Part shown: positions 1 to 64,000 of the stretch, one piece after another
How positions within the stretch are numbered: the first letter of the stretch is position 1
Layout: the number at the start of each line of letters is the position of its first letter
DNA from: Gammaproteobacteria bacterium
GTDB taxonomy: Bacteria; Pseudomonadota; Gammaproteobacteria; Burkholderiales; Gallionellaceae
Length of the DNA: 64,000 bases
Reading direction: 5' to 3'
NCBI GenBank assembly: GCA_018813765.1
Contig: JAHJBC010000012.1
Location: 62,001 to 126,000, forward strand
The notes under the pieces: model-generated
What the model was told of the DNA's origin: nothing
Databases searched by the model: none
Seen by the model: the letters and a program-made list of their open reading frames with translations, nothing else
Translations under genes and position numbers: made by a program

Positions 1-1
1 G

Positions 2-277
2 CGCAAGACCGAAGTCGCCCATATCATCGACAACGCCATTACCCGCACCATGTCGCGCACCATCATCACTCACGCTTCCACCCAGATGATGGTGTTTGCC
101 ATGCTGTTCCTGGGAGGCGAGACCCTGCATTTCTTCGCCATGGCACTGACCATCGGCATCATGTTCAGCATCTATTCCTCGGTGCTGGTCGCCAGCCCCT
201 TGCTGATGATGTTCGGCGTGTCGCGCGAGGACTTCATCAAGCCTGAGAAGACAGAGGCTGAAGAGGTCCTGCCTTAA
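2..277 (+). CDS. secF: Protein translocase subunit SecF, C-terminal fragment
   Basis: The reading frame is open from base 2, so the gene begins before the window. The visible 91 residues match the end of SecF: a stretch with NAITRTMSRTIITH, then a transmembrane helix around a GGETLHFFAMALTIG segment and a final helix ending in a short acidic cytoplasmic tail. SecF pairs with SecD in the inner membrane and uses proton flow to help the SecYEG channel release exported proteins. Only the last two or so of the usual six membrane segments are seen. The TAA stop overlaps the ATG of the next gene by one base, which suggests translational coupling. SecD is expected just upstream, outside the window. 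Confidence 0.9.
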   Translation, partial: RKTEVAHIIDNAITRTMSRTIITHASTQMMVFAMLFLGGETLHFFAMALTIGIMFSIYSSVLVASPLLMMFGVSREDFIKPEKTEAEEVLP

Positions 278-921
278 TGGAATTGCTTACCGGCTTCATC
301 GACATCGTCCTGCATCTGGACGCACATCTGCTGGCGTTGGTGCAAGAGTACGGCATCTGGGTCTACGCCATCCTGTTCGCCATCATCTTCGCCGAGACCG
401 GGCTGGTCGTCGCCCCCTTTCTGCCCGGCGATTCGCTGCTGTTCGTGATCGGCGCGCTGTGCGGCATGGGCTCGCTGGAGTTGCAGGTCGCCATGCCCTT
501 GCTGATCCTCGCTGCGTTCATGGGCGACAACACCAACTATTGGGTGGGCAGATTGCTCGGGCTGCGGCTGCTCAACCATGCCAGCCAGAAACTCATCAAG
601 CACGAGCACCTGGAAAAGACCCACGCCTTCTACGCCAAGCATGGCGGCAAGACGGTCATCTTCGCGCGCTTCCTGCCGATCATCCGCACCTTCGCCCCGT
701 TCGTCGCGGGCATCGGCACCATGAACTACCGCTTGTATGTGATGTACAGCATCATCGGCGGCGTGTCGTGGATCGGCAGCCTGATCTTGGCGGGCTATTT
801 CTTCGGCAACATCCCCGTCATCAAGGACAACCTGACCCTGATGATCCTCGTCATCATCTTCATCTCGTTCATTCCGGCGATTCTTGAGTTCATCAAGCAT
901 CGCAGGCGGGCAGTTAAATAG
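277..921 (+). CDS. DedA family membrane protein
   Basis: This 214-residue protein has the DedA (SNARE-associated) fold signature: a FAETGLVVAPFLPGDSLLF segment near residues 47-65, a GDNTNYWVGR stretch near 85-95, and a late RFLPIIRTFAPFVAGIG motif near 128-145, followed by membrane helices. DedA proteins act in the inner membrane; members of the family recycle undecaprenyl phosphate or flip phospholipids and affect membrane potential and division. The start ATG overlaps the secF stop by one base, so it is probably co-transcribed and coupled with secF. Length is normal for the family. The exact substrate cannot be told from sequence. Confidence 0.88.
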   Translation: MELLTGFIDIVLHLDAHLLALVQEYGIWVYAILFAIIFAETGLVVAPFLPGDSLLFVIGALCGMGSLELQVAMPLLILAAFMGDNTNYWVGRLLGLRLLNHASQKLIKHEHLEKTHAFYAKHGGKTVIFARFLPIIRTFAPFVAGIGTMNYRLYVMYSIIGGVSWIGSLILAGYFFGNIPVIKDNLTLMILVIIFISFIPAILEFIKHRRRAVK

Positions 922-925
922 AGCT

Positions 926-1041
926 CGTCATTCCGGCGCAGGCCGGAATCCAGTGCACTTATTCAATATGCATTTGGCTGGTGTTGCCTTGCTTCGCAAG
1001 ATAAATTTGATTGCTGGTTTCCGGCCTACGCCGGAATGACG
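926..1041. repeat. Interspersed inverted repeat, family 1 (copy 1)
   Basis: Two 28-base arms (926-953 and 1014-1041) are near-perfect reverse complements built on CGTCATTCCGGCG and CGCCGGAATGACG. A second copy with the same arms is at 52869-52981. The right arm runs into the end of gluQ and provides its last codons and stop. Confidence 0.85.
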
Positions 1042-2039
1042 GGATAAGGCAGAGTTTTGATGCCTTGCAGTTTCTCGGCATCCCAATTCCGCACCGCCCA
1101 CCCCAGCACCGTCCCAACATCGCTATTCCGCAGTTCATCTGGCGGCTCCTGCCGCAGAAAATCCAGCACGCGCAACAAGGTTGCGACCGGCTGAGCGACA
1201 TCCACCGGCGCGGCCAGCGTCTGCTTGCTGAGTTTTTCTCCGGCTTCGTTCACCGCCACCGGCAAATGCATATAGTGCGGCGTCGGCAGTCCGAGCAGTC
1301 GTTGCAGAAGGATCTGGCGCGGCGTTGAAGCGAGCAGGTCGGCGCCGCGCACGATATGCGTTATGTGCTGGAAGGCATCGTCCACGACCACTGCCAGTTG
1401 ATAGGCGAACAAGCCATCGGCGCGCTTTACCACGAAGTCGCCGATCTCCCGCTCAAGGTTCTGGGTGATGCGGCCTTGCAGGGCATCGTCGAATTCGATA
1501 CTCCTTCCCCCTTGCAGGGGGAAGGCTGGGATGGGGGTAGAACAGTGGGATAACGAGGCTTCTACCCCCTCCCCATCCCTCCCCCTGCAAGGGGGAGGGA
1601 GCAAGCCGTCGGTTCGTACCCGCCAAGCCGGTGTTGCGCGCTGATGTGCCATGCCGAAGCGACAGGTACCCGGATAAACGAAGCCCTCGATACCGTGCAA
1701 CGCCGAATCCGCGATCTCCTTGCGCGTGCAGCAGCACGGATAAACCGCGCCGATATCCTTCAACCGTTGCAGCGCCTCTTCATATGCCGCCGTACGTTGA
1801 CTTTGGAAAATGACAGGCTCATCGCTGTGCAGTCCGAACGCCTCCAGTGTGCGCAGAATGTCTTCTGCCGCACCCGGCACGCTACGCGGCGTATCGAGAT
1901 CTTCCATGCGCACCAGCCAGGTGCCGTGATGATGTTTTGCGTCTAGATAACTGCCAACAGCGGCGACGAGTGATCCAAAGTGGAGCGGACCGGTGGGGGA
2001 GGGGGCAAAGCGCCCGCGATATTCGGTTGAAGAGGTCAT
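1026..2039 (-). CDS. gluQ: Glutamyl-Q tRNA(Asp) synthetase
   Basis: GluQ activates glutamate and attaches it to the queuosine base of tRNA(Asp), without tRNA in the activation step. The 337-residue frame starts with RFAPSPTGPLHFGSL, the class I HIGH-type nucleotide motif; a cysteine-rich zinc region YPCCCTRKEI follows near residue 100, and EKLSKQ stands for the KMSKS loop near 270. Residues about 143-180 (encoded around 1503-1610) do not belong to the family: they come from a palindromic repeat read in frame, between TPAWRVRT and SIEFDDALQG. The C-terminal VIPA and the TAG stop lie inside another repeat arm. Whether the insert is tolerated in the active enzyme is unknown, but all catalytic motifs are intact and the frame is open. 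Confidence 0.9.
   Translation of the reverse strand: MTSSTEYRGRFAPSPTGPLHFGSLVAAVGSYLDAKHHHGTWLVRMEDLDTPRSVPGAAEDILRTLEAFGLHSDEPVIFQSQRTAAYEEALQRLKDIGAVYPCCCTRKEIADSALHGIEGFVYPGTCRFGMAHQRATPAWRVRTDGLLPPPCRGRDGEGVEASLSHCSTPIPAFPLQGGRSIEFDDALQGRITQNLEREIGDFVVKRADGLFAYQLAVVVDDAFQHITHIVRGADLLASTPRQILLQRLLGLPTPHYMHLPVAVNEAGEKLSKQTLAAPVDVAQPVATLLRVLDFLRQEPPDELRNSDVGTVLGWAVRNWDAEKLQGIKTLPYPVIPA
1503..1599. repeat. Palindromic repeat inserted in frame in gluQ
   Basis: The arms 1503-1542 and 1560-1599 are reverse complements with few mismatches, rich in runs such as CCCCCTTGCAGGGGG and ATGGGGGTAGAA. The element keeps the gluQ reading frame and adds about 37 residues of proline/glycine-rich sequence. 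Confidence 0.88.
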
Positions 2040-2045
2040 TCGCTT

Positions 2046-2142
2046 TTGTAGGGCGGGTTAGCGCAGCGTCTCGTCCCCGAATGGGGGAACCCGCCGGATG
2101 GATTTACATACGGCGCAATGCCCGTTGGTTATTGCGCCCTAC
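2046..2142. repeat. Intergenic repeat, family 2 (copy 1)
   Basis: Begins with TGTAGGGCGGGTTAGCGCAG and ends with a 32-base unit (2111-2142) containing GGCGCAATGCCCGTTGG and TTGCGCCCTAC. The same 32 bases recur exactly at 51889-51920, where they form the right arm of an inverted repeat. Confidence 0.75.
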
Positions 2143-2148
2143 GCTTGC

Positions 2149-2595
2149 TCAATCATCACAAATTTTATGGTTCCCTGAACTGCCAAATAGTTTTTGCAGT
2201 AACTTGGAATCAACATGGGAATTCTTTTGCTGATAAATTTGGCGTTTCGGAATTTCGCGGAGAGTAAAAATGGTTCTGCCACCAGTCGCATTACTAAATG
2301 CCAGATTGCCAAGATATGATGTGCCAGAGAAAAAGTGCAAATTAATTCCACATTCAGCATTAATTATTCCAACAAATGGATTCCACTTCTGGGCTAATCG
2401 TTGATTGGCAATAACAACAACTTCATCAATGAGTTGTTTGTCAATAATTGCTTTCCCTTTAATTTCGCCTATGTTCTTATATTTGAAGCGACCGACAATT
2501 ATTCGATCAACCCCAGTCATCGGAGGGAATGATTGCGACTCTCCCACCGTGCAACTTGCAAGCGTAAGAATGAACAAGACCGCAAGTTGGCGCAT
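2149..2595 (-). CDS. Hypothetical lipoprotein
   Basis: I do not recognise this 148-residue protein. Starting at the ATG that gives MRQLAVLFILTLASC, it has a short lipoprotein signal with a good lipobox (LASC, lipid-attached Cys15), so the mature chain should sit in the envelope. An ATG five codons earlier (2610) would give MPYRAM first and a poorer signal. The body contains no familiar domain; it ends with a basic, lysine-rich tail and two late cysteine positions are absent except one near the end. Base composition is clearly more AT-rich than its neighbours, with codons such as AAT, ATT and TTA, which suggests recent arrival. It lies between clpA and gluQ on the same strand. Confidence 0.6.
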   Translation of the reverse strand: MRQLAVLFILTLASCTVGESQSFPPMTGVDRIIVGRFKYKNIGEIKGKAIIDKQLIDEVVVIANQRLAQKWNPFVGIINAECGINLHFFSGTSYLGNLAFSNATGGRTIFTLREIPKRQIYQQKNSHVDSKLLQKLFGSSGNHKICDD

Positions 2596-2627
2596 TGCTC
2601 GGTAAGGCATGATTAGATGATCTGGAT

Positions 2628-4886
<2,259 letters not shown>

Positions 4887-4887
4887 T

Positions 4888-5190
4888 TTAATTTTCCTCC
4901 ATGCTGCATCGTAGCGGATGCCCGTGACGCTTTGCAAATTCCGATACCAGAGTGACCTTGGTCTCGGCGATATCCTTGGGAAAGACCCCGCATACCGCGG
5001 AACCTTCGTTGTGCACTTGGAGCATGACCTGTGTCGCGCGTTCCTGTGTCATCGAAAAATACGTTTTCAACACCTCAATGACAAACTCCATGGTGGTGAA
5101 ATCGTCGTTAAAGAGAATCACCTTGTAAAGCTTGGGCGGCTTGGTCTTGCTGCGCTCCAGCAGGTTTACGTTTTCAGTCCTGGTTGCCAT
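4888..5190 (-). CDS. clpS: ATP-dependent Clp protease adaptor ClpS
   Basis: A 100-residue adaptor that binds N-degron substrates and hands them to ClpA. The family core is visible: [22 protein letters not shown], where the DDFTTMEFV segment frames the N-degron pocket, followed by a helix with [21 protein letters not shown] and the final AETK stretch that contacts the ClpA N domain. It lies directly before clpA in the same direction with one base between stop and start, the usual clpS-clpA arrangement. It is transcribed divergently from cspA, so the 247-base gap between them holds both promoters. Confidence 0.95.
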
Positions 5191-5280
5191 CGTTCGTCAT
5201 TCTCTCACCATGCTCAGTTGCATATTTGACGATTAGCATGGGTTTTTCAAGTCAATTCGCATAAAAACCTTATTTTGCGC

Positions 5281-5309
5281 TTGACGTTACAAGATCAACT
5301 GGGTTAAAA
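5281..5309 (+). promoter_or_regulatory. Candidate sigma-70 promoter for cspA
   Basis: TTGACG at 5281-5286, a 17-base spacer and TTAAAA at 5304-5309. It would give a leader of about 120 bases before cspA, in keeping with the long 5' leaders of cold-shock genes. The -10 box is weak. Confidence 0.4.
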
Positions 5310-5437
5310 AGCGCTCGGGTGTTTGAATCAAAGTATCTGCTAGTGCTGGTTTTGCCATGTGCGGTCCCATTTGCGATCTTGGAATTCAAACAATTTGACG
5401 GCATTTCCATCCGTCGTTTTTTGTAAGGAAGCAAAGC

Positions 5438-5641
5438 ATGGCAAACGGTACAGTCAAGTGGTTCAACGATGCAAAGGGTTTCGGTTTCATTACTCCCGAT
5501 GATGGCAGCGAAGATCTGTTCGCGCATTTCTCCGCTATCAACATGAGCGGCTTCAAATCCCTCAAAGAAGGCCAGAAGGTCTCCTTCGAAGTGGTGCAGG
5601 GCCCCAAGGGTAAGCAAGCCTCCAACATTCAAGCCGCCTGA
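5438..5641 (+). CDS. Cold-shock protein, CspA family
   Basis: A 67-residue single-domain nucleic-acid chaperone. It begins [18 protein letters not shown] and has both RNA-binding motifs, KGFGFI (RNP1) and the DLFAHFSAI segment (RNP2), then [20 protein letters not shown]. Such proteins bind single-stranded RNA and DNA and melt secondary structure at low temperature. The AAGGAAG ribosome site lies 6 bases before the ATG. The long upstream region is a likely structured leader. A strong intrinsic terminator follows. Which csp paralogue it is cannot be fixed from one window. Confidence 0.95.
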
Positions 5642-5669
5642 TTAGCGGTTTTTTTGTTGCCGTAATAAA

Positions 5670-5697
5670 AGCCCGGTGTGAAAACACCGGGCTTTTT
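5670..5697 (+). terminator. Intrinsic terminator after cspA
   Basis: AGCCCGGTGT, a GAAA loop and ACACCGGGCT followed by five T residues: a perfect 9-10 bp stem with a U tract. Confidence 0.92.
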
Positions 5698-5732
5698 GTC
5701 TGGGCGCAGTTTCTCTCATTGCCATATCGAAA

Positions 5733-6275
5733 ATGAGCCATATCCTGCTGTTCAACAAACCCTATGGCGTGATCTGCCAGTTCAGTCGCGACGGCATGCA
5801 CCCGACGCTGGCCGATTACATCCAATTGCCCGATGTCTATCCGGCCGGTCGCCTGGATACCGACAGCGAAGGCCTGCTAATGCTCACCGACGACGGCAAG
5901 CTGCAACATCGCATCACCGACCCCAGACACAAGTTGCCCAAGACCTACTGGGTGCAGATCGAGGGTGTGCCGGACGAAGCGGCGCTGCAGCACCTGCGCG
6001 ATGGCGTGAGGCTCAAGGATGGCATGACCCTGCCTGCCGAAGCGCAGTTGATGACGGAGCCTGCCGACCTGTGGCCGCGCGACCCGCCCGTGCGTTTTCG
6101 CAAGAACATCCCCACGAGCTGGATAGCGCTCACCATCCGCGAGGGCCGCAACCGTCAGGTGCGGCGCATGACGGCCGCAGTCGGTTTTCCCACTTTGCGG
6201 TTGATCCGTTACTCGATAGGCGAGTGGACGTTGGACGGGATCGCATCCGGAAAGTGGTTGAAAAATAACGCATAA
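5733..6275 (+). CDS. rluE: 23S rRNA pseudouridine synthase, RluE type
   Basis: This 180-residue enzyme belongs to the RsuA/RluB/E/F family: it starts with [16 protein letters not shown], carries the catalytic-loop motif [14 protein letters not shown] (catalytic Asp in RLD), and has the late [10 protein letters not shown] and [11 protein letters not shown] motifs. There is no S4 domain at the N terminus, which favours RluE (U2457 of 23S rRNA) over RluB/RluF; it is a little shorter than the E. coli enzyme. It acts on ribosomal RNA in the cytoplasm. It stands alone after the cspA terminator with no obvious operon partner. Confidence 0.88.
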
Positions 6276-6303
6276 CCTCTTTGCCGATGTGGAAGTAGGG
6301 CTG

Positions 6304-6319
6304 TCTGTCACCCGACAGA
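6304..6319. promoter_or_regulatory. Candidate enhancer-binding site (16-bp palindrome)
   Basis: TCTGTC-ACCC-GACAGA is a perfect 6-4-6 inverted repeat; a further half site CTGTCTGTAC follows. It lies about 95 bases before the sigma-54-type promoter at 6414, the normal distance for an activator of the NtrC class. Which regulator would bind is not known. Confidence 0.45.
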
Positions 6320-6413
6320 TGCTGTCTGTACATCGTCGATAGCCGTTTCCGAAAAATACGGGAATCTGTCTAACACCGCCTGTTTTCGGGCGTTTCCAGC
6401 CAGTCTGTCCGCG

Positions 6414-6428
6414 TGGCACAGTTGTTGC
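6414..6428 (+). promoter_or_regulatory. Candidate sigma-54 promoter
   Basis: TGGCAC, five bases, TTGC: both invariant dinucleotides (GG at -24, GC at -12) with exact spacing. Transcription would start near 6440, about 37 bases before the small ORF at 6477. Confidence 0.65.
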
Positions 6429-6476
6429 GACTGTCCTTTTGTCAGCTCCGTATGGAGCGATCGAAAAGGAAGTCGC

Positions 6477-6617
6477 ATGAAGCAATTTTGGCTCTGGATC
6501 ATATTCATCGTCGCCTATGGCACCTTCTCCATGAAGACGCACGCGGCAGTATCGGATGCGGCAAGTCATGCCGCGAGTTTGAAGTACGGTTGGGGACTGC
6601 CTGCCCAAGGCAGATAG
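6477..6617 (+). CDS. Small secreted peptide (46 aa), hypothetical
   Basis: The frame gives MKQFWLWIIFIVAYGTFSMK followed by THAAVSDAASHAASLKYGWG and a short end. The first 28 residues are a clear signal peptide (one Lys, hydrophobic core, THA-A cleavage site), leaving a mature peptide of only about 18 residues. AAAAGGAAG is 5 bases before the ATG. The TAG stop is directly followed by the ATG of the epimerase-like gene, so the two are surely one transcript. The candidate sigma-54 promoter lies just upstream. I do not recognise a family; this frame was found by reading the gap, as it is too short for usual ORF lists. Confidence 0.6.
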   Translation: MKQFWLWIIFIVAYGTFSMKTHAAVSDAASHAASLKYGWGLPAQGR

Positions 6618-7706
6618 ATGCGCAAGCTGCTTGTCCTGGTCTCCACCCGTTCCGCCGCCATCCGGCTGGCTCCCCTGATCCTTCGTCTGCAAAGCGTGCC
6701 TTCGATGCATACGCTCGTATGCGCCCTGCAGTTGCAGGGAAAGTCGGTCGTTCACGAACTGCATACTTTCGGCATTCGTGCGGACGAAGTGCTGGAGCCG
6801 GAACTGGCGGGTGACGAAGCCGACCTGTCGCGTTATGTGGACCGGCTGATCGGGGCATACAAGCCCGATGGCGTGCTGGTCTATGGCGATGCCGATGCGC
6901 TGATGGCGTCGTACCGCCGTCAGGCGGCATATGGGAGCCTCGGTTCCGGTCTGCGTGCCTACGAGTTGCATCATCACAGCAGCGAGACGGCGGGTCAGCA
7001 GTTGACCGACCTGACCGCGACCTATTATTTCGTGACCACCGAGACGGCGCGGGATCGCCTGCAGAGGGATGGCGTTGCCGCCGAGCATGTTTTCGTCACC
7101 GACAGTACTGCGCTGGAGGCGCTGCTACTGGTTTCCGAACGCATCCGCATGGATGAAGGGGTGAGGGCGGGTTTGGCTGCTGATTTTTCCTTCATCGATC
7201 CTGGCAAGCGTTTGATCCTCGTCAACTGTAGCCGCCGCGATCACGAAGGCGCGCTGCTGGAAAGCGCCTGTCGCGCCCTCAAACGCCTGGCAATGCGCGC
7301 CGACGTGCAGGTGGTCTATCCGCTGCATCCGGACCCGCGCATGCGCTCCATCGCAGACGAGGTGTTTGCCGACCATCCCAATATCAAGGTCATCGAGCAG
7401 CAGGATTATCCGCATCATGTCTATTTGATGCAGGCCGCCTATCTCGTGCTCGCCGATTCCGGCGAAGTCCAGGAAGAAGCGCTTGCGCTGGGCAAGCCTT
7501 TGTTGCTGATGCGCAATGCAGAGGAACGCCCGCAAGCCGTCGACGCGGGCAACGTCAAGCTGGTGGGAACGGACGCCGAACAGATCCAGCGCGAATGCAA
7601 TATGTTCCTGGACGACGAATCCTACTATCAAGCCTTTGCCGGGCAGCGCAACCCGCACTGCAACAGTCTGGCAAGCCAGCATATCGCGGAGACGCTGCTG
7701 CGCTAA
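6618..7706 (+). CDS. Divergent UDP-N-acetylglucosamine 2-epimerase homologue
   Basis: The 362 residues have the two-Rossmann GT-B architecture of WecB-type epimerases. Matching landmarks are STRSAAIRLAPL at the N terminus (family GTRPEAIKMAPL), LVYGDADALMAS (family GDTTS), and late LADSGEVQEEALALGKPLLLMRNAEERPQAV, which is close to the family. But residues that normally act in catalysis look replaced: the HRRE region reads VNCSRRDHEG, the VEAGLR region reads SGLRAYEL, and PEE reads SSET. It may have lost epimerase activity or changed substrate. It is the second gene of a likely sigma-54-dependent pair with the secreted 46-residue peptide, which suggests an envelope or exopolysaccharide role; that is inference. 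Confidence 0.7.
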   Translation: MRKLLVLVSTRSAAIRLAPLILRLQSVPSMHTLVCALQLQGKSVVHELHTFGIRADEVLEPELAGDEADLSRYVDRLIGAYKPDGVLVYGDADALMASYRRQAAYGSLGSGLRAYELHHHSSETAGQQLTDLTATYYFVTTETARDRLQRDGVAAEHVFVTDSTALEALLLVSERIRMDEGVRAGLAADFSFIDPGKRLILVNCSRRDHEGALLESACRALKRLAMRADVQVVYPLHPDPRMRSIADEVFADHPNIKVIEQQDYPHHVYLMQAAYLVLADSGEVQEEALALGKPLLLMRNAEERPQAVDAGNVKLVGTDAEQIQRECNMFLDDESYYQAFAGQRNPHCNSLASQHIAETLLR

Positions 7707-7714
7707 ACCCGCTT

Positions 7715-7742
7715 CTTGCAAAACGAGGGCGCAGGGTATAAT
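7715..7742 (+). promoter_or_regulatory. Candidate sigma-70 promoter for fmdB-DUF502-aspS
   Basis: CTTGCA at 7715-7720 and a perfect TATAAT at 7737-7742 with a 16-base spacer, 28 bases before the FmdB start. Confidence 0.5.
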
Positions 7743-7770
7743 GCGCGCCTTTCAAATGCAGGAGCGATTC

Positions 7771-8013
7771 ATGCCAATCTACGAATACAGTTGCAGCAGC
7801 TGCGGCGCGCAAAAAGACGTGATGCAGAAGCTCAGCGACGCACCGCTGACCACATGCCCGGAATGCGGCAAGGAAACATTCGCCAAGCAGATCAGCGCAG
7901 CGGGATTCCAGCTCAAGGGCAACGGTTACTACGCGACCGATTTCAAGAACAAGCCGGCGCAGTGCGAGCCCTCCGCCTGTGCCTCCTGTCCTTCGGCGGG
8001 TGCGCATTCGTGA
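7771..8013 (+). CDS. FmdB family zinc-ribbon protein
   Basis: An 80-residue protein beginning MPIYEYSCSSCGAQKDVMQK with the FmdB zinc ribbon: CSSCG and later CPECGK supply four metal-binding cysteines in the first 40 residues. A low-complexity cysteine/serine tail (CEPSACASCPSAGAHS) follows. The family is thought to bind nucleic acid or regulate transcription; no precise function is known. The start at 7771 was chosen over the in-frame ATG at 7756 because it fits the family N terminus and has GGAG upstream. The TGA stop overlaps the GTG start of the next gene, and fmdB-DUF502-aspS is a recurrent betaproteobacterial order. Confidence 0.85.
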   Translation: MPIYEYSCSSCGAQKDVMQKLSDAPLTTCPECGKETFAKQISAAGFQLKGNGYYATDFKNKPAQCEPSACASCPSAGAHS

Positions 8014-8633
8014 AGAAATATCTGCTCACCGGTATGCTGGTATGGGTTCCGCTGGGCATCACCCTGTGGGTGCTGAATCTCATCATCGGCATGCTGGACC
8101 TGACGCTGAGCCTGTTGCCGGCGCAGGTGCATCCGGACGAATTGCTCGGCGTGCATATTCCCGGCCTCGGCGTCATCCTCACCGCCGTGGTGGTGCTGAC
8201 CACCGGTCTGCTGGTGCGCAACGTGTTCGGTCAGCGCCTGCTGGCATACTGGGACGGCATGCTGCGCCGCATCCCTTTCGTCAATGCCATCTATAACAGC
8301 GTCAAGCAGGTCAGCGACACACTGCTGTCGGAGAGCGGCAACGCCTTCCGCAAGGTCTTGCTGGTGCGATATCCGCATCCCGATGCATGGTCGCTGGCGT
8401 TCCTGACCAGCGTACCGGGCGAAGTGACGCGCAAACTTAACGGGGACGAATACGTGGGCGTATTCGTGCCGACCACACCCAGTCCGGTAAACGGCTTCTA
8501 TTTCTACGTAAAAAAATCCGAGACCATCGAGCTGGACATCAGCGTCGATGCGGCATTCAAGGCCATTGTCTCGATGGGCGTGGTGACCACGCCGGAGAAT
8601 GCCGCCCAGCTCGCCGCTGAAGCGAACAAGTAA
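8010..8633 (+). CDS. DUF502 family membrane protein
   Basis: A 207-residue protein starting at GTG (overlapping the preceding stop as GTGA), VKKYLLTGMLVWVPLGITLW. It has two N-terminal membrane helices (about 6-27 and 50-75), the family motif RIPFVNAIYNSVKQVSDTLL near 90-110, and a soluble beta-rich part with VGVFVPTTPSPVNGFYFYV. Function is not established for the family. Its constant position between fmdB and aspS in betaproteobacteria suggests co-expression with translation genes. The GTG start is forced: the next in-frame ATG (8034) would cut into the first helix. Confidence 0.85.
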   Translation: MKKYLLTGMLVWVPLGITLWVLNLIIGMLDLTLSLLPAQVHPDELLGVHIPGLGVILTAVVVLTTGLLVRNVFGQRLLAYWDGMLRRIPFVNAIYNSVKQVSDTLLSESGNAFRKVLLVRYPHPDAWSLAFLTSVPGEVTRKLNGDEYVGVFVPTTPSPVNGFYFYVKKSETIELDISVDAAFKAIVSMGVVTTPENAAQLAAEANK

Positions 8634-8674
8634 ATCCCTTTTGTAATTTCCTGATCGACCAGAACTGAACCCAT

Positions 8675-10471
8675 ATGCGTACTCATTATTGCGGACAACT
8701 CAACGTTAACCATCTCGGCAACACCGTCACCCTGTGCGGTTGGGCCCATCGCCGCCGTGACCACGGCGGCGTGATCTTCATCGACCTGCGCGACCGCGAA
8801 GGCCTTGCCCAGGTCGTGTGCGACCCGGACCGTGCCGACATGTTCGCCATCGCCGAATCGGTGCGCAACGAATTCGTGCTGAAGGTCACCGGCCGCGTGC
8901 GCCGCCGTCCCGAAGGCACCGAGAACAAGAACATCCCCAGCGGCGAGATCGAGATTCTGTGTCACGAGATCGAAGTGCTGAACGTCTCCGTCACGCCGCC
9001 GTTCCAGCTCGACGACGAGAACCTGTCCGAGAACGTGCGCCTCACCCATCGCGTGATCGACCTGCGCCGTCCACAGATGCAGAAGAACATGATGCTGCGC
9101 TACCACACCGCGCGCGCGTTCCGCCGCTTTCTCGACGACAACGGCTTCATCGACATCGAAACGCCGATGCTGACTAAGTCCACGCCGGAAGGCGCGCGCG
9201 ACTATCTGGTGCCGTCGCGCGTGCATGCGGGCGAATTCTTCGCCCTGCCGCAGTCGCCGCAACTGTTCAAGCAGATGCTGATGGTGGCCGGTTACGACCG
9301 CTACTACCAGATCACCAAGTGTTTCCGCGACGAAGACCTCAGAGCCGACCGCCAGCCAGAATTCACCCAGGTCGATATCGAGACATCCTTCATGACCGAA
9401 GAGCAGATCATGACGATGATGGAAGAGATGATCCGCGTCGTGTTCAAGGAAGTGCTGAATGTGCTGCTACCCAACCCGTTCCCGCGCATCGGTTATGCCG
9501 AGGCAATGGCGCGCTTCGGTTCCGACAAGCCGGACATGCGCGTGACGCTGGAGATCACCGATGTCACCGACGCGGTGAAGGACGTGGCGTTCAAGGTGTT
9601 CGCCGGCGTGGCGAATTCGGAGAATGGTCGCGTAGCCGCTTTGCGCGTGCCCAACGGCGGCAGCTTCTCGCGCGGCGAGATCGACGACTACACCAAGTTC
9701 GTGAGCATCTACGGCGCCAAGGGCCTGGCCTACATCAAGGTCAACGACATCACCAAGCTGAACGAAGAAGGCCTGCAATCGCCCATCGTCAAGAACCTGC
9801 ACGCGGCCGCGCTCAAGACCATCATCGAGCGCACCGGTGCACAGAACGGCGACATCATCTTCTTCGGCGCCGACAAGGCCAAGATCGTCAACGATGCGCT
9901 CGGTGCGTTGCGCAGCAAGATCGGCCACGAGAAGGGTTACACCAACGGCAAGGCGTGGGAGCCGATCTGGGTGGTGGACTTCCCCATGTTCGAATACGAC
10001 GACGAAGCCAAGCGCTGGAACGCCTGCCACCATCCGTTCACCGCGCCCAAGGACGAGCATCTGCAATTCCTCGAAACCGATCCGGGCAAGTGTCTGGCCA
10101 AGGCCTATGACCTCGCCTTGAACGGCTGGGAGATCGGCGGCGGCTCCGTGCGTATACACAAGGAAGCGGTGCAGAGCCAGGTGTTCCGCGCACTCAACAT
10201 CGGCGCGGAAGAAGCCCAGCTCAAGTTCGGCTTCCTGCTCGACGCACTGCAATACGGCGCGCCCCCGCACGGCGGCCTCGCCTTCGGCCTCGACCGCATC
10301 GTCACCATGATGACCGGTGCCGAATCCATCCGCGACGTGATCGCCTTCCCCAAGACGCAGCGCGCACAATGCCTGCTGACCCAGGCGCCCAGCCCAGTGG
10401 ACGAGAAGCAGTTGCGCGAACTGCACATCCGTCTGCGCCAGCCCGCGCCGACCGAGCCCGCCAAGGAGTAA
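8675..10471 (+). CDS. aspS: [13 protein letters not shown] ligase
   Basis: A 598-residue class II synthetase of the long bacterial type. It begins [20 protein letters not shown] (OB-fold anticodon-binding domain to about 105), then the catalytic core with motif 2 around [19 protein letters not shown], the bacterial GAD insertion in the middle (about 285-420), and motif 3 near [11 protein letters not shown]. The SPQLFKQ signature is present. Betaproteobacterial enzymes of this kind are often non-discriminating and also charge tRNA(Asn) when GatCAB is present; that cannot be decided here. The RNase gene starts four bases after its stop, so the two are likely coupled. Confidence 0.97.
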
Positions 10472-10474
10472 GGT

Positions 10475-10816
10475 TTGCGGCGCATCGCACAGTGGTGGCT
10501 GCTGTTCGGCTTGCTGCTGTGCCTGCCGCTCGCGCAGGCGGACGTTGCGCTCGATGAACTTCCGCCCGAAGCGCGCGAGACCCTGCAACTTATCAAGCTG
10601 GGCGGTCCTTTTCCCTATGCGCGCGACGGCGTGGTGTTCAACAACTACGAACGCATCCTGCCGCATCAAGCACGCGGCTATTACCGCGAGTACACAGTGA
10701 AGACGCCCGGCGTGCAGCATCGAGGCGCGCGCCGCATCGTCTGCGGCATCGTGCCGGAGTGCTACTATTCCGGCGACCACTACCGTAGTTTCCAACGCAT
10801 CGCGGAGGATGACTGA
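10475..10816 (+). CDS. Secreted guanyl-specific ribonuclease (barnase/RNase N1 family)
   Basis: The protein (113 residues) starts at TTG with AAGGAG six bases before it; no ATG fits. A signal peptide ends near QADVALDEL. The mature part has the barnase-family active site: YREYTV (general base Glu), RGARRIV (phosphate-binding Arg) and DHYRSF (catalytic His). Members cut RNA 3' of guanosine. The gene directly follows aspS and its TGA is followed at once by the ATG of a barstar gene, so enzyme and inhibitor are made together. It may be an exported toxin or a scavenging RNase; the immediate barstar neighbour protects the cytoplasm. Confidence 0.85.
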   Translation: MRRIAQWWLLFGLLLCLPLAQADVALDELPPEARETLQLIKLGGPFPYARDGVVFNNYERILPHQARGYYREYTVKTPGVQHRGARRIVCGIVPECYYSGDHYRSFQRIAEDD

Positions 10817-11191
10817 ATGAGCGGACTATGCGCACGGCTTAAGAACCTCGACGAGGCGGGTGTCTACCGCCTCAACTGTCCGTTGGACGACCTGCTCGAC
10901 AGCGTCGATTTGAACGGCTTCGCCGTGTTCGAGGCGGAATTCCAGCCCGGCGCGGGCAAGGGCGAGATACTGGCCGAGCTGGCGCGCGTGATCAAGGCGC
11001 CGGACTGGTTCGGCCACAACTGGGACGCGCTGATCGACTCGTTGTGCGACCTGTCCTGGCGACCCGCGCCGGGCTATGTGTTGCTGCTGCACGGCGAGGT
11101 GCCTTCCGAAAAAGAGCTGCATGACATCTTCGAGGCCGTCGTCACATTCTGGAAGACGCAGGGCAAACCGTTCTGGATATTCTTCATCTGA
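10817..11191 (+). CDS. Barstar family ribonuclease inhibitor
   Basis: The 124 residues include the barstar signature APDWFGHNWDALIDSLCDLSW near 58-78, in which the acidic/aromatic helix blocks the RNase active site, and end in a typical FWIFFI strand. An N-terminal extension of about 35 residues precedes the compact domain. It is immediately downstream of the barnase-type gene (stop and start abut) and overlaps nudB by one base. The pairing strongly supports an inhibitor role for the neighbour RNase. Confidence 0.88.
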   Translation: MSGLCARLKNLDEAGVYRLNCPLDDLLDSVDLNGFAVFEAEFQPGAGKGEILAELARVIKAPDWFGHNWDALIDSLCDLSWRPAPGYVLLLHGEVPSEKELHDIFEAVVTFWKTQGKPFWIFFI

Positions 11192-11676
11192 TGCCTGCCA
11201 GCAAGCAACCCTTTTCCGCGCTCGTCGTCATCTACACCCATCCTTCGACAAGCTCAGGACAGGCTCAGGATATGAAGGTGCTGCTGCTGGAACGCGCCGA
11301 CCATCCCGGCTACTGGCAATCAGTCACCGGCAGCCGCGACGGCAACGAGACCTTGCGCGAGACCGCCATCCGCGAAGTAATGGAAGAGACCGGGCTGGAC
11401 GCCACACGATTCGATTTGACTGACTGGAAGCAGCAGAACGTGTACGAGATCTACCCGCAGTGGCGACACCGTTATGCGCCGGGCGTCACCCACAACACTG
11501 AGCATGTGTTCGGTCTGCAACTTCCCGAAGCCATCCCCGTCCAAATCTCCCCGCGTGAACATCTGGGCTATCAGTGGTTGCCCTGGCGCGAAGCGGCGGA
11601 TAAGGTGTTTTCGCCGAGTAATCGCGAGGCGATACTGGAGTTGCCGGAACGAAAAGGAAAGGCAAATCCCTCCTAA
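11191..11676 (+). CDS. nudB: Dihydroneopterin triphosphate diphosphatase (Nudix)
   Basis: NudB removes pyrophosphate from dihydroneopterin triphosphate in folate synthesis. The 161 residues show the Nudix box GSRDGNETLRETAIREVMEE from about 48 on, and family markers GYWQSVTGS before it and a W-R-H/EHVFGL region after it. Residues about 17-27 (PSTSSGQAQ) are an insertion encoded by a short dispersed repeat inside the first strand pair. The last residues ANPS and the stop codon come from another repeat beginning at 11664, so the native C terminus may have been replaced. It is the last gene of the aspS-RNase-barstar-nudB run. Confidence 0.85.
   Translation: MPASKQPFSALVVIYTHPSTSSGQAQDMKVLLLERADHPGYWQSVTGSRDGNETLRETAIREVMEETGLDATRFDLTDWKQQNVYEIYPQWRHRYAPGVTHNTEHVFGLQLPEAIPVQISPREHLGYQWLPWREAADKVFSPSNREAILELPERKGKANPS
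11241..11271. repeat. Short dispersed repeat in frame in nudB
   Basis: TCCTTCGACAAGCTCAGGAC followed by AGGCTCAGGA; this GACAAGCTCAGGAC sequence is a widespread short repeat in bacterial genomes. Here it adds about ten residues to NudB. Confidence 0.6.
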
Positions 11677-11785
11677 CCTCCCTTTTTCAAAGGGAGGAAC
11701 TGTTGGTGGGTAGTCTCGGGTCTGGAGCGATTAATTGAGCCCCCTTTAGCAAAAGGGGGCGGTGAGCGAAGCGAGCGGGGGATTT
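11664..11785. repeat. MITE-like repeat, left of DUF559 gene
   Basis: Outer ends are AAATCCCTCC and GGGGGATTT. The left half folds on CCTCCCTTT/AAAGGGAGG, the right half on GCCCCCTTT/AAAGGGGGC plus the tail GGTGAGCGAAGCGAGCGGG. A second copy is at 12156-12309 in the same orientation. Confidence 0.85.
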
Positions 11786-12169
11786 GTGCAGCCCTACAAC
11801 AAAACGCTGAAAGCATTTTCCAGGACGCTGCGCGCTGACATGACAGATGCCGAGCGGCACCTGTGGCAGAGACTGCGGAACAAGCAAGTGGGTGGTGTGC
11901 AGTTCTACAGGCAGAAACCGCTGTTATCGTTCATCGTCGACTTCTATTGTCCGAGAGCAAAAGTGGTGGTCGAACTGGATGGCTCGCAACATTTTGAAAC
12001 GGAATACCGGATCAAGGATGCTGCACGGGATGAAGAATTGGCGAAGCTGGGAGTTAAAGTGCTACGCTTTGACGACAGGCAGGTGTTGACGGAGACGGAA
12101 GCGGTGATGGATGTTATCTTTCAAACTGTGAGTGAGAGGATAACGCAGTCAACTTCAAATCCCTCCTAA
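11786..12169 (+). CDS. DUF559 domain protein (endonuclease-like fold)
   Basis: A 127-residue protein of the DUF559 family, related to very-short-patch/restriction-type endonucleases. It has RTLRADMTDAERHLWQRLRN, GVQFYRQKPL, FIVDFYCP and VVVELDGSQHF, the last two carrying the acidic residues expected for a PD-(D/E)xK-like core, then VLRFDD. The GTG start used here fits the domain; an in-frame GTG at 11762 lies inside the upstream repeat and would add MSEASGGF. The final TSNPS and stop are encoded by the downstream repeat copy. The gene is thus precisely bounded by two like-oriented copies of one repeat. Role unknown; a mobile passenger is possible. Confidence 0.8.
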   Translation: MQPYNKTLKAFSRTLRADMTDAERHLWQRLRNKQVGGVQFYRQKPLLSFIVDFYCPRAKVVVELDGSQHFETEYRIKDAARDEELAKLGVKVLRFDDRQVLTETEAVMDVIFQTVSERITQSTSNPS

Positions 12170-12309
12170 CCTCCCTTTATCAAAGGGAGGGACTGTCGCA
12201 GTGAGTTTGCGAGACGGCGCTGCTATAGTTAAACCTCATCAAAAATGCTGAGCGAGAATTGAGCCCCCTTTAGTCAAAGGGGGCGGTGAGCGAAGCGAGC
12301 GGGGGATTT
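12156..12309. repeat. MITE-like repeat, right of DUF559 gene
   Basis: Same two half-hairpins as at 11664-11785 (CCTCCCTTT/AAAGGGAGG and GCCCCCTTT/AAAGGGGGC with the GGTGAGCGAAGCGAGCGGG tail), with a longer centre. It begins inside the DUF559 coding end and reaches the nadA leader. Confidence 0.85.
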
Positions 12310-12337
12310 GTCCTCTCTGAAACAACAAGGAAACACA

Positions 12338-13435
12338 ATGCAAGAAAGCAGAATCGAAATCGCCTACGAACACCCCGACCAGGCGCAGACCGGATGCAGC
12401 ACCGCCCACGCCTGGGCGAAGAAGCCGCGCGAGCCGGAGCTCGCCGAAAAAGCCGAACTCATCGCGCGCATCAAGCGCTTGCTGAAAGAGCAGGATGCGC
12501 TGCTGGTGGCGCATTACTACGTGCATCCCGACCTGCAGGACCTGGCCGAAGCGACCGGCGGCATCGTTTCCGACTCGCTCGACATGGCCAACTACGGCCA
12601 CCAGCATCCGGCGAAAACGATTGTCGTCGCGGGCGTTCGCTTCATGGGCGAGACCGCCAAGATACTCAACCCCGAAAAGCGCGTGCTGATGCCCGACCTC
12701 GAAGCCGAGTGTTCGCTCGACCTCGCCTGTCCCATCGAAGAGTTCGGGCCATTTTGCGATGCACACCCCGACCGCGTGGTGGTGGTGTACGCCAACACCA
12801 GCGCGGCAGTGAAGGCGCGCGCCGACTGGATGGTGACCAGCTCCATCGCCTTGCCGCTGGTGAAGCATCTGCACGAGCAGGGCAAGAAGATACTGTGGGC
12901 ACCCGACCGCCACCTTGGTGATTATGTACAGCGAGAGAGCGGCGCGGACATGCTGCTGTGGCAGGGCTCGTGCATCGTGCACGACGAATACAAGGCCAGA
13001 GAACTGCAGGAACTCAAGGCGCAGCATCCCGGCGCTCTGGTGCTGGTGCACCCCGAATCGCCGCGCGCCGTCATCCAGCAGGCCGACGTGGTCGGCTCCA
13101 CCACCCAGCTCATCAAGGCCGCGCAGAACGCCCCCAACAAGGAATTCATCGTTGCCACCGACAACGGCATCCTGCACAAGATGCGCACCCTGTGCCCGGA
13201 CAAACTCTTCCTCGAAGCGCCCACCGCCGGTGCAGGGGCCAACTGCACCAGTTGCAGCCACTGCCCGTGGATGGCGATGAACGGATTGTTGAATCTGGCG
13301 GAAGTGCTGGAAAAAGGCAACAACGAGATCCACGTCGACCCGGCCATCATCCCGCGCGCAGTGCTGCCGATCAAACGCATGCTGGATTTTGCGAAGCAGA
13401 TCAAGCTGCCGACGCGGGGTATCGGTAACGCGTGA
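12338..13435 (+). CDS. nadA: Quinolinate synthase A
   Basis: NadA condenses [14 protein letters not shown] and dihydroxyacetone phosphate to quinolinate for NAD synthesis, using a 4Fe-4S cluster. The 365-residue protein has the family repeats: [39 protein letters not shown] (cluster cysteine), [24 protein letters not shown] and a late cysteine group [15 protein letters not shown]. The ATG at 12338 is chosen over upstream in-frame codons because AAGGAAACACA precedes it and the earlier ones lie in the repeat. Length is normal for the long proteobacterial type. The leader begins directly after a MITE-like repeat. Confidence 0.96.
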
Positions 13436-13564
13436 TGCTTGACGGTAACTTTCGGCCGATCTCAGTCAGTGTGCGTATTGCCTGGAGCTGACAAAGCCGC
13501 GTATCGTTTCACCGAGCATGCGCATTCCATTCGCAGACTCACCTGAACGCTGAGGAGGCTGGCA

Positions 13565-14143
13565 TTGCGTAATTCACCATCCGTTGTCTGGATCATCATA
13601 TTCGTCACCATTGCCGGATTTCTGCTGCAGATCAGCGCAGTGGGAGCGGTATTGGGCGGATTCGCCCTGTGGCCGTTCCATAACGGATTCATGCCGTGGC
13701 AACTTGTCACCTATGCGTTCCTGCACGGCGGCCTCGCCCATCTCGCCTTCAACATGTACGGTCTATGGATGTTTGGCCGCGAACTGGAATACGTCATGGG
13801 TAAGCGGGCATTCCTGCAGTTGTATTTCGCCAGCATCCTGACTGCGGCGCTTGCGCAGTTGCTGGTCACCAATGCGACCGGCGGCCTTTATCCGACCATA
13901 GGCGCGTCCGGCGGCGTATTCGGTGTGTTGCTTGCCTATGCGATGTTTTTCCCGAACCGGACGCTCATGCTCATCTTTCCGCCCATTGCGCTTCCGGCAT
14001 GGCTGTTCGTCACCCTGTACGCGGGGCTCGAACTGACCTTCGGCGTAACGGGAAGCTTGGCGGGGGTTGCGCACTTTGCCCATCTGGGCGGCATGGTGGG
14101 CGGGTATCTGGTCATCCGCAACTGGCGCCGCCGGGGGCGTTGA
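13565..14143 (+). CDS. Rhomboid family intramembrane serine protease
   Basis: A 192-residue protein with six membrane helices. The catalytic serine is in GASGGVFGVLLA (near 118-129), the catalytic histidine in AHFAHLGGMVGGY near 168-180, and HLAFNMYGLWMFG supplies the conserved asparagine of helix 2. Rhomboids cut transmembrane substrates within the bilayer. The start is TTG: GAGGAGG lies six bases before it and no ATG occurs until residue 36. Neighbours (nadA, an EEP nuclease) give no clue to the substrate. Confidence 0.88.
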   Translation: MRNSPSVVWIIIFVTIAGFLLQISAVGAVLGGFALWPFHNGFMPWQLVTYAFLHGGLAHLAFNMYGLWMFGRELEYVMGKRAFLQLYFASILTAALAQLLVTNATGGLYPTIGASGGVFGVLLAYAMFFPNRTLMLIFPPIALPAWLFVTLYAGLELTFGVTGSLAGVAHFAHLGGMVGGYLVIRNWRRRGR

Positions 14144-14296
14144 TGCTATCCAACGGGCAATCCTCATATTCATGTTGGTTGCCGTTGGGAAGCGGGATTG
14201 CCAAACCGGACACATGATTGCTTCACCCCGAAGCGCATCAACAGGTTCTCCCTCAGCTTGAGCTATACACCTCACCGATTGGGTAGAATGCCACCC

Positions 14297-15040
14297 ATGA
14301 CTCCCCTCAAGATCGCCACCTACAACATCCACAAGGGTTTCTCGCAGTTCAACCGCCGCCTGGTGCTGCACGAGTTGCGCGAGCGGCTGCGCGAGCTGGA
14401 TGCGGACATTGTGTTTTTGCAGGAGGTGCAGGGCGAGCATTTGCGGCATCCGCAGCGCCACACCGATTATCCCTGCGTGCCGCAGCACGAGTTCCTGGCC
14501 GAGGAGTTCTGGGAGCACCATGCCTATGGCATGAATGCGGTGTATGACGCCGGACATCATGGCAACGCTATCCTGAGTCGCTTCCCCATTTTGCAGACCA
14601 GCAACAAGGATGTCTCGGCTCACCGCTTCGAGAGTCGCGGTTTGTTGCACAGCGAGGTGGAGATCGGCGGAAGTCGGGTGCATTGCTTGTGCGCGCATTT
14701 CGGTTTGTTCGCCAAGGGGCGCAAGATGCAGAAACGCGCTTTGATCGAATATGTGCGCAGCGCGATCCCGGAAGACGAGCCGCTGATCATCGCGGGTGAT
14801 TTCAACGACTGGCGCGACCAGTTGAGTCCGGTGCTGGCGCGCGAGCTGGGTGTGCGCGATGTGTTTGATGTGTGCAATGGCCAACCGGCGCGCAGTTATC
14901 CTTCGCGTATCCCGCTGTTCCGGCTGGACCGCATCTACGTGCGCGGCTTCGTCGTGCGGCAGTGCGATGTGCATGTGGGCGGCAAATGGCGGCGGCTGTC
15001 CGACCATGCCGCGCTCTCGGCGCAATTGAAAGCAACATGA
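14297..15040 (+). CDS. Endonuclease/exonuclease/phosphatase family protein
   Basis: The 247-residue protein has the EEP fold motifs: LKIATYNIHKGF (Asn of the first motif), ADIVFLQEVQ (metal-binding Glu), HGNAILSRFP, ahead of IAGDFNDWRD (Asp/Asn pair) and the final LSDHAALSAQL (catalytic Asp-His). Substrates in this family range from DNA to phospholipids. It is translationally coupled to clsB (ATGA overlap at 15037), a common betaproteobacterial pair, which favours a role linked to lipids or membranes, but this is inference. The start could also be the ATG at 14288, three codons earlier. Confidence 0.85.
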   Translation: MTPLKIATYNIHKGFSQFNRRLVLHELRERLRELDADIVFLQEVQGEHLRHPQRHTDYPCVPQHEFLAEEFWEHHAYGMNAVYDAGHHGNAILSRFPILQTSNKDVSAHRFESRGLLHSEVEIGGSRVHCLCAHFGLFAKGRKMQKRALIEYVRSAIPEDEPLIIAGDFNDWRDQLSPVLARELGVRDVFDVCNGQPARSYPSRIPLFRLDRIYVRGFVVRQCDVHVGGKWRRLSDHAALSAQLKAT

Positions 15041-16203
15041 ATCGCACTCACCACATCGGCGCGAACGAACTGATGTTGTTGCAGAACGGCGCGGCGTTCT
15101 TTCCGCAGCTGTGTGCCGATATCGATGCGGCCCGGCATTCCGTCTATCTGGAAACTTACATCTATGCCGCCGATGCGACCGGGCGCATGGTCGCCGGGGC
15201 CATGCAGCGCGCGGCAGCCCGCGGTGTGGCGGTGCGGCTGATGCTGGATGGCTTTGGTTCGTCGGAGTTGCCGCAAGAATTTGTGGATGAACTGCGCGAT
15301 GCCGGTGTGGAGGTGCAGTGGTTCAGGCGCGAGATATCGCCGTTCACGCTGCGCCGCGACCGCATGCGCCGTCTGCGCCGCATGCACCGCAAGCTGGCGG
15401 CGATTGACGGCGAGATCGCTTTTGTCGGCGGCATCAATATCAACGACGACATCCCGACCGAGCTGGGGGTGGTCGCTCCGCGACTGGATTACACCGTGCG
15501 GGTGCGGGGGGAACTGGCGGGTGAAGTGCGCCGGGTGATGCAACGCCTGTGGGAGATGGTGTCCTGGGCGGCGTTCAGCAAGCGCGTCAAGGAGGAAGGC
15601 TTGCACTTGCGCCGCAGCAGACCGGCTGCGGGATCAAAGGTGCAACTGGTGTTGCGCGACAACATCCGCCACCGGCGCGACATCGAGCGCGCCTATGTCA
15701 ACGCCATCGGCGCAGCGCAGCGCGAGGTCGTCATCGCCAACGCCTATTTCCTGCCGGGACGTTTGTTCCGGCGCGCCCTGAAGCAGGCGGCACGGCGCGG
15801 CGTGCGCGTGGTGCTGCTGTTGCAGGGCAAGATCGAATACCGTCTGCAGCATTACGCTACGCTGGCGTTGTACGACAGCCTGATCCGCGCGGGCGTGGAG
15901 ATATATGAGTACCAGCCGAGTTTCCTGCATGCCAAGGCGGCGGTGGTCGACGACGATTGGGCTACCGTCGGCTCGTTCAATATCGATCCGTTCAGCCTGC
16001 TGCTGGCGCGCGAGGCGAATCTGGTCGTGCGCGACAGCGCTTTTGTCGCCGAACTGCGCGGCAGCCTGCAGGTCGCCATCGAGCGCGACGGCAGGCGCGT
16101 GGAGTTTGAACACATCGGCTTGATCACGCGGCTGCTGTCGTTCGTGAGCTATGGTTTGATACGACTTACCATCGGCGTGCTCGGTTTCTCCAGGAAGCAT
16201 TAG
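15037..16203 (+). CDS. clsB: Cardiolipin synthase B
   Basis: A 388-residue phospholipase D superfamily enzyme with both HKD motifs: HRKLAAIDGEIAFVGG near 120-135 and HAKAAVVDDDWATVGSFNID near 297-316. ClsB-type enzymes make cardiolipin by joining phospholipid headgroups at the inner membrane; there are no N-terminal membrane helices, as expected for ClsB rather than ClsA. The C-terminal hydrophobic stretch may anchor it. Its ATG overlaps the stop of the EEP gene. Confidence 0.9.
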   Translation: MNRTHHIGANELMLLQNGAAFFPQLCADIDAARHSVYLETYIYAADATGRMVAGAMQRAAARGVAVRLMLDGFGSSELPQEFVDELRDAGVEVQWFRREISPFTLRRDRMRRLRRMHRKLAAIDGEIAFVGGININDDIPTELGVVAPRLDYTVRVRGELAGEVRRVMQRLWEMVSWAAFSKRVKEEGLHLRRSRPAAGSKVQLVLRDNIRHRRDIERAYVNAIGAAQREVVIANAYFLPGRLFRRALKQAARRGVRVVLLLQGKIEYRLQHYATLALYDSLIRAGVEIYEYQPSFLHAKAAVVDDDWATVGSFNIDPFSLLLAREANLVVRDSAFVAELRGSLQVAIERDGRRVEFEHIGLITRLLSFVSYGLIRLTIGVLGFSRKH

Positions 16204-16298
16204 TATGAAATTGACACTGTCCGGTACGGCGCGGAGAATCCCGAGCAGGTGCCGTTGCACTTGCGGCAAGTAACCTTGGCTTAAGCAGGGAGGTAGCG

Positions 16299-18788
16299 AT
16301 GAACAGCAGAGCGTCACCGGAACATCGCAGTGCGGGCATGAGCAAGGAGGCGATCATGGTCTCGCTTGCCGATCACCTGATCTATTCCAACAGTAAATAC
16401 CCGGCCAACGCGACCACGCGCGACTGGTTCGAGACGGCGGCCCACAGCGTGCGCGACCGGCTGGTCGAGCGCTGGATGGAGACCATGCAGCGTTATTACG
16501 AACAGGATTCCAAGCGCATCTACTATTTGTCGCTGGAATTCCTGATGGGGCGCACGCTCAGCAACGCCATGCTCAACCTCGGCATGGACGAGCAGACGAA
16601 AGCGGCCCTTTACGAACTGGGGCAGGAGTTCGAGGCCGTCGCCGAGATCGAGTCCGACGCGGCGCTGGGCAATGGCGGCCTCGGTCGCCTCGCCGCCTGT
16701 TTCCTCGATTCCATGGCGACGCTGGATCTGCCCTGTTACGGCTACGGCATCCGCTACGAATACGGCATGTTCCGCCAGAGCATAGAAAGCGGCATGCAGG
16801 TTGAGCACCCCGACAACTGGCTGCGTTACGGCAATCCGTGGGAGTTTCCGCGTCCGGAACTGTTGTATCCGGTGAAGTTCGGCGGGCGGGTGGTGGAGTA
16901 CAAACATGAAGACGGTCACCTGCGCCATCACTGGGTGGATACCGACGATGTGATGGCGATGGCCTATGACACGCCCATCCCGGGGTACGGCGGCAATACG
17001 GTCAACAACATGCGGCTGTGGGCGGCGAAATCGTCGCGCGATTTCGAGCTGCGCTATTTCAATCAGGGCGACTATATCCAGGCCGTCGCCGACAAGAACG
17101 AGTCGGAGAACCTGTCCAAGGTGCTGTACCCGAACGACACCACCGAGATGGGGCGCGAACTGCGCTTGAAGCAGCAGTATTTCTTCGTCAGCGCCTCGCT
17201 GCAGGACATGCTCTACCGCTACAAGAAGAACCACGAGAGCTGGGTGCAACTGCCGGACAAGCTGGCCGTGCAGTTGAACGATACCCATCCGTCCATCGGC
17301 ATCGCCGAGATGATGCGCCTGCTGGTGGATGTCCATCACCAGACCTGGGATGAAGCGTGGAGCATGACCACGCGCATCTTTTCCTATACCAATCACACGT
17401 TGATGCCGGAAGCGCTGGAGACCTGGCCGGTGGCGATGTTCGAGACGCTGCTGCCGCGCCATCTGCAGATCATCTACGAGATCAACCACCGCTTCCTGCA
17501 ACAGGTGATGCACCATTTCCCCGGCGACGGGGCGTTGCTGCAGCGTCTGTCCATCATCGACGAGGGCGGCAGGCGCCGCATCCGCATGCCGCATCTGGCC
17601 ATCGTCGGCAGCCACACGGTGAACGGCGTTGCGGCACTGCATACCGAACTGATGAAGCGCACCATCTTCGCCGACTTCGAGCGCATCATGCCGGGCAAGT
17701 TCGTCAACATGACCAACGGGGTGACGCCGCGCCGCTGGCTCAATCAGGCCAACCCCGGATTGGCCAGGCTGATCACCGGGCGCATCGGCAAGGGCTGGGT
17801 GACCGATCTCGACCAGTTGCAGCAGTTGCGCCAGTACGCCGACGATGCCGAATTCCAGAAGGAGTTCCGTGCCGTCAAGCAGGCCAACAAGAGAGCGTTG
17901 GCCGAACTGATAAGCAAACGGCTCTGTATCGAGATCGACCCGACTTCACTGTTCGATATCCAGATCAAGCGCATTCACGAGTACAAGCGCCAGTTGCTCA
18001 ATGTGCTGCATGTCATCACGCTGTACAACCGCATCCGCAGCGGCACCTGCTCCGACATCGTGCCGCGCACGGTCATCATCGCCGGCAAGTCGGCACCCGG
18101 ATATGCGATGGCCAAGCTCATCATCCGGCTCATCAACGACGTCGCCGACATCGTCAACAACGACCAGCAGATCTGCGACAGGCTGAAGCTGGTGTTCATA
18201 CCCAACTACGATGTATCCAACGCCGAGCGCATCGTGCCGGCGGCCGACCTGTCCGAACAGATATCGACGGCCGGGACGGAAGCATCCGGCACCGGCAACA
18301 TGAAGCTGGCGCTGAACGGCGCGCTCACCATCGGCACGCTGGACGGGGCCAACATCGAGATACGCGAGGAGGTGGGGGCGGAGAATTTCTTCCTGTTCGG
18401 GCTTACCACGGACGAGGTGGAGGCGCTGCATCGCCAGGGATACGATGCCATGAGCTATTACCGGGGCAATGCCGAGTTGAAGCAGGCGCTGGATATGATC
18501 GCCTCCGGTTTCTTCTGTCCCGACGATTCGTCGCGCTATCAGGAGATAGTCGATGTGCTGCTCAAGAGCGGCGACCGCTTTCTGTTGCTGGCAGACTACG
18601 CGGCCTATGTCGCCTGCCAGGACAGGGTCGGCGAGCTGTATCGAGATACCGGGGAGTGGACGAAGCGCGCCATCCTGAACGTTGCCGGCATGGGAAAGTT
18701 CTCCAGCGACCGCACCATACGCCAGTATGCCGAACACATCTGGCATGTCGCCCCAATCCAGGCGCAAACCGACACAGGGCAAGCGTGA
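16299..18788 (+). CDS. glgP: Glycogen/maltodextrin phosphorylase
   Basis: This 829-residue enzyme releases glucose 1-phosphate from alpha-1,4 glucans. Family markers include YYLSLEFLMGRTL near 73, AALGNGGLGRLAACFLDSMA near 125, QLNDTHPSIGIAEMMRLL, the VNMTNGVTPRRWL stretch, and the PLP site EASGTGNMKLALNGA near 662, whose Lys binds the cofactor. GGGAGGT precedes the ATG by five bases. A 14-residue N-terminal extension comes before MSKEAIM, which may be an alternative start at 16338. Its stop overlaps the start of glk by one base, so glucan breakdown and glucose phosphorylation are coupled. Confidence 0.96.
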   Translation: MNSRASPEHRSAGMSKEAIMVSLADHLIYSNSKYPANATTRDWFETAAHSVRDRLVERWMETMQRYYEQDSKRIYYLSLEFLMGRTLSNAMLNLGMDEQTKAALYELGQEFEAVAEIESDAALGNGGLGRLAACFLDSMATLDLPCYGYGIRYEYGMFRQSIESGMQVEHPDNWLRYGNPWEFPRPELLYPVKFGGRVVEYKHEDGHLRHHWVDTDDVMAMAYDTPIPGYGGNTVNNMRLWAAKSSRDFELRYFNQGDYIQAVADKNESENLSKVLYPNDTTEMGRELRLKQQYFFVSASLQDMLYRYKKNHESWVQLPDKLAVQLNDTHPSIGIAEMMRLLVDVHHQTWDEAWSMTTRIFSYTNHTLMPEALETWPVAMFETLLPRHLQIIYEINHRFLQQVMHHFPGDGALLQRLSIIDEGGRRRIRMPHLAIVGSHTVNGVAALHTELMKRTIFADFERIMPGKFVNMTNGVTPRRWLNQANPGLARLITGRIGKGWVTDLDQLQQLRQYADDAEFQKEFRAVKQANKRALAELISKRLCIEIDPTSLFDIQIKRIHEYKRQLLNVLHVITLYNRIRSGTCSDIVPRTVIIAGKSAPGYAMAKLIIRLINDVADIVNNDQQICDRLKLVFIPNYDVSNAERIVPAADLSEQISTAGTEASGTGNMKLALNGALTIGTLDGANIEIREEVGAENFFLFGLTTDEVEALHRQGYDAMSYYRGNAELKQALDMIASGFFCPDDSSRYQEIVDVLLKSGDRFLLLADYAAYVACQDRVGELYRDTGEWTKRAILNVAGMGKFSSDRTIRQYAEHIWHVAPIQAQTDTGQA

Positions 18789-19876
18789 TGGTGCGGGTGA
18801 TCGCGGGCGACATCGGTGGAACCAAGACCCGGTTGGCGCTTGCAGTGGTCGAAGGACCGCGAGTGCGGCCACGTGACGGTGGGGCGGAGCCCTCTGGTGC
18901 GGGAGTGGCCGCATCGCACCTTCTCCCGCAAACGGCTGGCTTCGCCAGTAACGTGTCGAAGGTGCTCATCGAGATCGAGACGGAATTTCAGAGCGGCAAT
19001 TTCCCCACCTTCGACGCTTTACTGGCGGATTTCCTGAAGGACAGGCATACGCCCGAGCGCGCCGCTTTCGGCATTGCCGGGCCGGTACTGAACCGCATCG
19101 GCAGCGCCACCAATCTGCCCTGGCGCATAGAGGCGGATGCCTTGCAGCGGCGCTTCGGTTTCGGGGTTTGCACCTTGCTCAACGATCTGGAGGCGACGGC
19201 CTGCGGCATCCCGGCCCTCGGGCCGGATGACCTGCTGGCGTTGCGGCCGGGCGCGGTGGGTGCTTGCGGCAACGCCGCCGTGATCGCCGCCGGAACCGGT
19301 CTGGGCGAAGCCGGGTTGTACTGGGACGGGCAGCGGCACCATCCCTATGCCAGCGAAGGCGGCCATGCCAGCTTCAGCCCGCAGGACGAACTGGAGATAG
19401 GCTTCCTGCGCCACCTGCAACTGCGCCACCCCCATGTCAGTTGGGAGCGCGTGGTCTCCGGCATGGGGCTGTGCAGTTTGCACGAGTTCATGCGCATCTA
19501 TCGCGACCAGCCCGCACCGCAGTGGCTGGTGCAGGAGATGCAGAAGGGTGATGCGGCAGCCGTCATTTCGAAGGCGGCGCTGGACGGCAGCGACGCGATC
19601 TGCGTCGAGACGTTGCAGCGTTTCGTGCGCTTGTATGGCGCCGAAGCGGGCAACCTGGCGCTCAAGACGATGAGCCGTGGCGGACTGTATGTAGGCGGCG
19701 GCATCGCGCCGAAGATTTTGCCGCTGCTGAAGGGCGAGACCTTCGCCGAAGCCTTCCTGGGCAAGGGCCGCATGCGTGCGCTGCTGGAAACGATGCCGTT
19801 GCGGGTGATCCTCAACGATCGCGCCGCCCTGTATGGCGCGGCGCTGATCGCGGCGGAAGGCGGCATGAATAGTTGA
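18788..19876 (+). CDS. glk: Glucokinase with in-frame palindromic insert
   Basis: Glucokinase of the ROK-unrelated bacterial Glk family, 362 residues: phosphate loop GDIGGTKTRLAL near 8, FGIAGPVLNRI near 95, NDLEATACGIPAL with the catalytic Asp, AAGTGLGEAGL and EGGHASFSPQ near 190, and GGGIAPKILPLL late. Residues about 25-57 are foreign to the family: they come from a palindromic element also found in the ABC exporter at 23.4 kb and in cysN. Without it the first strands read ALAVVEGPR to KVLIEIETEF, a normal glucokinase turn, so the insert falls in a surface loop. Coupled to glgP. Confidence 0.92.
   Translation: MVRVIAGDIGGTKTRLALAVVEGPRVRPRDGGAEPSGAGVAASHLLPQTAGFASNVSKVLIEIETEFQSGNFPTFDALLADFLKDRHTPERAAFGIAGPVLNRIGSATNLPWRIEADALQRRFGFGVCTLLNDLEATACGIPALGPDDLLALRPGAVGACGNAAVIAAGTGLGEAGLYWDGQRHHPYASEGGHASFSPQDELEIGFLRHLQLRHPHVSWERVVSGMGLCSLHEFMRIYRDQPAPQWLVQEMQKGDAAAVISKAALDGSDAICVETLQRFVRLYGAEAGNLALKTMSRGGLYVGGGIAPKILPLLKGETFAEAFLGKGRMRALLETMPLRVILNDRAALYGAALIAAEGGMNS
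18859..18958. repeat. Protein-coding palindromic element, copy 1 (in glk)
   Basis: The 63-bp core 18896-18958 starts GGTGCGGGAGTG and contains CTCCCGCAAACGGCTG, the hairpin CTGGC-TTC-GCCAG and the end AGTAACGTGTCG. An outer arm at 18859-18871 pairs with 18906-18917. It is read in frame as GAGV...LPQTAGFASNVS. Confidence 0.9.
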
Positions 19877-19987
19877 GTGTTTTTCATTGTTCGTCGGCGC
19901 ACATTGTGGCAGGATGCGCTCCATCGCTGCGCATCGCGCGGCAGGTGAACAGAGGGCTGGTTGCTGGACAACCACAGGGACGGCGTA

Positions 19988-22036
19988 ATGGGAAAACTAA
20001 TCGATCACATCAAGCATTTCACGCTCGGTCGTTTGCTCATTGCCCTTTCACTCATCGCCGTCACTGTCGCGTTCCTGCTCATATTCTTCCTGTCCGAAGT
20101 GGTGCGCGACCGCGCCATCCATGAACTGGCGCGCGACGATGCGCGGCAGACCTCCAAACTGGTGTTCCAGAGCCTGTATTCCGCCATGCGCAAGGGCTGG
20201 AACAAGGCCGAGATCAACGATTCCATCCAGCGCCTGAATTCGACTTTCCCCGATCTCAAGATCAAGGTCTACCGCGGCGAGATCGTCGCTGCCCAGTTCG
20301 GGACGATGCTGGGCGAGCAGGAGGACATACGCCAAGACGCACCGTTGTCGCATGCGCTGCAGAGCGGAGAAGAATCGATGGCGTTCCCGGCCAAGGATTC
20401 CATCCGCTATTTGTTCCCGGTCATCGCGACCCAGGAATGCCTGGTCTGCCACACGCAATCGTTCGCGGGCGCGGTGCACGGCGTGATCGACATCACCTAT
20501 CCGATCACTTCGCTGAAGGTCTCGTTCAACGAAGTGATCAACACCATCGTCGCCTACACCCTGATCATCATCGCGCTGGTGTTTGTCATCCTCTACCTGA
20601 AGTTGCGCTATCTGGTCGTGTTGCCGATCGCCAATCTGGTCGGGGTAATGCGCAGCGTGACGGTGGACATGGACCTGAACCGCCGTGTCAGCAACCACAA
20701 CTGGCTGGTCGAACTCAAGCATCTGGCGGATTATTTCAACCACCTGCTGCAGACGGTGCAGGAATATAACGCCAAGCTGGAAGAACTATCGGTGCGCGAC
20801 CCGCTCACCGGCCTGTACAACCGGCGCAAGTTCCACGAGTTCATGCACTACGAGATTATCCGCGCCGAGCGGCATAATCAGGGCTTCTCGGTGATCATGA
20901 TCGACCTGGACAACTTCAAGTACATCAACGACACCTTCGGACATCCCATCGGCGACATGGTGCTCAAGGAACTGACGGCGATGCTGACCGTGGGCTTGCG
21001 CAAGGGCGATGTGCTGGCGCGCATGGGCGGCGACGAGTTCGCCATCATCCTGCCGGAGACCCCGGCCGCCAACGGCCTGCTGGTGGCGAACAAGCTGCAT
21101 CAGGCGCTGGCCGGACGCGAATTCGAGCTGCCCGTCGGCAAGATACGCTCCACCGCCAGCTTCAGCATGGTGAGCTATCCCGAGGACGGCAAGACCGAGG
21201 AGGAACTCTATTCGGCGATGGACGTGGTGCTGTACAAGGCCAAGATGCACGGCAAGAACCAGGTCATGACTGCCGAGTCGGAAGAAGATCGCAGCATGAT
21301 GAGCATCTTCAAGCAGGGCGATTTCCTGCGCAACGCGCTGCGCGAGGACCGCATCGAGGCCTTCCTGCAGCCCATCGTCGAATTGAAGAGCGGTGGCGTG
21401 GTCGCCTATGAGGTGCTGGTGCGCATCCGCGACGGCGAGACCATCATCCCGGCCGGCGAATTCATCGAGGTCGCCGAGGAGCTTGGCATGGCCAAGGAAC
21501 TTGATCGCGAAGTGTTCCGCAAGGGGTTGGCGCATTACGCCAAGATTGCCAGGACATGTCCGCAGGCCAAGATGTTCTTCAACCTGTTTCCGCGCAGTTT
21601 CAACGACATCGAATGGGTGCGCGGCATCCCGGACACGGTGCGCGCGGCGGGCGTCCCCTGCGAGAACATCGTGCTGGAGATCACCGAACGCGAAGCCTTG
21701 CCCAACCTGACGCAGGTGCGCGCGGTGATCGAGGAATTGCGCGAGAGCCGCATCGCGGTGGCGCTGGACGACTTCGGCAGCGGCTTCTCTTCCTTCCTCT
21801 ACCTGAAATACCTGGAGATCGACTACGTCAAGATCGAAGGCAGCTTCGTGCGCCAGATCGTAGCCGACGAGCGCGACCGCATCATGGTCACGCACATCAA
21901 CAACATGGCGCACGAGTTCGGTCTCAAGACCGTGGCCGAGTTCGTCGAGGACGAGATGACCGCGCAGATGCTGGCCGAGATCGGCGTGGATTTCGCCCAG
22001 GGCTACCACTTCGGCAGGCCTGCCCGCCCCGAATGA
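19988..22036 (+). CDS. GGDEF-EAL protein with periplasmic CxxCH sensor
   Basis: From MGKLIDHIKHF (682 residues). Membrane helices at about 14-37 and 186-206 enclose a periplasmic domain that carries CLVCH at 151-155, a c-type haem-binding motif. A HAMP-like linker follows, then a GGDEF domain with RMGGDEFAIILP and the inhibitory I-site RKGD five residues before it, then an EAL domain with AYEVLVR in place of EAL, keeping the metal and general-base residues (FFNLFP, EITERE, DDFGSG, VKIEG, AEFVED, QGYHFG). So both c-di-GMP synthesis and breakdown look possible, under redox or gas control. A TTG at 19961 is an alternative start. A second haem-motif cyclase is at 54.5 kb. Confidence 0.88.
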   Translation: MGKLIDHIKHFTLGRLLIALSLIAVTVAFLLIFFLSEVVRDRAIHELARDDARQTSKLVFQSLYSAMRKGWNKAEINDSIQRLNSTFPDLKIKVYRGEIVAAQFGTMLGEQEDIRQDAPLSHALQSGEESMAFPAKDSIRYLFPVIATQECLVCHTQSFAGAVHGVIDITYPITSLKVSFNEVINTIVAYTLIIIALVFVILYLKLRYLVVLPIANLVGVMRSVTVDMDLNRRVSNHNWLVELKHLADYFNHLLQTVQEYNAKLEELSVRDPLTGLYNRRKFHEFMHYEIIRAERHNQGFSVIMIDLDNFKYINDTFGHPIGDMVLKELTAMLTVGLRKGDVLARMGGDEFAIILPETPAANGLLVANKLHQALAGREFELPVGKIRSTASFSMVSYPEDGKTEEELYSAMDVVLYKAKMHGKNQVMTAESEEDRSMMSIFKQGDFLRNALREDRIEAFLQPIVELKSGGVVAYEVLVRIRDGETIIPAGEFIEVAEELGMAKELDREVFRKGLAHYAKIARTCPQAKMFFNLFPRSFNDIEWVRGIPDTVRAAGVPCENIVLEITEREALPNLTQVRAVIEELRESRIAVALDDFGSGFSSFLYLKYLEIDYVKIEGSFVRQIVADERDRIMVTHINNMAHEFGLKTVAEFVEDEMTAQMLAEIGVDFAQGYHFGRPARPE

Positions 22037-22171
22037 GGCCGCCGGCGCGCCCTGGTCGGGCTTGCCACAAGCTGGTGCGGGATGCGACATTCGGGTGCAT
22101 GGTGTCGCTTTTGCATGTTTCCCTGTTTCCCTGTTTCAACAATCTCTTTGATAATCAACGCATAGTCAGGC

Positions 22172-22186
22172 TGGCATGATGCTTGC
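22172..22186 (+). promoter_or_regulatory. Candidate sigma-54 promoter of a small RNA
   Basis: TGGCAT, five bases (GATGC), TTGC: the -24 GG and -12 GC elements are spaced exactly. No gene starts within 100 bases; an intrinsic terminator follows at 22254-22283. Confidence 0.6.
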
Positions 22187-22197
22187 AAAGTAAATGG

Positions 22198-22283
22198 CAA
22201 GAGTGTGCCGGGATCCTTCCCTCCCAGCGCTTTCTTGCTTCTCCTCCTGACTTGGGCATCCCGCGCGGATGCCCGTTTTTTTT
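22198..22283 (+). ncRNA. Candidate small RNA (about 86 nt)
   Basis: Between the sigma-54-type promoter and a strong terminator lies a short segment with no reading frame of note. It is CU-rich, with CCTTCCCTCCC and CTTCTCCTCCTGAC, the latter complementary to Shine-Dalgarno sequences. The terminator is GGGCATCC, a CGCGC loop and GGATGCCC followed by G and eight T residues. Transcript start near 22198 is set from the promoter spacing. No known RNA family was recognised. Confidence 0.5.
22254..22283 (+). terminator. Strong intrinsic terminator
   Basis: Perfect 8-bp stem GGGCATCC/GGATGCCC, five-base loop, eight T residues. It ends the candidate small RNA and could also stop read-through from the GGDEF-EAL gene. 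Confidence 0.88.
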
Positions 22284-22333
22284 CCGGCCCTGCGAACGGC
22301 TATAATCCGCCCCTGTCATTGAACGGTTCCACC

Positions 22334-24232
22334 ATGCGCTCCCTGTCTTCTTCAGCTTCTTCTTCTCCTTCCGCATCCCACGCCGAGAACCGCGCCGACT
22401 GGCAGACCCTGCGTTCGCTGATTCCTTACCTGCTGGAGTTCAGGTGGCGCGTCGTGATCGCGCTCTCCCTGCTGGTGCTGGCCAAGCTCGCCAACGTGAC
22501 CGTGCCGCTGGCGCTGAAGGAGATCATCGACGCGCTGGACCCGAAACAGGCGGTGCTCATGGTGCCGGTTGCCCTCGTCATCGGCTACGGCGTGCTGCGC
22601 ATGCTCAGCACGCTGTTTGGCGAATTGCGCGACGCCATCTTCGCCAAGGTCACGCAACGCGCGATTCGGCGCCTGGCGCTGCAGGTGTTCGAGCACCTGC
22701 ACAGCCTTTCGCTGCGCTTCCATCTAGACCGCCAGACCGGCGGGGTGTCGCGCGACATCGAGCGCGGCACGCGCGGCATCAGTTTCCTGCTCAACTTCAT
22801 GCTGTTCAACATCCTGCCCACACTGCTGGAGATCGGGCTGGTGGCCATCATCCTGTTCACCAAATACGATGCCCGCTTCGCCATCATCACCTTCGTCACG
22901 CTACTGGCCTACATCGCCTTCACCCTGATCGTCACCGAGTGGCGCATGGTGGTGCGCCGCTCGATGAACGAGCTCGATTCCAAGGCCAACACCCGTGCCA
23001 TCGACAGCCTGCTCAACTATGAGACGGTCAAGTATTTCGGCAACGAACGCTACGAGGCGCAACGCTACGACCAGAACATGCAGCACTGGGAGGTGGCGGC
23101 GGTGCGCAACTCCACCTCGCTGGCGCTGCTGAACGCGGGGCAGAGCGTCATCGTTGCTGTCGGCGTCACGCTGCTGATGTTGCTGGCCGCCGAGCAGGTG
23201 GTGGATGGCACGATGACGGTGGGCGACCTGGTGCTGGTCAACGTATTCATGATCCAGTTGTACATGCCGCTGCATTTTCTCGGCTTCGTCTACCGCGAGA
23301 TCCGCCACGCGCTGGCCGACATGGAGAAGATGTTCGGCCTGCTGCACGAGAATCGCGAGATCGCCGATGCGCCGGATGCACGCCAACTCGTGGTGGGCAA
23401 GGGTGCGGTGCGGTCACGACACGGTGCGGCGGAGCCGACGGGTGCGGGAGTGACCGCATCGCACCCCCTCCCGCAAACGGCTGTCTTCGACAGTAACGTG
23501 TCGGGGGTGCGATTTGAAGGGGTCAACTTCGCCTATGAGGCCGACCGCCAGATATTGTTCGATGTGAGTTTCGAGATACCGGAAGGTCATACCGTCGCGG
23601 TGGTGGGGTCGAGCGGGGCGGGAAAATCCACGCTGTCGCGTCTGCTGTTCCGCTTCTACGATGTGCAACAGGGGCGCATCCTGCTCAACGGGCAGGATAT
23701 CCGCAGCGTGACGCAGGCCAGCCTGCGCGCGGCCATCGGCATCGTGCCGCAGGATACGGTGCTGTTCAACGACACCATCTATTACAACATCGCCTACGGC
23801 CGCCCCGACGCGACGCGCGAGGAGATCGTCGCGGCAGCGCAGGCGGCGCATATCCATTCCTTCGTTGAATCGCTGCCGCAGGGTTACGAGACGACGGTGG
23901 GCGAGCGCGGATTGAAGCTCTCCGGCGGCGAGAAGCAGCGCGTGGCGATCGCCCGCGCCATCCTGAAGAATCCTGCGATATTGATCTTCGACGAGGCGAC
24001 TTCTGCGCTCGATTCCAAGTCGGAAAAGGCCATCCAGGCCGAATTGCGCGCCATCGCGCAGAACCGCACCACGCTGGTCATTGCGCACCGTTTGTCGACT
24101 GTGGTCGACGCTCATCAGATTCTGGTGCTGGATAAAGGCCGCGTCATCGAACGTGGAACGCACCGTAACTTGTTGGAATTAAACGGGATGTACGCGCAGA
24201 TGTGGGCTTTGCAGCAGCAGGAGGAGCGCTGA
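22334..24232 (+). CDS. Atm1-type ABC exporter with in-frame palindromic insert
   Basis: A 632-residue half-transporter, membrane domain first. It has six helices (about 30-330) and family features of the Atm1/heavy-metal-tolerance group such as IERGTRGISFLLNFMLFN and LLNYETVKYFGNERYE. The nucleotide domain has Walker A GSSGAGKSTLSRL, signature LSGGEKQRVAIAR, Walker B ILIFDEATSAL and the H-loop AHRLSTV. Such transporters export glutathione-linked iron-sulfur or metal compounds from the cytoplasm. Residues about 357-390, between the membrane and ATPase domains, are an insert encoded by the same palindromic element as in glk and cysN. The ATG at 22334 follows a TATAAT at 22301; a GTG frame upstream would only add non-family sequence. 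Confidence 0.9.
   Translation: MRSLSSSASSSPSASHAENRADWQTLRSLIPYLLEFRWRVVIALSLLVLAKLANVTVPLALKEIIDALDPKQAVLMVPVALVIGYGVLRMLSTLFGELRDAIFAKVTQRAIRRLALQVFEHLHSLSLRFHLDRQTGGVSRDIERGTRGISFLLNFMLFNILPTLLEIGLVAIILFTKYDARFAIITFVTLLAYIAFTLIVTEWRMVVRRSMNELDSKANTRAIDSLLNYETVKYFGNERYEAQRYDQNMQHWEVAAVRNSTSLALLNAGQSVIVAVGVTLLMLLAAEQVVDGTMTVGDLVLVNVFMIQLYMPLHFLGFVYREIRHALADMEKMFGLLHENREIADAPDARQLVVGKGAVRSRHGAAEPTGAGVTASHPLPQTAVFDSNVSGVRFEGVNFAYEADRQILFDVSFEIPEGHTVAVVGSSGAGKSTLSRLLFRFYDVQQGRILLNGQDIRSVTQASLRAAIGIVPQDTVLFNDTIYYNIAYGRPDATREEIVAAAQAAHIHSFVESLPQGYETTVGERGLKLSGGEKQRVAIARAILKNPAILIFDEATSALDSKSEKAIQAELRAIAQNRTTLVIAHRLSTVVDAHQILVLDKGRVIERGTHRNLLELNGMYAQMWALQQQEER
23402..23503. repeat. Protein-coding palindromic element, copy 2 (in ABC exporter)
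   Basis: Core 23441-23503, 63 bp like copy 1. Outer arms 23402-23416 and 23451-23465 match at 14 of 15 positions; CGACACG (23417-23423) mirrors CGTGTCG at the end; the small hairpin reads CTGTC-TTC-GACAG, with a paired change against copies 1 and 3. Confidence 0.9.
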
Positions 24233-24249
24233 CATATTTGCGACATGCG

Positions 24250-24279
24250 TTGAACATTATGAATTTATTAAGGTATCCT
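24250..24279 (+). promoter_or_regulatory. Candidate promoter for pbpG
   Basis: TTGAAC at 24250-24255, 18 bases, TATCCT at 24274-24279; 33 bases before the ATG. Confidence 0.45.
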
Positions 24280-24311
24280 GCCGCCCAGTCGCAAGTCATT
24301 GAAGGGGAATC

Positions 24312-25193
24312 ATGCGCAAGACGATATTGATGCTGTTGTTGCTGGGACATGTGCTGCTGGCGCATGCGGCAACGGACGGCACTCCCATAGCGTTGATGGA
24401 CGACGACTCCATCAATGCCATCCTGAAAAAGAGCCGCATGCCCAAGCTGGGTTCTGCCGTCGCACTGATCTATGACGAGCAGGGCCAACGGCCGCTATAT
24501 TCGAAGAATGCGGACGATGTCGTGTCCATCGCCTCCATCACCAAGCTGGCAACCGCGATGGTGATCCTGGACGCACGGCTGCCGCTGGACGAGCCGATCA
24601 GCATCGAGCCGGAAGACCGCGACCGCCTGAAGGGATCGCGTTCGCGCATGGCCAGTGGCATGACCCTGACGCGCGGCGAACTGATCAAACTGGCGCTGAT
24701 GGCCTCGGAGAACAAGGCGGCAGCCGCGCTGGCGCGCACTTATCCGGGCGGCACCCAGGTCGCACTGGCGATGATGAATGCCAAGGCGCGCGAACTGGGG
24801 ATGGATTCCACGCATTTCTCCGACCCGACCGGATTGCGCAGCGAGAACGTCTCCACGGCGCAGGATCTGGTGAAACTGGTGATGGCCGCGCAGAACTACG
24901 AACTGATCCAACAGTACAGCACATCGAGCTCGCATGTGGTGAAACTGGACGAGCGCCGCAGCATGCGCTTCGGCAACACCAATCCGCTGGTGCGCAATGC
25001 TTCATGGGACATCGGACTCAGCAAGACCGGCTACATCAGCGAGGCGGGGCGCTGTCTGGTGATGCAGGTGAAGATACTGCAACGTCCCATGATCATCGTG
25101 CTGCTGGATTCCTGGGGCAAGCGCACCCGCGTGGGCGATGCCAATCGTATCAAGCACTGGATGGAGAACGCCGTAGCGCGGGTCGTCCGCTAA
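24312..25193 (+). CDS. pbpG: D-alanyl-D-alanine endopeptidase (PBP7/8 type)
   Basis: A 293-residue low-molecular-mass penicillin-binding protein. A signal peptide (MRKTILMLLLLGHVLLAHA) leads to the periplasm. The three active-site motifs are in order: SITK (near 75, nucleophile Ser), SEN (near 137) and KTGYI (near 239). PBP7/8 proteins cut D-Ala-meso-DAP cross-links in peptidoglycan. Length fits PbpG rather than the larger DacA group, and there is no C-terminal membrane-anchoring helix. GAAGGGGA precedes the ATG. A two-way terminator follows the stop. Confidence 0.9.
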   Translation: MRKTILMLLLLGHVLLAHAATDGTPIALMDDDSINAILKKSRMPKLGSAVALIYDEQGQRPLYSKNADDVVSIASITKLATAMVILDARLPLDEPISIEPEDRDRLKGSRSRMASGMTLTRGELIKLALMASENKAAAALARTYPGGTQVALAMMNAKARELGMDSTHFSDPTGLRSENVSTAQDLVKLVMAAQNYELIQQYSTSSSHVVKLDERRSMRFGNTNPLVRNASWDIGLSKTGYISEAGRCLVMQVKILQRPMIIVLLDSWGKRTRVGDANRIKHWMENAVARVVR

Positions 25194-25223
25194 ACAGCAA
25201 TCACCGGGAACAATTCAAGACAC

Positions 25224-25246
25224 AAAGGGGGCGCAAGCCCCCTTTT
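25224..25246. terminator. Bidirectional terminator pbpG / small membrane peptide
   Basis: AAA-GGGGGC-GCAA-GCCCCC-TTTT: a perfect 6-bp GC stem flanked by A and T runs, usable on both strands. Confidence 0.8.
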
Positions 25247-25320
25247 CATTTGCGCGGCGGCCGCAACGCGATGACCACCACCGCGACCAGCACGATCAGG
25301 ATGAACAACTCGATGAACAT
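25246..25320 (-). CDS. Putative 24-residue membrane peptide
   Basis: The minus strand encodes MFIELFILIVLVAVVVIALR followed by PPRK and a TGA stop: one hydrophobic helix with a basic end, typical of small membrane proteins that accompany transporters or regulators. GGAG lies about six bases before the ATG, and a TATAGAAT -10 box precedes it. Its stop falls at the shared terminator. It is convergent with pbpG and divergent from arsR. No family recognised; expression is unproven. Confidence 0.45.
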   Translation of the reverse strand: MFIELFILIVLVAVVVIALRPPRK

Positions 25321-25418
25321 GATCCGCTCCGTAAATATCCCCGGGGCCGATTCTATACCTGTCATGCGCACACGAGGCTAGCCGAGGTCATGGTTGCCAG
25401 ACCGCCGCCGATTGTTTA

Positions 25419-25442
25419 ATATTTCCATAACATTGGAAATAT
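25419..25442. promoter_or_regulatory. Candidate ArsR operator
   Basis: ATATTTCC, eight bases, GGAAATAT: a perfect 8-bp inverted repeat 22 bases before arsR. Its position over the presumed promoter fits ArsR autorepression relieved by arsenite. Confidence 0.65.
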
Positions 25443-25464
25443 AGAATCGTTGCGGAGGTTGAAT

Positions 25465-25782
25465 ATGAAGGTAAAGGTGGCAGTCGAGGCGCTGGCGGCG
25501 CTGGCGCAGGAATCGCGTCTGGCCGTATTCCGCCTGCTGGTGCAGGCCGGGCAGGCGGGAGTGTCCGCCGGGGCTTTGGGCGACAAGTTGGGCATCCCGC
25601 CTGCCACGCTGTCCTTTCATCTCAAGACCTTATTCCATGCCGGACTGGTGCAGTCGCGCACCGAGGGGCGGTTTGTGATCTATAGCGCAAATTTCACCGA
25701 GATGGACAGGCTTATCGCCTATCTCACCGAGCATTGTTGTGCCGGGGATGCGACGCAATGCGCCCCGATCAGAAAATGTTGA
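25465..25782 (+). CDS. arsR: Arsenical resistance repressor
   Basis: A 105-residue ArsR/SmtB winged-helix regulator: MKVKVAVEALAALAQESRLA, recognition-helix region GIPPATLSFHLKTLFHAGLV near 50-70, wing TEGRFVIYS. There is no classic CVC metal site in the DNA-binding helix; instead the C terminus holds cysteines (EHCCAGDATQC and a last Cys), the type that binds As(III) outside the helix, as in other ArsR variants. It is the first gene of the arsenic operon and lies under a perfect palindrome. The ATG at 25465 is preferred to one at 25450 by family alignment. Confidence 0.92.
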   Translation: MKVKVAVEALAALAQESRLAVFRLLVQAGQAGVSAGALGDKLGIPPATLSFHLKTLFHAGLVQSRTEGRFVIYSANFTEMDRLIAYLTEHCCAGDATQCAPIRKC

Positions 25783-25802
25783 AAATGTCGAAGGAGGTTC
25801 AA

Positions 25803-26300
25803 ATGAGCGAAAAGCAATACAACGTGCTGGTGTTGTGTACCGGCAACTCTGCACGCAGCATCCTGGGCGAGGTGCTGTTCAACGCGCTCGGCAAGGGCAT
25901 GTTCAAGGCGTACAGCGCCGGCAGCCACCCGGCCGGCAAGGTGAACCCGGGTGCGCTGGAATGGTTGCAGGCCAACGGCTACAGCACGGAAGGATTGCGC
26001 AGCAAGAGTTGGGACGAGTTTTCCGCGCCCGGTGCCCCTGAGTTCGATTTTGTGTTCACCGTGTGCGACAACGCCGCGGGCGAGGTTTGCCCCGTGTGGT
26101 ACGGCTCGCCGATGACCGCGCACTGGGGTATCCCCGATCCGGCGCATGTCGAAGGCGACGAAGCACGCCGTGCTGCGTTCAGGCATGCCGCCGAGCAGCT
26201 TGCGCGGCGCATCCAGCTGTTCATGAGCCTGCCTGTGGAGAAGCTGGACAAGCTGACGCTGAAGGAAAAGCTCTCCGAGATCGGACGCATCAAGGATTGA
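25803..26300 (+). CDS. arsC: Arsenate reductase (low-molecular-weight phosphatase type)
   Basis: ArsC reduces arsenate to arsenite. The 165-residue protein has the phosphatase-type loop VLVLCTGNSARSIL (CX5R, nucleophile Cys near 11), and the redox cysteines in FTVCDNAAGEVCPVW near 85-95, as in thioredoxin-linked or glutaredoxin/mycothiol-independent ArsC enzymes of this fold. HWGIPDPAHVEG supplies the acid Asp. AAGGAGG lies five bases before the ATG. It follows arsR by 20 bases and precedes arsD by 10. Confidence 0.93.
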   Translation: MSEKQYNVLVLCTGNSARSILGEVLFNALGKGMFKAYSAGSHPAGKVNPGALEWLQANGYSTEGLRSKSWDEFSAPGAPEFDFVFTVCDNAAGEVCPVWYGSPMTAHWGIPDPAHVEGDEARRAAFRHAAEQLARRIQLFMSLPVEKLDKLTLKEKLSEIGRIKD

Positions 26301-26310
26301 GGAGGTGACG

Positions 26311-26673
26311 ATGGCCAAGATACAGGTATTCGATCCGGCGTTGTGTTGCAGCACCGGGGTGTGCGGAACGGAGGTCGATCAGGCGCTGGTGGACTTCAGT
26401 GCGGACGCCGACTGGCTGAAGCGGGCCGGCGGACAGATCGAGCGTTTCAATCTCGCCCAGCAGCCGCTGGCATTCGTCGAGAGCGCAGTGGCAAAGGCCT
26501 TCCTGGAACGATCCGGCGCGGAAGGACTGCCCCTGATCCTGGTCGACGGCGAGATCGCGCTGGCGGGACGTTATCCGAGACGCAAGGAACTGGCGCGTTT
26601 CGCCGGTGTACCAGAGCTGCCTGCCGAAGCGCCGGCTGCGGGATGCGGATGCAGCGGCAAATCCTGCTGCTGA
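26311..26673 (+). CDS. arsD: Arsenical metallochaperone ArsD
   Basis: A 120-residue protein that passes As(III) to the ArsA ATPase. It starts MAKIQVFDPALCCSTGVCG, with the three conserved cysteines (12, 13, 18) that hold As(III), and ends in a cysteine-rich tail CGCSGKSCC. The core has LAQQPLAFVESAVAKAFL and LPLILVDGEIALAGRYP. GAGGAGGTGACG precedes the ATG; an in-frame GTG at 26305 is possible but leaves no spacing. Confidence 0.93.
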   Translation: MAKIQVFDPALCCSTGVCGTEVDQALVDFSADADWLKRAGGQIERFNLAQQPLAFVESAVAKAFLERSGAEGLPLILVDGEIALAGRYPRRKELARFAGVPELPAEAPAAGCGCSGKSCC

Positions 26674-26698
26674 TGTGTGACGGAAGCTGGTGTCGCCC

Positions 26699-28486
26699 AT
26701 GAAGTTCCTCGAACAAGCACCGCGTTTCCTGTTTTTCACCGGCAAGGGCGGTGTGGGCAAGACTTCCATCGCCTGCGCCACCTCGATCCGGCTCGCCGAA
26801 GCGGGCAGGCGCGTGCTGCTGGTCAGCACCGATCCCGCATCCAATGTCGGACAGGTGTTCGGCATAACCATCGGTAACCGCATCACACCGATCCCCGCCG
26901 TGCAGCGTTTGGCCGCACTGGAGATCGATCCGCAGGCGGCGGCGCAGGTTTATCGCGACCGTATCATCGGACCGGTGCGCGCGGCGTTGCCCGATGCGGT
27001 GGTCAAGAGCATAGAAGAACAACTGTCCGGCGCTTGCACCACTGAGATCGCCGCCTTCGACGAATTCACCGCGCTGCTCACCGACTCCCCCCTGACGCTG
27101 GAATACGATCACATCGTGTTCGATACGGCGCCCACAGGGCACACGATACGTTTGCTGCAACTGCCCGGTGCGTGGAGCGGCTTTCTGGAACAAGGCAAGG
27201 GCGATGCATCCTGTCTCGGCCCACTGGCGGGACTGGAAAAACAGCGCGAGCAATACCGTGCCGCTGTCGATGCGCTGGCCGACGGCAGCCGCACCAGGCT
27301 GGTGCTGGTCGCCCGCGCGCAGCAGGCGACCCTGCGTGAAGTCGCCCGCACGCATGAAGAACTCTCCGCCATCGGTTTGCGTCAACAGTACCTGATCATC
27401 AACGGCATCCTGCCACATTCCGAAACGCTCGATGACCCGCTCGCAGCCGCGATACACGCGCGCGAGCAGGCCGCGCTGAGCGCGATCCCGGAGGCATTGC
27501 AGGGGTTGCCCGTCGACCGCATCGAACTCATGCCTTTCAATCTCGTTGGACTGGAGGCCTTGAGGTGGTTGCTGTCCGACATCCGGCCCGGCGGCGAAGC
27601 CGATGCGGCTGCACCTGTCGAGCTGGACGAACCGGGCCTGTCTGACCTGGTGGATGGCATCGCGGCGGACGGACATGGTCTGGTGATGCTGATGGGCAAG
27701 GGCGGAGTCGGCAAGACCACGCTGGCTGCAGCGATCGCGGTGGAACTGGCGCATCGCGGCCTGCCGGTGCATCTCAGCACTTCCGATCCTGCCGCACACC
27801 TGAATGAAACGCTGAGCGGCACATTGGACAAGCTGACGGTCAGCCGCATCGATCCGCAGGCCGAGACTGAGAACTACCGCCGGCAGGTGCTGGAAACGAG
27901 AGGGGCACAGCTCGATGCCGAGGGGCGCGCATTGCTGGAAGAGGATCTGCGCTCGCCCTGCACCGAAGAGATCGCGGTGTTCCAGGCGTTCGCGCGCGTC
28001 ATCCGCGAGGCCGACAGGCAGTTCGTGGTGATGGACACGGCGCCCACCGGCCATACCTTGCTGTTGCTCGACGCGACCGGCGCCTACCATCGCGAAGTTT
28101 CCCGCCAGGCGGGCGGCAAGGAGATGAACGTCGCCACGCCGATGATGCAACTGCAGGATGCCAGACAGACCAGGGTGCTGGTGGTGACGCTGGCGGAAAC
28201 GACGCCCGTGCTGGAAGCCGCCGCCCTGCAGGGCGATCTGCGCAGAGCCGGTATCGAGCCGTGGGCCTGGATCATCAACAGCAGCGTGGCTGCGGCAAAT
28301 GCCAGATCGCCGCTGCTGCGCCGGCGTGCAGCCAACGAACTGGGCGAGATCGCCACCGTTGCAGAACTCCACGCGCAACGCTATGCGGTGGTGCCGCTCC
28401 ATCGGGATGAACCAGTCGGTGTGGCGCAACTGCGGGCGCTGGCATCAGGCAATATACAGAGTCATAAACAAGAGGAATATTCATGA
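26699..28486 (+). CDS. arsA: Arsenite-transporting ATPase ArsA
   Basis: The 595-residue protein is the fused two-domain form. Each half has a P-loop GKGGVGKT (near 16 and 335), a signal-transduction motif DTAPTGHT (near 142 and 447), and an As-linked cysteine region (SGACTTEIAAF, RSPCTEEIAVF). ArsA uses ATP to energise arsenite efflux through a membrane partner. In this operon the partner is an Acr3-type carrier, which it overlaps by four bases (ATGA at 28483). The GTG at 26690 is an alternative start three codons earlier. Confidence 0.94.
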   Translation: MKFLEQAPRFLFFTGKGGVGKTSIACATSIRLAEAGRRVLLVSTDPASNVGQVFGITIGNRITPIPAVQRLAALEIDPQAAAQVYRDRIIGPVRAALPDAVVKSIEEQLSGACTTEIAAFDEFTALLTDSPLTLEYDHIVFDTAPTGHTIRLLQLPGAWSGFLEQGKGDASCLGPLAGLEKQREQYRAAVDALADGSRTRLVLVARAQQATLREVARTHEELSAIGLRQQYLIINGILPHSETLDDPLAAAIHAREQAALSAIPEALQGLPVDRIELMPFNLVGLEALRWLLSDIRPGGEADAAAPVELDEPGLSDLVDGIAADGHGLVMLMGKGGVGKTTLAAAIAVELAHRGLPVHLSTSDPAAHLNETLSGTLDKLTVSRIDPQAETENYRRQVLETRGAQLDAEGRALLEEDLRSPCTEEIAVFQAFARVIREADRQFVVMDTAPTGHTLLLLDATGAYHREVSRQAGGKEMNVATPMMQLQDARQTRVLVVTLAETTPVLEAAALQGDLRRAGIEPWAWIINSSVAAANARSPLLRRRAANELGEIATVAELHAQRYAVVPLHRDEPVGVAQLRALASGNIQSHKQEEYS

Positions 28487-29502
28487 GTATCTTCGAACGC
28501 TACCTGACCGTCTGGGTGTTCCTGTGCATCGTCGTCGGTGTGGTGCTGGGGCAGGCCATCCCGGCACCGTTCCACTGGCTGGGCGAACTGGAAGTCGCCA
28601 GGGTCAACATCCCGGTCGGCCTGCTGATCTGGGTGATGATCATCCCGATGCTGTTGCGCATCGACTTCGGCGCGCTGCATGAAGTGAAGAAACACTGGCG
28701 CGGCATCGGCGTCACGCTGTTCGTCAACTGGGCGGTCAAACCGTTCTCGATGGCGCTGCTGGGCTGGCTGTTCATCCGCCAGCTGTTCGCGCCGTATCTG
28801 CCCGCCGACCAGCTCGACAGCTACATCGCCGGATTGATCCTGCTGGCTGCCGCGCCTTGCACGGCGATGGTGTTCGTGTGGAGCCGTCTGGTGAACGGCG
28901 AGCCGTTGTTCACGCTGTCGCAGGTCGCGCTCAACGACACCATCATGGTGTTCGCCTTCGCGCCGCTGGTGGCGTTGCTGCTCGGCTTGTCGGCCATCGT
29001 GGTGCCGTGGGATACGCTGCTGGTGTCGGTGGTGCTCTACATCGTGATCCCGGTACTGCTGGCGCAGGCGTGGCGCAAGTGGCTGCTGGCGCGCGGCGAG
29101 CAGGCATTGCAGGATACGCTGCATGCGCTGGGTCCGATTTCCATCTCCGCGCTGCTGCTCACGCTGGTGCTGCTGTTCGCCTTCCAGGGCAAAGCCATCG
29201 TCGAGCAGCCGCTCATCATCCTGATGCTGGCCGTGCCCATCACGCTCCAGGTGTATTTCAATTCCGCGCTGGCCTACTGGCTCAACCGGCGCAGTGGCGA
29301 GGCACATTGCGTGGCCGGGCCGTCGGCGCTGATCGGCGCGTCCAACTTCTTCGAGCTGGCCGTCGCCGCCGCCATCAGCCTGTTTGGCTTCGAATCGGGT
29401 GCGGCATTGGCCACCGTGGTTGGCGTGCTGATCGAGGTGCCGGTGATGCTTTCGGTGGTGTACATCGTGAAGCGCAGCCAGGGCTGGTACGAAAAGGGAT
29501 AA
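28483..29502 (+). CDS. acr3: Arsenite efflux transporter, ACR3 family
   Basis: A 339-residue inner-membrane protein with about ten helices. It has the family motifs VNIPVGLLIWVMIIPML near 42-58 and LAAAPCTAMVFVWSRL near 122-137, the latter with the conserved cysteine needed for transport, and a late SNFFELAVAAAISLFG. It belongs to the BASS-like ACR3 group (also called ArsB in some annotations, but unrelated to E. coli ArsB). Coupled to arsA by a four-base overlap, so an ArsA-driven ACR3 pump is likely. Confidence 0.93.
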   Translation: MSIFERYLTVWVFLCIVVGVVLGQAIPAPFHWLGELEVARVNIPVGLLIWVMIIPMLLRIDFGALHEVKKHWRGIGVTLFVNWAVKPFSMALLGWLFIRQLFAPYLPADQLDSYIAGLILLAAAPCTAMVFVWSRLVNGEPLFTLSQVALNDTIMVFAFAPLVALLLGLSAIVVPWDTLLVSVVLYIVIPVLLAQAWRKWLLARGEQALQDTLHALGPISISALLLTLVLLFAFQGKAIVEQPLIILMLAVPITLQVYFNSALAYWLNRRSGEAHCVAGPSALIGASNFFELAVAAAISLFGFESGAALATVVGVLIEVPVMLSVVYIVKRSQGWYEKG

Positions 29503-29506
29503 GCGG

Positions 29507-29725
29507 ATGCGGTTGGTCATCTACGGCAAGGAATCCTGCCATCTGTGCGATGACGCGGAAGTTATCTTGCGCGAGCTTGGCATCGTAGCCGAATACGTCG
29601 ATATCGAATCGGAGGCGGTGCTGCTGGAGAACTACGGTATTCGGATACCGGTGTTGAAGCGGCTGGATACGGGGATGGAGCTGGGGTGGCCGTTCGATGC
29701 GGAAATGGTTTCCGCATTTGTCGCT

Positions 29726-29731
<6 letters not shown>
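29507..29731 (+). CDS. Glutaredoxin-like protein (DUF836 type)
   Basis: A 74-residue thioredoxin-fold protein with the redox motif [10 protein letters not shown] (CxxC at residues 11-14) and [12 protein letters not shown] holding the cis-proline. It follows acr3 by four bases with the same direction, so it is probably part of the arsenic operon and could donate electrons to ArsC, though this family is also found near unrelated genes. Its end overlaps the convergent proB end by six bases. Confidence 0.8.
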
Positions 29732-32011
<2,280 letters not shown>

Positions 32012-32020
32012 GGTGTACCA

Positions 32021-32053
32021 AAAATAAAAAAGCCCTACCTTGCGATAGGGCTC
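32021..32053 (-). terminator. Intrinsic terminator after rpmA
   Basis: On the minus strand AGCCCTATC-GCAA-GGTAGGGCT followed by a T-rich tract. It should end most rplU-rpmA transcripts before obgE. Confidence 0.82.
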
Positions 32054-32073
32054 ATTTTAATCGCTAAAGCGAT

Positions 32074-32331
32074 TTAAGCTGCGACGATGCTGACCGTCTT
32101 GCGCTTCAAAGCACCCTTGACCGCAAACACCACCTTGCCGGTGATCTTGGCGAACAGCGTGTGATCCTTGCCCATGCCGACGTTGTCGCCCGCGTGAACC
32201 TGTGTGCCGCGCTGGCGGATGATGATGCTGCCTGCGCTGATCAGTTCGCCGCCGTAGCTTTTAACACCCAGACGTTTCGAGTGTGAGTCGCGGCCGTTAC
32301 TGGTACTACCCCCGCCTTTTTTCGATGCCAT
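32074..32331 (-). CDS. rpmA: 50S ribosomal protein L27
   Basis: An 85-residue ribosomal protein: [20 protein letters not shown] at the N terminus reaches the peptidyl-transferase centre, then [20 protein letters not shown] and [11 protein letters not shown]. No cleavable N-terminal extension is present. It follows rplU by 18 bases on the same strand. Confidence 0.98.
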
Positions 32332-32349
32332 GTTGCAGCTCCTTCAGAA

Positions 32350-32661
32350 TTAAGCCGAGATGCCGTCGATGCGGATCTCGGTGTAGTTTTGACGATGTCC
32401 CTGATGCTTTTGATAGTGCTTACGACGACGCATCTTGAAGATGGTCACTTTGTCGTGGCGGCCGTTGGCGATGATAGTCGCCTTCACAGTTGCACCGCTC
32501 AGCAGAGGCTTGCCAACGGAGACCTTGTCGCCGGAGCCTACCATCAGCACTTTGTCCAATACGATGGCACCGCCGACGTCGCCATCGATGGTTTCGATCT
32601 TCAGGGTTTCGCCTTCGACAACGCGATATTGCTTGCCACCGGTTTTGATTACTGCGTACAT
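32350..32661 (-). CDS. rplU: 50S ribosomal protein L21
   Basis: A 103-residue ribosomal protein with the family start [20 protein letters not shown] and the basic motif [19 protein letters not shown] near 75-95 that binds 23S rRNA. First gene of the rplU-rpmA unit, behind a near-consensus sigma-70 promoter at 32746-32773. Confidence 0.98.
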
Positions 32662-32745
32662 GACTACCTCGCTTGATGCGGTTTTTAGTTACGGCATAAC
32701 CTGAAAGTTACGCCTCCACTGAAATGTGGATTTTCAGAGCCGCGC

Positions 32746-32773
32746 ATTATACATAAACAACACTAACCGTCAA
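32746..32773 (-). promoter_or_regulatory. Sigma-70 promoter of rplU-rpmA
   Basis: On the minus strand TTGACG, 16 bases, TATAAT. It lies about 85 bases before the rplU start, which leaves a leader that may fold. Confidence 0.82.
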
Positions 32774-32788
32774 AACCCTTTTTTGCCC

Positions 32789-32911
32789 GTAAAACCCGAA
32801 TTTCTAAGCCAGACTAGGCGCACGAGGAAAATCGCCGCGCCGCATATGTGGGATATGCAAGCAAGATTTTCCGAGTGCAACGACGTATGGCGACGAAACT
32901 TCGGGTTTTAC
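32789..32911. repeat. Long imperfect hairpin repeat ending in rho
   Basis: GTAAAACCCGAA (32789-32800) and TTCGGGTTTTAC (32900-32911) are exact reverse complements; inner parts (GGAAAATC, GATTTTCC) also pair. The right arm contains the rho stop codon, and the structure may act as the rho terminator. Confidence 0.75.
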
Positions 32912-34164
32912 CGCTTCATTGAGTCGAAGAACTCGGCGTTGTTCTTGGTCGCCTTTACCTTGTCCAGCAGGAATTCCATCGCTTCCAGCTCGTCCATCGG
33001 GTAGAGCAGCTTGCGCAAGACCCAGATGCGCTGCAGCAGGTCCTGTTTGATCAGCAGCTCTTCCTTGCGGGTGCCGGAGCGGTTGACGTTGATGGCCGGG
33101 TAGATGCGTTTTTCGGCCATGCGGCGATCCAGGTGGATCTCCATGTTGCCGGTACCCTTGAATTCCTCGTAGATCACGTCGTCCATGCGGCTGCCGGTAT
33201 CCACCAGCGCCGTGGCGATGATGGTCAGCGAGCCGCCTTCCTCGATGTTGCGTGCCGCGCCGAAGAAGCGCTTCGGGCGCTGCAGGGCGTTGGCATCCAC
33301 GCCGCCGGTCAATACCTTGCCGGAAGAAGGGATTACAGTGTTGTAGGCGCGCGCCAGACGGGTGATGGAATCCAGCAGGATGACCACATCCTTCTTGTGT
33401 TCGACCAGGCGTTTGGCTTTTTCCAGCACCATTTCGGCGACCTGCACATGACGGGTGGCCGGTTCGTCGAAGGTGGAAGCGACCACTTCGCCGCGTACGG
33501 TGCGGCTCATCTCAGTCACTTCCTCGGGGCGTTCGTCGATCAGCAGTACGATCAGCGTTGCATCCGGATTGTTGGACGAGATCGAGTGCGCGATATGCTG
33601 AAGCATCACCGTCTTGCCGGACTTGGGCGAGGCGACCAGCAGGCCGCGCTGGCCTTTGCCGATGGGGGCAACGATATCGATGATGCGGCCGGTGATGTTC
33701 TCTTCGGCGCGGATGTCGCGCTCCAGCGTCATATGTACAGTGGGGAACAGCGGCGTCAGATTCTCGAACAGGATCTTGTTTTTGGCGTTTTCCGGCGGCT
33801 CGCCGTTGACCTTGTCCACCTTGACCAGCGCCACATAGCGCTCGCCTTCCTTGGGAGTGCGGATCTCGCCCTCGATCGAGTCGCCGGTGTGCAGGTTGAA
33901 GCGGCGCACTTGGCTTGGACTCACATAGATGTCATCCGGGCCAGCCAGATAGGAAGTATCCGGGGAGCGCAGGAAACCGAAGCCATCTGGCAGCACTTCC
34001 AAAGTGCCCTCACCGAAAATGCTTTCGCCTTTCTTCGCCTGGTTCTTCAGCAGCGCGAAGATCAGGTCCTGCTTGCGCATGCGGTTGGCGTTGTCGATCT
34101 GGTTGGTGGTGGCCATTTCCACCAATTCGGTGATGTGTTTGGTCTTTAGGTCGGATAGATGCAT
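32908..34164 (-). CDS. rho: Transcription termination factor Rho
   Basis: A 418-residue hexameric RNA helicase. N-terminal domain [18 protein letters not shown], then the RNA-binding cold-shock-like fold with [10 protein letters not shown] and the ATPase domain: P-loop [11 protein letters not shown] (primary Walker A near 178), Walker [18 protein letters not shown]-loop [20 protein letters not shown]. Length is standard, without the long insertions of actinobacterial Rho. It follows trxA, a conserved order. Its stop codon lies in a long palindromic repeat. Confidence 0.97.
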
Positions 34165-34345
34165 ATGTGGATGTTGCGCGGTGGCGCCAGGTTGAGATGA
34201 GTTGCCGGGGAAGAGGAACCGTGGTTCTGGGGTTTTTTCTGGGGGTTTGCGGGAAATCCCGCGCCGAACTGCCGTGAGTGTCTTTACTTGGTTTTATCGT
34301 GTCTCAGGACGAAACAGGGCAATTGCGGGCGTGAGACTAATGGGT

Positions 34346-34672
34346 TCAGATGTGGCTGTCAATGAAAGCGGTGAGTTGCGATTTGGACAACGCGCCAACC
34401 TTGGTCGCTTCGATGTTGCCGTTCTTGAACAGCATCAGCGTCGGGATACCGCGCACGCCGTACTTTTGCGGGGTCTGCTGGTTCTCGTCCACGTTCAGCT
34501 TGGCAACATTCAGACGTCCTGCGTATTCCTTGGAGACTTCATCCAGGATCGGGGCGATCATGCGGCAGGGGCCGCACCATTCTGCCCAGTAGTCCACCAG
34601 CACAGGCAACGGGGATTGCAAAACTTCGGCCGTAAAAGTTGCATCAGTGACATAACGGATGTTTTCGCTCAT
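34346..34672 (-). CDS. trxA: Thioredoxin
   Basis: A 108-residue classic thioredoxin with the active site [13 protein letters not shown] (Cys33/Cys36 region), the buried Asp upstream, and the cis-proline in [12 protein letters not shown]. It is the general cytoplasmic disulfide reductant and would serve the APS reductase CysH and ArsC in this same window. It precedes rho with a 181-base gap that contains no gene, only a possible rho leader. Confidence 0.97.
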
Positions 34673-34832
34673 GTTCGGTTCTCGCTTAAATTTAAGATTT
34701 TTTATTTTGGATGCGGTCTGGTGCCGCTCGGAAGTACAACTGGACTGGACGGCATCCTAACCAAAAAAATCCGGATTGGGAAGTGTTTTGCCGGAAGGTT
34801 GCTAAGCCATTGATGCGTCTGGAAGTGTTATT

Positions 34833-35594
34833 TCACATTTGCCAGATATGCAGCGTCGAATGATGCAGATCGTCGACAGTGATGGTTTTTTGCGGGGGGC
34901 AGTCTGGAACGGGAAAGGTGCTGCTGATGAAGAGGCTGCCGCTGCGCATCTCTTCTTTGGCCTTGTGCCACAGTCGCTCCATCGGCACGGGCGAGAGGTA
35001 GGCGAACACCACATCATGCTTCGAAAGATCGCAGTCCCACAGGCTGCCCCATTGCACCTTGCAGTTACGATAGCCGCCAAGCCTGATGCGCAGCCAGCTC
35101 CACAGGAACGGCAACGGTGCAGCTTCCACGCCCAGATAGCTTCCCTGCGGATGGGTGCGAGCCAGATGGGTCAGCACGCCGCCTAGCCCGGAGCCGAGAT
35201 CGACGAAGGTGAAGGGCTGTCCTGCGGGCAACTGTGTTTCCAGCGCCTGCCATACCTTGTCGCTCGACAGGTAGAGCGGCACCTGCGTGCGGAAGGTACT
35301 CCAGTACACCACCAGCATGACGAGGAATGCAGCAAGGAAAAAGCCTGGCGGGATGGCCAGCGCCAGCATCAGCACCAGCGCAGGGGCAAAGAGGAACTGG
35401 ATAAACAACCACCATCGCGCCAGGCCGATGAAGTAGCTGAACGTCGCCGCCAGAGCGCCGCAGAGCAGTGCGGAGATGATCGGCGCGGGATGTAGTCCAA
35501 ACAGTCGTATGGAAAATACGACGATCACGAATGCAGTTAATTGAAGGATCAGCGCTACGGCAGATGGCGGCAGGTGCTTGAGCAACGGGTTCAC
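34833..35594 (-). CDS. Membrane-anchored class I methyltransferase
   Basis: A 253-residue protein starting at GTG, which overlaps the stop of the DJ-1 gene (GTGA). The first about 95 residues hold three or four membrane helices (SAVALILQLTAFVIVVFSIR, LLCGALAATFSYFIGL and FFLAAFLVMLVVYWSTF). The rest is a SAM-binding domain with motif I FVDLGSGLGGVLTHLAR near 130-146, an acidic end of strand 2 (GVEAAPLP) and FAYLSPVPMERLW. This helix-then-methyltransferase layout recalls the FAM173/ATP-synthase-c lysine methyltransferase family; the match is by architecture only. The target may be a membrane protein. Confidence 0.75.
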   Translation of the reverse strand: MNPLLKHLPPSAVALILQLTAFVIVVFSIRLFGLHPAPIISALLCGALAATFSYFIGLARWWLFIQFLFAPALVLMLALAIPPGFFLAAFLVMLVVYWSTFRTQVPLYLSSDKVWQALETQLPAGQPFTFVDLGSGLGGVLTHLARTHPQGSYLGVEAAPLPFLWSWLRIRLGGYRNCKVQWGSLWDCDLSKHDVVFAYLSPVPMERLWHKAKEEMRSGSLFISSTFPVPDCPPQKTITVDDLHHSTLHIWQM

Positions 35595-36136
35595 ACGCGC
35601 ACCAGCCCCGCTTCGACCTCGTCGCGCTTCGCCTTGCCTGACAGCCGTTCCACCAGCGTCAACGCAAAATCCATGGCCGTGCCGGGGCCGCGCGAGGTGA
35701 TGAGCTTGCCGTCCTCGACCACGGCCTTGGTCTGGCGCGATACTTTTGGAAAGGCATCCAGAGAACCCGGGAAACTGGTGGCATGTTTGCCGTCCAGCAG
35801 GCCTGCGGCCGCCAGTACCGAAGGCGCGGCGCAAATGGCGGCGACATAGCGCCCGGCATGTTCCATCCTGCGCACCAGCTCCAGCACACGCGCATCCTTC
35901 TTGAGGTATTCGGTGCCGGGTTGCCCGCCGGGCAGCACCACCATGTCGAAATCGTGCGAGAGCGCTTCGTCCAGCGTGGTGTCTGGCATGATCTGCGTGC
36001 CGCGACTGCCGCGCAGCAGGCCCGCCTGCAACCCGGCCAGCGTGACGTTGATGCCGCCACGCCGGAGGATGTTGACGATGGTGACGGCTTCCAGTTCTTC
36101 GCTGCCGTTGGCGAACAGCACCAGTACATTGCTCAT
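35591..36136 (-). CDS. DJ-1/YajL family protein
   Basis: A 181-residue DJ-1/PfpI-superfamily protein. It begins MSNVLVLFANGSEELEAVTI, with Glu in the EELEAV motif, and has the nucleophile elbow VAAICAAPSVLAAAGL near 102-117, whose Cys is the reactive residue. The late region SRGPGTAMDFALTLVERL is typical of YajL. Proposed roles are protein deglycation, chaperoning and oxidative protection. It overlaps the downstream methyltransferase gene by four bases, so the two are translated together. Confidence 0.9.
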   Translation of the reverse strand: MSNVLVLFANGSEELEAVTIVNILRRGGINVTLAGLQAGLLRGSRGTQIMPDTTLDEALSHDFDMVVLPGGQPGTEYLKKDARVLELVRRMEHAGRYVAAICAAPSVLAAAGLLDGKHATSFPGSLDAFPKVSRQTKAVVEDGKLITSRGPGTAMDFALTLVERLSGKAKRDEVEAGLVRV

Positions 36137-36154
36137 GCCGTCATCTCCTGTGAA

Positions 36155-36649
36155 TTACAGGTCGTGCAGGTCTTCGATCGCATCCACGACCATGGCGGTT
36201 CCCACAGCGATCAGCAGGATGTCGGAGGCGACGCGCACATATTTATGACCTTCGGGCGGGATGCCCAGTTTCACCGTGACTTTGGCAGGCAGATCGTAGA
36301 TCACCACGCCCTTTGGCAGCGCCTTGCCGACTGCCCACTTCTTTGCCTGTCCCGGCGGCAGGCAGCCGTTGTTCTTTTTCGCCAGTCCCGGCGGGCAGCG
36401 ACCGGAGCGTACCTCACCGGAGAAATACTCGCGCGCGACCTTGCGCTGGCGGTCGTCGAAACGCAGGCTCACATCAATGCTGATGCTGTCGCGGGTATGG
36501 GTTTCGTTGCGCTTGTGTTTTTCAGCTTGTTTCTGATCTTTGTCCTTGCCGGCCCAGTCGGGCTTGTCGGCAAACGCCGGAGTAGACGCCAGCAGTGCCG
36601 CGAACGCGAGAGACAGCAGGGGGATGGTGCTGAGAGGACGGAGCTGCAT
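36155..36649 (-). CDS. Exported CigR/RcnB-like protein
   Basis: A 164-residue protein with a signal peptide (MQLRPLSTIPLLSLAFAALLASTPAFA cleaved near AFA). A very basic, charged stretch (DWAGKDKDQKQAEKHKRNET) follows, then CPPGLAKKNNGCLPPGQAKK, GKALPKGVVIYDLP and a late hydrophobic segment ILLIAVGTAMVVDAI. The repeated PPG-x-AKK and the final DILLIA segment match the anti-virulence regulator CigR family. The start at 36649 is chosen because the in-frame upstream codons lack a signal peptide. Function in this organism is unknown. Confidence 0.7.
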   Translation of the reverse strand: MQLRPLSTIPLLSLAFAALLASTPAFADKPDWAGKDKDQKQAEKHKRNETHTRDSISIDVSLRFDDRQRKVAREYFSGEVRSGRCPPGLAKKNNGCLPPGQAKKWAVGKALPKGVVIYDLPAKVTVKLGIPPEGHKYVRVASDILLIAVGTAMVVDAIEDLHDL

Positions 36650-36719
36650 GAAGGGACTCCCAAAGTGAAGGTGCGGCTGCATTGTCGCGCAGCCGCTCTT
36701 GCACCGCAATCGCGGAGAT

Positions 36720-37208
36720 TCAGTCGCGGAAGTTCTGGTACTGCAAGGGAAAATCGGTGATCGACTTCTTGACGAAGGCGATGGCGGCCTGCAGGTCGTC
36801 GCGGTTCTTGCCGGTGACGCGCACGGTGTCGCCCTGGATGCTGGCCTGCACCTTCATCTTGCTGTCCTTGAGGTGCTTGACGATCTTCTTCGCCAACTCG
36901 GTCTCCACGCCGACCTTCACCGTGCAACTGCGCTTGACCTTGTTGCCGCTGACCTTCTCGATCTTGTCGCTGATCTCCAGGCACTTGATGTCCACGCCGC
37001 GCTTGGTCAGCCTGCCGTTGAGGATGTCCTGCACCTGGTTCATCTGGAATTCGTTGTCGGCATGCACGGTGAGCACCAGTTCGGCCTGTTCGACGCGCGC
37101 GTCGGACCCCTTGAAGTCGAAGCGCGTGCCGACTTCCTTGTTGGTCTGCTCGACCGCGTTCTTGACTTCGGTCTTGTCTACTTCGGAAACGATGTCGAAA
37201 GAGGGCAT
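36720..37208 (-). CDS. yajQ: YajQ family cyclic-di-GMP/nucleotide-binding protein
   Basis: A 162-residue protein with the family start [20 protein letters not shown] and [12 protein letters not shown], two similar alpha/beta domains, and ending [10 protein letters not shown]. YajQ homologues bind cyclic di-GMP or tRNA and act as transcription co-regulators in Xanthomonas and Pseudomonas. Since this window also holds two cyclic-di-GMP enzymes, a role as effector is plausible, but only inferred. Confidence 0.93.
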
Positions 37209-37233
37209 ACATTTATCTCCAATTCAGCCTGTA

Positions 37234-37302
37234 GCTGGTAGCTTGTAGCGGGTAGCAAATGCGGGTTTGGCTACAAGCTACCAGCCACAAGCTACCAGCT
37301 GG
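37234..37302. repeat. Inverted repeat between yajQ and ppnP
   Basis: GCTGGTAGCTTGTAG (37234-37248) is the exact reverse complement of 37271-37285; the GCTACCAG unit occurs again at once after it. It lies just after the ppnP stop. Confidence 0.75.
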
Positions 37303-37623
37303 TTATCCAAAACTGCAAACGTAATCGACAGCATCCGCTCCGGTATGGATGTCGAAGCTGCTGTTTTCCGCCACCTTGAAACTGCTGCCGGCGGCATAGG
37401 TCTTGAACGCCGCTTCACCGGCGATCTTCACCGAGCATGTGCCCGCAGTGATCTCCATCAGTTCTGGTGCGCCGATGTTGAACGTGAGCTGGCTGTTGGG
37501 CAGTACCACGCCCACGGTCTTGCGCGAACCGTCGGGGAAGAACACCGAGTGCGACACGCATTTGCCGTCGAAGAAGACGTTGGATTTTTTACCGACGCTG
37601 ACGTTATCGATTCTGTCTGACAT
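37303..37623 (-). CDS. ppnP: Pyrimidine/purine nucleoside phosphorylase
   Basis: A 106-residue cupin of the PpnP (YaiE, DUF1255) family: NVFFDGKCVSHSVFFPDGSR, KTVGVVLPNSQLTFN, ELMEITAGTCSVKI and FKVAENSSFDI. The family phosphorolyses several nucleosides to bases and ribose 1-phosphate. Length is normal. It stands next to a macro-domain gene (37652), another nucleotide-metabolite protein; whether they are co-transcribed is not clear (28 bases between). Confidence 0.92.
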   Translation of the reverse strand: MSDRIDNVSVGKKSNVFFDGKCVSHSVFFPDGSRKTVGVVLPNSQLTFNIGAPELMEITAGTCSVKIAGEAAFKTYAAGSSFKVAENSSFDIHTGADAVDYVCSFG

Positions 37624-37651
37624 GCTGGGATTTCCTTATTGGATCGTTGGA

Positions 37652-38143
37652 CTATTTTGCGGGTTCGGCGGCTTTGACGCCTTTCTGGTAATTCACGTAG
37701 ATATAGACCGGAATGTTCAGATCGCCGAGATGTTTTTCGATCAACGGCTTCACATCATCCCAGTTCAATCCGCCTACGCCGCAGGCCAGACGCGGCAAAG
37801 CCAGGCTACCGAGCTTCTCTTTCTGCACGACGCCACGCAGGGCATGCAGGCTGTGGTTGATGTGGTGCAGCGCGGCATTGCCGGGTTTGCTGCCGTGAGC
37901 GTAAGCAGCGTCCTGGGTGAACAGATTGACCAGATAGCGGCCATCGGCGCTCATCCAGGTCCACAACTCGCCGGACTTTGGATGCCTGGTCTGGCAATAG
38001 TGGCGGAAGTCTTTGTACATGGCCGGCAAGCGTTCGCGCAATTGCAGTGCGAGTCCCTGGTGGAAGTCATCGTTCGGCGCGACACCCTGGACGATGGCCT
38101 TGGCGCCGCTGAATAGAATGTCACCGTTCAGTTCGTGAAGCAT
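37652..38143 (-). CDS. Macro domain protein (TARG1/DarG-like)
   Basis: A 163-residue single macro domain. It starts MLHELNGDILFSGAKAIVQG, keeps the ADP-ribose-binding GDI motif and a late LALPRLACGVGGLNWDDV loop near 118-135, which resembles the TARG1/ALC1-type group that removes ADP-ribose esters from proteins or DNA. The N of the usual IVNPAN motif is replaced by VQGVAPN, as in that group. Macro domains of this kind can be the antidote of DarT toxins, but no DarT is beside it. It lies between ppnP and argG. Confidence 0.82.
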   Translation of the reverse strand: MLHELNGDILFSGAKAIVQGVAPNDDFHQGLALQLRERLPAMYKDFRHYCQTRHPKSGELWTWMSADGRYLVNLFTQDAAYAHGSKPGNAALHHINHSLHALRGVVQKEKLGSLALPRLACGVGGLNWDDVKPLIEKHLGDLNIPVYIYVNYQKGVKAAEPAK

Positions 38144-38191
38144 GATGAACCTCCGTTTGGCGGGATCGCAGGCGTCCCGCCCGCGTACCCA

Positions 38192-39418
<1,227 letters not shown>

Positions 39419-39452
39419 GTTGATTTCCTGTTTGCGAGAATTTCGATCCGTT

Positions 39453-39498
39453 GTGGGTCGGGCTTCAACCCGGCATGTCGGGCTGAAGCCCGACCCAC
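39453..39498. repeat. Inverted repeat between argF and argG
   Basis: Arms of 20 bases (39453-39472 and 39479-39498) with GTGGGTCGGGCTTCAACCCG match at 19 of 20 positions around a six-base loop. Confidence 0.8.
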
Positions 39499-39513
39499 AT
39501 GCAGTAATCCGGT

Positions 39514-39579
39514 TTAGTTGTTCAGCTTGCCCAGCAGCAGATATTCCATCAGCGCTTTTTGTACATGCAATCTATTCTG
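39514..39579 (-). pseudogene. Duplicate of the last 22 codons of argF
   Basis: On the minus strand this encodes [20 protein letters not shown], a further N and a stop. It differs from the real argF end (39656-39721) at only two residues, yet at about 16 of 66 bases, nearly all silent. No start or catalytic part is attached. Between the two copies lie 76 bases with hairpins. Confidence 0.8.
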
Positions 39580-39655
39580 GTTTCGGCCACCGCTTCGCGG
39601 TTTAACTTGCTGCGCAAGTTAGCCTACGCCGAAACAGGCTGCATTTACGTGTTGC

Positions 39656-40585
39656 TTAATTGTTTATCTTACCCAGCAATAGGTATTCCATTAATGCTTT
39701 TTGTACGTGCAGCCTGTTTTCCGCTTCATCCCACACCACGGATTGCGGGTCGTCCATGACTTCGGCCGCGACTTCCTCGCCGCGGTGCGCGGGCAGGCAA
39801 TGCATGAACAGGGAATCCTTGGCTGCGATGCTCATCATCTCGGCATCCACCTGCCAGTCGGCAAAAGCTTTCATGCGCGCTTCGTTCTCGGCCTCGTAGC
39901 CCATCGAGGTCCACACGTCGGTGGTCACCAGATCGGCGCCGCGCGCGGCTTCCATCGGATCGGTGAATTCCTCGTAATGATCTTCGCCGAACAATCCGGC
40001 GCGTTCCGGTTCCACCTCGTAGCCCGGAGGGGTGGAGACATGCACGTTGAAATCCAGAATCTCCGCGGCTTGCAGCCAGGTGTTGCACATATTGTTGGAA
40101 TCGCCGATCCACGCCACGGTCTTGCCCTTAATGCAGCCGCGATGCTCGATGTAGGTGTAGATGTCGGCCAGCACCTGGCAGGGGTGGTATTCGTTGGTCA
40201 GGCCGTTGATCACCGGCACGCGCGAGTTGCGCGCGAAGCGCTCGATGATGTCCTGTTCGAAGGTGCGGATCATCACGATATCGCTCATGCGCGAGATGAC
40301 CTGGCCGGCGTCCTCCACCGGCTCGCCCCGTCCCAATTGCGAATCGCGCGTATTAAGGTAGATGGCCGAACCGCCGAGCTGGTGCATGCCCGCCTCGAAC
40401 GACAGGCGCGTGCGCGTGCTGGCCTTCTCGAAGATCATCACCAGCGTGCGGTCTTCCAGCGGCCAGTATTTCTCGTAGCGCTTGAAACGCTCCTTGATGA
40501 TGCGGGTGCGCTCGAACAGGTATTCAAACTCTTCGCGGGTGAAGTCCTTGAATTGCAAAAAATGCTTGATCGGTTTGCCGGCCAT
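39656..40585 (-). CDS. argF: Ornithine carbamoyltransferase
   Basis: The 309-residue enzyme makes citrulline from ornithine and carbamoyl phosphate. Carbamoyl-phosphate site FEKASTRTRLSFEAGMHQLG near 52-71, VINGLTNEYHPCQVLADIYT near 125-144 (HPCQ), WIGDSNNMCNTW near 156, TDVWTSMGYE near 224 and the late MHCLPAHRGEEV with the catalytic Cys. The final residues [16 protein letters not shown] are coded by unusually AT-rich codons compared with a downstream remnant of the same end. It follows argD by three bases and has no separate promoter. Confidence 0.97.
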   Translation of the reverse strand: MAGKPIKHFLQFKDFTREEFEYLFERTRIIKERFKRYEKYWPLEDRTLVMIFEKASTRTRLSFEAGMHQLGGSAIYLNTRDSQLGRGEPVEDAGQVISRMSDIVMIRTFEQDIIERFARNSRVPVINGLTNEYHPCQVLADIYTYIEHRGCIKGKTVAWIGDSNNMCNTWLQAAEILDFNVHVSTPPGYEVEPERAGLFGEDHYEEFTDPMEAARGADLVTTDVWTSMGYEAENEARMKAFADWQVDAEMMSIAAKDSLFMHCLPAHRGEEVAAEVMDDPQSVVWDEAENRLHVQKALMEYLLLGKINN

Positions 40586-40588
40586 GAC

Positions 40589-41764
40589 TCACTCCTGCGC
40601 CAGGAATTCGGTGATCAGGGGGCACAGCATATCCAGCAATTGCTGCGCTTCTGTTTCAGAGAAGATCAGCGACGGCAGCAGACGCACCACATTGTCGGCG
40701 GTAACGTTGATGAGCAGGCCCTGTTCCAGCGCCCTGGCGACCAGCACACCGCACGGCTTGTCGAGTTCGATGCCCAGAATCAGCCCTTGGCCGCGCACGG
40801 TGACAACGCCTTTCAAGCCGCCCAGCCGCGTTTGCAGTTGCTCCTTGATCCATCCGCCCACTTTGGTGGTATGAGCCAGCAGCTTGTCCTGCTCCATGAT
40901 GTTCAGTGTGGTCAGTGCGGCGGTGGATGCCAGCGGATTGCCGCCGAAAGTCGAACCGTGATTGCCCGGCTTGAACGTGCCCGCTGCCTTGCCTGCGGCC
41001 AGACAGGCGCCCACCGGCACGCCCGAGCCCAAGCCTTTGGCCAGCGTCATCACGTCCGGCATGATATTGGTGTGCTGGAAGGCGAACCACTTGCCGGTCC
41101 GGCCCAGGCCGCATTGCACCTCGTCCAGCATCAGCAACCATTCGTGTTCGTCGCAGATCTTGCGCAGGCCTTGCAGGTAGCTGATGTCCGGCGTGCGGAT
41201 GCCGCCTTCACCCTGGATCGGTTCAACCAGCACGGCGACGATATTCGGGGTGTGGGCCGCGACCTGACGGATAGCTTCGAGGTCGTCATACGGTACGCGC
41301 ACGAAACCTTTCACCAGCGGCTCGAAGCCGGCCTGTACCTTGCGGTTGCCGGTGGCGGAGAGGGTGGCCAGCGTGCGGCCGTGGAAGGCTTTTTCCATCA
41401 CGATGATGGTCGGCGTGTCAACGCCGCGCTGGTTGCCGTACATGCGTGCCAGCTTGATCGCGGCCTCGTTGGCCTCGCAGCCCGAGTTGCACAGGAACAC
41501 TTCCTGCATGCCGGAGATCTCGCACAACTTGTCGGCGATCAGTTCCTGCTCGCGCACCTGATAGAGATTGGAGGTATGGATCAGCTTGCCGATCTGGGCG
41601 GAAAGCGCTGCGGTGAATGCGGGATGGGCATGCCCCAGGGTGTTGACCGCGATGCCGGAAAGGGCGTCAAGATAGCGCTTGCCGTTGATGTCCCACAGCC
41701 AAACCCCTTCACCGTGGGTGAAAGTGACATCCTGTCTTGCGTAAGTGTTCATCAAATGTGACAT
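40589..41764 (-). CDS. argD: Acetylornithine aminotransferase
   Basis: A 391-residue class III PLP aminotransferase: GKRYLDALSGIAVNTLGHAH near 28-47, NSGCEANEAAIKLAR near 93, FHGRTLATLSATGN near 127, DEVQCGLGRTGKWFA near 218 (PLP Asp), and the Schiff-base Lys in TLAKGLGSGVPVGA near 243. ArgD converts acetylglutamate semialdehyde to acetylornithine and may also serve in lysine synthesis. First gene of argD-argF-argG; a TATAGT -10-like box lies about 40 bases upstream. Confidence 0.96.
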   Translation of the reverse strand: MSHLMNTYARQDVTFTHGEGVWLWDINGKRYLDALSGIAVNTLGHAHPAFTAALSAQIGKLIHTSNLYQVREQELIADKLCEISGMQEVFLCNSGCEANEAAIKLARMYGNQRGVDTPTIIVMEKAFHGRTLATLSATGNRKVQAGFEPLVKGFVRVPYDDLEAIRQVAAHTPNIVAVLVEPIQGEGGIRTPDISYLQGLRKICDEHEWLLMLDEVQCGLGRTGKWFAFQHTNIMPDVMTLAKGLGSGVPVGACLAAGKAAGTFKPGNHGSTFGGNPLASTAALTTLNIMEQDKLLAHTTKVGGWIKEQLQTRLGGLKGVVTVRGQGLILGIELDKPCGVLVARALEQGLLINVTADNVVRLLPSLIFSETEAQQLLDMLCPLITEFLAQE

Positions 41765-41814
41765 GGCAAGCTTCCCGGTCTTGTTGTATCTCTGATGTTC
41801 GAACTATAAACAAA

Positions 41815-41840
41815 AAAGGCCGACAACATCGTCGGCCTTT
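41815..41840. terminator. Intrinsic terminator after rpsT
   Basis: AAAGGCCGAC-AACATC-GTCGGCCTTTT: an 8-bp GC-rich stem with flanking A and T runs. It ends rpsT transcripts on the minus strand before argD. Confidence 0.88.
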
Positions 41841-41868
41841 TGTCGCAGACTTAACGTCTGCAATATTA

Positions 41869-42132
41869 TCAGGCCATCGCCTTGATCGCAGCGGACAATC
41901 GGCTCTTATGGCGTGCCGCCTTGTTCTTGTGGATGATCTTCTTGTCGGCGATGGAGTCCACCACGCTGGTGGATTCCTGGAACACTGCCTTGGCAGCGGC
42001 CTTGTCGCCGGCTTCGATCGCCTTGGCAACCTTCTTGATCGCAGTACGCAGCTCGGAACGCAGGCTGGTATTGTGGATGTTCTGTTTTACTGCCTGACGG
42101 GCACGCTTGCGGGCTTGTGCGCTATTTGCCAT
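41869..42132 (-). CDS. rpsT: 30S ribosomal protein S20
   Basis: An 87-residue, very basic ribosomal protein: [18 protein letters not shown] at the start, [16 protein letters not shown], and the ending [20 protein letters not shown]. It binds 16S rRNA early in assembly. It is a single-gene unit with its own promoter (42172-42200) and terminator. Confidence 0.98.
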
Positions 42133-42171
42133 GACTACTCCTTGAGAATTCGGCTTTCCAGAAAGGCGCGC

Positions 42172-42200
42172 ATTCTAGAGGCTAGTGCAAGGTTTTGCAA
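42172..42200 (-). promoter_or_regulatory. Sigma-70 promoter of rpsT
   Basis: On the minus strand TTGCAA, 17 bases, TAGAAT, about 40 bases before the S20 start. Confidence 0.7.
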
Positions 42201-42288
42201 ACTCTTTTTTAGGGGGCTGGCCGAGACATACCCGATTGCGGCGCAATGATATGATGCGCGCCATCTCGACCGGACGACCCGCAATCGC

Positions 42289-43830
42289 ATGAACCTCCTT
42301 AAAGCCCTGGCCGCAGTCAGCAGCCTGACCTTGTTGTCGCGCGTGCTCGCCTTCGTGCGCGACGTGCTGATCGCGCGGGTGTTCGGGGCGGGCATGGCGA
42401 CCGACGCATTCTTTGTCGCCTTCAAGCTGCCCAACCTGCTGCGCCGCATGTTTGCCGAGGGCGCGTTCTCGCAGGCCTTCGTGCCTATCTTCGGCGAGTA
42501 CAGGAACCGCAAGGGGCACGATGAGGCCAAGCTGCTGGTGGATCATGTCACCACGCTGTTGGCCATTATCCTGTTCTTTGTCACCCTAATCGGCATCATC
42601 GCCGCGCCCATCCTTGTATATATAAGTGCGCCCGGTTTCGCCGAGGACGCCGCGAAGTTCGATCTGACCGTGCAGTTGCTGCGCATCACCTCGCCCTACA
42701 TATTCTTTATATCGCTGGTCGCCGTGGCGGCGGGCATCCTCAATACCTATAACAAGTTCTGGGTGCCGGCCTTCGCGCCGGTGCTGCTCAACATCTGTTT
42801 TATCGCCGCCGCGCTGTGGCTGGCGCCGTATTGCGATCCGCCCATCCTGGCGATGGGTTGGGCGGTATTCGTCGGCGGCGTGGTGCAGCTCGCGTTCCAG
42901 ATCCCGTTCCTGAAGAAGATCGGCATGCTGCCGAAATGGAGCCTGAACCTGAAAGACGCGGGCGTGTGGCGCATCATCAAACAAATGGGGCCGGCGCTGT
43001 TCGGCGTGTCCATCGCGCAGATCAGCCTCATCATCAACACCATCTTCGCCTCGTTCCTGATGGCGGGCAGCGTGTCCTGGCTGTATTACGCCGACCGGTT
43101 GATGGAATTTCCTGCCGGCCTGCTGGGAGCGGCGCTGGGCACCATCCTGCTGCCGTCGCTCTCGAAGCACTTTGCCGACAACAGCACGGCGGAGTATTCG
43201 AAACTGCTGGACTGGGGCCTGCGCCTGGTGTGCATGCTGACGCTGCCGGCCGCCCTGGCGCTGGGCATGATCGCCGTGCCTTTGCTCTCCACCTTCTTCC
43301 AGCACGGCGAATTCACCCCCACCGACGTGCTGAAGACCAGCTACGCGCTGGTCGGCTACAGCGTCGGCCTCATCGGTATTATCGCGGTGAAGGTGCTGGC
43401 CCCCGGTTTCTACGCGCGCCAGGACATCAAGACCCCGGTCAAGATCGGCATCGCCACCCTGCTCGCCACGCAGTTGATGAACATCCTGTTCGTGTTCGTG
43501 CTCGACCTGCAGCATGCCGGGCTGGCGCTGGCCATCGGCCTCGGCGCCTGCTTCAACTCCGCCATCCTGTTCTACTTTTTGCGCAAGCGCGCCATCTACC
43601 AACCCGAACCCGGCTGGGGCAAGTTCTTTCTGAAGTTGTGTGCGGCGCTGCTGGCGCTGGGGCTTATGCTCTGGTTCGGCATGGGCAGCCAGCAGCATTG
43701 GCTGGAGACGGGCGGCTGGGCGCGCATCTTCCATCTGTCCTGGCTGGTGGTGGCGGGTGTGGCGGTGTATTTCGCCGTGTTGTTCGTGCTTGGATTCCGC
43801 CTCAGGGATTTCGCCAAGCGCGGCGCCTGA
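42289..43830 (+). CDS. murJ: Lipid II flippase MurJ
   Basis: A 513-residue MOP-superfamily protein with about 14 membrane helices. It begins [20 protein letters not shown] and has [27 protein letters not shown] in the first helices, [17 protein letters not shown], and the central cavity region with [20 protein letters not shown]. MurJ moves lipid II across the inner membrane for wall synthesis. It diverges from rpsT; the rpsT-murJ order is common in betaproteobacteria. The C terminus lacks extra soluble domains. Confidence 0.96.
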
Positions 43831-43833
43831 GCG

Positions 43834-44340
43834 CTACTTACCTCCCGCTTCGCGCATCGTCAGATACGCGCGCAGGTCGAACTCCAGTTGCGCGTAATCC
43901 GGCTCCATGTGTAAACACAGTTGATAGAACGCCTTGCCGTGCTCGCGCTCCTTCATATGCGCCAACTCGTGCACCACGATCATGCGCAAAAACTCCGCCG
44001 GCATCTCGCGGAACATTGCCGCGATGCGTATCTCGCGCTTGCTCTTGAGATTGCCTCCCTGCACTCGCGAGACGGTGGTGTGCGTTCCCAGCGCGTTTTT
44101 GATCACATGCAACTTGCTATCGTACGCCACCTTGCTCAACTGGCCGACATTGCCCATGTGCTCGTTCTTGATCTCCTGCACGTAGTCGTACAACGCCTTG
44201 TCCGTGCGCACCTCGTGCGCCAGCGGATACTTCTGCCGCAACAGGTCGGCGAGTTTGCCTTGGGCGATCAATTCTTGAACTTGTGCGATCAGGGCGGCGG
44301 GATAACCGGCGAGGTAGTTGGGGGAGGACTTGGGACGCAT
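43834..44340 (-). CDS. YgjP-like metallopeptidase (M48/SprT-like, DUF45)
   Basis: A 168-residue protein with a zinc-binding motif VVHELAHMKEREHGKAFY near 132-149: HELAH plus a third histidine ten residues on (HGKAF), the arrangement of the YgjP/WLM group. The N-terminal half contains LKSKREIRIAAMFREMP. No signal peptide, so it is cytoplasmic; the group is implicated in DNA-protein cross-link repair or is uncharacterised. It converges with murJ with a three-base gap. Confidence 0.82.
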   Translation of the reverse strand: MRPKSSPNYLAGYPAALIAQVQELIAQGKLADLLRQKYPLAHEVRTDKALYDYVQEIKNEHMGNVGQLSKVAYDSKLHVIKNALGTHTTVSRVQGGNLKSKREIRIAAMFREMPAEFLRMIVVHELAHMKEREHGKAFYQLCLHMEPDYAQLEFDLRAYLTMREAGGK

Positions 44341-44475
44341 GGCAGGATTCCAAGGAGAGGTGCGGCTCTGAAATTATGGCTTCTATTAACTGTGCGGACG
44401 GTCGGCTATGTTTTTTTTTGCATCCCCAAACCCGCCAATCGGTCAGCATCTTTTACATTCTTCGTATCTGGCGGC

Positions 44476-46284
44476 TTACAGTTCCATTGCCGATAACAAT
44501 TGGTGCAAATCAACGGGTTTGAATAACACTTCCCAGCGGGCTGATTGCAATATCGAGATTTGAGCCGTCGATGTATTCCCCGTCAACAGCACAGCCTTGA
44601 TGGGGGCTGCCGACTTCGCCTGAATGGCATCGAGCAACTGCAGTCCGTCCATGCCGGGAAGACGATAATCAGAAATGTAACAGTCTGCTCCCATTGTCTG
44701 CGCGCCCCCAAGTGCGTCTTCCGCCGTATCGAAGAGAGTGACGCGTGCGCCTTCCATTTCAAATGTCAGCTTGAGGGCCTCTGCCACCGTCGCATCGTCT
44801 TCGACGACCACGATCCGCTTGCCGACAAGGCGAGCTTTTGCAATGGATTCCGGGCTTGCGCAAGCCGGAATCGCCGGGGCATACGCGTTCGATTTATTGG
44901 CCAGCGGCACGTTGAGTGCAAATACCGAGCCTTTACCTTCACGGGAACGAACGCGCACCCCAACGTCGAGCAATTTGCTCAGTCGTCTGACAATGGACAA
45001 ACCCAGGCCAACGCCCTTGCTTCGATCCCGTTCCGGATTGCCGACCTGGAAGTATTCCTCGAATATCGAGTCCGTCTGCCCGGCGGCAATGCCGATACCC
45101 GTATCCCATATCTGAATCAGTGCGTGATCACCCCTCTGCCGGATGCTCACCAGAACACCGCCGCGTGCAGTGTATTTCACGGCATTGCTGACGAGGTTGC
45201 GCAACAGGGTCAGCAGCAAATTGTCGTCGCTGAACAATGCCAGGCCTTGCCGCGGACAAAAGAGATTGAGGCTCAGATTCTTCTCCCGGAAAACAGCATC
45301 AAACTCGGCTGCGATCACCCCGAGTAAGTCCGCTGCCTGAATGACCACGGGCTGCGGCTTGATCTTGTCGGCATCAAGCAGCGATATATCGAGTAATTCG
45401 TTCAGAAGTTCGCTCAGGGAGTTCACCGACTTCGAGAGACTGCAGCTGATTTTTTTCTGATTTTCGTCCAGTCCACTCATGGCCAAGGCATCGTTGAACA
45501 GCCGGATGGCCTGAAGCGGTTGCCGCATGTCGTGGCTGGCCGCAGCGAGGAAGTGCGATTTGGCCTGGGTGGCCTCTTCGGCGGTTTCCTTGGCAATTGA
45601 GAGGGCGAGCGTGCGATCTTCGACCAGCTTTTCCAGGTGATGTCGGTGCCGCTCAAGCTCGGCTGCGTTGCACTTGTGCTCGGTGATGTCGGTGATGACA
45701 AGGCGCAACTGGGTTGATGTGTTGCGTATCTCGTTCTGGAATTCAGGATCGTCAAGGTTGTTCGAGCTCAGCGAATCGTCTGCCCGCAGCGAAGTTATCT
45801 GGGCATGGAAATTGGTGCCATCGAGGCGCTTGATCTGAAGCTCGCAACTCTGCCTCCCGTCCCGCTTCAACACACCCAGAAAATGGTGATCCCATTGATC
45901 GCTATACTCGGGGGCGATAAAGCGGGAGAAGCGGCGATTTAACAGCCACTTGCGTTCCGCTCCCAATAGCGTTGAGCCGGTTTGATTCGCGTCGGTGATC
46001 ATGCCGTGGCGATTTAGCGTGATGTAGCCAACGGGAGCGAATTCATAGAGATTCACATAGCGGTCGCGCAATGTTACCAAGGCGATCTGTGTCTGCTGCA
46101 ACTCCTCAATCTGCATTTCCAGCTCGATCTGATACACCTGGAGTTCGTGCTGGTATTCCGCGGAAGGGCTTCGCTTCGGCATGAGTGCAAGCCGCGCCTC
46201 TGCGTCCAGGCGCAGAGAGCCTTTCGGGATTGGCTTTGCATCTCCCGAATTTTCTTTCGCATCATGATCGAAATGTACTGACAT
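44476..46284 (-). CDS. Hybrid sensor histidine kinase/response regulator
   Basis: A 602-residue cytoplasmic signalling protein, no membrane helix. Order: an N-terminal coiled coil (ELQVYQIELEMQIEELQQTQ), a PAS domain (YEFAPVGYITLNRHGMI near 80-97, to about 200), the DHp domain with phospho-acceptor ASHDMRQPLQAIRL near 262, an HATPase domain with N-box LRNLVSNAVKYT and G-boxes WDTGIGIA and GVGLGLSIV, and a receiver domain at the C terminus with IVVEDDA, phospho-site ISDYRLPGMDG and LLTGN. It is an orphan: no output-domain partner gene beside it. The ATG at 46284 fits better than one six codons earlier. Confidence 0.88.
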   Translation of the reverse strand: MSVHFDHDAKENSGDAKPIPKGSLRLDAEARLALMPKRSPSAEYQHELQVYQIELEMQIEELQQTQIALVTLRDRYVNLYEFAPVGYITLNRHGMITDANQTGSTLLGAERKWLLNRRFSRFIAPEYSDQWDHHFLGVLKRDGRQSCELQIKRLDGTNFHAQITSLRADDSLSSNNLDDPEFQNEIRNTSTQLRLVITDITEHKCNAAELERHRHHLEKLVEDRTLALSIAKETAEEATQAKSHFLAAASHDMRQPLQAIRLFNDALAMSGLDENQKKISCSLSKSVNSLSELLNELLDISLLDADKIKPQPVVIQAADLLGVIAAEFDAVFREKNLSLNLFCPRQGLALFSDDNLLLTLLRNLVSNAVKYTARGGVLVSIRQRGDHALIQIWDTGIGIAAGQTDSIFEEYFQVGNPERDRSKGVGLGLSIVRRLSKLLDVGVRVRSREGKGSVFALNVPLANKSNAYAPAIPACASPESIAKARLVGKRIVVVEDDATVAEALKLTFEMEGARVTLFDTAEDALGGAQTMGADCYISDYRLPGMDGLQLLDAIQAKSAAPIKAVLLTGNTSTAQISILQSARWEVLFKPVDLHQLLSAMEL

Positions 46285-46644
46285 ACCCGCCACTCCCTGC
46301 ATTACGCGTTACAGTCTTTGGAATACCCCTCGGGAGGAGGTTAACGCTACTCTTGTTGTGTGGTTATTGGTATATCTTTTTTTTCGATGCCAATCTCCAG
46401 TGGCCGCAACAATTTTGAAGCGATGCTTCAGGCTGTCATTCGGGGTACGCCAAAGCTGACGCGGAGAACGGCAAATTCTGCTGAATTACCGCGAGTTGCA
46501 GCAGCAGGAGCAGGTGCAACGTCTCAAATCGCCGGAGTCGGCTTCTTCCCGGGTTTCTTTACTTCCTTGTTCTTGCGCCAGCAAGTCGCTGGTTATGCAC
46601 AGGAATAACGGGCTAACAAGAAGTGGCTGGTTATTGCTGGCGCG
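46285..46644. other. Gap without a convincing gene
   Basis: About 340 bases between the hybrid kinase start and DUF3820. An open frame of 82 codons (46360-46608, +) has no recognisable domain, ribosome site or conserved look, and other frames are equally open. A GGGAGGAGG at 46332 and a T-run near 46378 may belong to the kinase leader. Nothing further can be supported. Confidence 0.5.
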
Positions 46645-46857
46645 TTACCGTTTCCTGAGCGGGTCCAGCAAAGACGATAGCCCGTTATGGTCCATCTCCT
46701 GCATCAGCGCCAGCAGTATGCCGATCTCGCCGGGCGGGAAGCCTTTGCGGGCGAACCAGTTGAGGTAGTTGCCGGGCAGGTCGGCGATGAGGCGTCCCTT
46801 GTATTTGCCGTAGGGCATCTCGCGGGTGACCAGCAGTTGCAGGAGTTCGGGATTCAT
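46645..46857 (-). CDS. DUF3820 family protein
   Basis: A 70-residue protein of the DUF3820 family (annotated in places as quorum-sensing-regulated virulence factor, without firm proof). It has the family motif MPYGKYKGRLIADLPGNYLN followed by WFARKGFPPGEIG. The start is directly next to the cysB stop, so it is almost certainly co-transcribed with cysB. Its function is unknown. Confidence 0.8.
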   Translation of the reverse strand: MNPELLQLLVTREMPYGKYKGRLIADLPGNYLNWFARKGFPPGEIGILLALMQEMDHNGLSSLLDPLRKR

Positions 46858-47784
46858 TTATGCAGTCAGGTGCAAAGCCTTCGCCACCACCTCGCGCGTC
46901 AGGTGCGGCGCGAGCAGTTCGATGAAATGATAACCGAAGCCGCGCAGGTACTGGTTCTTGCGGATGGCGATGCGGGTGGTGCTGGGCTGGATCAAATGCC
47001 CGGCGTCGATCATGCGCAGGTGGCGGTCGCGATCCGGGATGAAGGCCATCTGCGCCACGATGCCGACGCCCATTCCCAATTCCACATAAGTCTTGATCAC
47101 GTCGGCGTCGATGGCGGTGAGCGCGATGTTGGGTTCGATACCGGCATCGTGGAATGCCTGGTTGATCTTGTTGCGGCCGGTGAAGGCGAAGTCGTAGGTG
47201 ATGATGGGATATTGCGCCAGCTTCTTCAGCGTCAGCTTCTTTTCCAATAGCAGCGGATGCTTGGGCGGCACGACCACGCAGTGATGCCATTCGTAGCAGG
47301 GCAGGGTGACCAGTTCGTCATACAAGGCCAGACTTTCGGTGGCGATACCGATATCCATTTCACCGCTCAACACCATCTCGGCGATCTGCGTCGGGCTGCC
47401 TTGGTGCAGACCCAGTTTTATATTGGGAAAAGCCTTGGTGAATTCCTTGACCACCTGCGGCAGCGCGTAGCGAGCCTGGGTGTGGGTGGTGGCGATGGAG
47501 AGGTTGCCGCTGTCCTGGGTGCGGAACTCCTGCCCGACATGTTTAAGGTTCTCGGTCTCGTGCAGCATGCGCTGCGCGATCTCCAGCACGGCCTTTCCCG
47601 GCTCGGTGATGGCGACGACGCGCTTGCCGTTGCGCACGAAGATGTCGATGCCCAGTTCCTCTTCCAGTAGTTTGATCTGTTTGCTCACGCCGGGCTGCGA
47701 GGTGTACAGCGCGTTGGCGGCGTCGGAGATGTTCAGGTTGCAGCGCACGATCTCGTTCAGATATCTCAATTGCTGCAGATTCAC
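46858..47784 (-). CDS. cysB: LysR-type regulator CysB
   Basis: A 308-residue LysR-family regulator of the CysB/Cbl type. It starts MNLQQLRYLNEIVRCNLNIS, with the winged-helix NISDAANALYTSQPGVSKQI near 18-37, and a sensor domain with TTHTQARYALPQVVKEF near 100 and the late conserved DADVIKTYVELGMGVGIVAQMA. CysB activates sulfate assimilation genes in response to O-acetylserine and sulfur starvation. The target tauE-cysI-cysH-cysD-cysN set starts divergently from the shared gap. An ATAAC-N5-GTTAT site lies 13 bases before its own start, so autoregulation is likely. Confidence 0.93.
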   Translation of the reverse strand: MNLQQLRYLNEIVRCNLNISDAANALYTSQPGVSKQIKLLEEELGIDIFVRNGKRVVAITEPGKAVLEIAQRMLHETENLKHVGQEFRTQDSGNLSIATTHTQARYALPQVVKEFTKAFPNIKLGLHQGSPTQIAEMVLSGEMDIGIATESLALYDELVTLPCYEWHHCVVVPPKHPLLLEKKLTLKKLAQYPIITYDFAFTGRNKINQAFHDAGIEPNIALTAIDADVIKTYVELGMGVGIVAQMAFIPDRDRHLRMIDAGHLIQPSTTRIAIRKNQYLRGFGYHFIELLAPHLTREVVAKALHLTA

Positions 47785-47796
47785 TATTCCCTCCTT

Positions 47797-47811
47797 ATAA
47801 CTATCGGTTAT
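47797..47811. promoter_or_regulatory. Candidate CysB-binding site
   Basis: ATAAC-TATCG-GTTAT is a perfect inverted repeat with the half-site sequence reported for CysB sites. It sits in the cysB-tauE divergent gap, next to the cysB start. Confidence 0.55.
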
Positions 47812-47885
47812 GTAGAAGTAACAATAAAGTATTTCTGAAAATAAAGATAGATTCCTAGAATGCGCCTCATTCGAGTGAGGTGAAT

Positions 47886-48668
47886 ATGGATTGGCTCTAC
47901 ACAGTTTCCGGTTTTCTGGTCGGTTTGATCGTCGGGGTGACCGGCGTCGGAGGCGGGTCGTTGATGACCCCGCTGCTGGTGCTGTTCTTCGGCGTCTCGC
48001 CCGCCACGGCGGTCGGCACCGATCTGCTGTATGCCTCCATCACCAAGTCGCTGGGCGGTTGGGTGCACAGCCGCAACGGCAGCGTGGACTGGAAGATCGT
48101 CGGTCTGCTGAGCCTGGGCAGCCTGCCCGCCGCGTTGCTGACCATCGCACTGTTCAAGTACCTCGGTCTCGACGAGAACTCCCTGAAGGGGCTGGTCACC
48201 GGCGTGCTGAGCGTCGCCCTGCTGCTGACCGCGACTGCGCTGTTGCTGAAAGACTGGATCAAAAAGATCGCGCAGCGCGAAGACGGCACGGTGTACGAAC
48301 TGCATCACCGCCATCTGGCGCCCGCAACCATCATTACCGGTGCCATCGTCGGCGTGCTGGTGACCATCTCTTCCATCGGCGCCGGGGTGTTGGGCACGGT
48401 GGCGCTGCTGTTCCTGTATCCGCGCCTGACTACGGTCAAGGTGGTGGGCACCGACATCGCCCACGCCGTGCCGCTCACCGCCATCGCCGGTCTTGGTCAT
48501 CTGGCGCTGGGTACGGTAGATCTGGTGCTGCTGGGTTCGTTGTTGCTGGGCTCCCTGCCGGGTATCTATGTCGGCAGCCACCTCTCCGCGAAAGTCCCGG
48601 AAAAAGTATTGCGTCCGATCCTGGCAGTGATGCTGCTGATCATCGGTACCAGACTGGTATTGCATTAA
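47886..48668 (+). CDS. Sulfite exporter TauE/SafE family protein
   Basis: A 260-residue inner-membrane protein with about eight helices and the TauE/SafE repeat: GLIVGVTGVGGGSLMTPLLV near 12-31 and its second-half counterpart GVLVTISSIGAGVLGTVALL near 157-176. The family moves sulfite, sulfoacetate or other organosulfur anions. It is the first gene of the sulfur cluster under the CysB-type site, so a sulfite or sulfate transport role fits. A GTG at 47880 is a possible earlier start; the ATG at 47886 has GAGGTGAA just before it. Confidence 0.88.
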   Translation: MDWLYTVSGFLVGLIVGVTGVGGGSLMTPLLVLFFGVSPATAVGTDLLYASITKSLGGWVHSRNGSVDWKIVGLLSLGSLPAALLTIALFKYLGLDENSLKGLVTGVLSVALLLTATALLLKDWIKKIAQREDGTVYELHHRHLAPATIITGAIVGVLVTISSIGAGVLGTVALLFLYPRLTTVKVVGTDIAHAVPLTAIAGLGHLALGTVDLVLLGSLLLGSLPGIYVGSHLSAKVPEKVLRPILAVMLLIIGTRLVLH

Positions 48669-48680
48669 CAAACAACTGGT

Positions 48681-48781
48681 CCACGAAAGACACGAAAGGC
48701 ACGAACAAAACCGAAACATTGGCTTCTCTGCTTGAGGAATGAGTGGACTCTTTTCGTGACTTTCGTGTTTTTCGTGGACAA
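48681..48781. repeat. Inverted repeat, family 3 (copy 1)
   Basis: CCACGAAAGACACGAAAGGC and its mirrored arm TTTCGTGTTTTTCGTGG (48757-48777) flank a 45-base centre. A second copy is at 51692-51816. It lies between tauE and cysI. Confidence 0.85.
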
Positions 48782-48809
48782 AAGATTCTCTGATTGAAAG
48801 GTATATGAA

Positions 48810-50903
48810 ATGAGCCTGAACAACCGCAACCTGTCCGACCTGGAAGAGATCGACCGCTTCGAGCAGGCGATCACCGGCTTCAACGCGGGCGAGATCGATC
48901 CGGACCGTTTCATGGCGATGCGCCTGCAACAAGGCGTGTACGGCCAGCGCCAGCCGGGTGTGAACATGCTGCGCATCAAGGTGCCCGGCGGACGCCTGAC
49001 GGCGGTGCAACTGGAGGTGATCGCCGATCTGGCCGAAGACTTCTCGCAGCACAAGATGGCGCACCTGACCACACGCCAGGACATACAGGTGCATTTCATT
49101 CCCCTTGCACAGGTTCCGGCGGCGTTGCGCCGACTGGCTGGCGTCGGGCTGACTTCGCGCGAGGCGTGCGGCAACAATGTGCGCAACATGACCGCCTGCC
49201 CGTTGGCGGGCGTGTGCCCGAAAGAGCATGTGGATGTGGGCCGGCATGTGGATGGTGCCACCGCGCACTTCCTGCGCAACCCGCTCAACCAGCAGTTGCC
49301 GCGCAAGTTCAAGATCTCGTTCTCCGGCTGCGAGGCGGATTGCGCGCAGTCGCTGCTGCACGATCTCGGCGTGATCGCGACAATCAAGGACGGCCAGCCG
49401 GGATTCCGGATCAGGGCGGGTGGCGGACTGGGACACAAACCGCGCGAAGCTATCGTGGTGGAGGAATTCATTCCCGAGCACGAATTGCTGTTTGCGATGG
49501 AAGCGCTGCTGACTTTGCACAACAAGTATTCGGACCGCACCAAGCGGGCCAAGTCGCGCATCAAGTTCCTGGTCGAGCGTTTCGGCGCGGAAGGTTTTGT
49601 GGAGAAGTATCGCGAGGAATTCGGGCGCACCAAACAGGCGCTGGCCAACAAGCCTTACCCGCAGGGCGAGTGGAGTCTCCCTCACCCTCAATCCCTCTCC
49701 CAGAGGGAGAGGGAAGCAAAGCCCTTCTCCCTCTGGGAGAAGGGTTGGGATGAGGGAGCACCCGGTCAAGGCGCGCCGCGCAAGCTTTTCGTACAGAAGC
49801 AGGCAGGGTTATATGTGTTCCCCATCGCGCTGTCCATCGGCGACGTGACGGCGGTGCAACTGCGCGGGCTGGCGAACGTGTTGCAGGAATTGGGACTGGA
49901 CGAGGTGCATACCACGCAGGACCAGAATCTCGCGGTCCTCAATGTGCCGCAAAAAATGGTGGCGGCATTGCGTGCGGGCATCGCGGTGCACGGCCTGCAA
50001 GAGCCGGTGACGGGCGACAACGTGGTGGCTTGCCCAGGTTCTTCCACCTGCCGCCTGGGGCTGACCTCCAGCACGGTGCTGGGGCCGCTGCTGTCCGGAG
50101 GCCGCGCCGACCTGAACATCCGCGTGTCGGGCTGCCACAACGGTTGCGCGCAACCGGAGACCGGCGACATCGGCATCTACGGCGAGGCCAAGCGTTTGCA
50201 CGGCAAGCTGGTGCCGCATTACCAGATGTATTTCGGCGGGAAGGGTGCGGCTGGCGGTGCGCTGGCGCTGAAAGGGCCGTCGCTGCCGGCGGCACGGATC
50301 AGGGAAGCCATCGCCCGCGTGCAGCAGGCACATCTGGCGAGTGGTGACGAGAGCTTCTTCGTCTGGGCACGCAAGCAGGAACCGGATTTCTTCAAGGCAC
50401 TGCTGGCCGATCTGGCGGAAGTGTCGGCGAATGAATTGCAGTCAGTGATGCACGACTTCGGCGACAAGACCGACTTCCGCGTGGTGAACCTGGGCGGCGG
50501 CGAATGCGCGGGCGCATCGCAGGTGCTGATCGGCGCGAACTTCTTCGAGGCGGCGCACGAGCGCGAGTATCGCAATGCGCTGGTGTTCCAGCGCAAGTAC
50601 GTGGAAGCGGCGCAGTGCAACGAGTCGATCCTGCGTCTGCTCGGCTCCGGCGTGGCGCAGTTGCTGGGCGGCAAGCGCCAGGACGACCTCAAGGTGCTGG
50701 CGCTGGAGCTCAACCTGCTGGCGCCGGAAGAGATCGCCGCCGAGTTCGCCCATGCGGCAGTGGATGCGGCAGCGCATGAAGAAGTGGATGTGGAAGCAGT
50801 GGCAGCAGCAAGCGCAAGAGTGGATGCGTGGACAGTGAAGGTGGCGGAGTTTGCCACCGCAAAAGACGGACAACTTGACCTGAAGGAGGCATTGCCAAAA
50901 TGA
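48810..50903 (+). CDS. cysI: Sulfite reductase haemoprotein with in-frame repeat
   Basis: A 697-residue sirohaem/4Fe-4S reductase made of two ferredoxin-like/nitrite-sulfite-reductase repeats. First half: LTTRQDIQVHFIPL near 85, NNVRNMTACPLAGVCP near 120, FSGCEADCAQSL near 165. Second half: HTTQDQNLAVLNVP, ACPGSSTCRLG near 402-412 and SGCHNGCAQPETGDIG near 434, whose four cysteines hold the cluster and sirohaem. It reduces sulfite to sulfide. Residues about 291-322 (PHPQSLSQREREAKPFSLWE and on) are encoded by a palindromic repeat between the two halves. A C-terminal extension of about 90 residues is alanine/valine-rich and acidic. No CysJ is nearby; the electron donor is likely ferredoxin or another partner. 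Coupled to cysH (ATGA). Confidence 0.93.
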   Translation: MSLNNRNLSDLEEIDRFEQAITGFNAGEIDPDRFMAMRLQQGVYGQRQPGVNMLRIKVPGGRLTAVQLEVIADLAEDFSQHKMAHLTTRQDIQVHFIPLAQVPAALRRLAGVGLTSREACGNNVRNMTACPLAGVCPKEHVDVGRHVDGATAHFLRNPLNQQLPRKFKISFSGCEADCAQSLLHDLGVIATIKDGQPGFRIRAGGGLGHKPREAIVVEEFIPEHELLFAMEALLTLHNKYSDRTKRAKSRIKFLVERFGAEGFVEKYREEFGRTKQALANKPYPQGEWSLPHPQSLSQREREAKPFSLWEKGWDEGAPGQGAPRKLFVQKQAGLYVFPIALSIGDVTAVQLRGLANVLQELGLDEVHTTQDQNLAVLNVPQKMVAALRAGIAVHGLQEPVTGDNVVACPGSSTCRLGLTSSTVLGPLLSGGRADLNIRVSGCHNGCAQPETGDIGIYGEAKRLHGKLVPHYQMYFGGKGAAGGALALKGPSLPAARIREAIARVQQAHLASGDESFFVWARKQEPDFFKALLADLAEVSANELQSVMHDFGDKTDFRVVNLGGGECAGASQVLIGANFFEAAHEREYRNALVFQRKYVEAAQCNESILRLLGSGVAQLLGGKRQDDLKVLALELNLLAPEEIAAEFAHAAVDAAAHEEVDVEAVAAASARVDAWTVKVAEFATAKDGQLDLKEALPK
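49677..49758. repeat. Palindromic repeat inserted in frame in cysI
   Basis: Left arm contains CCTCAATCCCTCTCCCAGAG, right arm the mirrored CTCTGGGAGAAGGGTTGGGA. It keeps the frame and falls in the linker between the two halves of the enzyme. Confidence 0.88.
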
Positions 50904-51661
50904 ATACAGAACTGAACCAGAAGATCACCGCCACCATCGCGGTTTTGCAGGAAGCATCGCGGATATATTCCCCCGTGGTGTTCGCCAACAGCCTGGGCGC
51001 GGAAGACATGGTGCTGACCGACCTGATCGCCAAATTTCAGCCGGACATCGAGATGTTCAGCCTCGACACCGGCCGTCTGCCGAAAGAGACCTACGACCTG
51101 ATCCAGGAAGTGAGCGAACAGTACACCATCCCGCTCAAGGTCTACTTCCCCGACAGCAAACTGACTGAAGAGTATGTCAGCAAGAACGGTATCAACGGTT
51201 TCTACGACAGCGTCGAGAGCCGCAAGGCTTGCTGCTTCGTGCGCAAAGTGGAACCGCTGCGCCGTGCCCTCAAAGGTAAGGGCGCATGGATCACCGGCAT
51301 GCGGCGCGACCAGGCAGTCACGCGCGGCACGCTGGAGGTGTCGGCGTTCGACAACGACAACGGCCTGCAGAAACTCAACCCGCTGCTGGACTGGTCGAAC
51401 AACGACGTGTGGGCGTACATCCGCAAGTACGACGTGCCCTACAACAAACTGCACGACCAGTTCTACCCCAGCCTGGGTTGCGCCCCTTGCACCCGCTCCA
51501 TCTCGCCGGGCGAGGATATTCGCGCCGGTCGCTGGTGGTGGGAGAGTCCCGAGAGCAAGGAGTGCGGATTGCATGCGAGCAATACTTCGCTCAAGGCGAG
51601 CCGGGAGCGCATCAACGAGATCGCGGCGCAGGCTAAACAGGAAGTAAAGCAGCCCGCTTGA
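50900..51661 (+). CDS. cysH: Adenylyl-sulfate (APS) reductase, assimilatory
   Basis: A 253-residue thioredoxin-dependent reductase that turns APS into sulfite and AMP. Besides the PP-loop region (VVFANSLGAEDMVLTDLI near 24-41, IEMFSLDTGRLPKETYDLI) it has the paired cysteines RKACCFVRKVEPL near 109 and GCAPCTRSI near 194, which hold a 4Fe-4S cluster and mark the APS type rather than the PAPS type of enterobacteria, and the C-terminal SKECGLH catalytic cysteine. It therefore skips a CysC kinase step, and none is seen here. Overlaps cysI by four bases. Confidence 0.95.
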   Translation: MNTELNQKITATIAVLQEASRIYSPVVFANSLGAEDMVLTDLIAKFQPDIEMFSLDTGRLPKETYDLIQEVSEQYTIPLKVYFPDSKLTEEYVSKNGINGFYDSVESRKACCFVRKVEPLRRALKGKGAWITGMRRDQAVTRGTLEVSAFDNDNGLQKLNPLLDWSNNDVWAYIRKYDVPYNKLHDQFYPSLGCAPCTRSISPGEDIRAGRWWWESPESKECGLHASNTSLKASRERINEIAAQAKQEVKQPA

Positions 51662-51691
51662 ATTGACGCGGAATAACAGAAAGAAAACCCA

Positions 51692-51816
51692 TGTCCACGA
51701 AAAACACGAAAGACACGAACAAGGCAACAAGAGAAATTTCCATGTGACACATGGATGTGACATTAACTCTCAGGATGTTGTGTATTTGTTCGTGCTTTTC
51801 GTGTTTTTCGTGGACA
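51692..51816. repeat. Inverted repeat, family 3 (copy 2)
   Basis: TGTCCACGAAAAACACGAAA (from 51692) is mirrored by TTTCGTGTTTTTCGTGGACA ending at 51816, around about 65 bases. Same arms as at 48681-48781. Confidence 0.88.
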
Positions 51817-51843
51817 GATAGTTTTTGAATTTTGATTGAGCAT

Positions 51844-51920
51844 GTAGGGTGCAATAAGCGAAGCGCATTGCACCAATCGATTTAAATCCGGCGCAATGCC
51901 CGTTGGTTATTGCGCCCTAC
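51844..51920. repeat. Intergenic inverted repeat, family 2 (copy 2)
   Basis: GTAGGGTGCAATAA on the left pairs with TTATTGCGCCCTAC on the right. The right 32 bases (51889-51920) equal 2111-2142 exactly. It ends 18 bases before cysD. Confidence 0.85.
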
Positions 51921-51938
51921 ATTATTTTGAGGATGATC

Positions 51939-52865
51939 ATGAAACTGGTTGAGGACAATTTGCGCAAGCACACATTCACCCACCTGGACGCGCTGGAGAG
52001 CGAATCCATCCACATCATGCGCGAGGTGGCGGCGGAGTGCAGGAATCCCGCGCTGTTGTTCTCCGGCGGCAAGGATTCCATCGTGATGCTGCGCTTGGCG
52101 GAGAAGGCGTTCCGTCCGGCGAAGTTTCCCTTCCCGCTGGTGCACATCGACACCGAGCACAACTTTCCCGAGGTGATCGAGTGCCGCGACAAGCTGGCTG
52201 CCGATCTGGGTGAGCGGCTCATCGTGCGTTCGCTGGAAGATTCGATCAAACGCGGCAGCATCGTCATCAAGGACGAGAGCAAACCGCGCAACCCGTTCCA
52301 GTCGGTGACGCTGCTGGAGACCATCGCCGAGTTTGGTTTCGATGCCTGCCTGGGAGGTGCACGGCGTGATGAGGAAAAGGCGCGCGCCAAGGAACGCATC
52401 TTCTCCTTCCGCGACGAGTTCGGCCAATGGGACCCGAAGAACCAGCGCCCGGAGTTGTGGGACACCTACAACACCCGCGTGCATGCGGGCGAGAACATTC
52501 GCGTGTTCCCGATCAGCAACTGGACCGAGATGGATATCTGGGAATACATAGGCCGCGAGAAGCTGCACATTCCGAATATCTACTTTGCGCATGAGCGCGA
52601 AGTCATCCGTCGCAACGGCAACGTGATTCCGATGTCGCATCTGGTGCAGCCGAAGCCGGGCGAGAAGGTGGAGATCGCCACCGTGCGCTTCCGCACCGTG
52701 GGCGACATGACTTGTACCGCGCCGGTGGAATCTAACGCGCGCACGGTAGAAGAGATCATCGAAGAGACCGCGACCACGCGCATCACCGAACGCGGCGCGA
52801 CACGCATGGACGACCAGACTTCGGATGCGTCGATGGAGTTGCGCAAGAAAGAAGGCTACTTCTAG
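51939..52865 (+). CDS. cysD: Sulfate adenylyltransferase subunit 2
   Basis: A 308-residue PP-loop protein that makes APS from sulfate and ATP with CysN. The PP loop is NPALLFSGGKDSIVMLRLAE near 37-56, followed by FPLVHIDTEHNFPEVIE, CLGGARRDEEKARAKERIFS near 140-160 and the late VGDMTCTAPVES. The ATG at 51939 has GAGG six bases before it; an ATG two codons earlier is too close to the ribosome site. It lies between two intergenic repeats, which may split or modulate the cys transcript. Confidence 0.95.
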   Translation: MKLVEDNLRKHTFTHLDALESESIHIMREVAAECRNPALLFSGGKDSIVMLRLAEKAFRPAKFPFPLVHIDTEHNFPEVIECRDKLAADLGERLIVRSLEDSIKRGSIVIKDESKPRNPFQSVTLLETIAEFGFDACLGGARRDEEKARAKERIFSFRDEFGQWDPKNQRPELWDTYNTRVHAGENIRVFPISNWTEMDIWEYIGREKLHIPNIYFAHEREVIRRNGNVIPMSHLVQPKPGEKVEIATVRFRTVGDMTCTAPVESNARTVEEIIEETATTRITERGATRMDDQTSDASMELRKKEGYF

Positions 52866-52868
52866 GCC

Positions 52869-52981
52869 GTCATCCCGGCGTAGGCCGGGATCCAGTCAGA
52901 ATACAAATCCCCGCAACGCGGGACAACGCCAAAAGGCATGTTGAATAAAACCGCTGGATTCCGGCCTTCGCCGGAATGACG
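52869..52981. repeat. Interspersed inverted repeat, family 1 (copy 2)
   Basis: Arms 52869-52896 and 52954-52981 (CGTCATCCCGGCG and CGCCGGAATGACG types) as at 926-1041. It lies between cysD and cysN, 28 bases before the cysN start. Confidence 0.88.
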
Positions 52982-53008
52982 GGGGCGGAAAAATTTGAGG
53001 ATTTAATT

Positions 53009-54361
53009 ATGAGCAATACGACACAACTACTCCGCTTCATCACCGCCGGTTCCGTCGACGACGGCAAAAGCACCCTCATCGGCCGCCTGCTGCACGATTC
53101 GAAATCCATCTTCGAAGACCAGTTCTCGGCCATCTCAAAAACCAGCGAGAAGCGCGGCATGGCGGCGGTCGATCTGTCGCTGCTCACCGACGGTCTGCAA
53201 GCCGAGCGCGAACAGGGCATCACCATCGACGTGGCCTATCGCTACTTCGCCACGCCGAAACGCAAGTTCATCATCGGCGATACGCCGGGGCATGAGCAGT
53301 ACACGCGCAACATGGTAACGGCTGCCTCTACTGCAAATCTGGTGGTGATCCTGATCGACGCGCGCAAGGGCGTGCTGACGCAGACGCGCCGCCATAGTTT
53401 TCTGGCCAGTCTGGTCGGGGTGCCGCATGTGGTGCTGGCGGTGAACAAGATGGATATGGTCGATTACTCGCAGGAGCGTTTCGACGAGATCGTGGCCAAG
53501 TACAAGGTCTTCGCGGCGCAACTTGGTTTGCACGACGTACATTGCATCCCGCTTTCCGCGCTGAACGGCGACATGGTGGTGGACAGGGGCGACAAGCTCG
53601 ACTGGTACAAAGGCCCGGCACTGCTGGAACTGCTGGAGAAGGTGGAGATCGACCACGACGTAAACACCAGCGACTTCCGCTTCCCGGTGCAGTGGGTATG
53701 CCGCCCGCAGACCGACGAGCATCATGACTTCAGAGGCTTTGCCGGGCGCATCGAAGCGGGCGAAGTATCGGTGGGGGACGAGATCACCATCCTGCCGTCC
53801 GCCCGCACGACCAGGGTCAAAGAGATATCCACCTACGACGGCAAGTTGCAGACCGCATTCGCGCCACAATCGGTGACGCTCACGCTGGAAGATGAGATCG
53901 ACGTATCGCGTGGCGACATGTTCGTCAGTGCGGACGGCACGACACGGTGCGCGAACGCGGCGGGTGCGGGAGTGCCGTCCGACGGCCCCCTCCCGCAAAC
54001 GGCTGGCTCCGCCAGTAACGTGTCGGGGGCCGGCACGCATTTTCCAAAAGTGAGGAAGGAGTTTGAGGCCACCCTGTGCTGGCTGTCCGAGTCCCCGCTG
54101 GACAAGAACCGCAAGTACCTGGTCAAACATACCACGCGCACGGCGAAGGCGCTGTTCTCGCGCCTCGACTACCGGGTGGACGTAAACACGCTGGAGCGGC
54201 ACAGTGCGGACAAGCTGCATATGAACGACATTGCACGCGTCGCGATCAAGACCCAACAGCCGCTGGTGTTCGACAGCTACGAGATCGACCGTGCCACCGG
54301 CAGCTTCATCGTCATCGACGAGGCGAGCAACAACACCGTGGCGGCGGGCATGATCGCCTGA
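53009..54361 (+). CDS. cysN: Sulfate adenylyltransferase subunit 1 with in-frame palindromic insert
   Basis: A 450-residue EF-Tu-like GTPase that drives APS synthesis with CysD. G-domain motifs: [20 protein letters not shown] near 12-31, [15 protein letters not shown] (switch I region), [11 protein letters not shown] near 93, NKMDMVD near 147. Domains II and III follow. There is no fused CysC kinase, which agrees with the APS-type CysH. Residues about 310-345 carry the third copy of the palindromic element of glk and the ABC exporter, between [12 protein letters not shown] and [15 protein letters not shown] in domain II/III. All GTPase motifs are intact. Confidence 0.94.
53931..54025. repeat. 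Protein-coding palindromic element, copy 3 (in cysN)
   Basis: Core 53963-54025 (63 bp, same frame as copies 1 and 2). Its outer stem is different in sequence but perfect: CGGACGGCAC (53931-53940) with GTGCCGTCCG (53972-53981). Inner hairpin CTGGC-TCC-GCCAG. Confidence 0.9.
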
Positions 54362-54502
54362 TCCATCCAGGCGGGCTTCCTGCCATGAAATGCGCCAGCC
54401 CCCCCGGCTGGCGCATTGTCACGCCCCGCAGATTCCATGTATCCTGCCAAGCATATAAAGAGCCAGTGCCGTCCGGCATAAGGCCGTCCGCCCGGGGGGA
54501 AC

Positions 54503-56365
54503 ATGAATCTCAACAAGAAGGTCACGTTGTCTTCACTGACGCTGGCTGCGGTTATGATCGCCGTGCTGGTCGCCGTCAGTCTGCTGTCGTTCCGCCAGTT
54601 CTCCATCCTTGCCGCGCAGTCGCAGGTGCGCACCGCAGCGGAGATCATTCGCGTCAGCCTGACCGAAGACATGGTCAACGGCGTCATCAGCAAGCGCGAG
54701 GGACTGTTGCAGCGTCTCGGCGAGGTGCCGGGGCTGAAATCGGTGCACGTCGTGCGCGGCAGCAACGTCGAGCGTCAGTACGGCAAGGGGTCCGAGAAGG
54801 AAGGCACGACGGATGCCGTCGAGCTCAAGGTGTTGCAGAACGGGGAAGCGTATTTCACCGTGGACGACGAGCCGGCCAATCCGGTGTTTCGCGGCACCAT
54901 TCCCTTTGTCGCTACCAGCAAGGGCAGTCCGGTGTGCATGCAATGCCATGATGTGCCGGAAGGCACCGTGCTGGGGGCAGTGACGGTCACCATGTCCATC
55001 GACCACATGAAGGACGACGCGATCTTCGTCTCCACCATCATGGTCGCGGCGGTGGCCGTGTTCATGCTGCTGATGCTGATCGTGCTCCGCCGCATGGTCA
55101 GTCCGATGATCACCACTGCCAGGGATGTTCAGGATGCGGTGAGCCACGCGATACGCGGCGATTTCCACGCCAACATTCAGCAGCGCACCAACGACGAGAT
55201 CGGCCAGGTCGCGCAGGATGTGAACAAGCTGATGCTGTTCCTGCACAAGGGATTGAGCGATATCCGCCAGGACGTCGCCCTGCTGCTCAAGCACAAACCG
55301 GCGGAAGAGGGCAACCTGCTCGACACCACCGTGCAGATGGTGCAGGGGCTGATCGATGCCTCGCAGTTCAAGCAGGCCATCGAGGAGGACGAGACCAAGA
55401 CCGAGATCTACCAGCGTCTCTCCACCGCCCTGCAGGAGCGCTTCGATGTGAAACACTTCTCGATCTACGAAGTGAAATCCAGCAAGAACCAGATGATTTC
55501 CATGGTGGTGGACGGCGATCTTGGCGCCGCCTGCCACTGGTGCGACCCGCAGATACTGCTGCGCTCCGAGACCTGCCGCGCGCGCCGCACCGGCCACATC
55601 GTCGACAGCATGGAAACCCCCGGCATCTGTTTCGCCTTCAATCCCCCCGCCGACGGCACCGGATACCGCCACATCTGCTTCCCCATTATGCAGTCCGGCA
55701 TGGTCGGCGGCGTAGTGCAACTTGTGTTTCCGGCTGAAGAGACCCCGCGCATCCGCGAGTTCGTTCCCTACCTGCGTGTCTACCTGCGCGAAACGGCGCC
55801 GGTGCTTGAAGCCAAGCGGCTGATGGATACCCTGCGCGAGGCCAACCTGCGCGACGCCATGACCGGCCTGCACAACCGCCGCTTTCTGGAGGAATACACC
55901 GAGACGCTGGTGGCCGGCACGCAGCGGCGCAAGACGCAGATGTCCATCCTCATGCTCGACCTCGACTTCTTCAAGATGGTCAACGACACCTATGGCCACG
56001 ACGCCGGCGACACCGTGCTCAAGGCGCTGGCCAAGGTGCTGAGCCAGTCGGTGCGCGCTTCGGACATGGTGATCCGCTACGGCGGCGAGGAATTCATGAT
56101 CATCCTGCAGGACACCGACGGCGAAAGCGCCGGACTGGTGGCCGAGAAGATCCGTGCTGCCGTCGAAGCGCTCAAGGTACAATTGGCCGCCACGGTGCTG
56201 CAGAAGACCATCTCCATCGGCTATGCTGTATTCCCGACCGACAGCGACACCTTCTGGCAGACCGTCAAATATGCCGACGTGGCCCTGTACCGCGCCAAGG
56301 AGACGGGACGCAACCGGGTGTTGCGCTTCACCCCCGACATGTGGACGGACGAAAAGACCTACTGA
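54503..56365 (+). CDS. Diguanylate cyclase with periplasmic CxxCH sensor
   Basis: A 620-residue membrane protein. Helices at about 9-31 and 174-195 bound a periplasmic domain with CMQCH at 145-149, a haem c motif, close to the second helix as in the 20-kb protein. A HAMP-like segment (about 196-250), a GAF-like domain (about 280-440) with several cysteines (CHWCDPQ, ETCRARR, GICFAF), and a GGDEF domain with IRYGGEEFMIIL and I-site RASD follow. It should make cyclic di-GMP in response to redox state or a gas such as NO or O2; the signal is not proven. It ends 15 bases before a CobD-like gene. Confidence 0.88.
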   Translation: MNLNKKVTLSSLTLAAVMIAVLVAVSLLSFRQFSILAAQSQVRTAAEIIRVSLTEDMVNGVISKREGLLQRLGEVPGLKSVHVVRGSNVERQYGKGSEKEGTTDAVELKVLQNGEAYFTVDDEPANPVFRGTIPFVATSKGSPVCMQCHDVPEGTVLGAVTVTMSIDHMKDDAIFVSTIMVAAVAVFMLLMLIVLRRMVSPMITTARDVQDAVSHAIRGDFHANIQQRTNDEIGQVAQDVNKLMLFLHKGLSDIRQDVALLLKHKPAEEGNLLDTTVQMVQGLIDASQFKQAIEEDETKTEIYQRLSTALQERFDVKHFSIYEVKSSKNQMISMVVDGDLGAACHWCDPQILLRSETCRARRTGHIVDSMETPGICFAFNPPADGTGYRHICFPIMQSGMVGGVVQLVFPAEETPRIREFVPYLRVYLRETAPVLEAKRLMDTLREANLRDAMTGLHNRRFLEEYTETLVAGTQRRKTQMSILMLDLDFFKMVNDTYGHDAGDTVLKALAKVLSQSVRASDMVIRYGGEEFMIILQDTDGESAGLVAEKIRAAVEALKVQLAATVLQKTISIGYAVFPTDSDTFWQTVKYADVALYRAKETGRNRVLRFTPDMWTDEKTY

Positions 56366-56380
56366 TAACCGATAGAGAAC

Positions 56381-57316
56381 ATGAGCCTGCTGTCACTGAT
56401 CGCCGCACTGCTGCTTGAGCAAGTCCATCCGCTGCATTCACGCAAATACCTGTACACCTGGCTAGCCGGCTATGTGGAATACTTCCAGCGCAGCTTCAAT
56501 GCGGGCGAGCGTTCGCACGGGGTCATTGCCTGGGTACTCGCAGTCGCCGGGCCGCTGGTGCTGGTCGTCTCGGTGCATTGCCTGCTGCTCGACCTGCATC
56601 CCGCCTTCGCCTGGGCCTTCAGCGTGCTGGTGCTCTACCTCACCATGGGCTTCCGCAAGTTCAGCCATTACTACACCGACATCCACAACGCGCTGCGCGA
56701 AAACGACGAAAGCGAGGCGCGCCGCCTGCTGGGCGAGTGGCTGGGCAAATCCTGCAACGAACTGAGCCGCGAAGAACTGGCAAGAGTCACCATCGAACAG
56801 GCCTTGCTGTGTTCGCACCGCAACGTGTTCGGCGTCGTGTTCTGGTTCGTCATCTTCATGATGCTGGGGCTGGGGCCGGTCGGCGCCATCCTTTATCGCC
56901 TTGCCCTGTTCATCAACGGGCGCTGGGGCGAGCAGAACGAAGACGGGTTCGCCGGATTCGGCGAGTTCGCGCGGCAGGCCTACCACATCGTGGAATGGCT
57001 ACCGCTGCGCCTCACCGCCGCCACCTTCGCCATCGTTGGCAACTTTGAAGACACCGCCTACTGCTGGCGCAACCAGGCCGCAGACTGGCCCGACCCCGAA
57101 GCCGGCATCCTGCTCGCCGGCGGCGCCGGCGCCCTCGGCGCGAAACTGGGGCAGACCATCGTACTGGACGGTCAACCGTCATTCCGGCCCGAGATCGGTA
57201 CTGGAGACGATGCGGATGTGGACATCATGCAAAGCGCCATCGGCCTGGTGTGGCGTGCTTTGCTGTTTCAACTGTTCATGTTGCTGATGCTGACAGTGGC
57301 GAATCTGCTGGGCTAG
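56381..57316 (+). CDS. CobD/CbiB-like integral membrane protein
   Basis: A 311-residue protein with several helices. It has CobD/CbiB (adenosylcobinamide-phosphate synthase) family features: ENDESEARRLLGEWLGKSCN near 106-125, EELARVTIEQALLCSHRNVFGVVFWFVIFMM near 128-158 (family RxTVExxxxNxxDGVxAPLFW), and LRLTAATFAIVGNFEDTAYCW near 205-225. The central consensus is altered (HRNVFGVVFW), there is no cobalamin gene nearby, and the spacing also recalls AmpE. Real substrate unknown. Probably co-transcribed with the upstream cyclase. Confidence 0.7.
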   Translation: MSLLSLIAALLLEQVHPLHSRKYLYTWLAGYVEYFQRSFNAGERSHGVIAWVLAVAGPLVLVVSVHCLLLDLHPAFAWAFSVLVLYLTMGFRKFSHYYTDIHNALRENDESEARRLLGEWLGKSCNELSREELARVTIEQALLCSHRNVFGVVFWFVIFMMLGLGPVGAILYRLALFINGRWGEQNEDGFAGFGEFARQAYHIVEWLPLRLTAATFAIVGNFEDTAYCWRNQAADWPDPEAGILLAGGAGALGAKLGQTIVLDGQPSFRPEIGTGDDADVDIMQSAIGLVWRALLFQLFMLLMLTVANLLG

Positions 57317-57359
57317 CGCGGCCTCACCCGCAGCGAAACAATCAATCCCCGTCGGCGGC

Positions 57360-57388
57360 TTGCAGGTCGCCGACCCCCTCCCGATAAA
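57360..57388 (+). promoter_or_regulatory. Candidate promoter of the lipoprotein gene
   Basis: TTGCAG at 57360-57365, 17 bases, GATAAA (or TAAAAT two bases on). A perfect 7-bp hairpin GTCGGCG/CGCCGAC spans the -35 region. Confidence 0.35.
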
Positions 57389-57545
57389 ATCACAAATCTC
57401 TGTCGTCTTTTCTTCGTCGCGTGCGTTTTAAGCACTAGCGGGGATGAATTCGCAGTTCCAGCTCATCAGCAACCGCATGAACAAAAACATATCCCGGACG
57501 CAGGCGGCCGGGTTGCACTTCAACCAGACGATGGGAGATTCTCAA

Positions 57546-58631
57546 ATGACAAAGCTGAAAAGACTGACAGAATTTGGCGTGATCGCGGCCATGCTGGCCG
57601 CAGCCACACTGGCCGCATGCGGCGGCGGCGCATCAACCACCAGCGAAGGAATCCAGCAAACCTACACCACCACCGCCGGGGTGGGCGAAGTGATGCAGTT
57701 CCAGATCGACACCACCAACCTCACCTACACCTACACCATCGTAGGCACCAGCTACGCCGCCTCCGGCGTCGCCGTCGGCCAGAGCAGCAGCGGCGCATTG
57801 ACCAGCAACCGCGACGGCACCTATGCCGTAGGCGTTTCCGCCGACGGCTTCATCCACTCCGGCAGGGTGCGCCCCGTGCGCGCCATGTTCGTCGGCCATG
57901 TGGTGATCGATACCATAGGCGGTACAGAACGTATCCCCGTGTTCGGCCTCTCCAACCCCATCACCACCGTGGCCGAACTGGCGGACGACTTTAACTTCGA
58001 AGGCTTCTCCTGCAACGCGCGCGGCATCGCCAACACGTTCGGCAGGGGCGGCTGTCTTGCGCACTACGGCACCAGCAACATCGACACCGCAGGCAACTAC
58101 GCCATCTGCGTCGGCGGCGACCTGAGCGACACCGCGACACATCCCTGCACCACCCAGTTGAGCGGCACACTGCAGGCAGTTGCAGCCTATCCCGGCGTGT
58201 TCGACTACATCGGCTCCGGCGGCCACATCGGCTGGCTGTTCGCCTTCACCGCTGCCAACGGCAAAAAGATCATGGTCGTCGACCACGACGACCAGGTCTC
58301 GCTGAGACATGAATTCGGCCACTCCGTATTCACCAGCTCAGTCGCCCTCAACTCAGGCGATGCCGACGGCCACTACTTCGTCAAAAACAACCAGAGCGGC
58401 GAACACCTGGTCACCATCGCGGGCGATACCATGACAATGACACTGCATCCCGGCGTCACAGGCACACTCGCCTACAACTCGCCGTGGAACGGCATGGTGA
58501 GCTACGACATCCCGGCCTCGGGCGTAACAGCCGGCACCTCCGGCATCGCAATGGCGGCAGGCACCGGCGTCTACACCAGCATCAACGACGACGACCCCAC
58601 CCGGTTCGCGGTGGGCTTCAAATATCGGTGA
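57546..58631 (+). CDS. Hypothetical lipoprotein
   Basis: A 361-residue exported protein, start at the ATG with GGGAGATTC before it. MTKLKRLTEFGVIAAMLAAA leads to the lipobox TLAAC, lipidated Cys near 24, and a GGGASTTSEG linker. The mature part is threonine/glycine/serine-rich and beta-predicted, with TYTIVGTSYAASGVAV, SADGFIHSGRVRPVRAMFVG, FSCNARGIANTF and CLAHYG. No family recognised. HEFGH occurs near residue 255, formally an HExxH, but without other metallopeptidase features. In-frame ATGs upstream (57444, 57477) would hide the signal. A good terminator follows, so it is a single-gene unit. Confidence 0.75.
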   Translation: MTKLKRLTEFGVIAAMLAAATLAACGGGASTTSEGIQQTYTTTAGVGEVMQFQIDTTNLTYTYTIVGTSYAASGVAVGQSSSGALTSNRDGTYAVGVSADGFIHSGRVRPVRAMFVGHVVIDTIGGTERIPVFGLSNPITTVAELADDFNFEGFSCNARGIANTFGRGGCLAHYGTSNIDTAGNYAICVGGDLSDTATHPCTTQLSGTLQAVAAYPGVFDYIGSGGHIGWLFAFTAANGKKIMVVDHDDQVSLRHEFGHSVFTSSVALNSGDADGHYFVKNNQSGEHLVTIAGDTMTMTLHPGVTGTLAYNSPWNGMVSYDIPASGVTAGTSGIAMAAGTGVYTSINDDDPTRFAVGFKYR

Positions 58632-58647
58632 AAGAGAGTTGTGGAAG

Positions 58648-58678
58648 AATCCCTCCCCGGTTGGGGAGGGATTTTTTT
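58648..58678 (+). terminator. Intrinsic terminator after the lipoprotein gene
   Basis: AATCCCTCCCC-GGTT-GGGGAGGGATT followed by a T run: a 9-10 bp GC-rich stem. Confidence 0.9.
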
Positions 58679-58764
58679 GCGGTGGGGAAGTTGGATGGGC
58701 GGATTCTCGGCCGAAGCGGCCAGCTCATCTTGCACTTGAATCCGGCAGCATCACATACAAGCAG

Positions 58765-59145
58765 TCAGGTTGCGCGGCGCGCCACTTTGGGCACGACCGC
58801 TCGAACGTTGGGTTGGGCTGCGTCACGTCGTTTGATTGGCTGTGGAATGAACTCAATTTTGAGCGTACAACCCACCGCATCAGCATATCTCTTGAGCGAT
58901 GCCATGGAAGGCGCATGTTTCCCAGCGCCTTCAAGTCTTGATACGGCGCTCTTGGTTGTGCCCATACGATCAGCTACTGCTTCTTGAGTAAGGCCCGCGC
59001 GGGTGCGTGCGGACAGCATTTCGTGCGCGAGTGCATACTCGGTTTCGAGGGCATCATAGGCTTCGCGAAAGCCACGGCGTTTTGATGCTTTTTCAATAAA
59101 TGCTTTCTGGTTGTGCGGCACAGGATCGTATTTAAGATCAGTCAT
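58765..59145 (-). CDS. higA: HigA-like antitoxin (XRE family)
   Basis: A 126-residue DNA-binding antitoxin. The helix-turn-helix is ARTRAGLTQEAVADRMGTTK with SAVSRLEGAG near 46-75, after an N-terminal helix region rich in EAYDALETEYALAHEM. It overlaps the upstream toxin gene by eight bases, toxin first, the order of HigBA systems. The C-terminal tail is basic (PIKRRDAAQPNVRAVVPKVA). It should repress its own promoter at the palindrome at 59472-59491. Confidence 0.85.
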   Translation of the reverse strand: MTDLKYDPVPHNQKAFIEKASKRRGFREAYDALETEYALAHEMLSARTRAGLTQEAVADRMGTTKSAVSRLEGAGKHAPSMASLKRYADAVGCTLKIEFIPQPIKRRDAAQPNVRAVVPKVARRAT

Positions 59146-59464
59146 TTTGTATCTCCTTCATTCGCTTGCGTGCAAGCTTGGTTTCCTGCGGCGGCGTTTC
59201 CTGTGATTTTTTTATGAAAGCATGCAGTAACACTACGCGCTGGCCAACAAGAAAACAGTAGAACGCTCGTCCAATGTTTGATTTGCCGCGTGGCCGTAAT
59301 TCAAACAAACCTCCACCAAAAGCACGTGAATGTGGCAAACGCAAATTCGGGCCATGCTCGATAAGAAGTTCGACAATTTTTGCGTAGTCTGCGACAACAT
59401 CCACAGGCCAAGCCTCAATAGTGGCTTGCACCTTTGCATGAAAATATTCGATGGAATATGTCAT
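59138..59464 (-). CDS. higB: HigB/Gp49-like toxin (RelE superfamily)
   Basis: A 108-residue mRNA-interferase-type toxin of the phage-derived Gp49/HigB family. Landmarks are LRLPHSRAFGGGLFELRPRG near 42-61, GRAFYCFLVGQRVVLLHAFIKKSQETP near 66-92 and a final helix with KLARKRMKEIQND. These toxins cut mRNA on the ribosome. It starts 8 bases from a perfect palindromic operator and overlaps the antitoxin gene. Confidence 0.87.
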   Translation of the reverse strand: MTYSIEYFHAKVQATIEAWPVDVVADYAKIVELLIEHGPNLRLPHSRAFGGGLFELRPRGKSNIGRAFYCFLVGQRVVLLHAFIKKSQETPPQETKLARKRMKEIQND

Positions 59465-59471
59465 GCTTGAA

Positions 59472-59491
59472 GGTTAGCAAATGTGCTAACC
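59472..59491. promoter_or_regulatory. Operator of higBA
   Basis: GGTTAGCA-AATG-TGCTAACC, a perfect 8-bp inverted repeat immediately before the toxin start, the expected site for HigA repression. Confidence 0.75.
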
Positions 59492-59613
59492 AGAGTCAAT
59501 GCTGGGAGGAGTGCAGGTGGCTGGATCTCGGCCTGAACGGCCTTCGAACTGCACTGGTTAGATGTCTGCAACCGATACAAACCGATCGTTGCTCAAAACT
59601 CTTGCCATGCCGC

Positions 59614-59697
59614 CCCCATATCATTGCCAGTGATAAACTGGTGGCGGATTTTTTTGAGGAAGTGAAGAGGTGGCGCGATGAAAACAGTAACGATTGA
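59614..59697 (+). pseudogene. Possible C-terminal remnant of a toxin gene
   Basis: The frame ends with LVADFFEEVKRWRDENSND and its stop overlaps the start of the winged-helix gene at 59678. In TumE/TumA-like pairs a small toxin gene normally overlaps the DNA-binding antitoxin in this way. No credible toxin start or body lies upstream, so it may be a truncated partner. This rests on position and a short stretch only. Confidence 0.3.
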
Positions 59698-60022
59698 CGT
59701 CCGGCCCTTGGCCGACACCTTGGGCGATTTCACCCAGACTTGGAAGAGCGGAAAAGCCTCCGCACCGCGCATTAGCTTCGAATCCCCCGAACTGCTGTTC
59801 AAGACCCTGTCCGGTAAACGCTGGGAACTGCTGAACGCCATGACCGGCGCAGGCCCCATGTCCATCCGTGAAGCCGCGCGGCGAGTCGAGCGCGATGTCA
59901 AAGCAGTGCATGGCGATGTCACGGCGCTGCTCAATGCGGGGATTTTGAGCAAGACCGATGACGGGATGATTGTGTTTCCCTACGACGTCATCCATGTGGA
60001 TTTCATGCTCAAGGCGGCGTGA
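59678..60022 (+). CDS. Winged-helix antitoxin-like DNA-binding protein
   Basis: A 114-residue protein with MKTVTIDVRPLADTLGDF at the start, then ELLFKTLSGKRWELLNAMTG and a helix-turn-helix MSIREAARRVERDVKAVHGD (about 60-80), then LLNAGILSKTDDGMIVFP. This matches the HVO_A0114-type winged-helix group, often the antitoxin (TumA) of small two-gene toxin-antitoxin systems. Its toxin partner seems missing or reduced to a fragment. GAGG lies eight bases before the ATG. Confidence 0.72.
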   Translation: MKTVTIDVRPLADTLGDFTQTWKSGKASAPRISFESPELLFKTLSGKRWELLNAMTGAGPMSIREAARRVERDVKAVHGDVTALLNAGILSKTDDGMIVFPYDVIHVDFMLKAA

Positions 60023-60106
60023 TGATTCAGAAAGCGTGGTCTCTCCCTGACTGTTTACAGAAGTAATCGAAAATGAAATGAAACAACAAACGGAGACACC
60101 AACAAG

Positions 60107-60340
60107 ATGTACGAGGTAACTTCCCATTTCAAGAAGGCAGGGGCTGTTGTGATGGATAGATTCAGCACTCAACCAGAAGCACTAGCCTTTGCCCGGGATG
60201 CTGTCGACACCATCGAACCAGAAGCAGGTGATTCGCTAGTCTCTGTCACCGTAACCAATCAAGCCACCAAAAAAGTCTTGAGCACCTTCTATCCAGATTT
60301 CTATGAAGCTGAATGCCTGGATGACGATGATGACGGCTAA
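60107..60340 (+). CDS. Hypothetical small acidic protein
   Basis: A 77-residue protein, MYEVTSHFKKAGAVVMDRF at the start, ending in an acidic ECLDDDDDG. It looks like a compact alpha/beta domain with alternating strands (DSLVSVTVTNQATKKVLSTF). AACGGAGACACC precedes the ATG. No family recognised. It lies in the accessory island between two DNA-binding or membrane proteins. Confidence 0.55.
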   Translation: MYEVTSHFKKAGAVVMDRFSTQPEALAFARDAVDTIEPEAGDSLVSVTVTNQATKKVLSTFYPDFYEAECLDDDDDG

Positions 60341-60713
60341 TCGGTGCGGTCTTTCAAAGGTGCGAGTAAGAACATCCGCTTCTGGCTACGAAGCAGACCG
60401 TCAAGAGAATTTCAATGAGTGAGATGGGGCCAGCATCGCAATAGTTTTCGAGAAGTGTAGTAATCAAAAACAAAACCGAAGCTGACCCGTTTGAATTTGT
60501 AATCAAAAACAAAACCGAAGCTGACCCGTTTGAATTTCACTAAATGTGATGCCGACCCCATATTGCAGTGTTTGCGGGGTCAGGACGAAACATCCATATC
60601 CTTCGGCATATATGCTCAAGCCTAGAATTGTGGTTGAATGATCATTGTGCGCGATCAAGCAGCGCAGCGCCGGTTAGAGCAAAGTTAGACTCACATAACG
60701 GAGAACGCGCGAC
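60341..60713. other. Gap with tandem repeat, no gene
   Basis: A 373-base stretch with no supported gene. It holds a perfect 39-bp tandem duplication (60460-60498, 60499-60537), fragments such as GATGCCGACCCCATATTG and GCGGGGTCAGGACG that recall repeat/transposase borders, and near its end CCGGTTAGAGCAAAGTTAGAC, which looks like the 3' end of an attC-type site. GGAG 10 bases before 60714 is the next ribosome site. Confidence 0.6.
60460..60537 (+). repeat. 39-bp perfect tandem duplication
   Basis: The unit starts GTAATCAAAAACAAAACCGA and ends CTGACCCGTTTGAATTT; the two copies are identical and abut. Confidence 0.95.
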
Positions 60714-60908
60714 ATGGGATCAAATAAGCCAGGGCTTCCACAGCCAAAACGCCCTGAGGAAGAATCAAACCGCCTTGCTGGTGCGGGCTTAGGTGGTGCC
60801 ATATTGGGCGCGTCGGTTGGAGGCCCAGCGGGTGCCATCATTGGTGGTCTCATCGGTCTTCTCATTGGGGAAAAGGCAAACGAAGACAAGCGCAAAGGAG
60901 GGAAGTAA
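60714..60908 (+). CDS. Small glycine-zipper membrane protein
   Basis: A 64-residue protein. After a charged, proline-rich N terminus (MGSNKPGLPQPKRPEEESNR) comes a glycine-zipper helix LAGAGLGGAILGASVGGPAG and AIIGGLIGLLIGEKAN, then a basic tail. Such repeats (GxxxG) pack helices in membranes and occur in small channel or pore-like proteins. It starts one base-gap operon with the next membrane protein. Confidence 0.65.
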   Translation: MGSNKPGLPQPKRPEEESNRLAGAGLGGAILGASVGGPAGAIIGGLIGLLIGEKANEDKRKGGK

Positions 60909-60909
60909 C

Positions 60910-61203
60910 GTGGATTCAATCATCCTACTTCCTTCCGTTGTGCTGGGTGTTTGTTTTGTTCTGTTCTACGCTTTCCGCTGCCATCGAAATAAGGAGAGCA
61001 TTAACCTTGGAGTAATAGTAAATACGTTTCTGTTATCTAGCGGTATCGTCTGTGGCTTACTGCTAATGACTGGGTGCGTATACGAGCCAGCAAAGGCATA
61101 CCTCAAAGGTATCGACATCTATATTTTCATTGGGGGTATCGCCGTTTTTGTCGTGTCAGCTCAAGGCATATACAAAGATGTTTTTTCGAGTCCCCAGAAA
61201 TGA
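60910..61203 (+). CDS. Small membrane protein, hypothetical
   Basis: A 97-residue protein starting at GTG one base after the previous stop; ribosome site GGAGGGAAG overlaps the end of the glycine-zipper gene. It has three hydrophobic segments: SIILLPSVVLGVCFVLFYAF, VIVNTFLLSSGIVCGLLLMT and IYIFIGGIAVFVVSAQGIY. No family recognised. The tight spacing makes it a partner of the upstream small protein. Confidence 0.6.
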   Translation: MDSIILLPSVVLGVCFVLFYAFRCHRNKESINLGVIVNTFLLSSGIVCGLLLMTGCVYEPAKAYLKGIDIYIFIGGIAVFVVSAQGIYKDVFSSPQK

Positions 61204-61225
61204 GTTCCAACCCATCAGTCGAGCA

Positions 61226-61259
61226 GGTCTGCGCAAAAGCGCGCAGACCCTCACTTTTT
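61226..61259 (+). terminator. Hairpin after the small membrane protein gene
   Basis: GGTCTGCGC-AAAAGC-GCGCAGACC, a perfect 9-bp stem, followed after six bases by five T residues. A weak terminator or attenuator before the 3-TM gene. Confidence 0.55.
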
Positions 61260-61274
61260 CGTAGGAATTAATAA

Positions 61275-61961
61275 ATGACAGTAATGTACATAATCATAAT
61301 TATGATGGTCGCCGGGGTTCTTGGTGGCCTTGTTAATTACGGTCTATCGCGTCCGGAGAAATTTGATTTAAGCGGACTATTGTGGTCGGTCCTAATAGGA
61401 ATAGCTGCCGCACTTCTTGTTCCGCTGTTCTTAAATACAATATCAAGTACATTGCTCACGGGCATCTTAGATGGCACGGCAAAACCTTCGGATATCTATG
61501 TATATTTTGGTTTTTGTTTGCTTGGCGCAATAGCATCAAAATCGATGATACACACTCTTACTAATAGAATATTAAAAACAGCAGAAGAAACAAAAGACAA
61601 AGTAGAGGACTTAGAAAAAAATGTATCACCAATATTAATTAAAGAAACCGAACCCGAAAATGAACACGAAGAGGAAGTACCAGAACAGTTAGCGAGCGCT
61701 GGAGCAACTGCAAGAGGTTTTGGATTGGTTGGTGACGATGCTCCGAAAATTATAAAAGCTCTTGGTAACAGCAAATATTCGCGAAGAACAGTTAGTGGGG
61801 TTAGTAAAGAAGCTGGTGTTACATTTGATAAAACAATTGAAACTCTAGAATGGCTTCAGAAAAATGGTTTGGGGTTTACAACTGGTGCACCGAAGCACTA
61901 CTGGAGTTTAACCCAAGAGGGGCGCAGCGTATTTTCAAAAATAATCAAAGATGATACCTAA
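61275..61961 (+). CDS. Three-TM protein with C-terminal winged helix
   Basis: A 228-residue protein. Three helices fill the first 95 residues (MYIIIIMMVAGVLGGLVNYG, LLWSVLIGIAAALLVPLFLN, IYVYFGFCLLGAIASKSMI), then a coiled coil (ILKTAEETKDKVEDLEKNV), an acidic linker (EPENEHEEEVPEQ) and a winged-helix domain from about 145 with SRRTVSGVSKEAGVTFDKTI and YWSLTQEGRSVFSKI. The 3-TM/coiled-coil head recalls membrane modules of nucleotide-centred conflict systems; this is architecture only. The gene is clearly AT-rich. Its stop codon lies in the attC-like sequence at 61957. Confidence 0.65.
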   Translation: MTVMYIIIIMMVAGVLGGLVNYGLSRPEKFDLSGLLWSVLIGIAAALLVPLFLNTISSTLLTGILDGTAKPSDIYVYFGFCLLGAIASKSMIHTLTNRILKTAEETKDKVEDLEKNVSPILIKETEPENEHEEEVPEQLASAGATARGFGLVGDDAPKIIKALGNSKYSRRTVSGVSKEAGVTFDKTIETLEWLQKNGLGFTTGAPKHYWSLTQEGRSVFSKIIKDDT

Positions 61962-62036
61962 TAATCACATAAACTTTGCTCCCTGCGGTCGTCGGTCCTC
62001 GCTGACACTCGGCCGGTTATGTGGGCGTTAGCCCTC
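61957..62036 (+). other. Candidate integron attC-like site
   Basis: CCTAAT at the stop of the previous gene, CACATAA (61966-61972) pairing with TTATGTG (62017-62023), and a core GGGCGTTAGCCC (GTTAGCC at 62027). The next gene begins 14 bases later, as in gene cassettes. The 5' simple-site half is imperfect. Confidence 0.5.
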
Positions 62037-62049
62037 ACTAGATTCCCCT

Positions 62050-63135
62050 ATGGACAAGCGATACCAAGTTTTTGTCAGCTCGACATATGAAGACCTGAAG
62101 GCGGAACGTCAGGAGGTAATGCACGCCCTTTTGGAATTGGACTGCATTCCATCAGGTATGGAGCTTTTCCCAGCAGCGAACGAGGATCAATGGACCCTGA
62201 TCAAGAAAGTAATCGACGAGTGTGACTACTATCTCGTCATTTGCGGTGGGCGATATGGATCGTTAGGGCCACATGGATACAGTTACACCGAAATGGAATA
62301 TCGGTATGCGCTCGAATCTGGAAAGCCAGTTATCGCCTTTCTGCACAAAGATCCTCAGCAGTTGCCAGTCGGGCGCTGTGAGCAAACCGATGAAGGTCGC
62401 AATAGGCTCAAGGTGTTCCGAGATTTCATCCAACAAAAGATGTGCAAGTTTTGGGACAGCCCGGCGGACTTGGGCTCTGTAGTCAGCCGGAGTTTCGTCC
62501 GTCTTACAAAGACTAATCCGGCGGTTGGTTGGGTTCGCGCGGACCAGATCACTGACACTTTGGTGGCCGCTGAGGTCTTGAAGCTTCGAAAAAATATTGA
62601 AGACCTCGAGTCCAAACTACGCGAGGCAAGACTCTCGGCCCCCATTGGAAGCGAACGGCTTTCTCAAGGAAGTGATCTATTTAATGTTGAGTACAAGTTT
62701 GAATCGGTGGATCAGAAAAGCCAAGGCTGGACTTGGACCCTCGATTTTGACGTTTCCTGGAATCATGTCTTTTACGATATTGGGCCTTTGATGATTGACG
62801 AAGCAACAGAATCTGAACTTCGTCAGGGCCTTAACAAAATGGTGAGAGAGCGCTCGCGTGCCGCTCGGTCTAAAGAAGAGCGATTGACTGGCCACAAGTC
62901 AATCCGCAATTTCGAAATCAGTGAGCACGATCTTCAGACTATAAAGATTCAACTCCGCGCGCTCGGTCTGATAGCAAAGAGCGAAAAGGCAAGAAGCGTA
63001 AAAGACCCCTACACATACTGGACGCTGACACCGTATGGCGATCAAGTATTGACGACCCTCCGTGCGATTCCGAAAGAGGACGAAACTGATGAAATGGACG
63101 AGGCGGTGGAGCAGGAAACTGCCCGCGAGGGCTAA
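62050..63135 (+). CDS. DUF4062 protein with C-terminal winged helix
   Basis: A 361-residue protein. The DUF4062 domain (about 1-120) begins MDKRYQVFVSSTYEDLKAER, with GMELFPAANEDQWTLIKKVI, YYLVICGGRYGSLGPHGYSYTEMEYRYALE and KPVIAFLH: a TIR/STIR-like Rossmann fold found in conflict-system effectors and receptors. A coiled coil follows (EVLKLRKNIEDLESKLREARL), then a middle region and a winged helix near 290-345 with LRALGLIAKSEKAR and YTYWTLTPYGDQVLTTL, similar in form to the end of the upstream 3-TM protein. It lies between GTTAGCCCTC and GAGGGCTAAC, the core boxes of integron cassettes, and its TAA stop is inside the second box. Confidence 0.78.
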   Translation: MDKRYQVFVSSTYEDLKAERQEVMHALLELDCIPSGMELFPAANEDQWTLIKKVIDECDYYLVICGGRYGSLGPHGYSYTEMEYRYALESGKPVIAFLHKDPQQLPVGRCEQTDEGRNRLKVFRDFIQQKMCKFWDSPADLGSVVSRSFVRLTKTNPAVGWVRADQITDTLVAAEVLKLRKNIEDLESKLREARLSAPIGSERLSQGSDLFNVEYKFESVDQKSQGWTWTLDFDVSWNHVFYDIGPLMIDEATESELRQGLNKMVRERSRAARSKEERLTGHKSIRNFEISEHDLQTIKIQLRALGLIAKSEKARSVKDPYTYWTLTPYGDQVLTTLRAIPKEDETDEMDEAVEQETAREG

Positions 63136-63322
63136 CTAAAAAACGTTGACATCTGCTTTGGTCAACTTGCCGCCAGATTCCAATACATGATGGGCTGACC
63201 GCTTCGGCAGATCTGCAGACCATCAAACCAAAGCTGCATCGAAGACTTCCCGTCTTTCGCAACTCATTACCGCCGCTAGGGCGTCGGTGCTCATCGCACT
63301 TAAAACTCAATGCATCCCGCGC
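63127..63322. other. Cassette-end-like box and gene-free gap
   Basis: GAGGGCTAAC (63127-63136) is the exact complement of GTTAGCCCTC at 62027-62036. A small hairpin GTTGAC/GTCAAC follows. The rest of the gap to pbpC shows no complete second attC and no gene. Confidence 0.4.
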
Positions 63323-64000
63323 TCAGGGACGTTCTTCCGCCAGCACCTCAAAATTGCGTGCGATCCGGTTGCCCTTCTGGTCAACGATGGTGATGGTGTG
63401 CGCACCCGGCGTGGCGTCCAGTGCTAGTTGGTGGAAGGTGCGCGTCGATCCCAGGTATTGTTCGTCGAGGTGCCAGTGGATGACGGCGTTGCGGTCGCGG
63501 TGTACGGCTTCGAATACGGTGCTGCTCTTCTTTTCTGCCAGGTCGATCGGGATGTAGATGCGGGCGCCGTGGTCGGGGTACAGGAAATCCAGCGGGCGTC
63601 TGCCAGCTTCGGCATTTTCCGATGTGGCGCAATCCGGCCTGAATTCCGGAAGCATGCGGTATTCGGCATGTTGCCGCCGGTAGTAATATTCCTGCGCGGG
63701 TGTCAGTACAAACCAGTCCGCAGTCTCCATTTTTGAGATGCGCTCGCATCCGCTGTGGACGCGGTAGCGGCGCGATTTGTCCAGGTGCAGGCGCACATGG
63801 TAGGGGCTGGGCTGGTCGAAATCGCTGTTGCTCGGCACCCACTGCTTTTTCGTTTCGCAATAGCCGTTGGCGAGGAATCCATCGTCCTTGCAGACTTCGA
63901 GTTCTTTCAGGTGGTATTCCGGCATGTTGAACCAGCGCGCCGGTTCGACCAGGTTGAACAGGTCAAACAGGATGGGGGCGGCGACCACGCTGCCGGTCAG
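63323..64000 (-). CDS. pbpC: Penicillin-binding protein 1C, C-terminal part
   Basis: The minus-strand frame is open to the window edge, so this is the last about 225 residues of PbpC. It reads LTGSVVAAPILFDLFNLV (end of the transpeptidase domain), CKDDGFLANGYCETKKQWVP and YHVRLHLDKSRRYRVHSGC, then the C-terminal BiPBP_C domain with PLDFLYPDHGARIYIPIDL, NAVIHWHLDEQYLG and PGAHTITIVDQKGNRIARNFEV. PbpC joins glycosyltransferase and transpeptidase domains for peptidoglycan synthesis; the catalytic parts are outside the window. It often follows an alpha-2-macroglobulin gene, not visible here. Confidence 0.88.
   Translation of the reverse strand: MTGSVVAAPILFDLFNLVEPARWFNMPEYHLKELEVCKDDGFLANGYCETKKQWVPSNSDFDQPSPYHVRLHLDKSRRYRVHSGCERISKMETADWFVLTPAQEYYYRRQHAEYRMLPEFRPDCATSENAEAGRRPLDFLYPDHGARIYIPIDLAEKKSSTVFEAVHRDRNAVIHWHLDEQYLGSTRTFHQLALDATPGAHTITIVDQKGNRIARNFEVLAEERP

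Follow-up and report, generated by a model that had tools for sequence, protein, structure and literature searches.

The closest described counterparts of the repeats analysed here are the Rickettsia palindromic elements (RPEs), which PMC2229807 and PMC10969869 present as palindromic repeats of ~105–150 bp that lie, with the reading frame kept, within numerous conserved but mutually unrelated genes and also in intergenic regions, with no demonstrated mover. The REP, BIME and REPIN repeats of the GTAG class, which are linked to RAYT, are depicted in PMC3733652 as inverted dimers of a hairpin unit, present in many copies, some of them intragenic. The same paper describes CGTC-tagged REPs, including RPE-4 and RPE-6, as intragenic dimers that encode 20–30 residues and apparently lack a dedicated transposase; their hairpins have an 8–9 bp stem with A-T pairs at stem positions 1–2, a 4–5 nt loop and a CGTC, TGTC or CCTC tag. 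Bacterial MITEs (ERIC, YPAL, NEMIS and RUP) are, according to PMC2229807, small mobile repeats, many of which carry short target duplications.

Here, we describe a palindromic element recognized in three unrelated genes of a 64,000-nucleotide stretch of a Gallionellaceae genome (the window hereafter). Like RPEs, the Gallionella-group element is palindromic, repeated, in frame in unrelated genes and also intergenic, its ~101 nt placing it just below the RPE size range. The two are set side by side by description only; the present family belongs to the Gallionella group and others of its order rather than to Rickettsia. It further differs in having two hairpins with outer stems that are free in sequence yet covary, a near-fixed unpaired core and a GC junction, together with recurring gene-border copies and insert DNA that is conserved beyond the third codon positions of its hosts. 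With the REP, BIME and REPIN repeats, it shares inverted hairpin dimers in many copies, some within genes, but it lacks a GTAG at the hairpin foot (GTAG occurs only in the loop of some copies), has a variable outer stem and a longer composite unit, and the core of its first hairpin (SL1) was absent from the Y1 loci as first fetched. The CGTC REPs resemble it as in-gene dimers that add residues, whereas their tag and short loop are not found here, the outer arms mostly ending in GC and enclosing a core of ~32–34 nt. In contrast to MITEs, there is no common fixed terminal inverted repeat, the terminal arms being copy-specific, and no partner IS was found in a scan of 2,016,345 bases of loci for element halves and an ORF reading of three loci with neighbouring copies. 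A literature search of open-licence papers returned the RPE and REP papers and no earlier description of a Gallionella-group element family; a covarying stem combined with in-place DNA-level conservation was likewise not found described in that search, and otherwise the element works like RPEs.

Three related insertions in the window

Direct reading confirmed three in-frame 63-bp stretches, at 18896–18958 in glk, 23441–23503 in an Atm1-type ABC exporter gene and 53963–54025 in cysN, each encoding the pattern GAGV-x7-LPQTA-x3-SNVS to which the first-pass annotation had drawn attention. The encoded peptides are GAGVAASHLLPQTAGFASNVS (glk), GAGVTASHPLPQTAVFDSNVS (exporter) and a 21-residue one (cysN). 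Chance similarity among the three copies is ruled out by blastn of the glk copy against its own genome, which gave E values of 1.9e-63 for itself, 3.9e-29 for the Atm1 copy and 3.2e-11 for the cysN copy. The 63-bp core had been taken as the unit; that sequence is real, but it is just part of a larger element of two hairpins, SL1 and SL2, which a covariance model delimits at 101 nt in the glk and Atm1 copies and at 100 nt in the cysN copy.

All three copies lie on the minus strand, in host genes on the plus strand. In glk (18788–19876), the full element spans 18865–18965, a net insert of 99 nt beside GTGC with empty sites in relatives. Its SL2 (18865–18912) has the outer stem GCGGCCAC/GTGGCCGC around the SL2 core, and its SL1 (18916–18965) has the outer stem GCACCTTC/GAAGGTGC around the core GACACGTTAC-hairpin-GCCGTTTGCGGGA; the Glucokinase domain match starts at residue 63, past the insert. 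The copy in the exporter gene (22493–24232, with an uncertain start and an ORF that opens at 22205) occupies 23410–23510, with SL2 at 23410–23457 (GCGGTCAC/GTGACCGC) and SL1 at 23461–23510 (GCACCCCC/GGGGGTGC), and falls between the ABC_membrane and ABC_tran domains. In cysN (53009–54361, ORF opening at 52976), the element covers 53933–54032 with diverged ends, between a weak, sub-cut-off match to EF-Tu domain 2 and the C-terminal domain.

The window holds other repeats as well. An inverted pair of CGTCATTCCGGC-type repeats (926–984 and 52923–52981) resembles the described CGTC REPs, a perfect 31-bp inverted repeat with a 20-nt loop lies at 31930–32011, and an exact 39-bp tandem duplication lies at 60460–60537.

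Architecture of the element

On the strand opposite to the one read in the first-pass annotation (the latter termed the reading strand below), the element runs GC-N6, a near-invariant core of ~34 nt, N6'-GC, a spacer of mostly 3 nt, GC-N6, a second core and N6'-GC. SL2 is a diverged inverted copy of SL1, and the 8-bp outer stems vary from copy to copy while retaining their complementarity. The two inner arms complement the element's own ends, and both complement the same strand. Each insertion brings a net gain of 99 nt, or 33 codons, with GC flanking both sides; tandem copies share a GC, and the resulting 2-nt overlap yields a 99-nt period (three pairs). An Rfam search of ten loci at E values up to 1 returned no match on the element, only a tRNA and one match below the gathering score, both elsewhere in the loci.

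Five loci (L302, L313, L365, L373 and L377) combine the usual SL1 with a different SL2 core; since the outer SL2 arms still pair in several of them, the element halves look modular. A second short palindromic family of ~54–60 nt (ATAACCAGCGACTTG..hairpin..TAGTCGAATGGCT) is nested in or beside the SL1 of several copies (L042, L076, L084, L101, L103, L136, L138 and L140). The copies ending in GTCGCGGGATGT (e.g. L281, L311, L317 and L358) resemble one another and form a subfamily found with G-rich flanks in several Nitrosomonadales assemblies; many of them lie outside called genes.

Distribution within and beyond the genome

Nucleotide-level searches extended beyond the window recovered ten element places in the same genome (3,142,116 bases in 13 contigs; covariance model built from five copies, E up to 1) and many further copies in relatives. 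Owing to the near-symmetry of the element, several of the ten were matched on each strand. Outside the window, they comprise in-frame copies in a peptide-deformylase gene (C11:33376) and in an ORF without a Pfam match (C12:337714), a copy at the tolQ-tolR border (C3:77875), two outside clear genes (C12:571645 and C8:321830) and a half copy (C4:331897). The remaining one, at C12:2560–2714 (L042), keeps the frame of an ORF that we take to resemble a surface repeat protein, has a TAG stop inside and carries a nested second palindrome.

After removal of opposite-strand matches at the same place and of identical element-plus-flank entries, we collected 223 distinct copies; most come from Gallionella-group genomes, and diverged relatives occur in other parts of the order. 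Among 61 genomes (the own genome and 60 relatives), 36 had matches at E values up to 0.01, namely 35 of the 37 of its own family (genera g1–g4) and one from another family. An order-wide sample gave matches at E values up to 1e-5 in 17 of 399 genomes and 10 of 158 genera, and 12 of the 17 genomes lie outside the own family. The copies read outside that family are for the most part a divergent form of 102 nt; two (L460 and L462) show clear symmetry. An exact search for the SL1 core in named genomes found at least 117 stretches; among the matches listed, 105 of 117 records, counted by eye, bear Gallionella-group or Nitrosomonadales names, and the remaining 12 those of Proteobacteria, Betaproteobacteria, Burkholderiales, Sulfuricaulis and Gammaproteobacteria.

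An origin from plasmids or phages was set aside, as the Atm1 copy had no match in 72,556 plasmid and 50,697 phage records; yet the SL1 core is present in four IMG/VR viral contigs. In one of these, a copy (L387, 7123–7223) adjoins an apparent large-terminase gene, an identity that we assign by reading, and phages may thus carry the element.

Empty sites and the insertion target

The insert residues, annotated as foreign to all three protein families, are indeed absent at the same place from 22 of 23 glk, 24 of 29 Atm1-type and 26 of 28 cysN loci of the genus. The glk insert is confined to the own genome. The Atm1-type insert is whole in four loci (G000, G013, G024 and G029), and the gene of G011 retains an internally deleted remnant that is still in frame. 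For cysN, one locus holds the whole insert and another (G004) the SL2 half alone. At the Atm1 site, many relatives without the insert have GTGC once, where the filled gene has it on both sides; the sequence surrounding the glk and cysN sites is more diverged among relatives than that at Atm1. Empty sites in relatives were found at all five loci examined.

The gene-border copies give a similar picture (hisF, hisI, tolQ, tolR and other gene names beyond those of Pfam are presumed identities, assigned by reading). In many element-free relatives, hisF-hisI and tolQ-tolR have an overlapping stop and start (ATGA), and the filled borders have GC-NNNN-ATGA on either side of the element, with the upstream gene's stop and the downstream gene's start both kept. 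By eye, 11 of 30 tolQ-tolR loci show the short junction with no trace of the element, and the others whole, partial or rearranged sequence. Inspection for target duplications found GC on both sides at in-gene sites and a 10-nt direct repeat at hisF-hisI and tolQ-tolR. Across 73 clusters, excluding tandem and non-GC-ended copies, GT preceding the GC was the commonest flank on the reading strand (27 of 73, versus 5.5% in the window).

Reading frames of in-gene copies

Among the 223 distinct copies, 211 had at least 150 nt of flank on each side and fell into 123 locus clusters. Coding calls were made with a codon-usage model trained on 16 window ORFs, which is strict and imperfect: flanks at C8:321830 have stops in every frame, yet the model called this copy in the same frame with a stop inside, and for the glk copy itself it recognized coding sequence on just one side. 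The same strand was coding on both sides of 58 copies: 41 keep a single open frame, 4 keep the frame but contain a stop, and 13 have differing frames on the two sides. Of the rest, 72 had a coding call on one side, 80 had none and one lay between opposite strands. Since the model leaves most copies undecided, these frame counts represent the clear cases only. By cluster majority, 28 of 123 clusters were in frame and open, and 29 contained at least one such copy. Reading the 13 differing-frame copies by eye placed 12 at gene borders, of which hisF-hisI and tolQ-tolR are the least ambiguous, and the last (L116) ahead of a start in an intergenic stretch; no mid-gene frameshift was seen among them. 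Among the clear cases, copies are not out of frame as often as in frame.

The SL1 half occupies the same frame in all 26 in-frame copies read on the reading strand (..LPQ-A--ASNVS..), and 13 of the 15 in-frame copies read the other way share one frame, with an unrelated peptide. The shared frame first noticed in glk, the exporter gene and cysN is therefore genuine, but it is largely a consequence of the insertion target, because GT|GC is mostly read as GTG-C and another frame contains stops. In the 16 window ORFs, 130 of 174 GTGC occurrences are read as GTG-C; five of the six element frames are open in 71–80 of 99 distinct 101-nt copies, and the two alternatives to the used frame on the reading strand are open in only 16 and in 71 of the 99, respectively.

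A Pfam family was recovered for 31 of 33 host ORFs submitted, the other two having none. The hosts include peptide deformylase, PDH E1, GT28_C, FtsQ, RecG, PEP carboxylase, NuoF-type and Mur ligase families, as well as GlnE, RlmN, Aat, PrmA, PhoH, DapF and 2-oxoglutarate dehydrogenase. The idea of a lineage-specific family that spreads into coding genes while sparing their function is supported by the frames and empty sites, although the family is not limited to one lineage (the 17 of 399 genomes above) and many copies lie outside genes or in contexts the model does not settle. That function is spared appears probable from the intact reading frames and conserved host domains.

Stem covariation and conservation in place

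A strict pattern parses 130 of the 223 distinct copies, with 40 kinds of a arm and 65 kinds of b arm. In these, the a and b arms form on average 7.74 and 7.55 Watson–Crick pairs of 8, as against 5.11 and 4.56 with shuffled partners. In 94 SL1 cores found by the core pattern alone, the paired fraction is.80–.98 at stem positions 1–8 and then falls to.44 and.15, shuffled partners giving.37–.76 at positions 1–8; all six inner pairs are present in 58 of the 94. Twenty in-gene copies considered alone have 97.0% of stem cells paired (82.2% when shuffled, 30–58% when slid), with double changes in 18 of 28 pairs and a covariation of 0.428 versus 0.141; this set excludes the in-frame L365 and L313, which have a different SL2 core, and the structure was derived partly from two of its copies. 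In the full set of 99 distinct copies of 101 nt, Watson–Crick pairs fill 2076 of 2475 stem cells, a lower share than in the in-gene set. Their mismatches (59 G-T, 37 A-C) show no dependence on transcriptional direction; this test is weak, and so is the hint it gives against a role in mRNA.

Third codon positions were more conserved in the insert than in the host gene in all 16 between-species comparisons, drawn from nine clusters and excluding opposite-strand pairs and host identity under 0.45. At Atm1, across four species, third positions of the insert are 91–100% identical, as against 59–77% in the rest of the gene. In 6 of the 16 comparisons, residues of the host are better conserved than those of the insert. 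In-place compensatory double changes were seen in two pairs at Atm1 and three in a Mur-ligase cluster. Gene conversion or recurrent insertion into one site may account for part of this in-place conservation: only 35 of 50 copies have their nearest neighbour at the same site, and broken pairs outnumber compensated ones in the Mur-ligase and ExoIII-like clusters. The conservation of a folded shape inside many unrelated genes suggests that the extra protein loop counts for less than the fold of the DNA or RNA.

Candidate movers and alternative explanations

A Y1 (IS200/IS605-like) transposase of the RAYT/REP kind, moving the element as single-stranded DNA in the manner of a BIME-like dimer, is a possible but doubtful mover. 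The arrangement as an inverted dimer, with clear symmetry in L460 and L462, fits it, as do the occurrence of Y1 genes in 20 of 34 genus genomes, including 8 of the 10 with at least 14 matches, and two own-genome Y1 matches (one below the cut-off) 2–4 kb from copies; in stretches wider than those first fetched, the L235 and L236 copies lie 2–4 kb from Y1. Against this, Y1 is absent from 13 genomes with matches, including G004, G006, G015, G022, G028 and G032 (91–99% complete), and Y1 hits do not clearly track the matches (rank correlation 0.22, p 0.21, 34 genomes; counts here and for IS110 include both strands). A scan for the SL1 core in the 34 Y1 loci as first fetched, with up to ~1.5 kb on each side, found no occurrence, and the GTAG tag is missing from the hairpin foot. 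Two shared junction bases and inner arms complementary to the ends resemble IS110 and speak for a mover of that bridge-RNA type, using GC as its two-base core; we regard it as quite unlikely. IS110 hits do correlate with matches (0.49, p 0.003, 34 genomes) and occur in 8 of 10 genomes with at least 14 matches and 6 of 24 with fewer, but genome size correlates similarly (0.48, and 0.81 versus 0.58 for IS110 in the 21 genomes at least 90% complete), so that the link may reflect general mobile-element load. Moreover, both inner arms complement the same strand, and 18 genomes with matches have no IS110 hit, among them G029 (16 matches, 100% complete), G026 and G022. The notion that Y1 or IS110 is required in every genome with matches was set aside on these absences. 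Three loci with neighbouring copies (L273, L103 and L077) were read for ORFs, and in none do the copies bracket a transposase. A self-guided minimal mobile element, its inner arms being a reverse-complement copy of its own junction (a-GC-b) and its target chosen by arm base-pairing where the genome resembles the element ends, seems similarly improbable. Flanks match a copy's own arms better than those of other copies (permutation counts of 1 and 0 in 500 for the respective sides; 73 clusters), and the arm and the local sequence are identical at the hisF-hisI and tolQ-tolR borders, but most in-gene sites, glk included, show little match beyond GTGC.

Three further readings were weighed. Fold-back template switching at replication could correct the arms of an otherwise neutral palindrome without selection, and would explain why they are near-perfectly paired whatever their sequence; we hold it unlikely, since it leaves the near-invariant unpaired core and the third positions conserved beyond those of the host unexplained. 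The combination of variable stems and a conserved unpaired core resembles a ribozyme, and excision from the mRNA at the GC boundaries (GC|...|GC) would give a sequence like the empty site, leaving the protein without the insert. Under such RNA-level excision, frame and stops should be irrelevant, yet 41 of the 45 same-frame copies are open and none of the 13 differing-frame copies shifts frame within a gene; on this frame evidence, an mRNA-level intron was set aside as very improbable. The lack of an Rfam family in the ten loci also speaks against it, and the T that would create TAG occurs in none of 9 scored in-frame strand-A copies as opposed to 19 of 132 others, numbers too few for significance. 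Selection on the insert peptide itself, as a gain of protein function, is equally remote: the recurrence of one frame in the 26 reading-strand copies favours it, but the GT|GC target and the stop-containing frame account for most of the frame choice, other-strand copies give an unrelated peptide, and the hosts are unrelated.

A probable mobile palindromic family tolerated in genes

We consider it likely, with a probability of roughly 0.8, that these copies constitute a family of non-autonomous mobile palindromic elements of ~99 nt net, with two hairpins and entry at GC, tolerated in genes and under constraint on their fold. This reading brings together the many unrelated sites with empty counterparts, the 99-nt tandem period, the stem covariation, the frames and the third-position conservation. 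Copies would enter at a GC dinucleotide, most often GT|GC on the reading strand, leaving GC on either side; an enzyme supplied in trans would probably move them. With a usual length of 33 codons and five of the six frames mostly stop-free, in-gene copies are translatable; those in a tolerable loop or linker would be translated as ~33 extra residues, and among in-gene copies only these would survive selection. The constraint would act on a folded single strand of DNA or RNA rather than on the peptide, in keeping with outer stems that are free in sequence but paired and an unpaired core that is near-fixed, and its simplest cause would be recognition by a putative enzyme. Weighing against this mobile-family reading, no mover was found, and ten genomes with matches lack Y1 and IS110 alike, including four (G004, G006, G022 and G032) whose completeness is 98% or more; the codon model gives 152 of 211 copies a coding call on just one side or on none; and the own-genome copy at C12:2560 brings a stop into an open frame. 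The residue-level comparisons, the incomplete pairing over all copies and the weak strand test count on the same side.

The family offers tens of natural loop insertions in core enzymes alongside matching versions that lack the insert, and raises the testable question of why gene-internal insert nucleotides are kept more strictly than the third codon positions of their hosts. Protein-coding palindromic elements were known chiefly from Rickettsia, with its small intracellular genomes; a second set is now found in free-living iron oxidisers, so the entry of DNA into proteins by way of palindromic elements is a recurring route.
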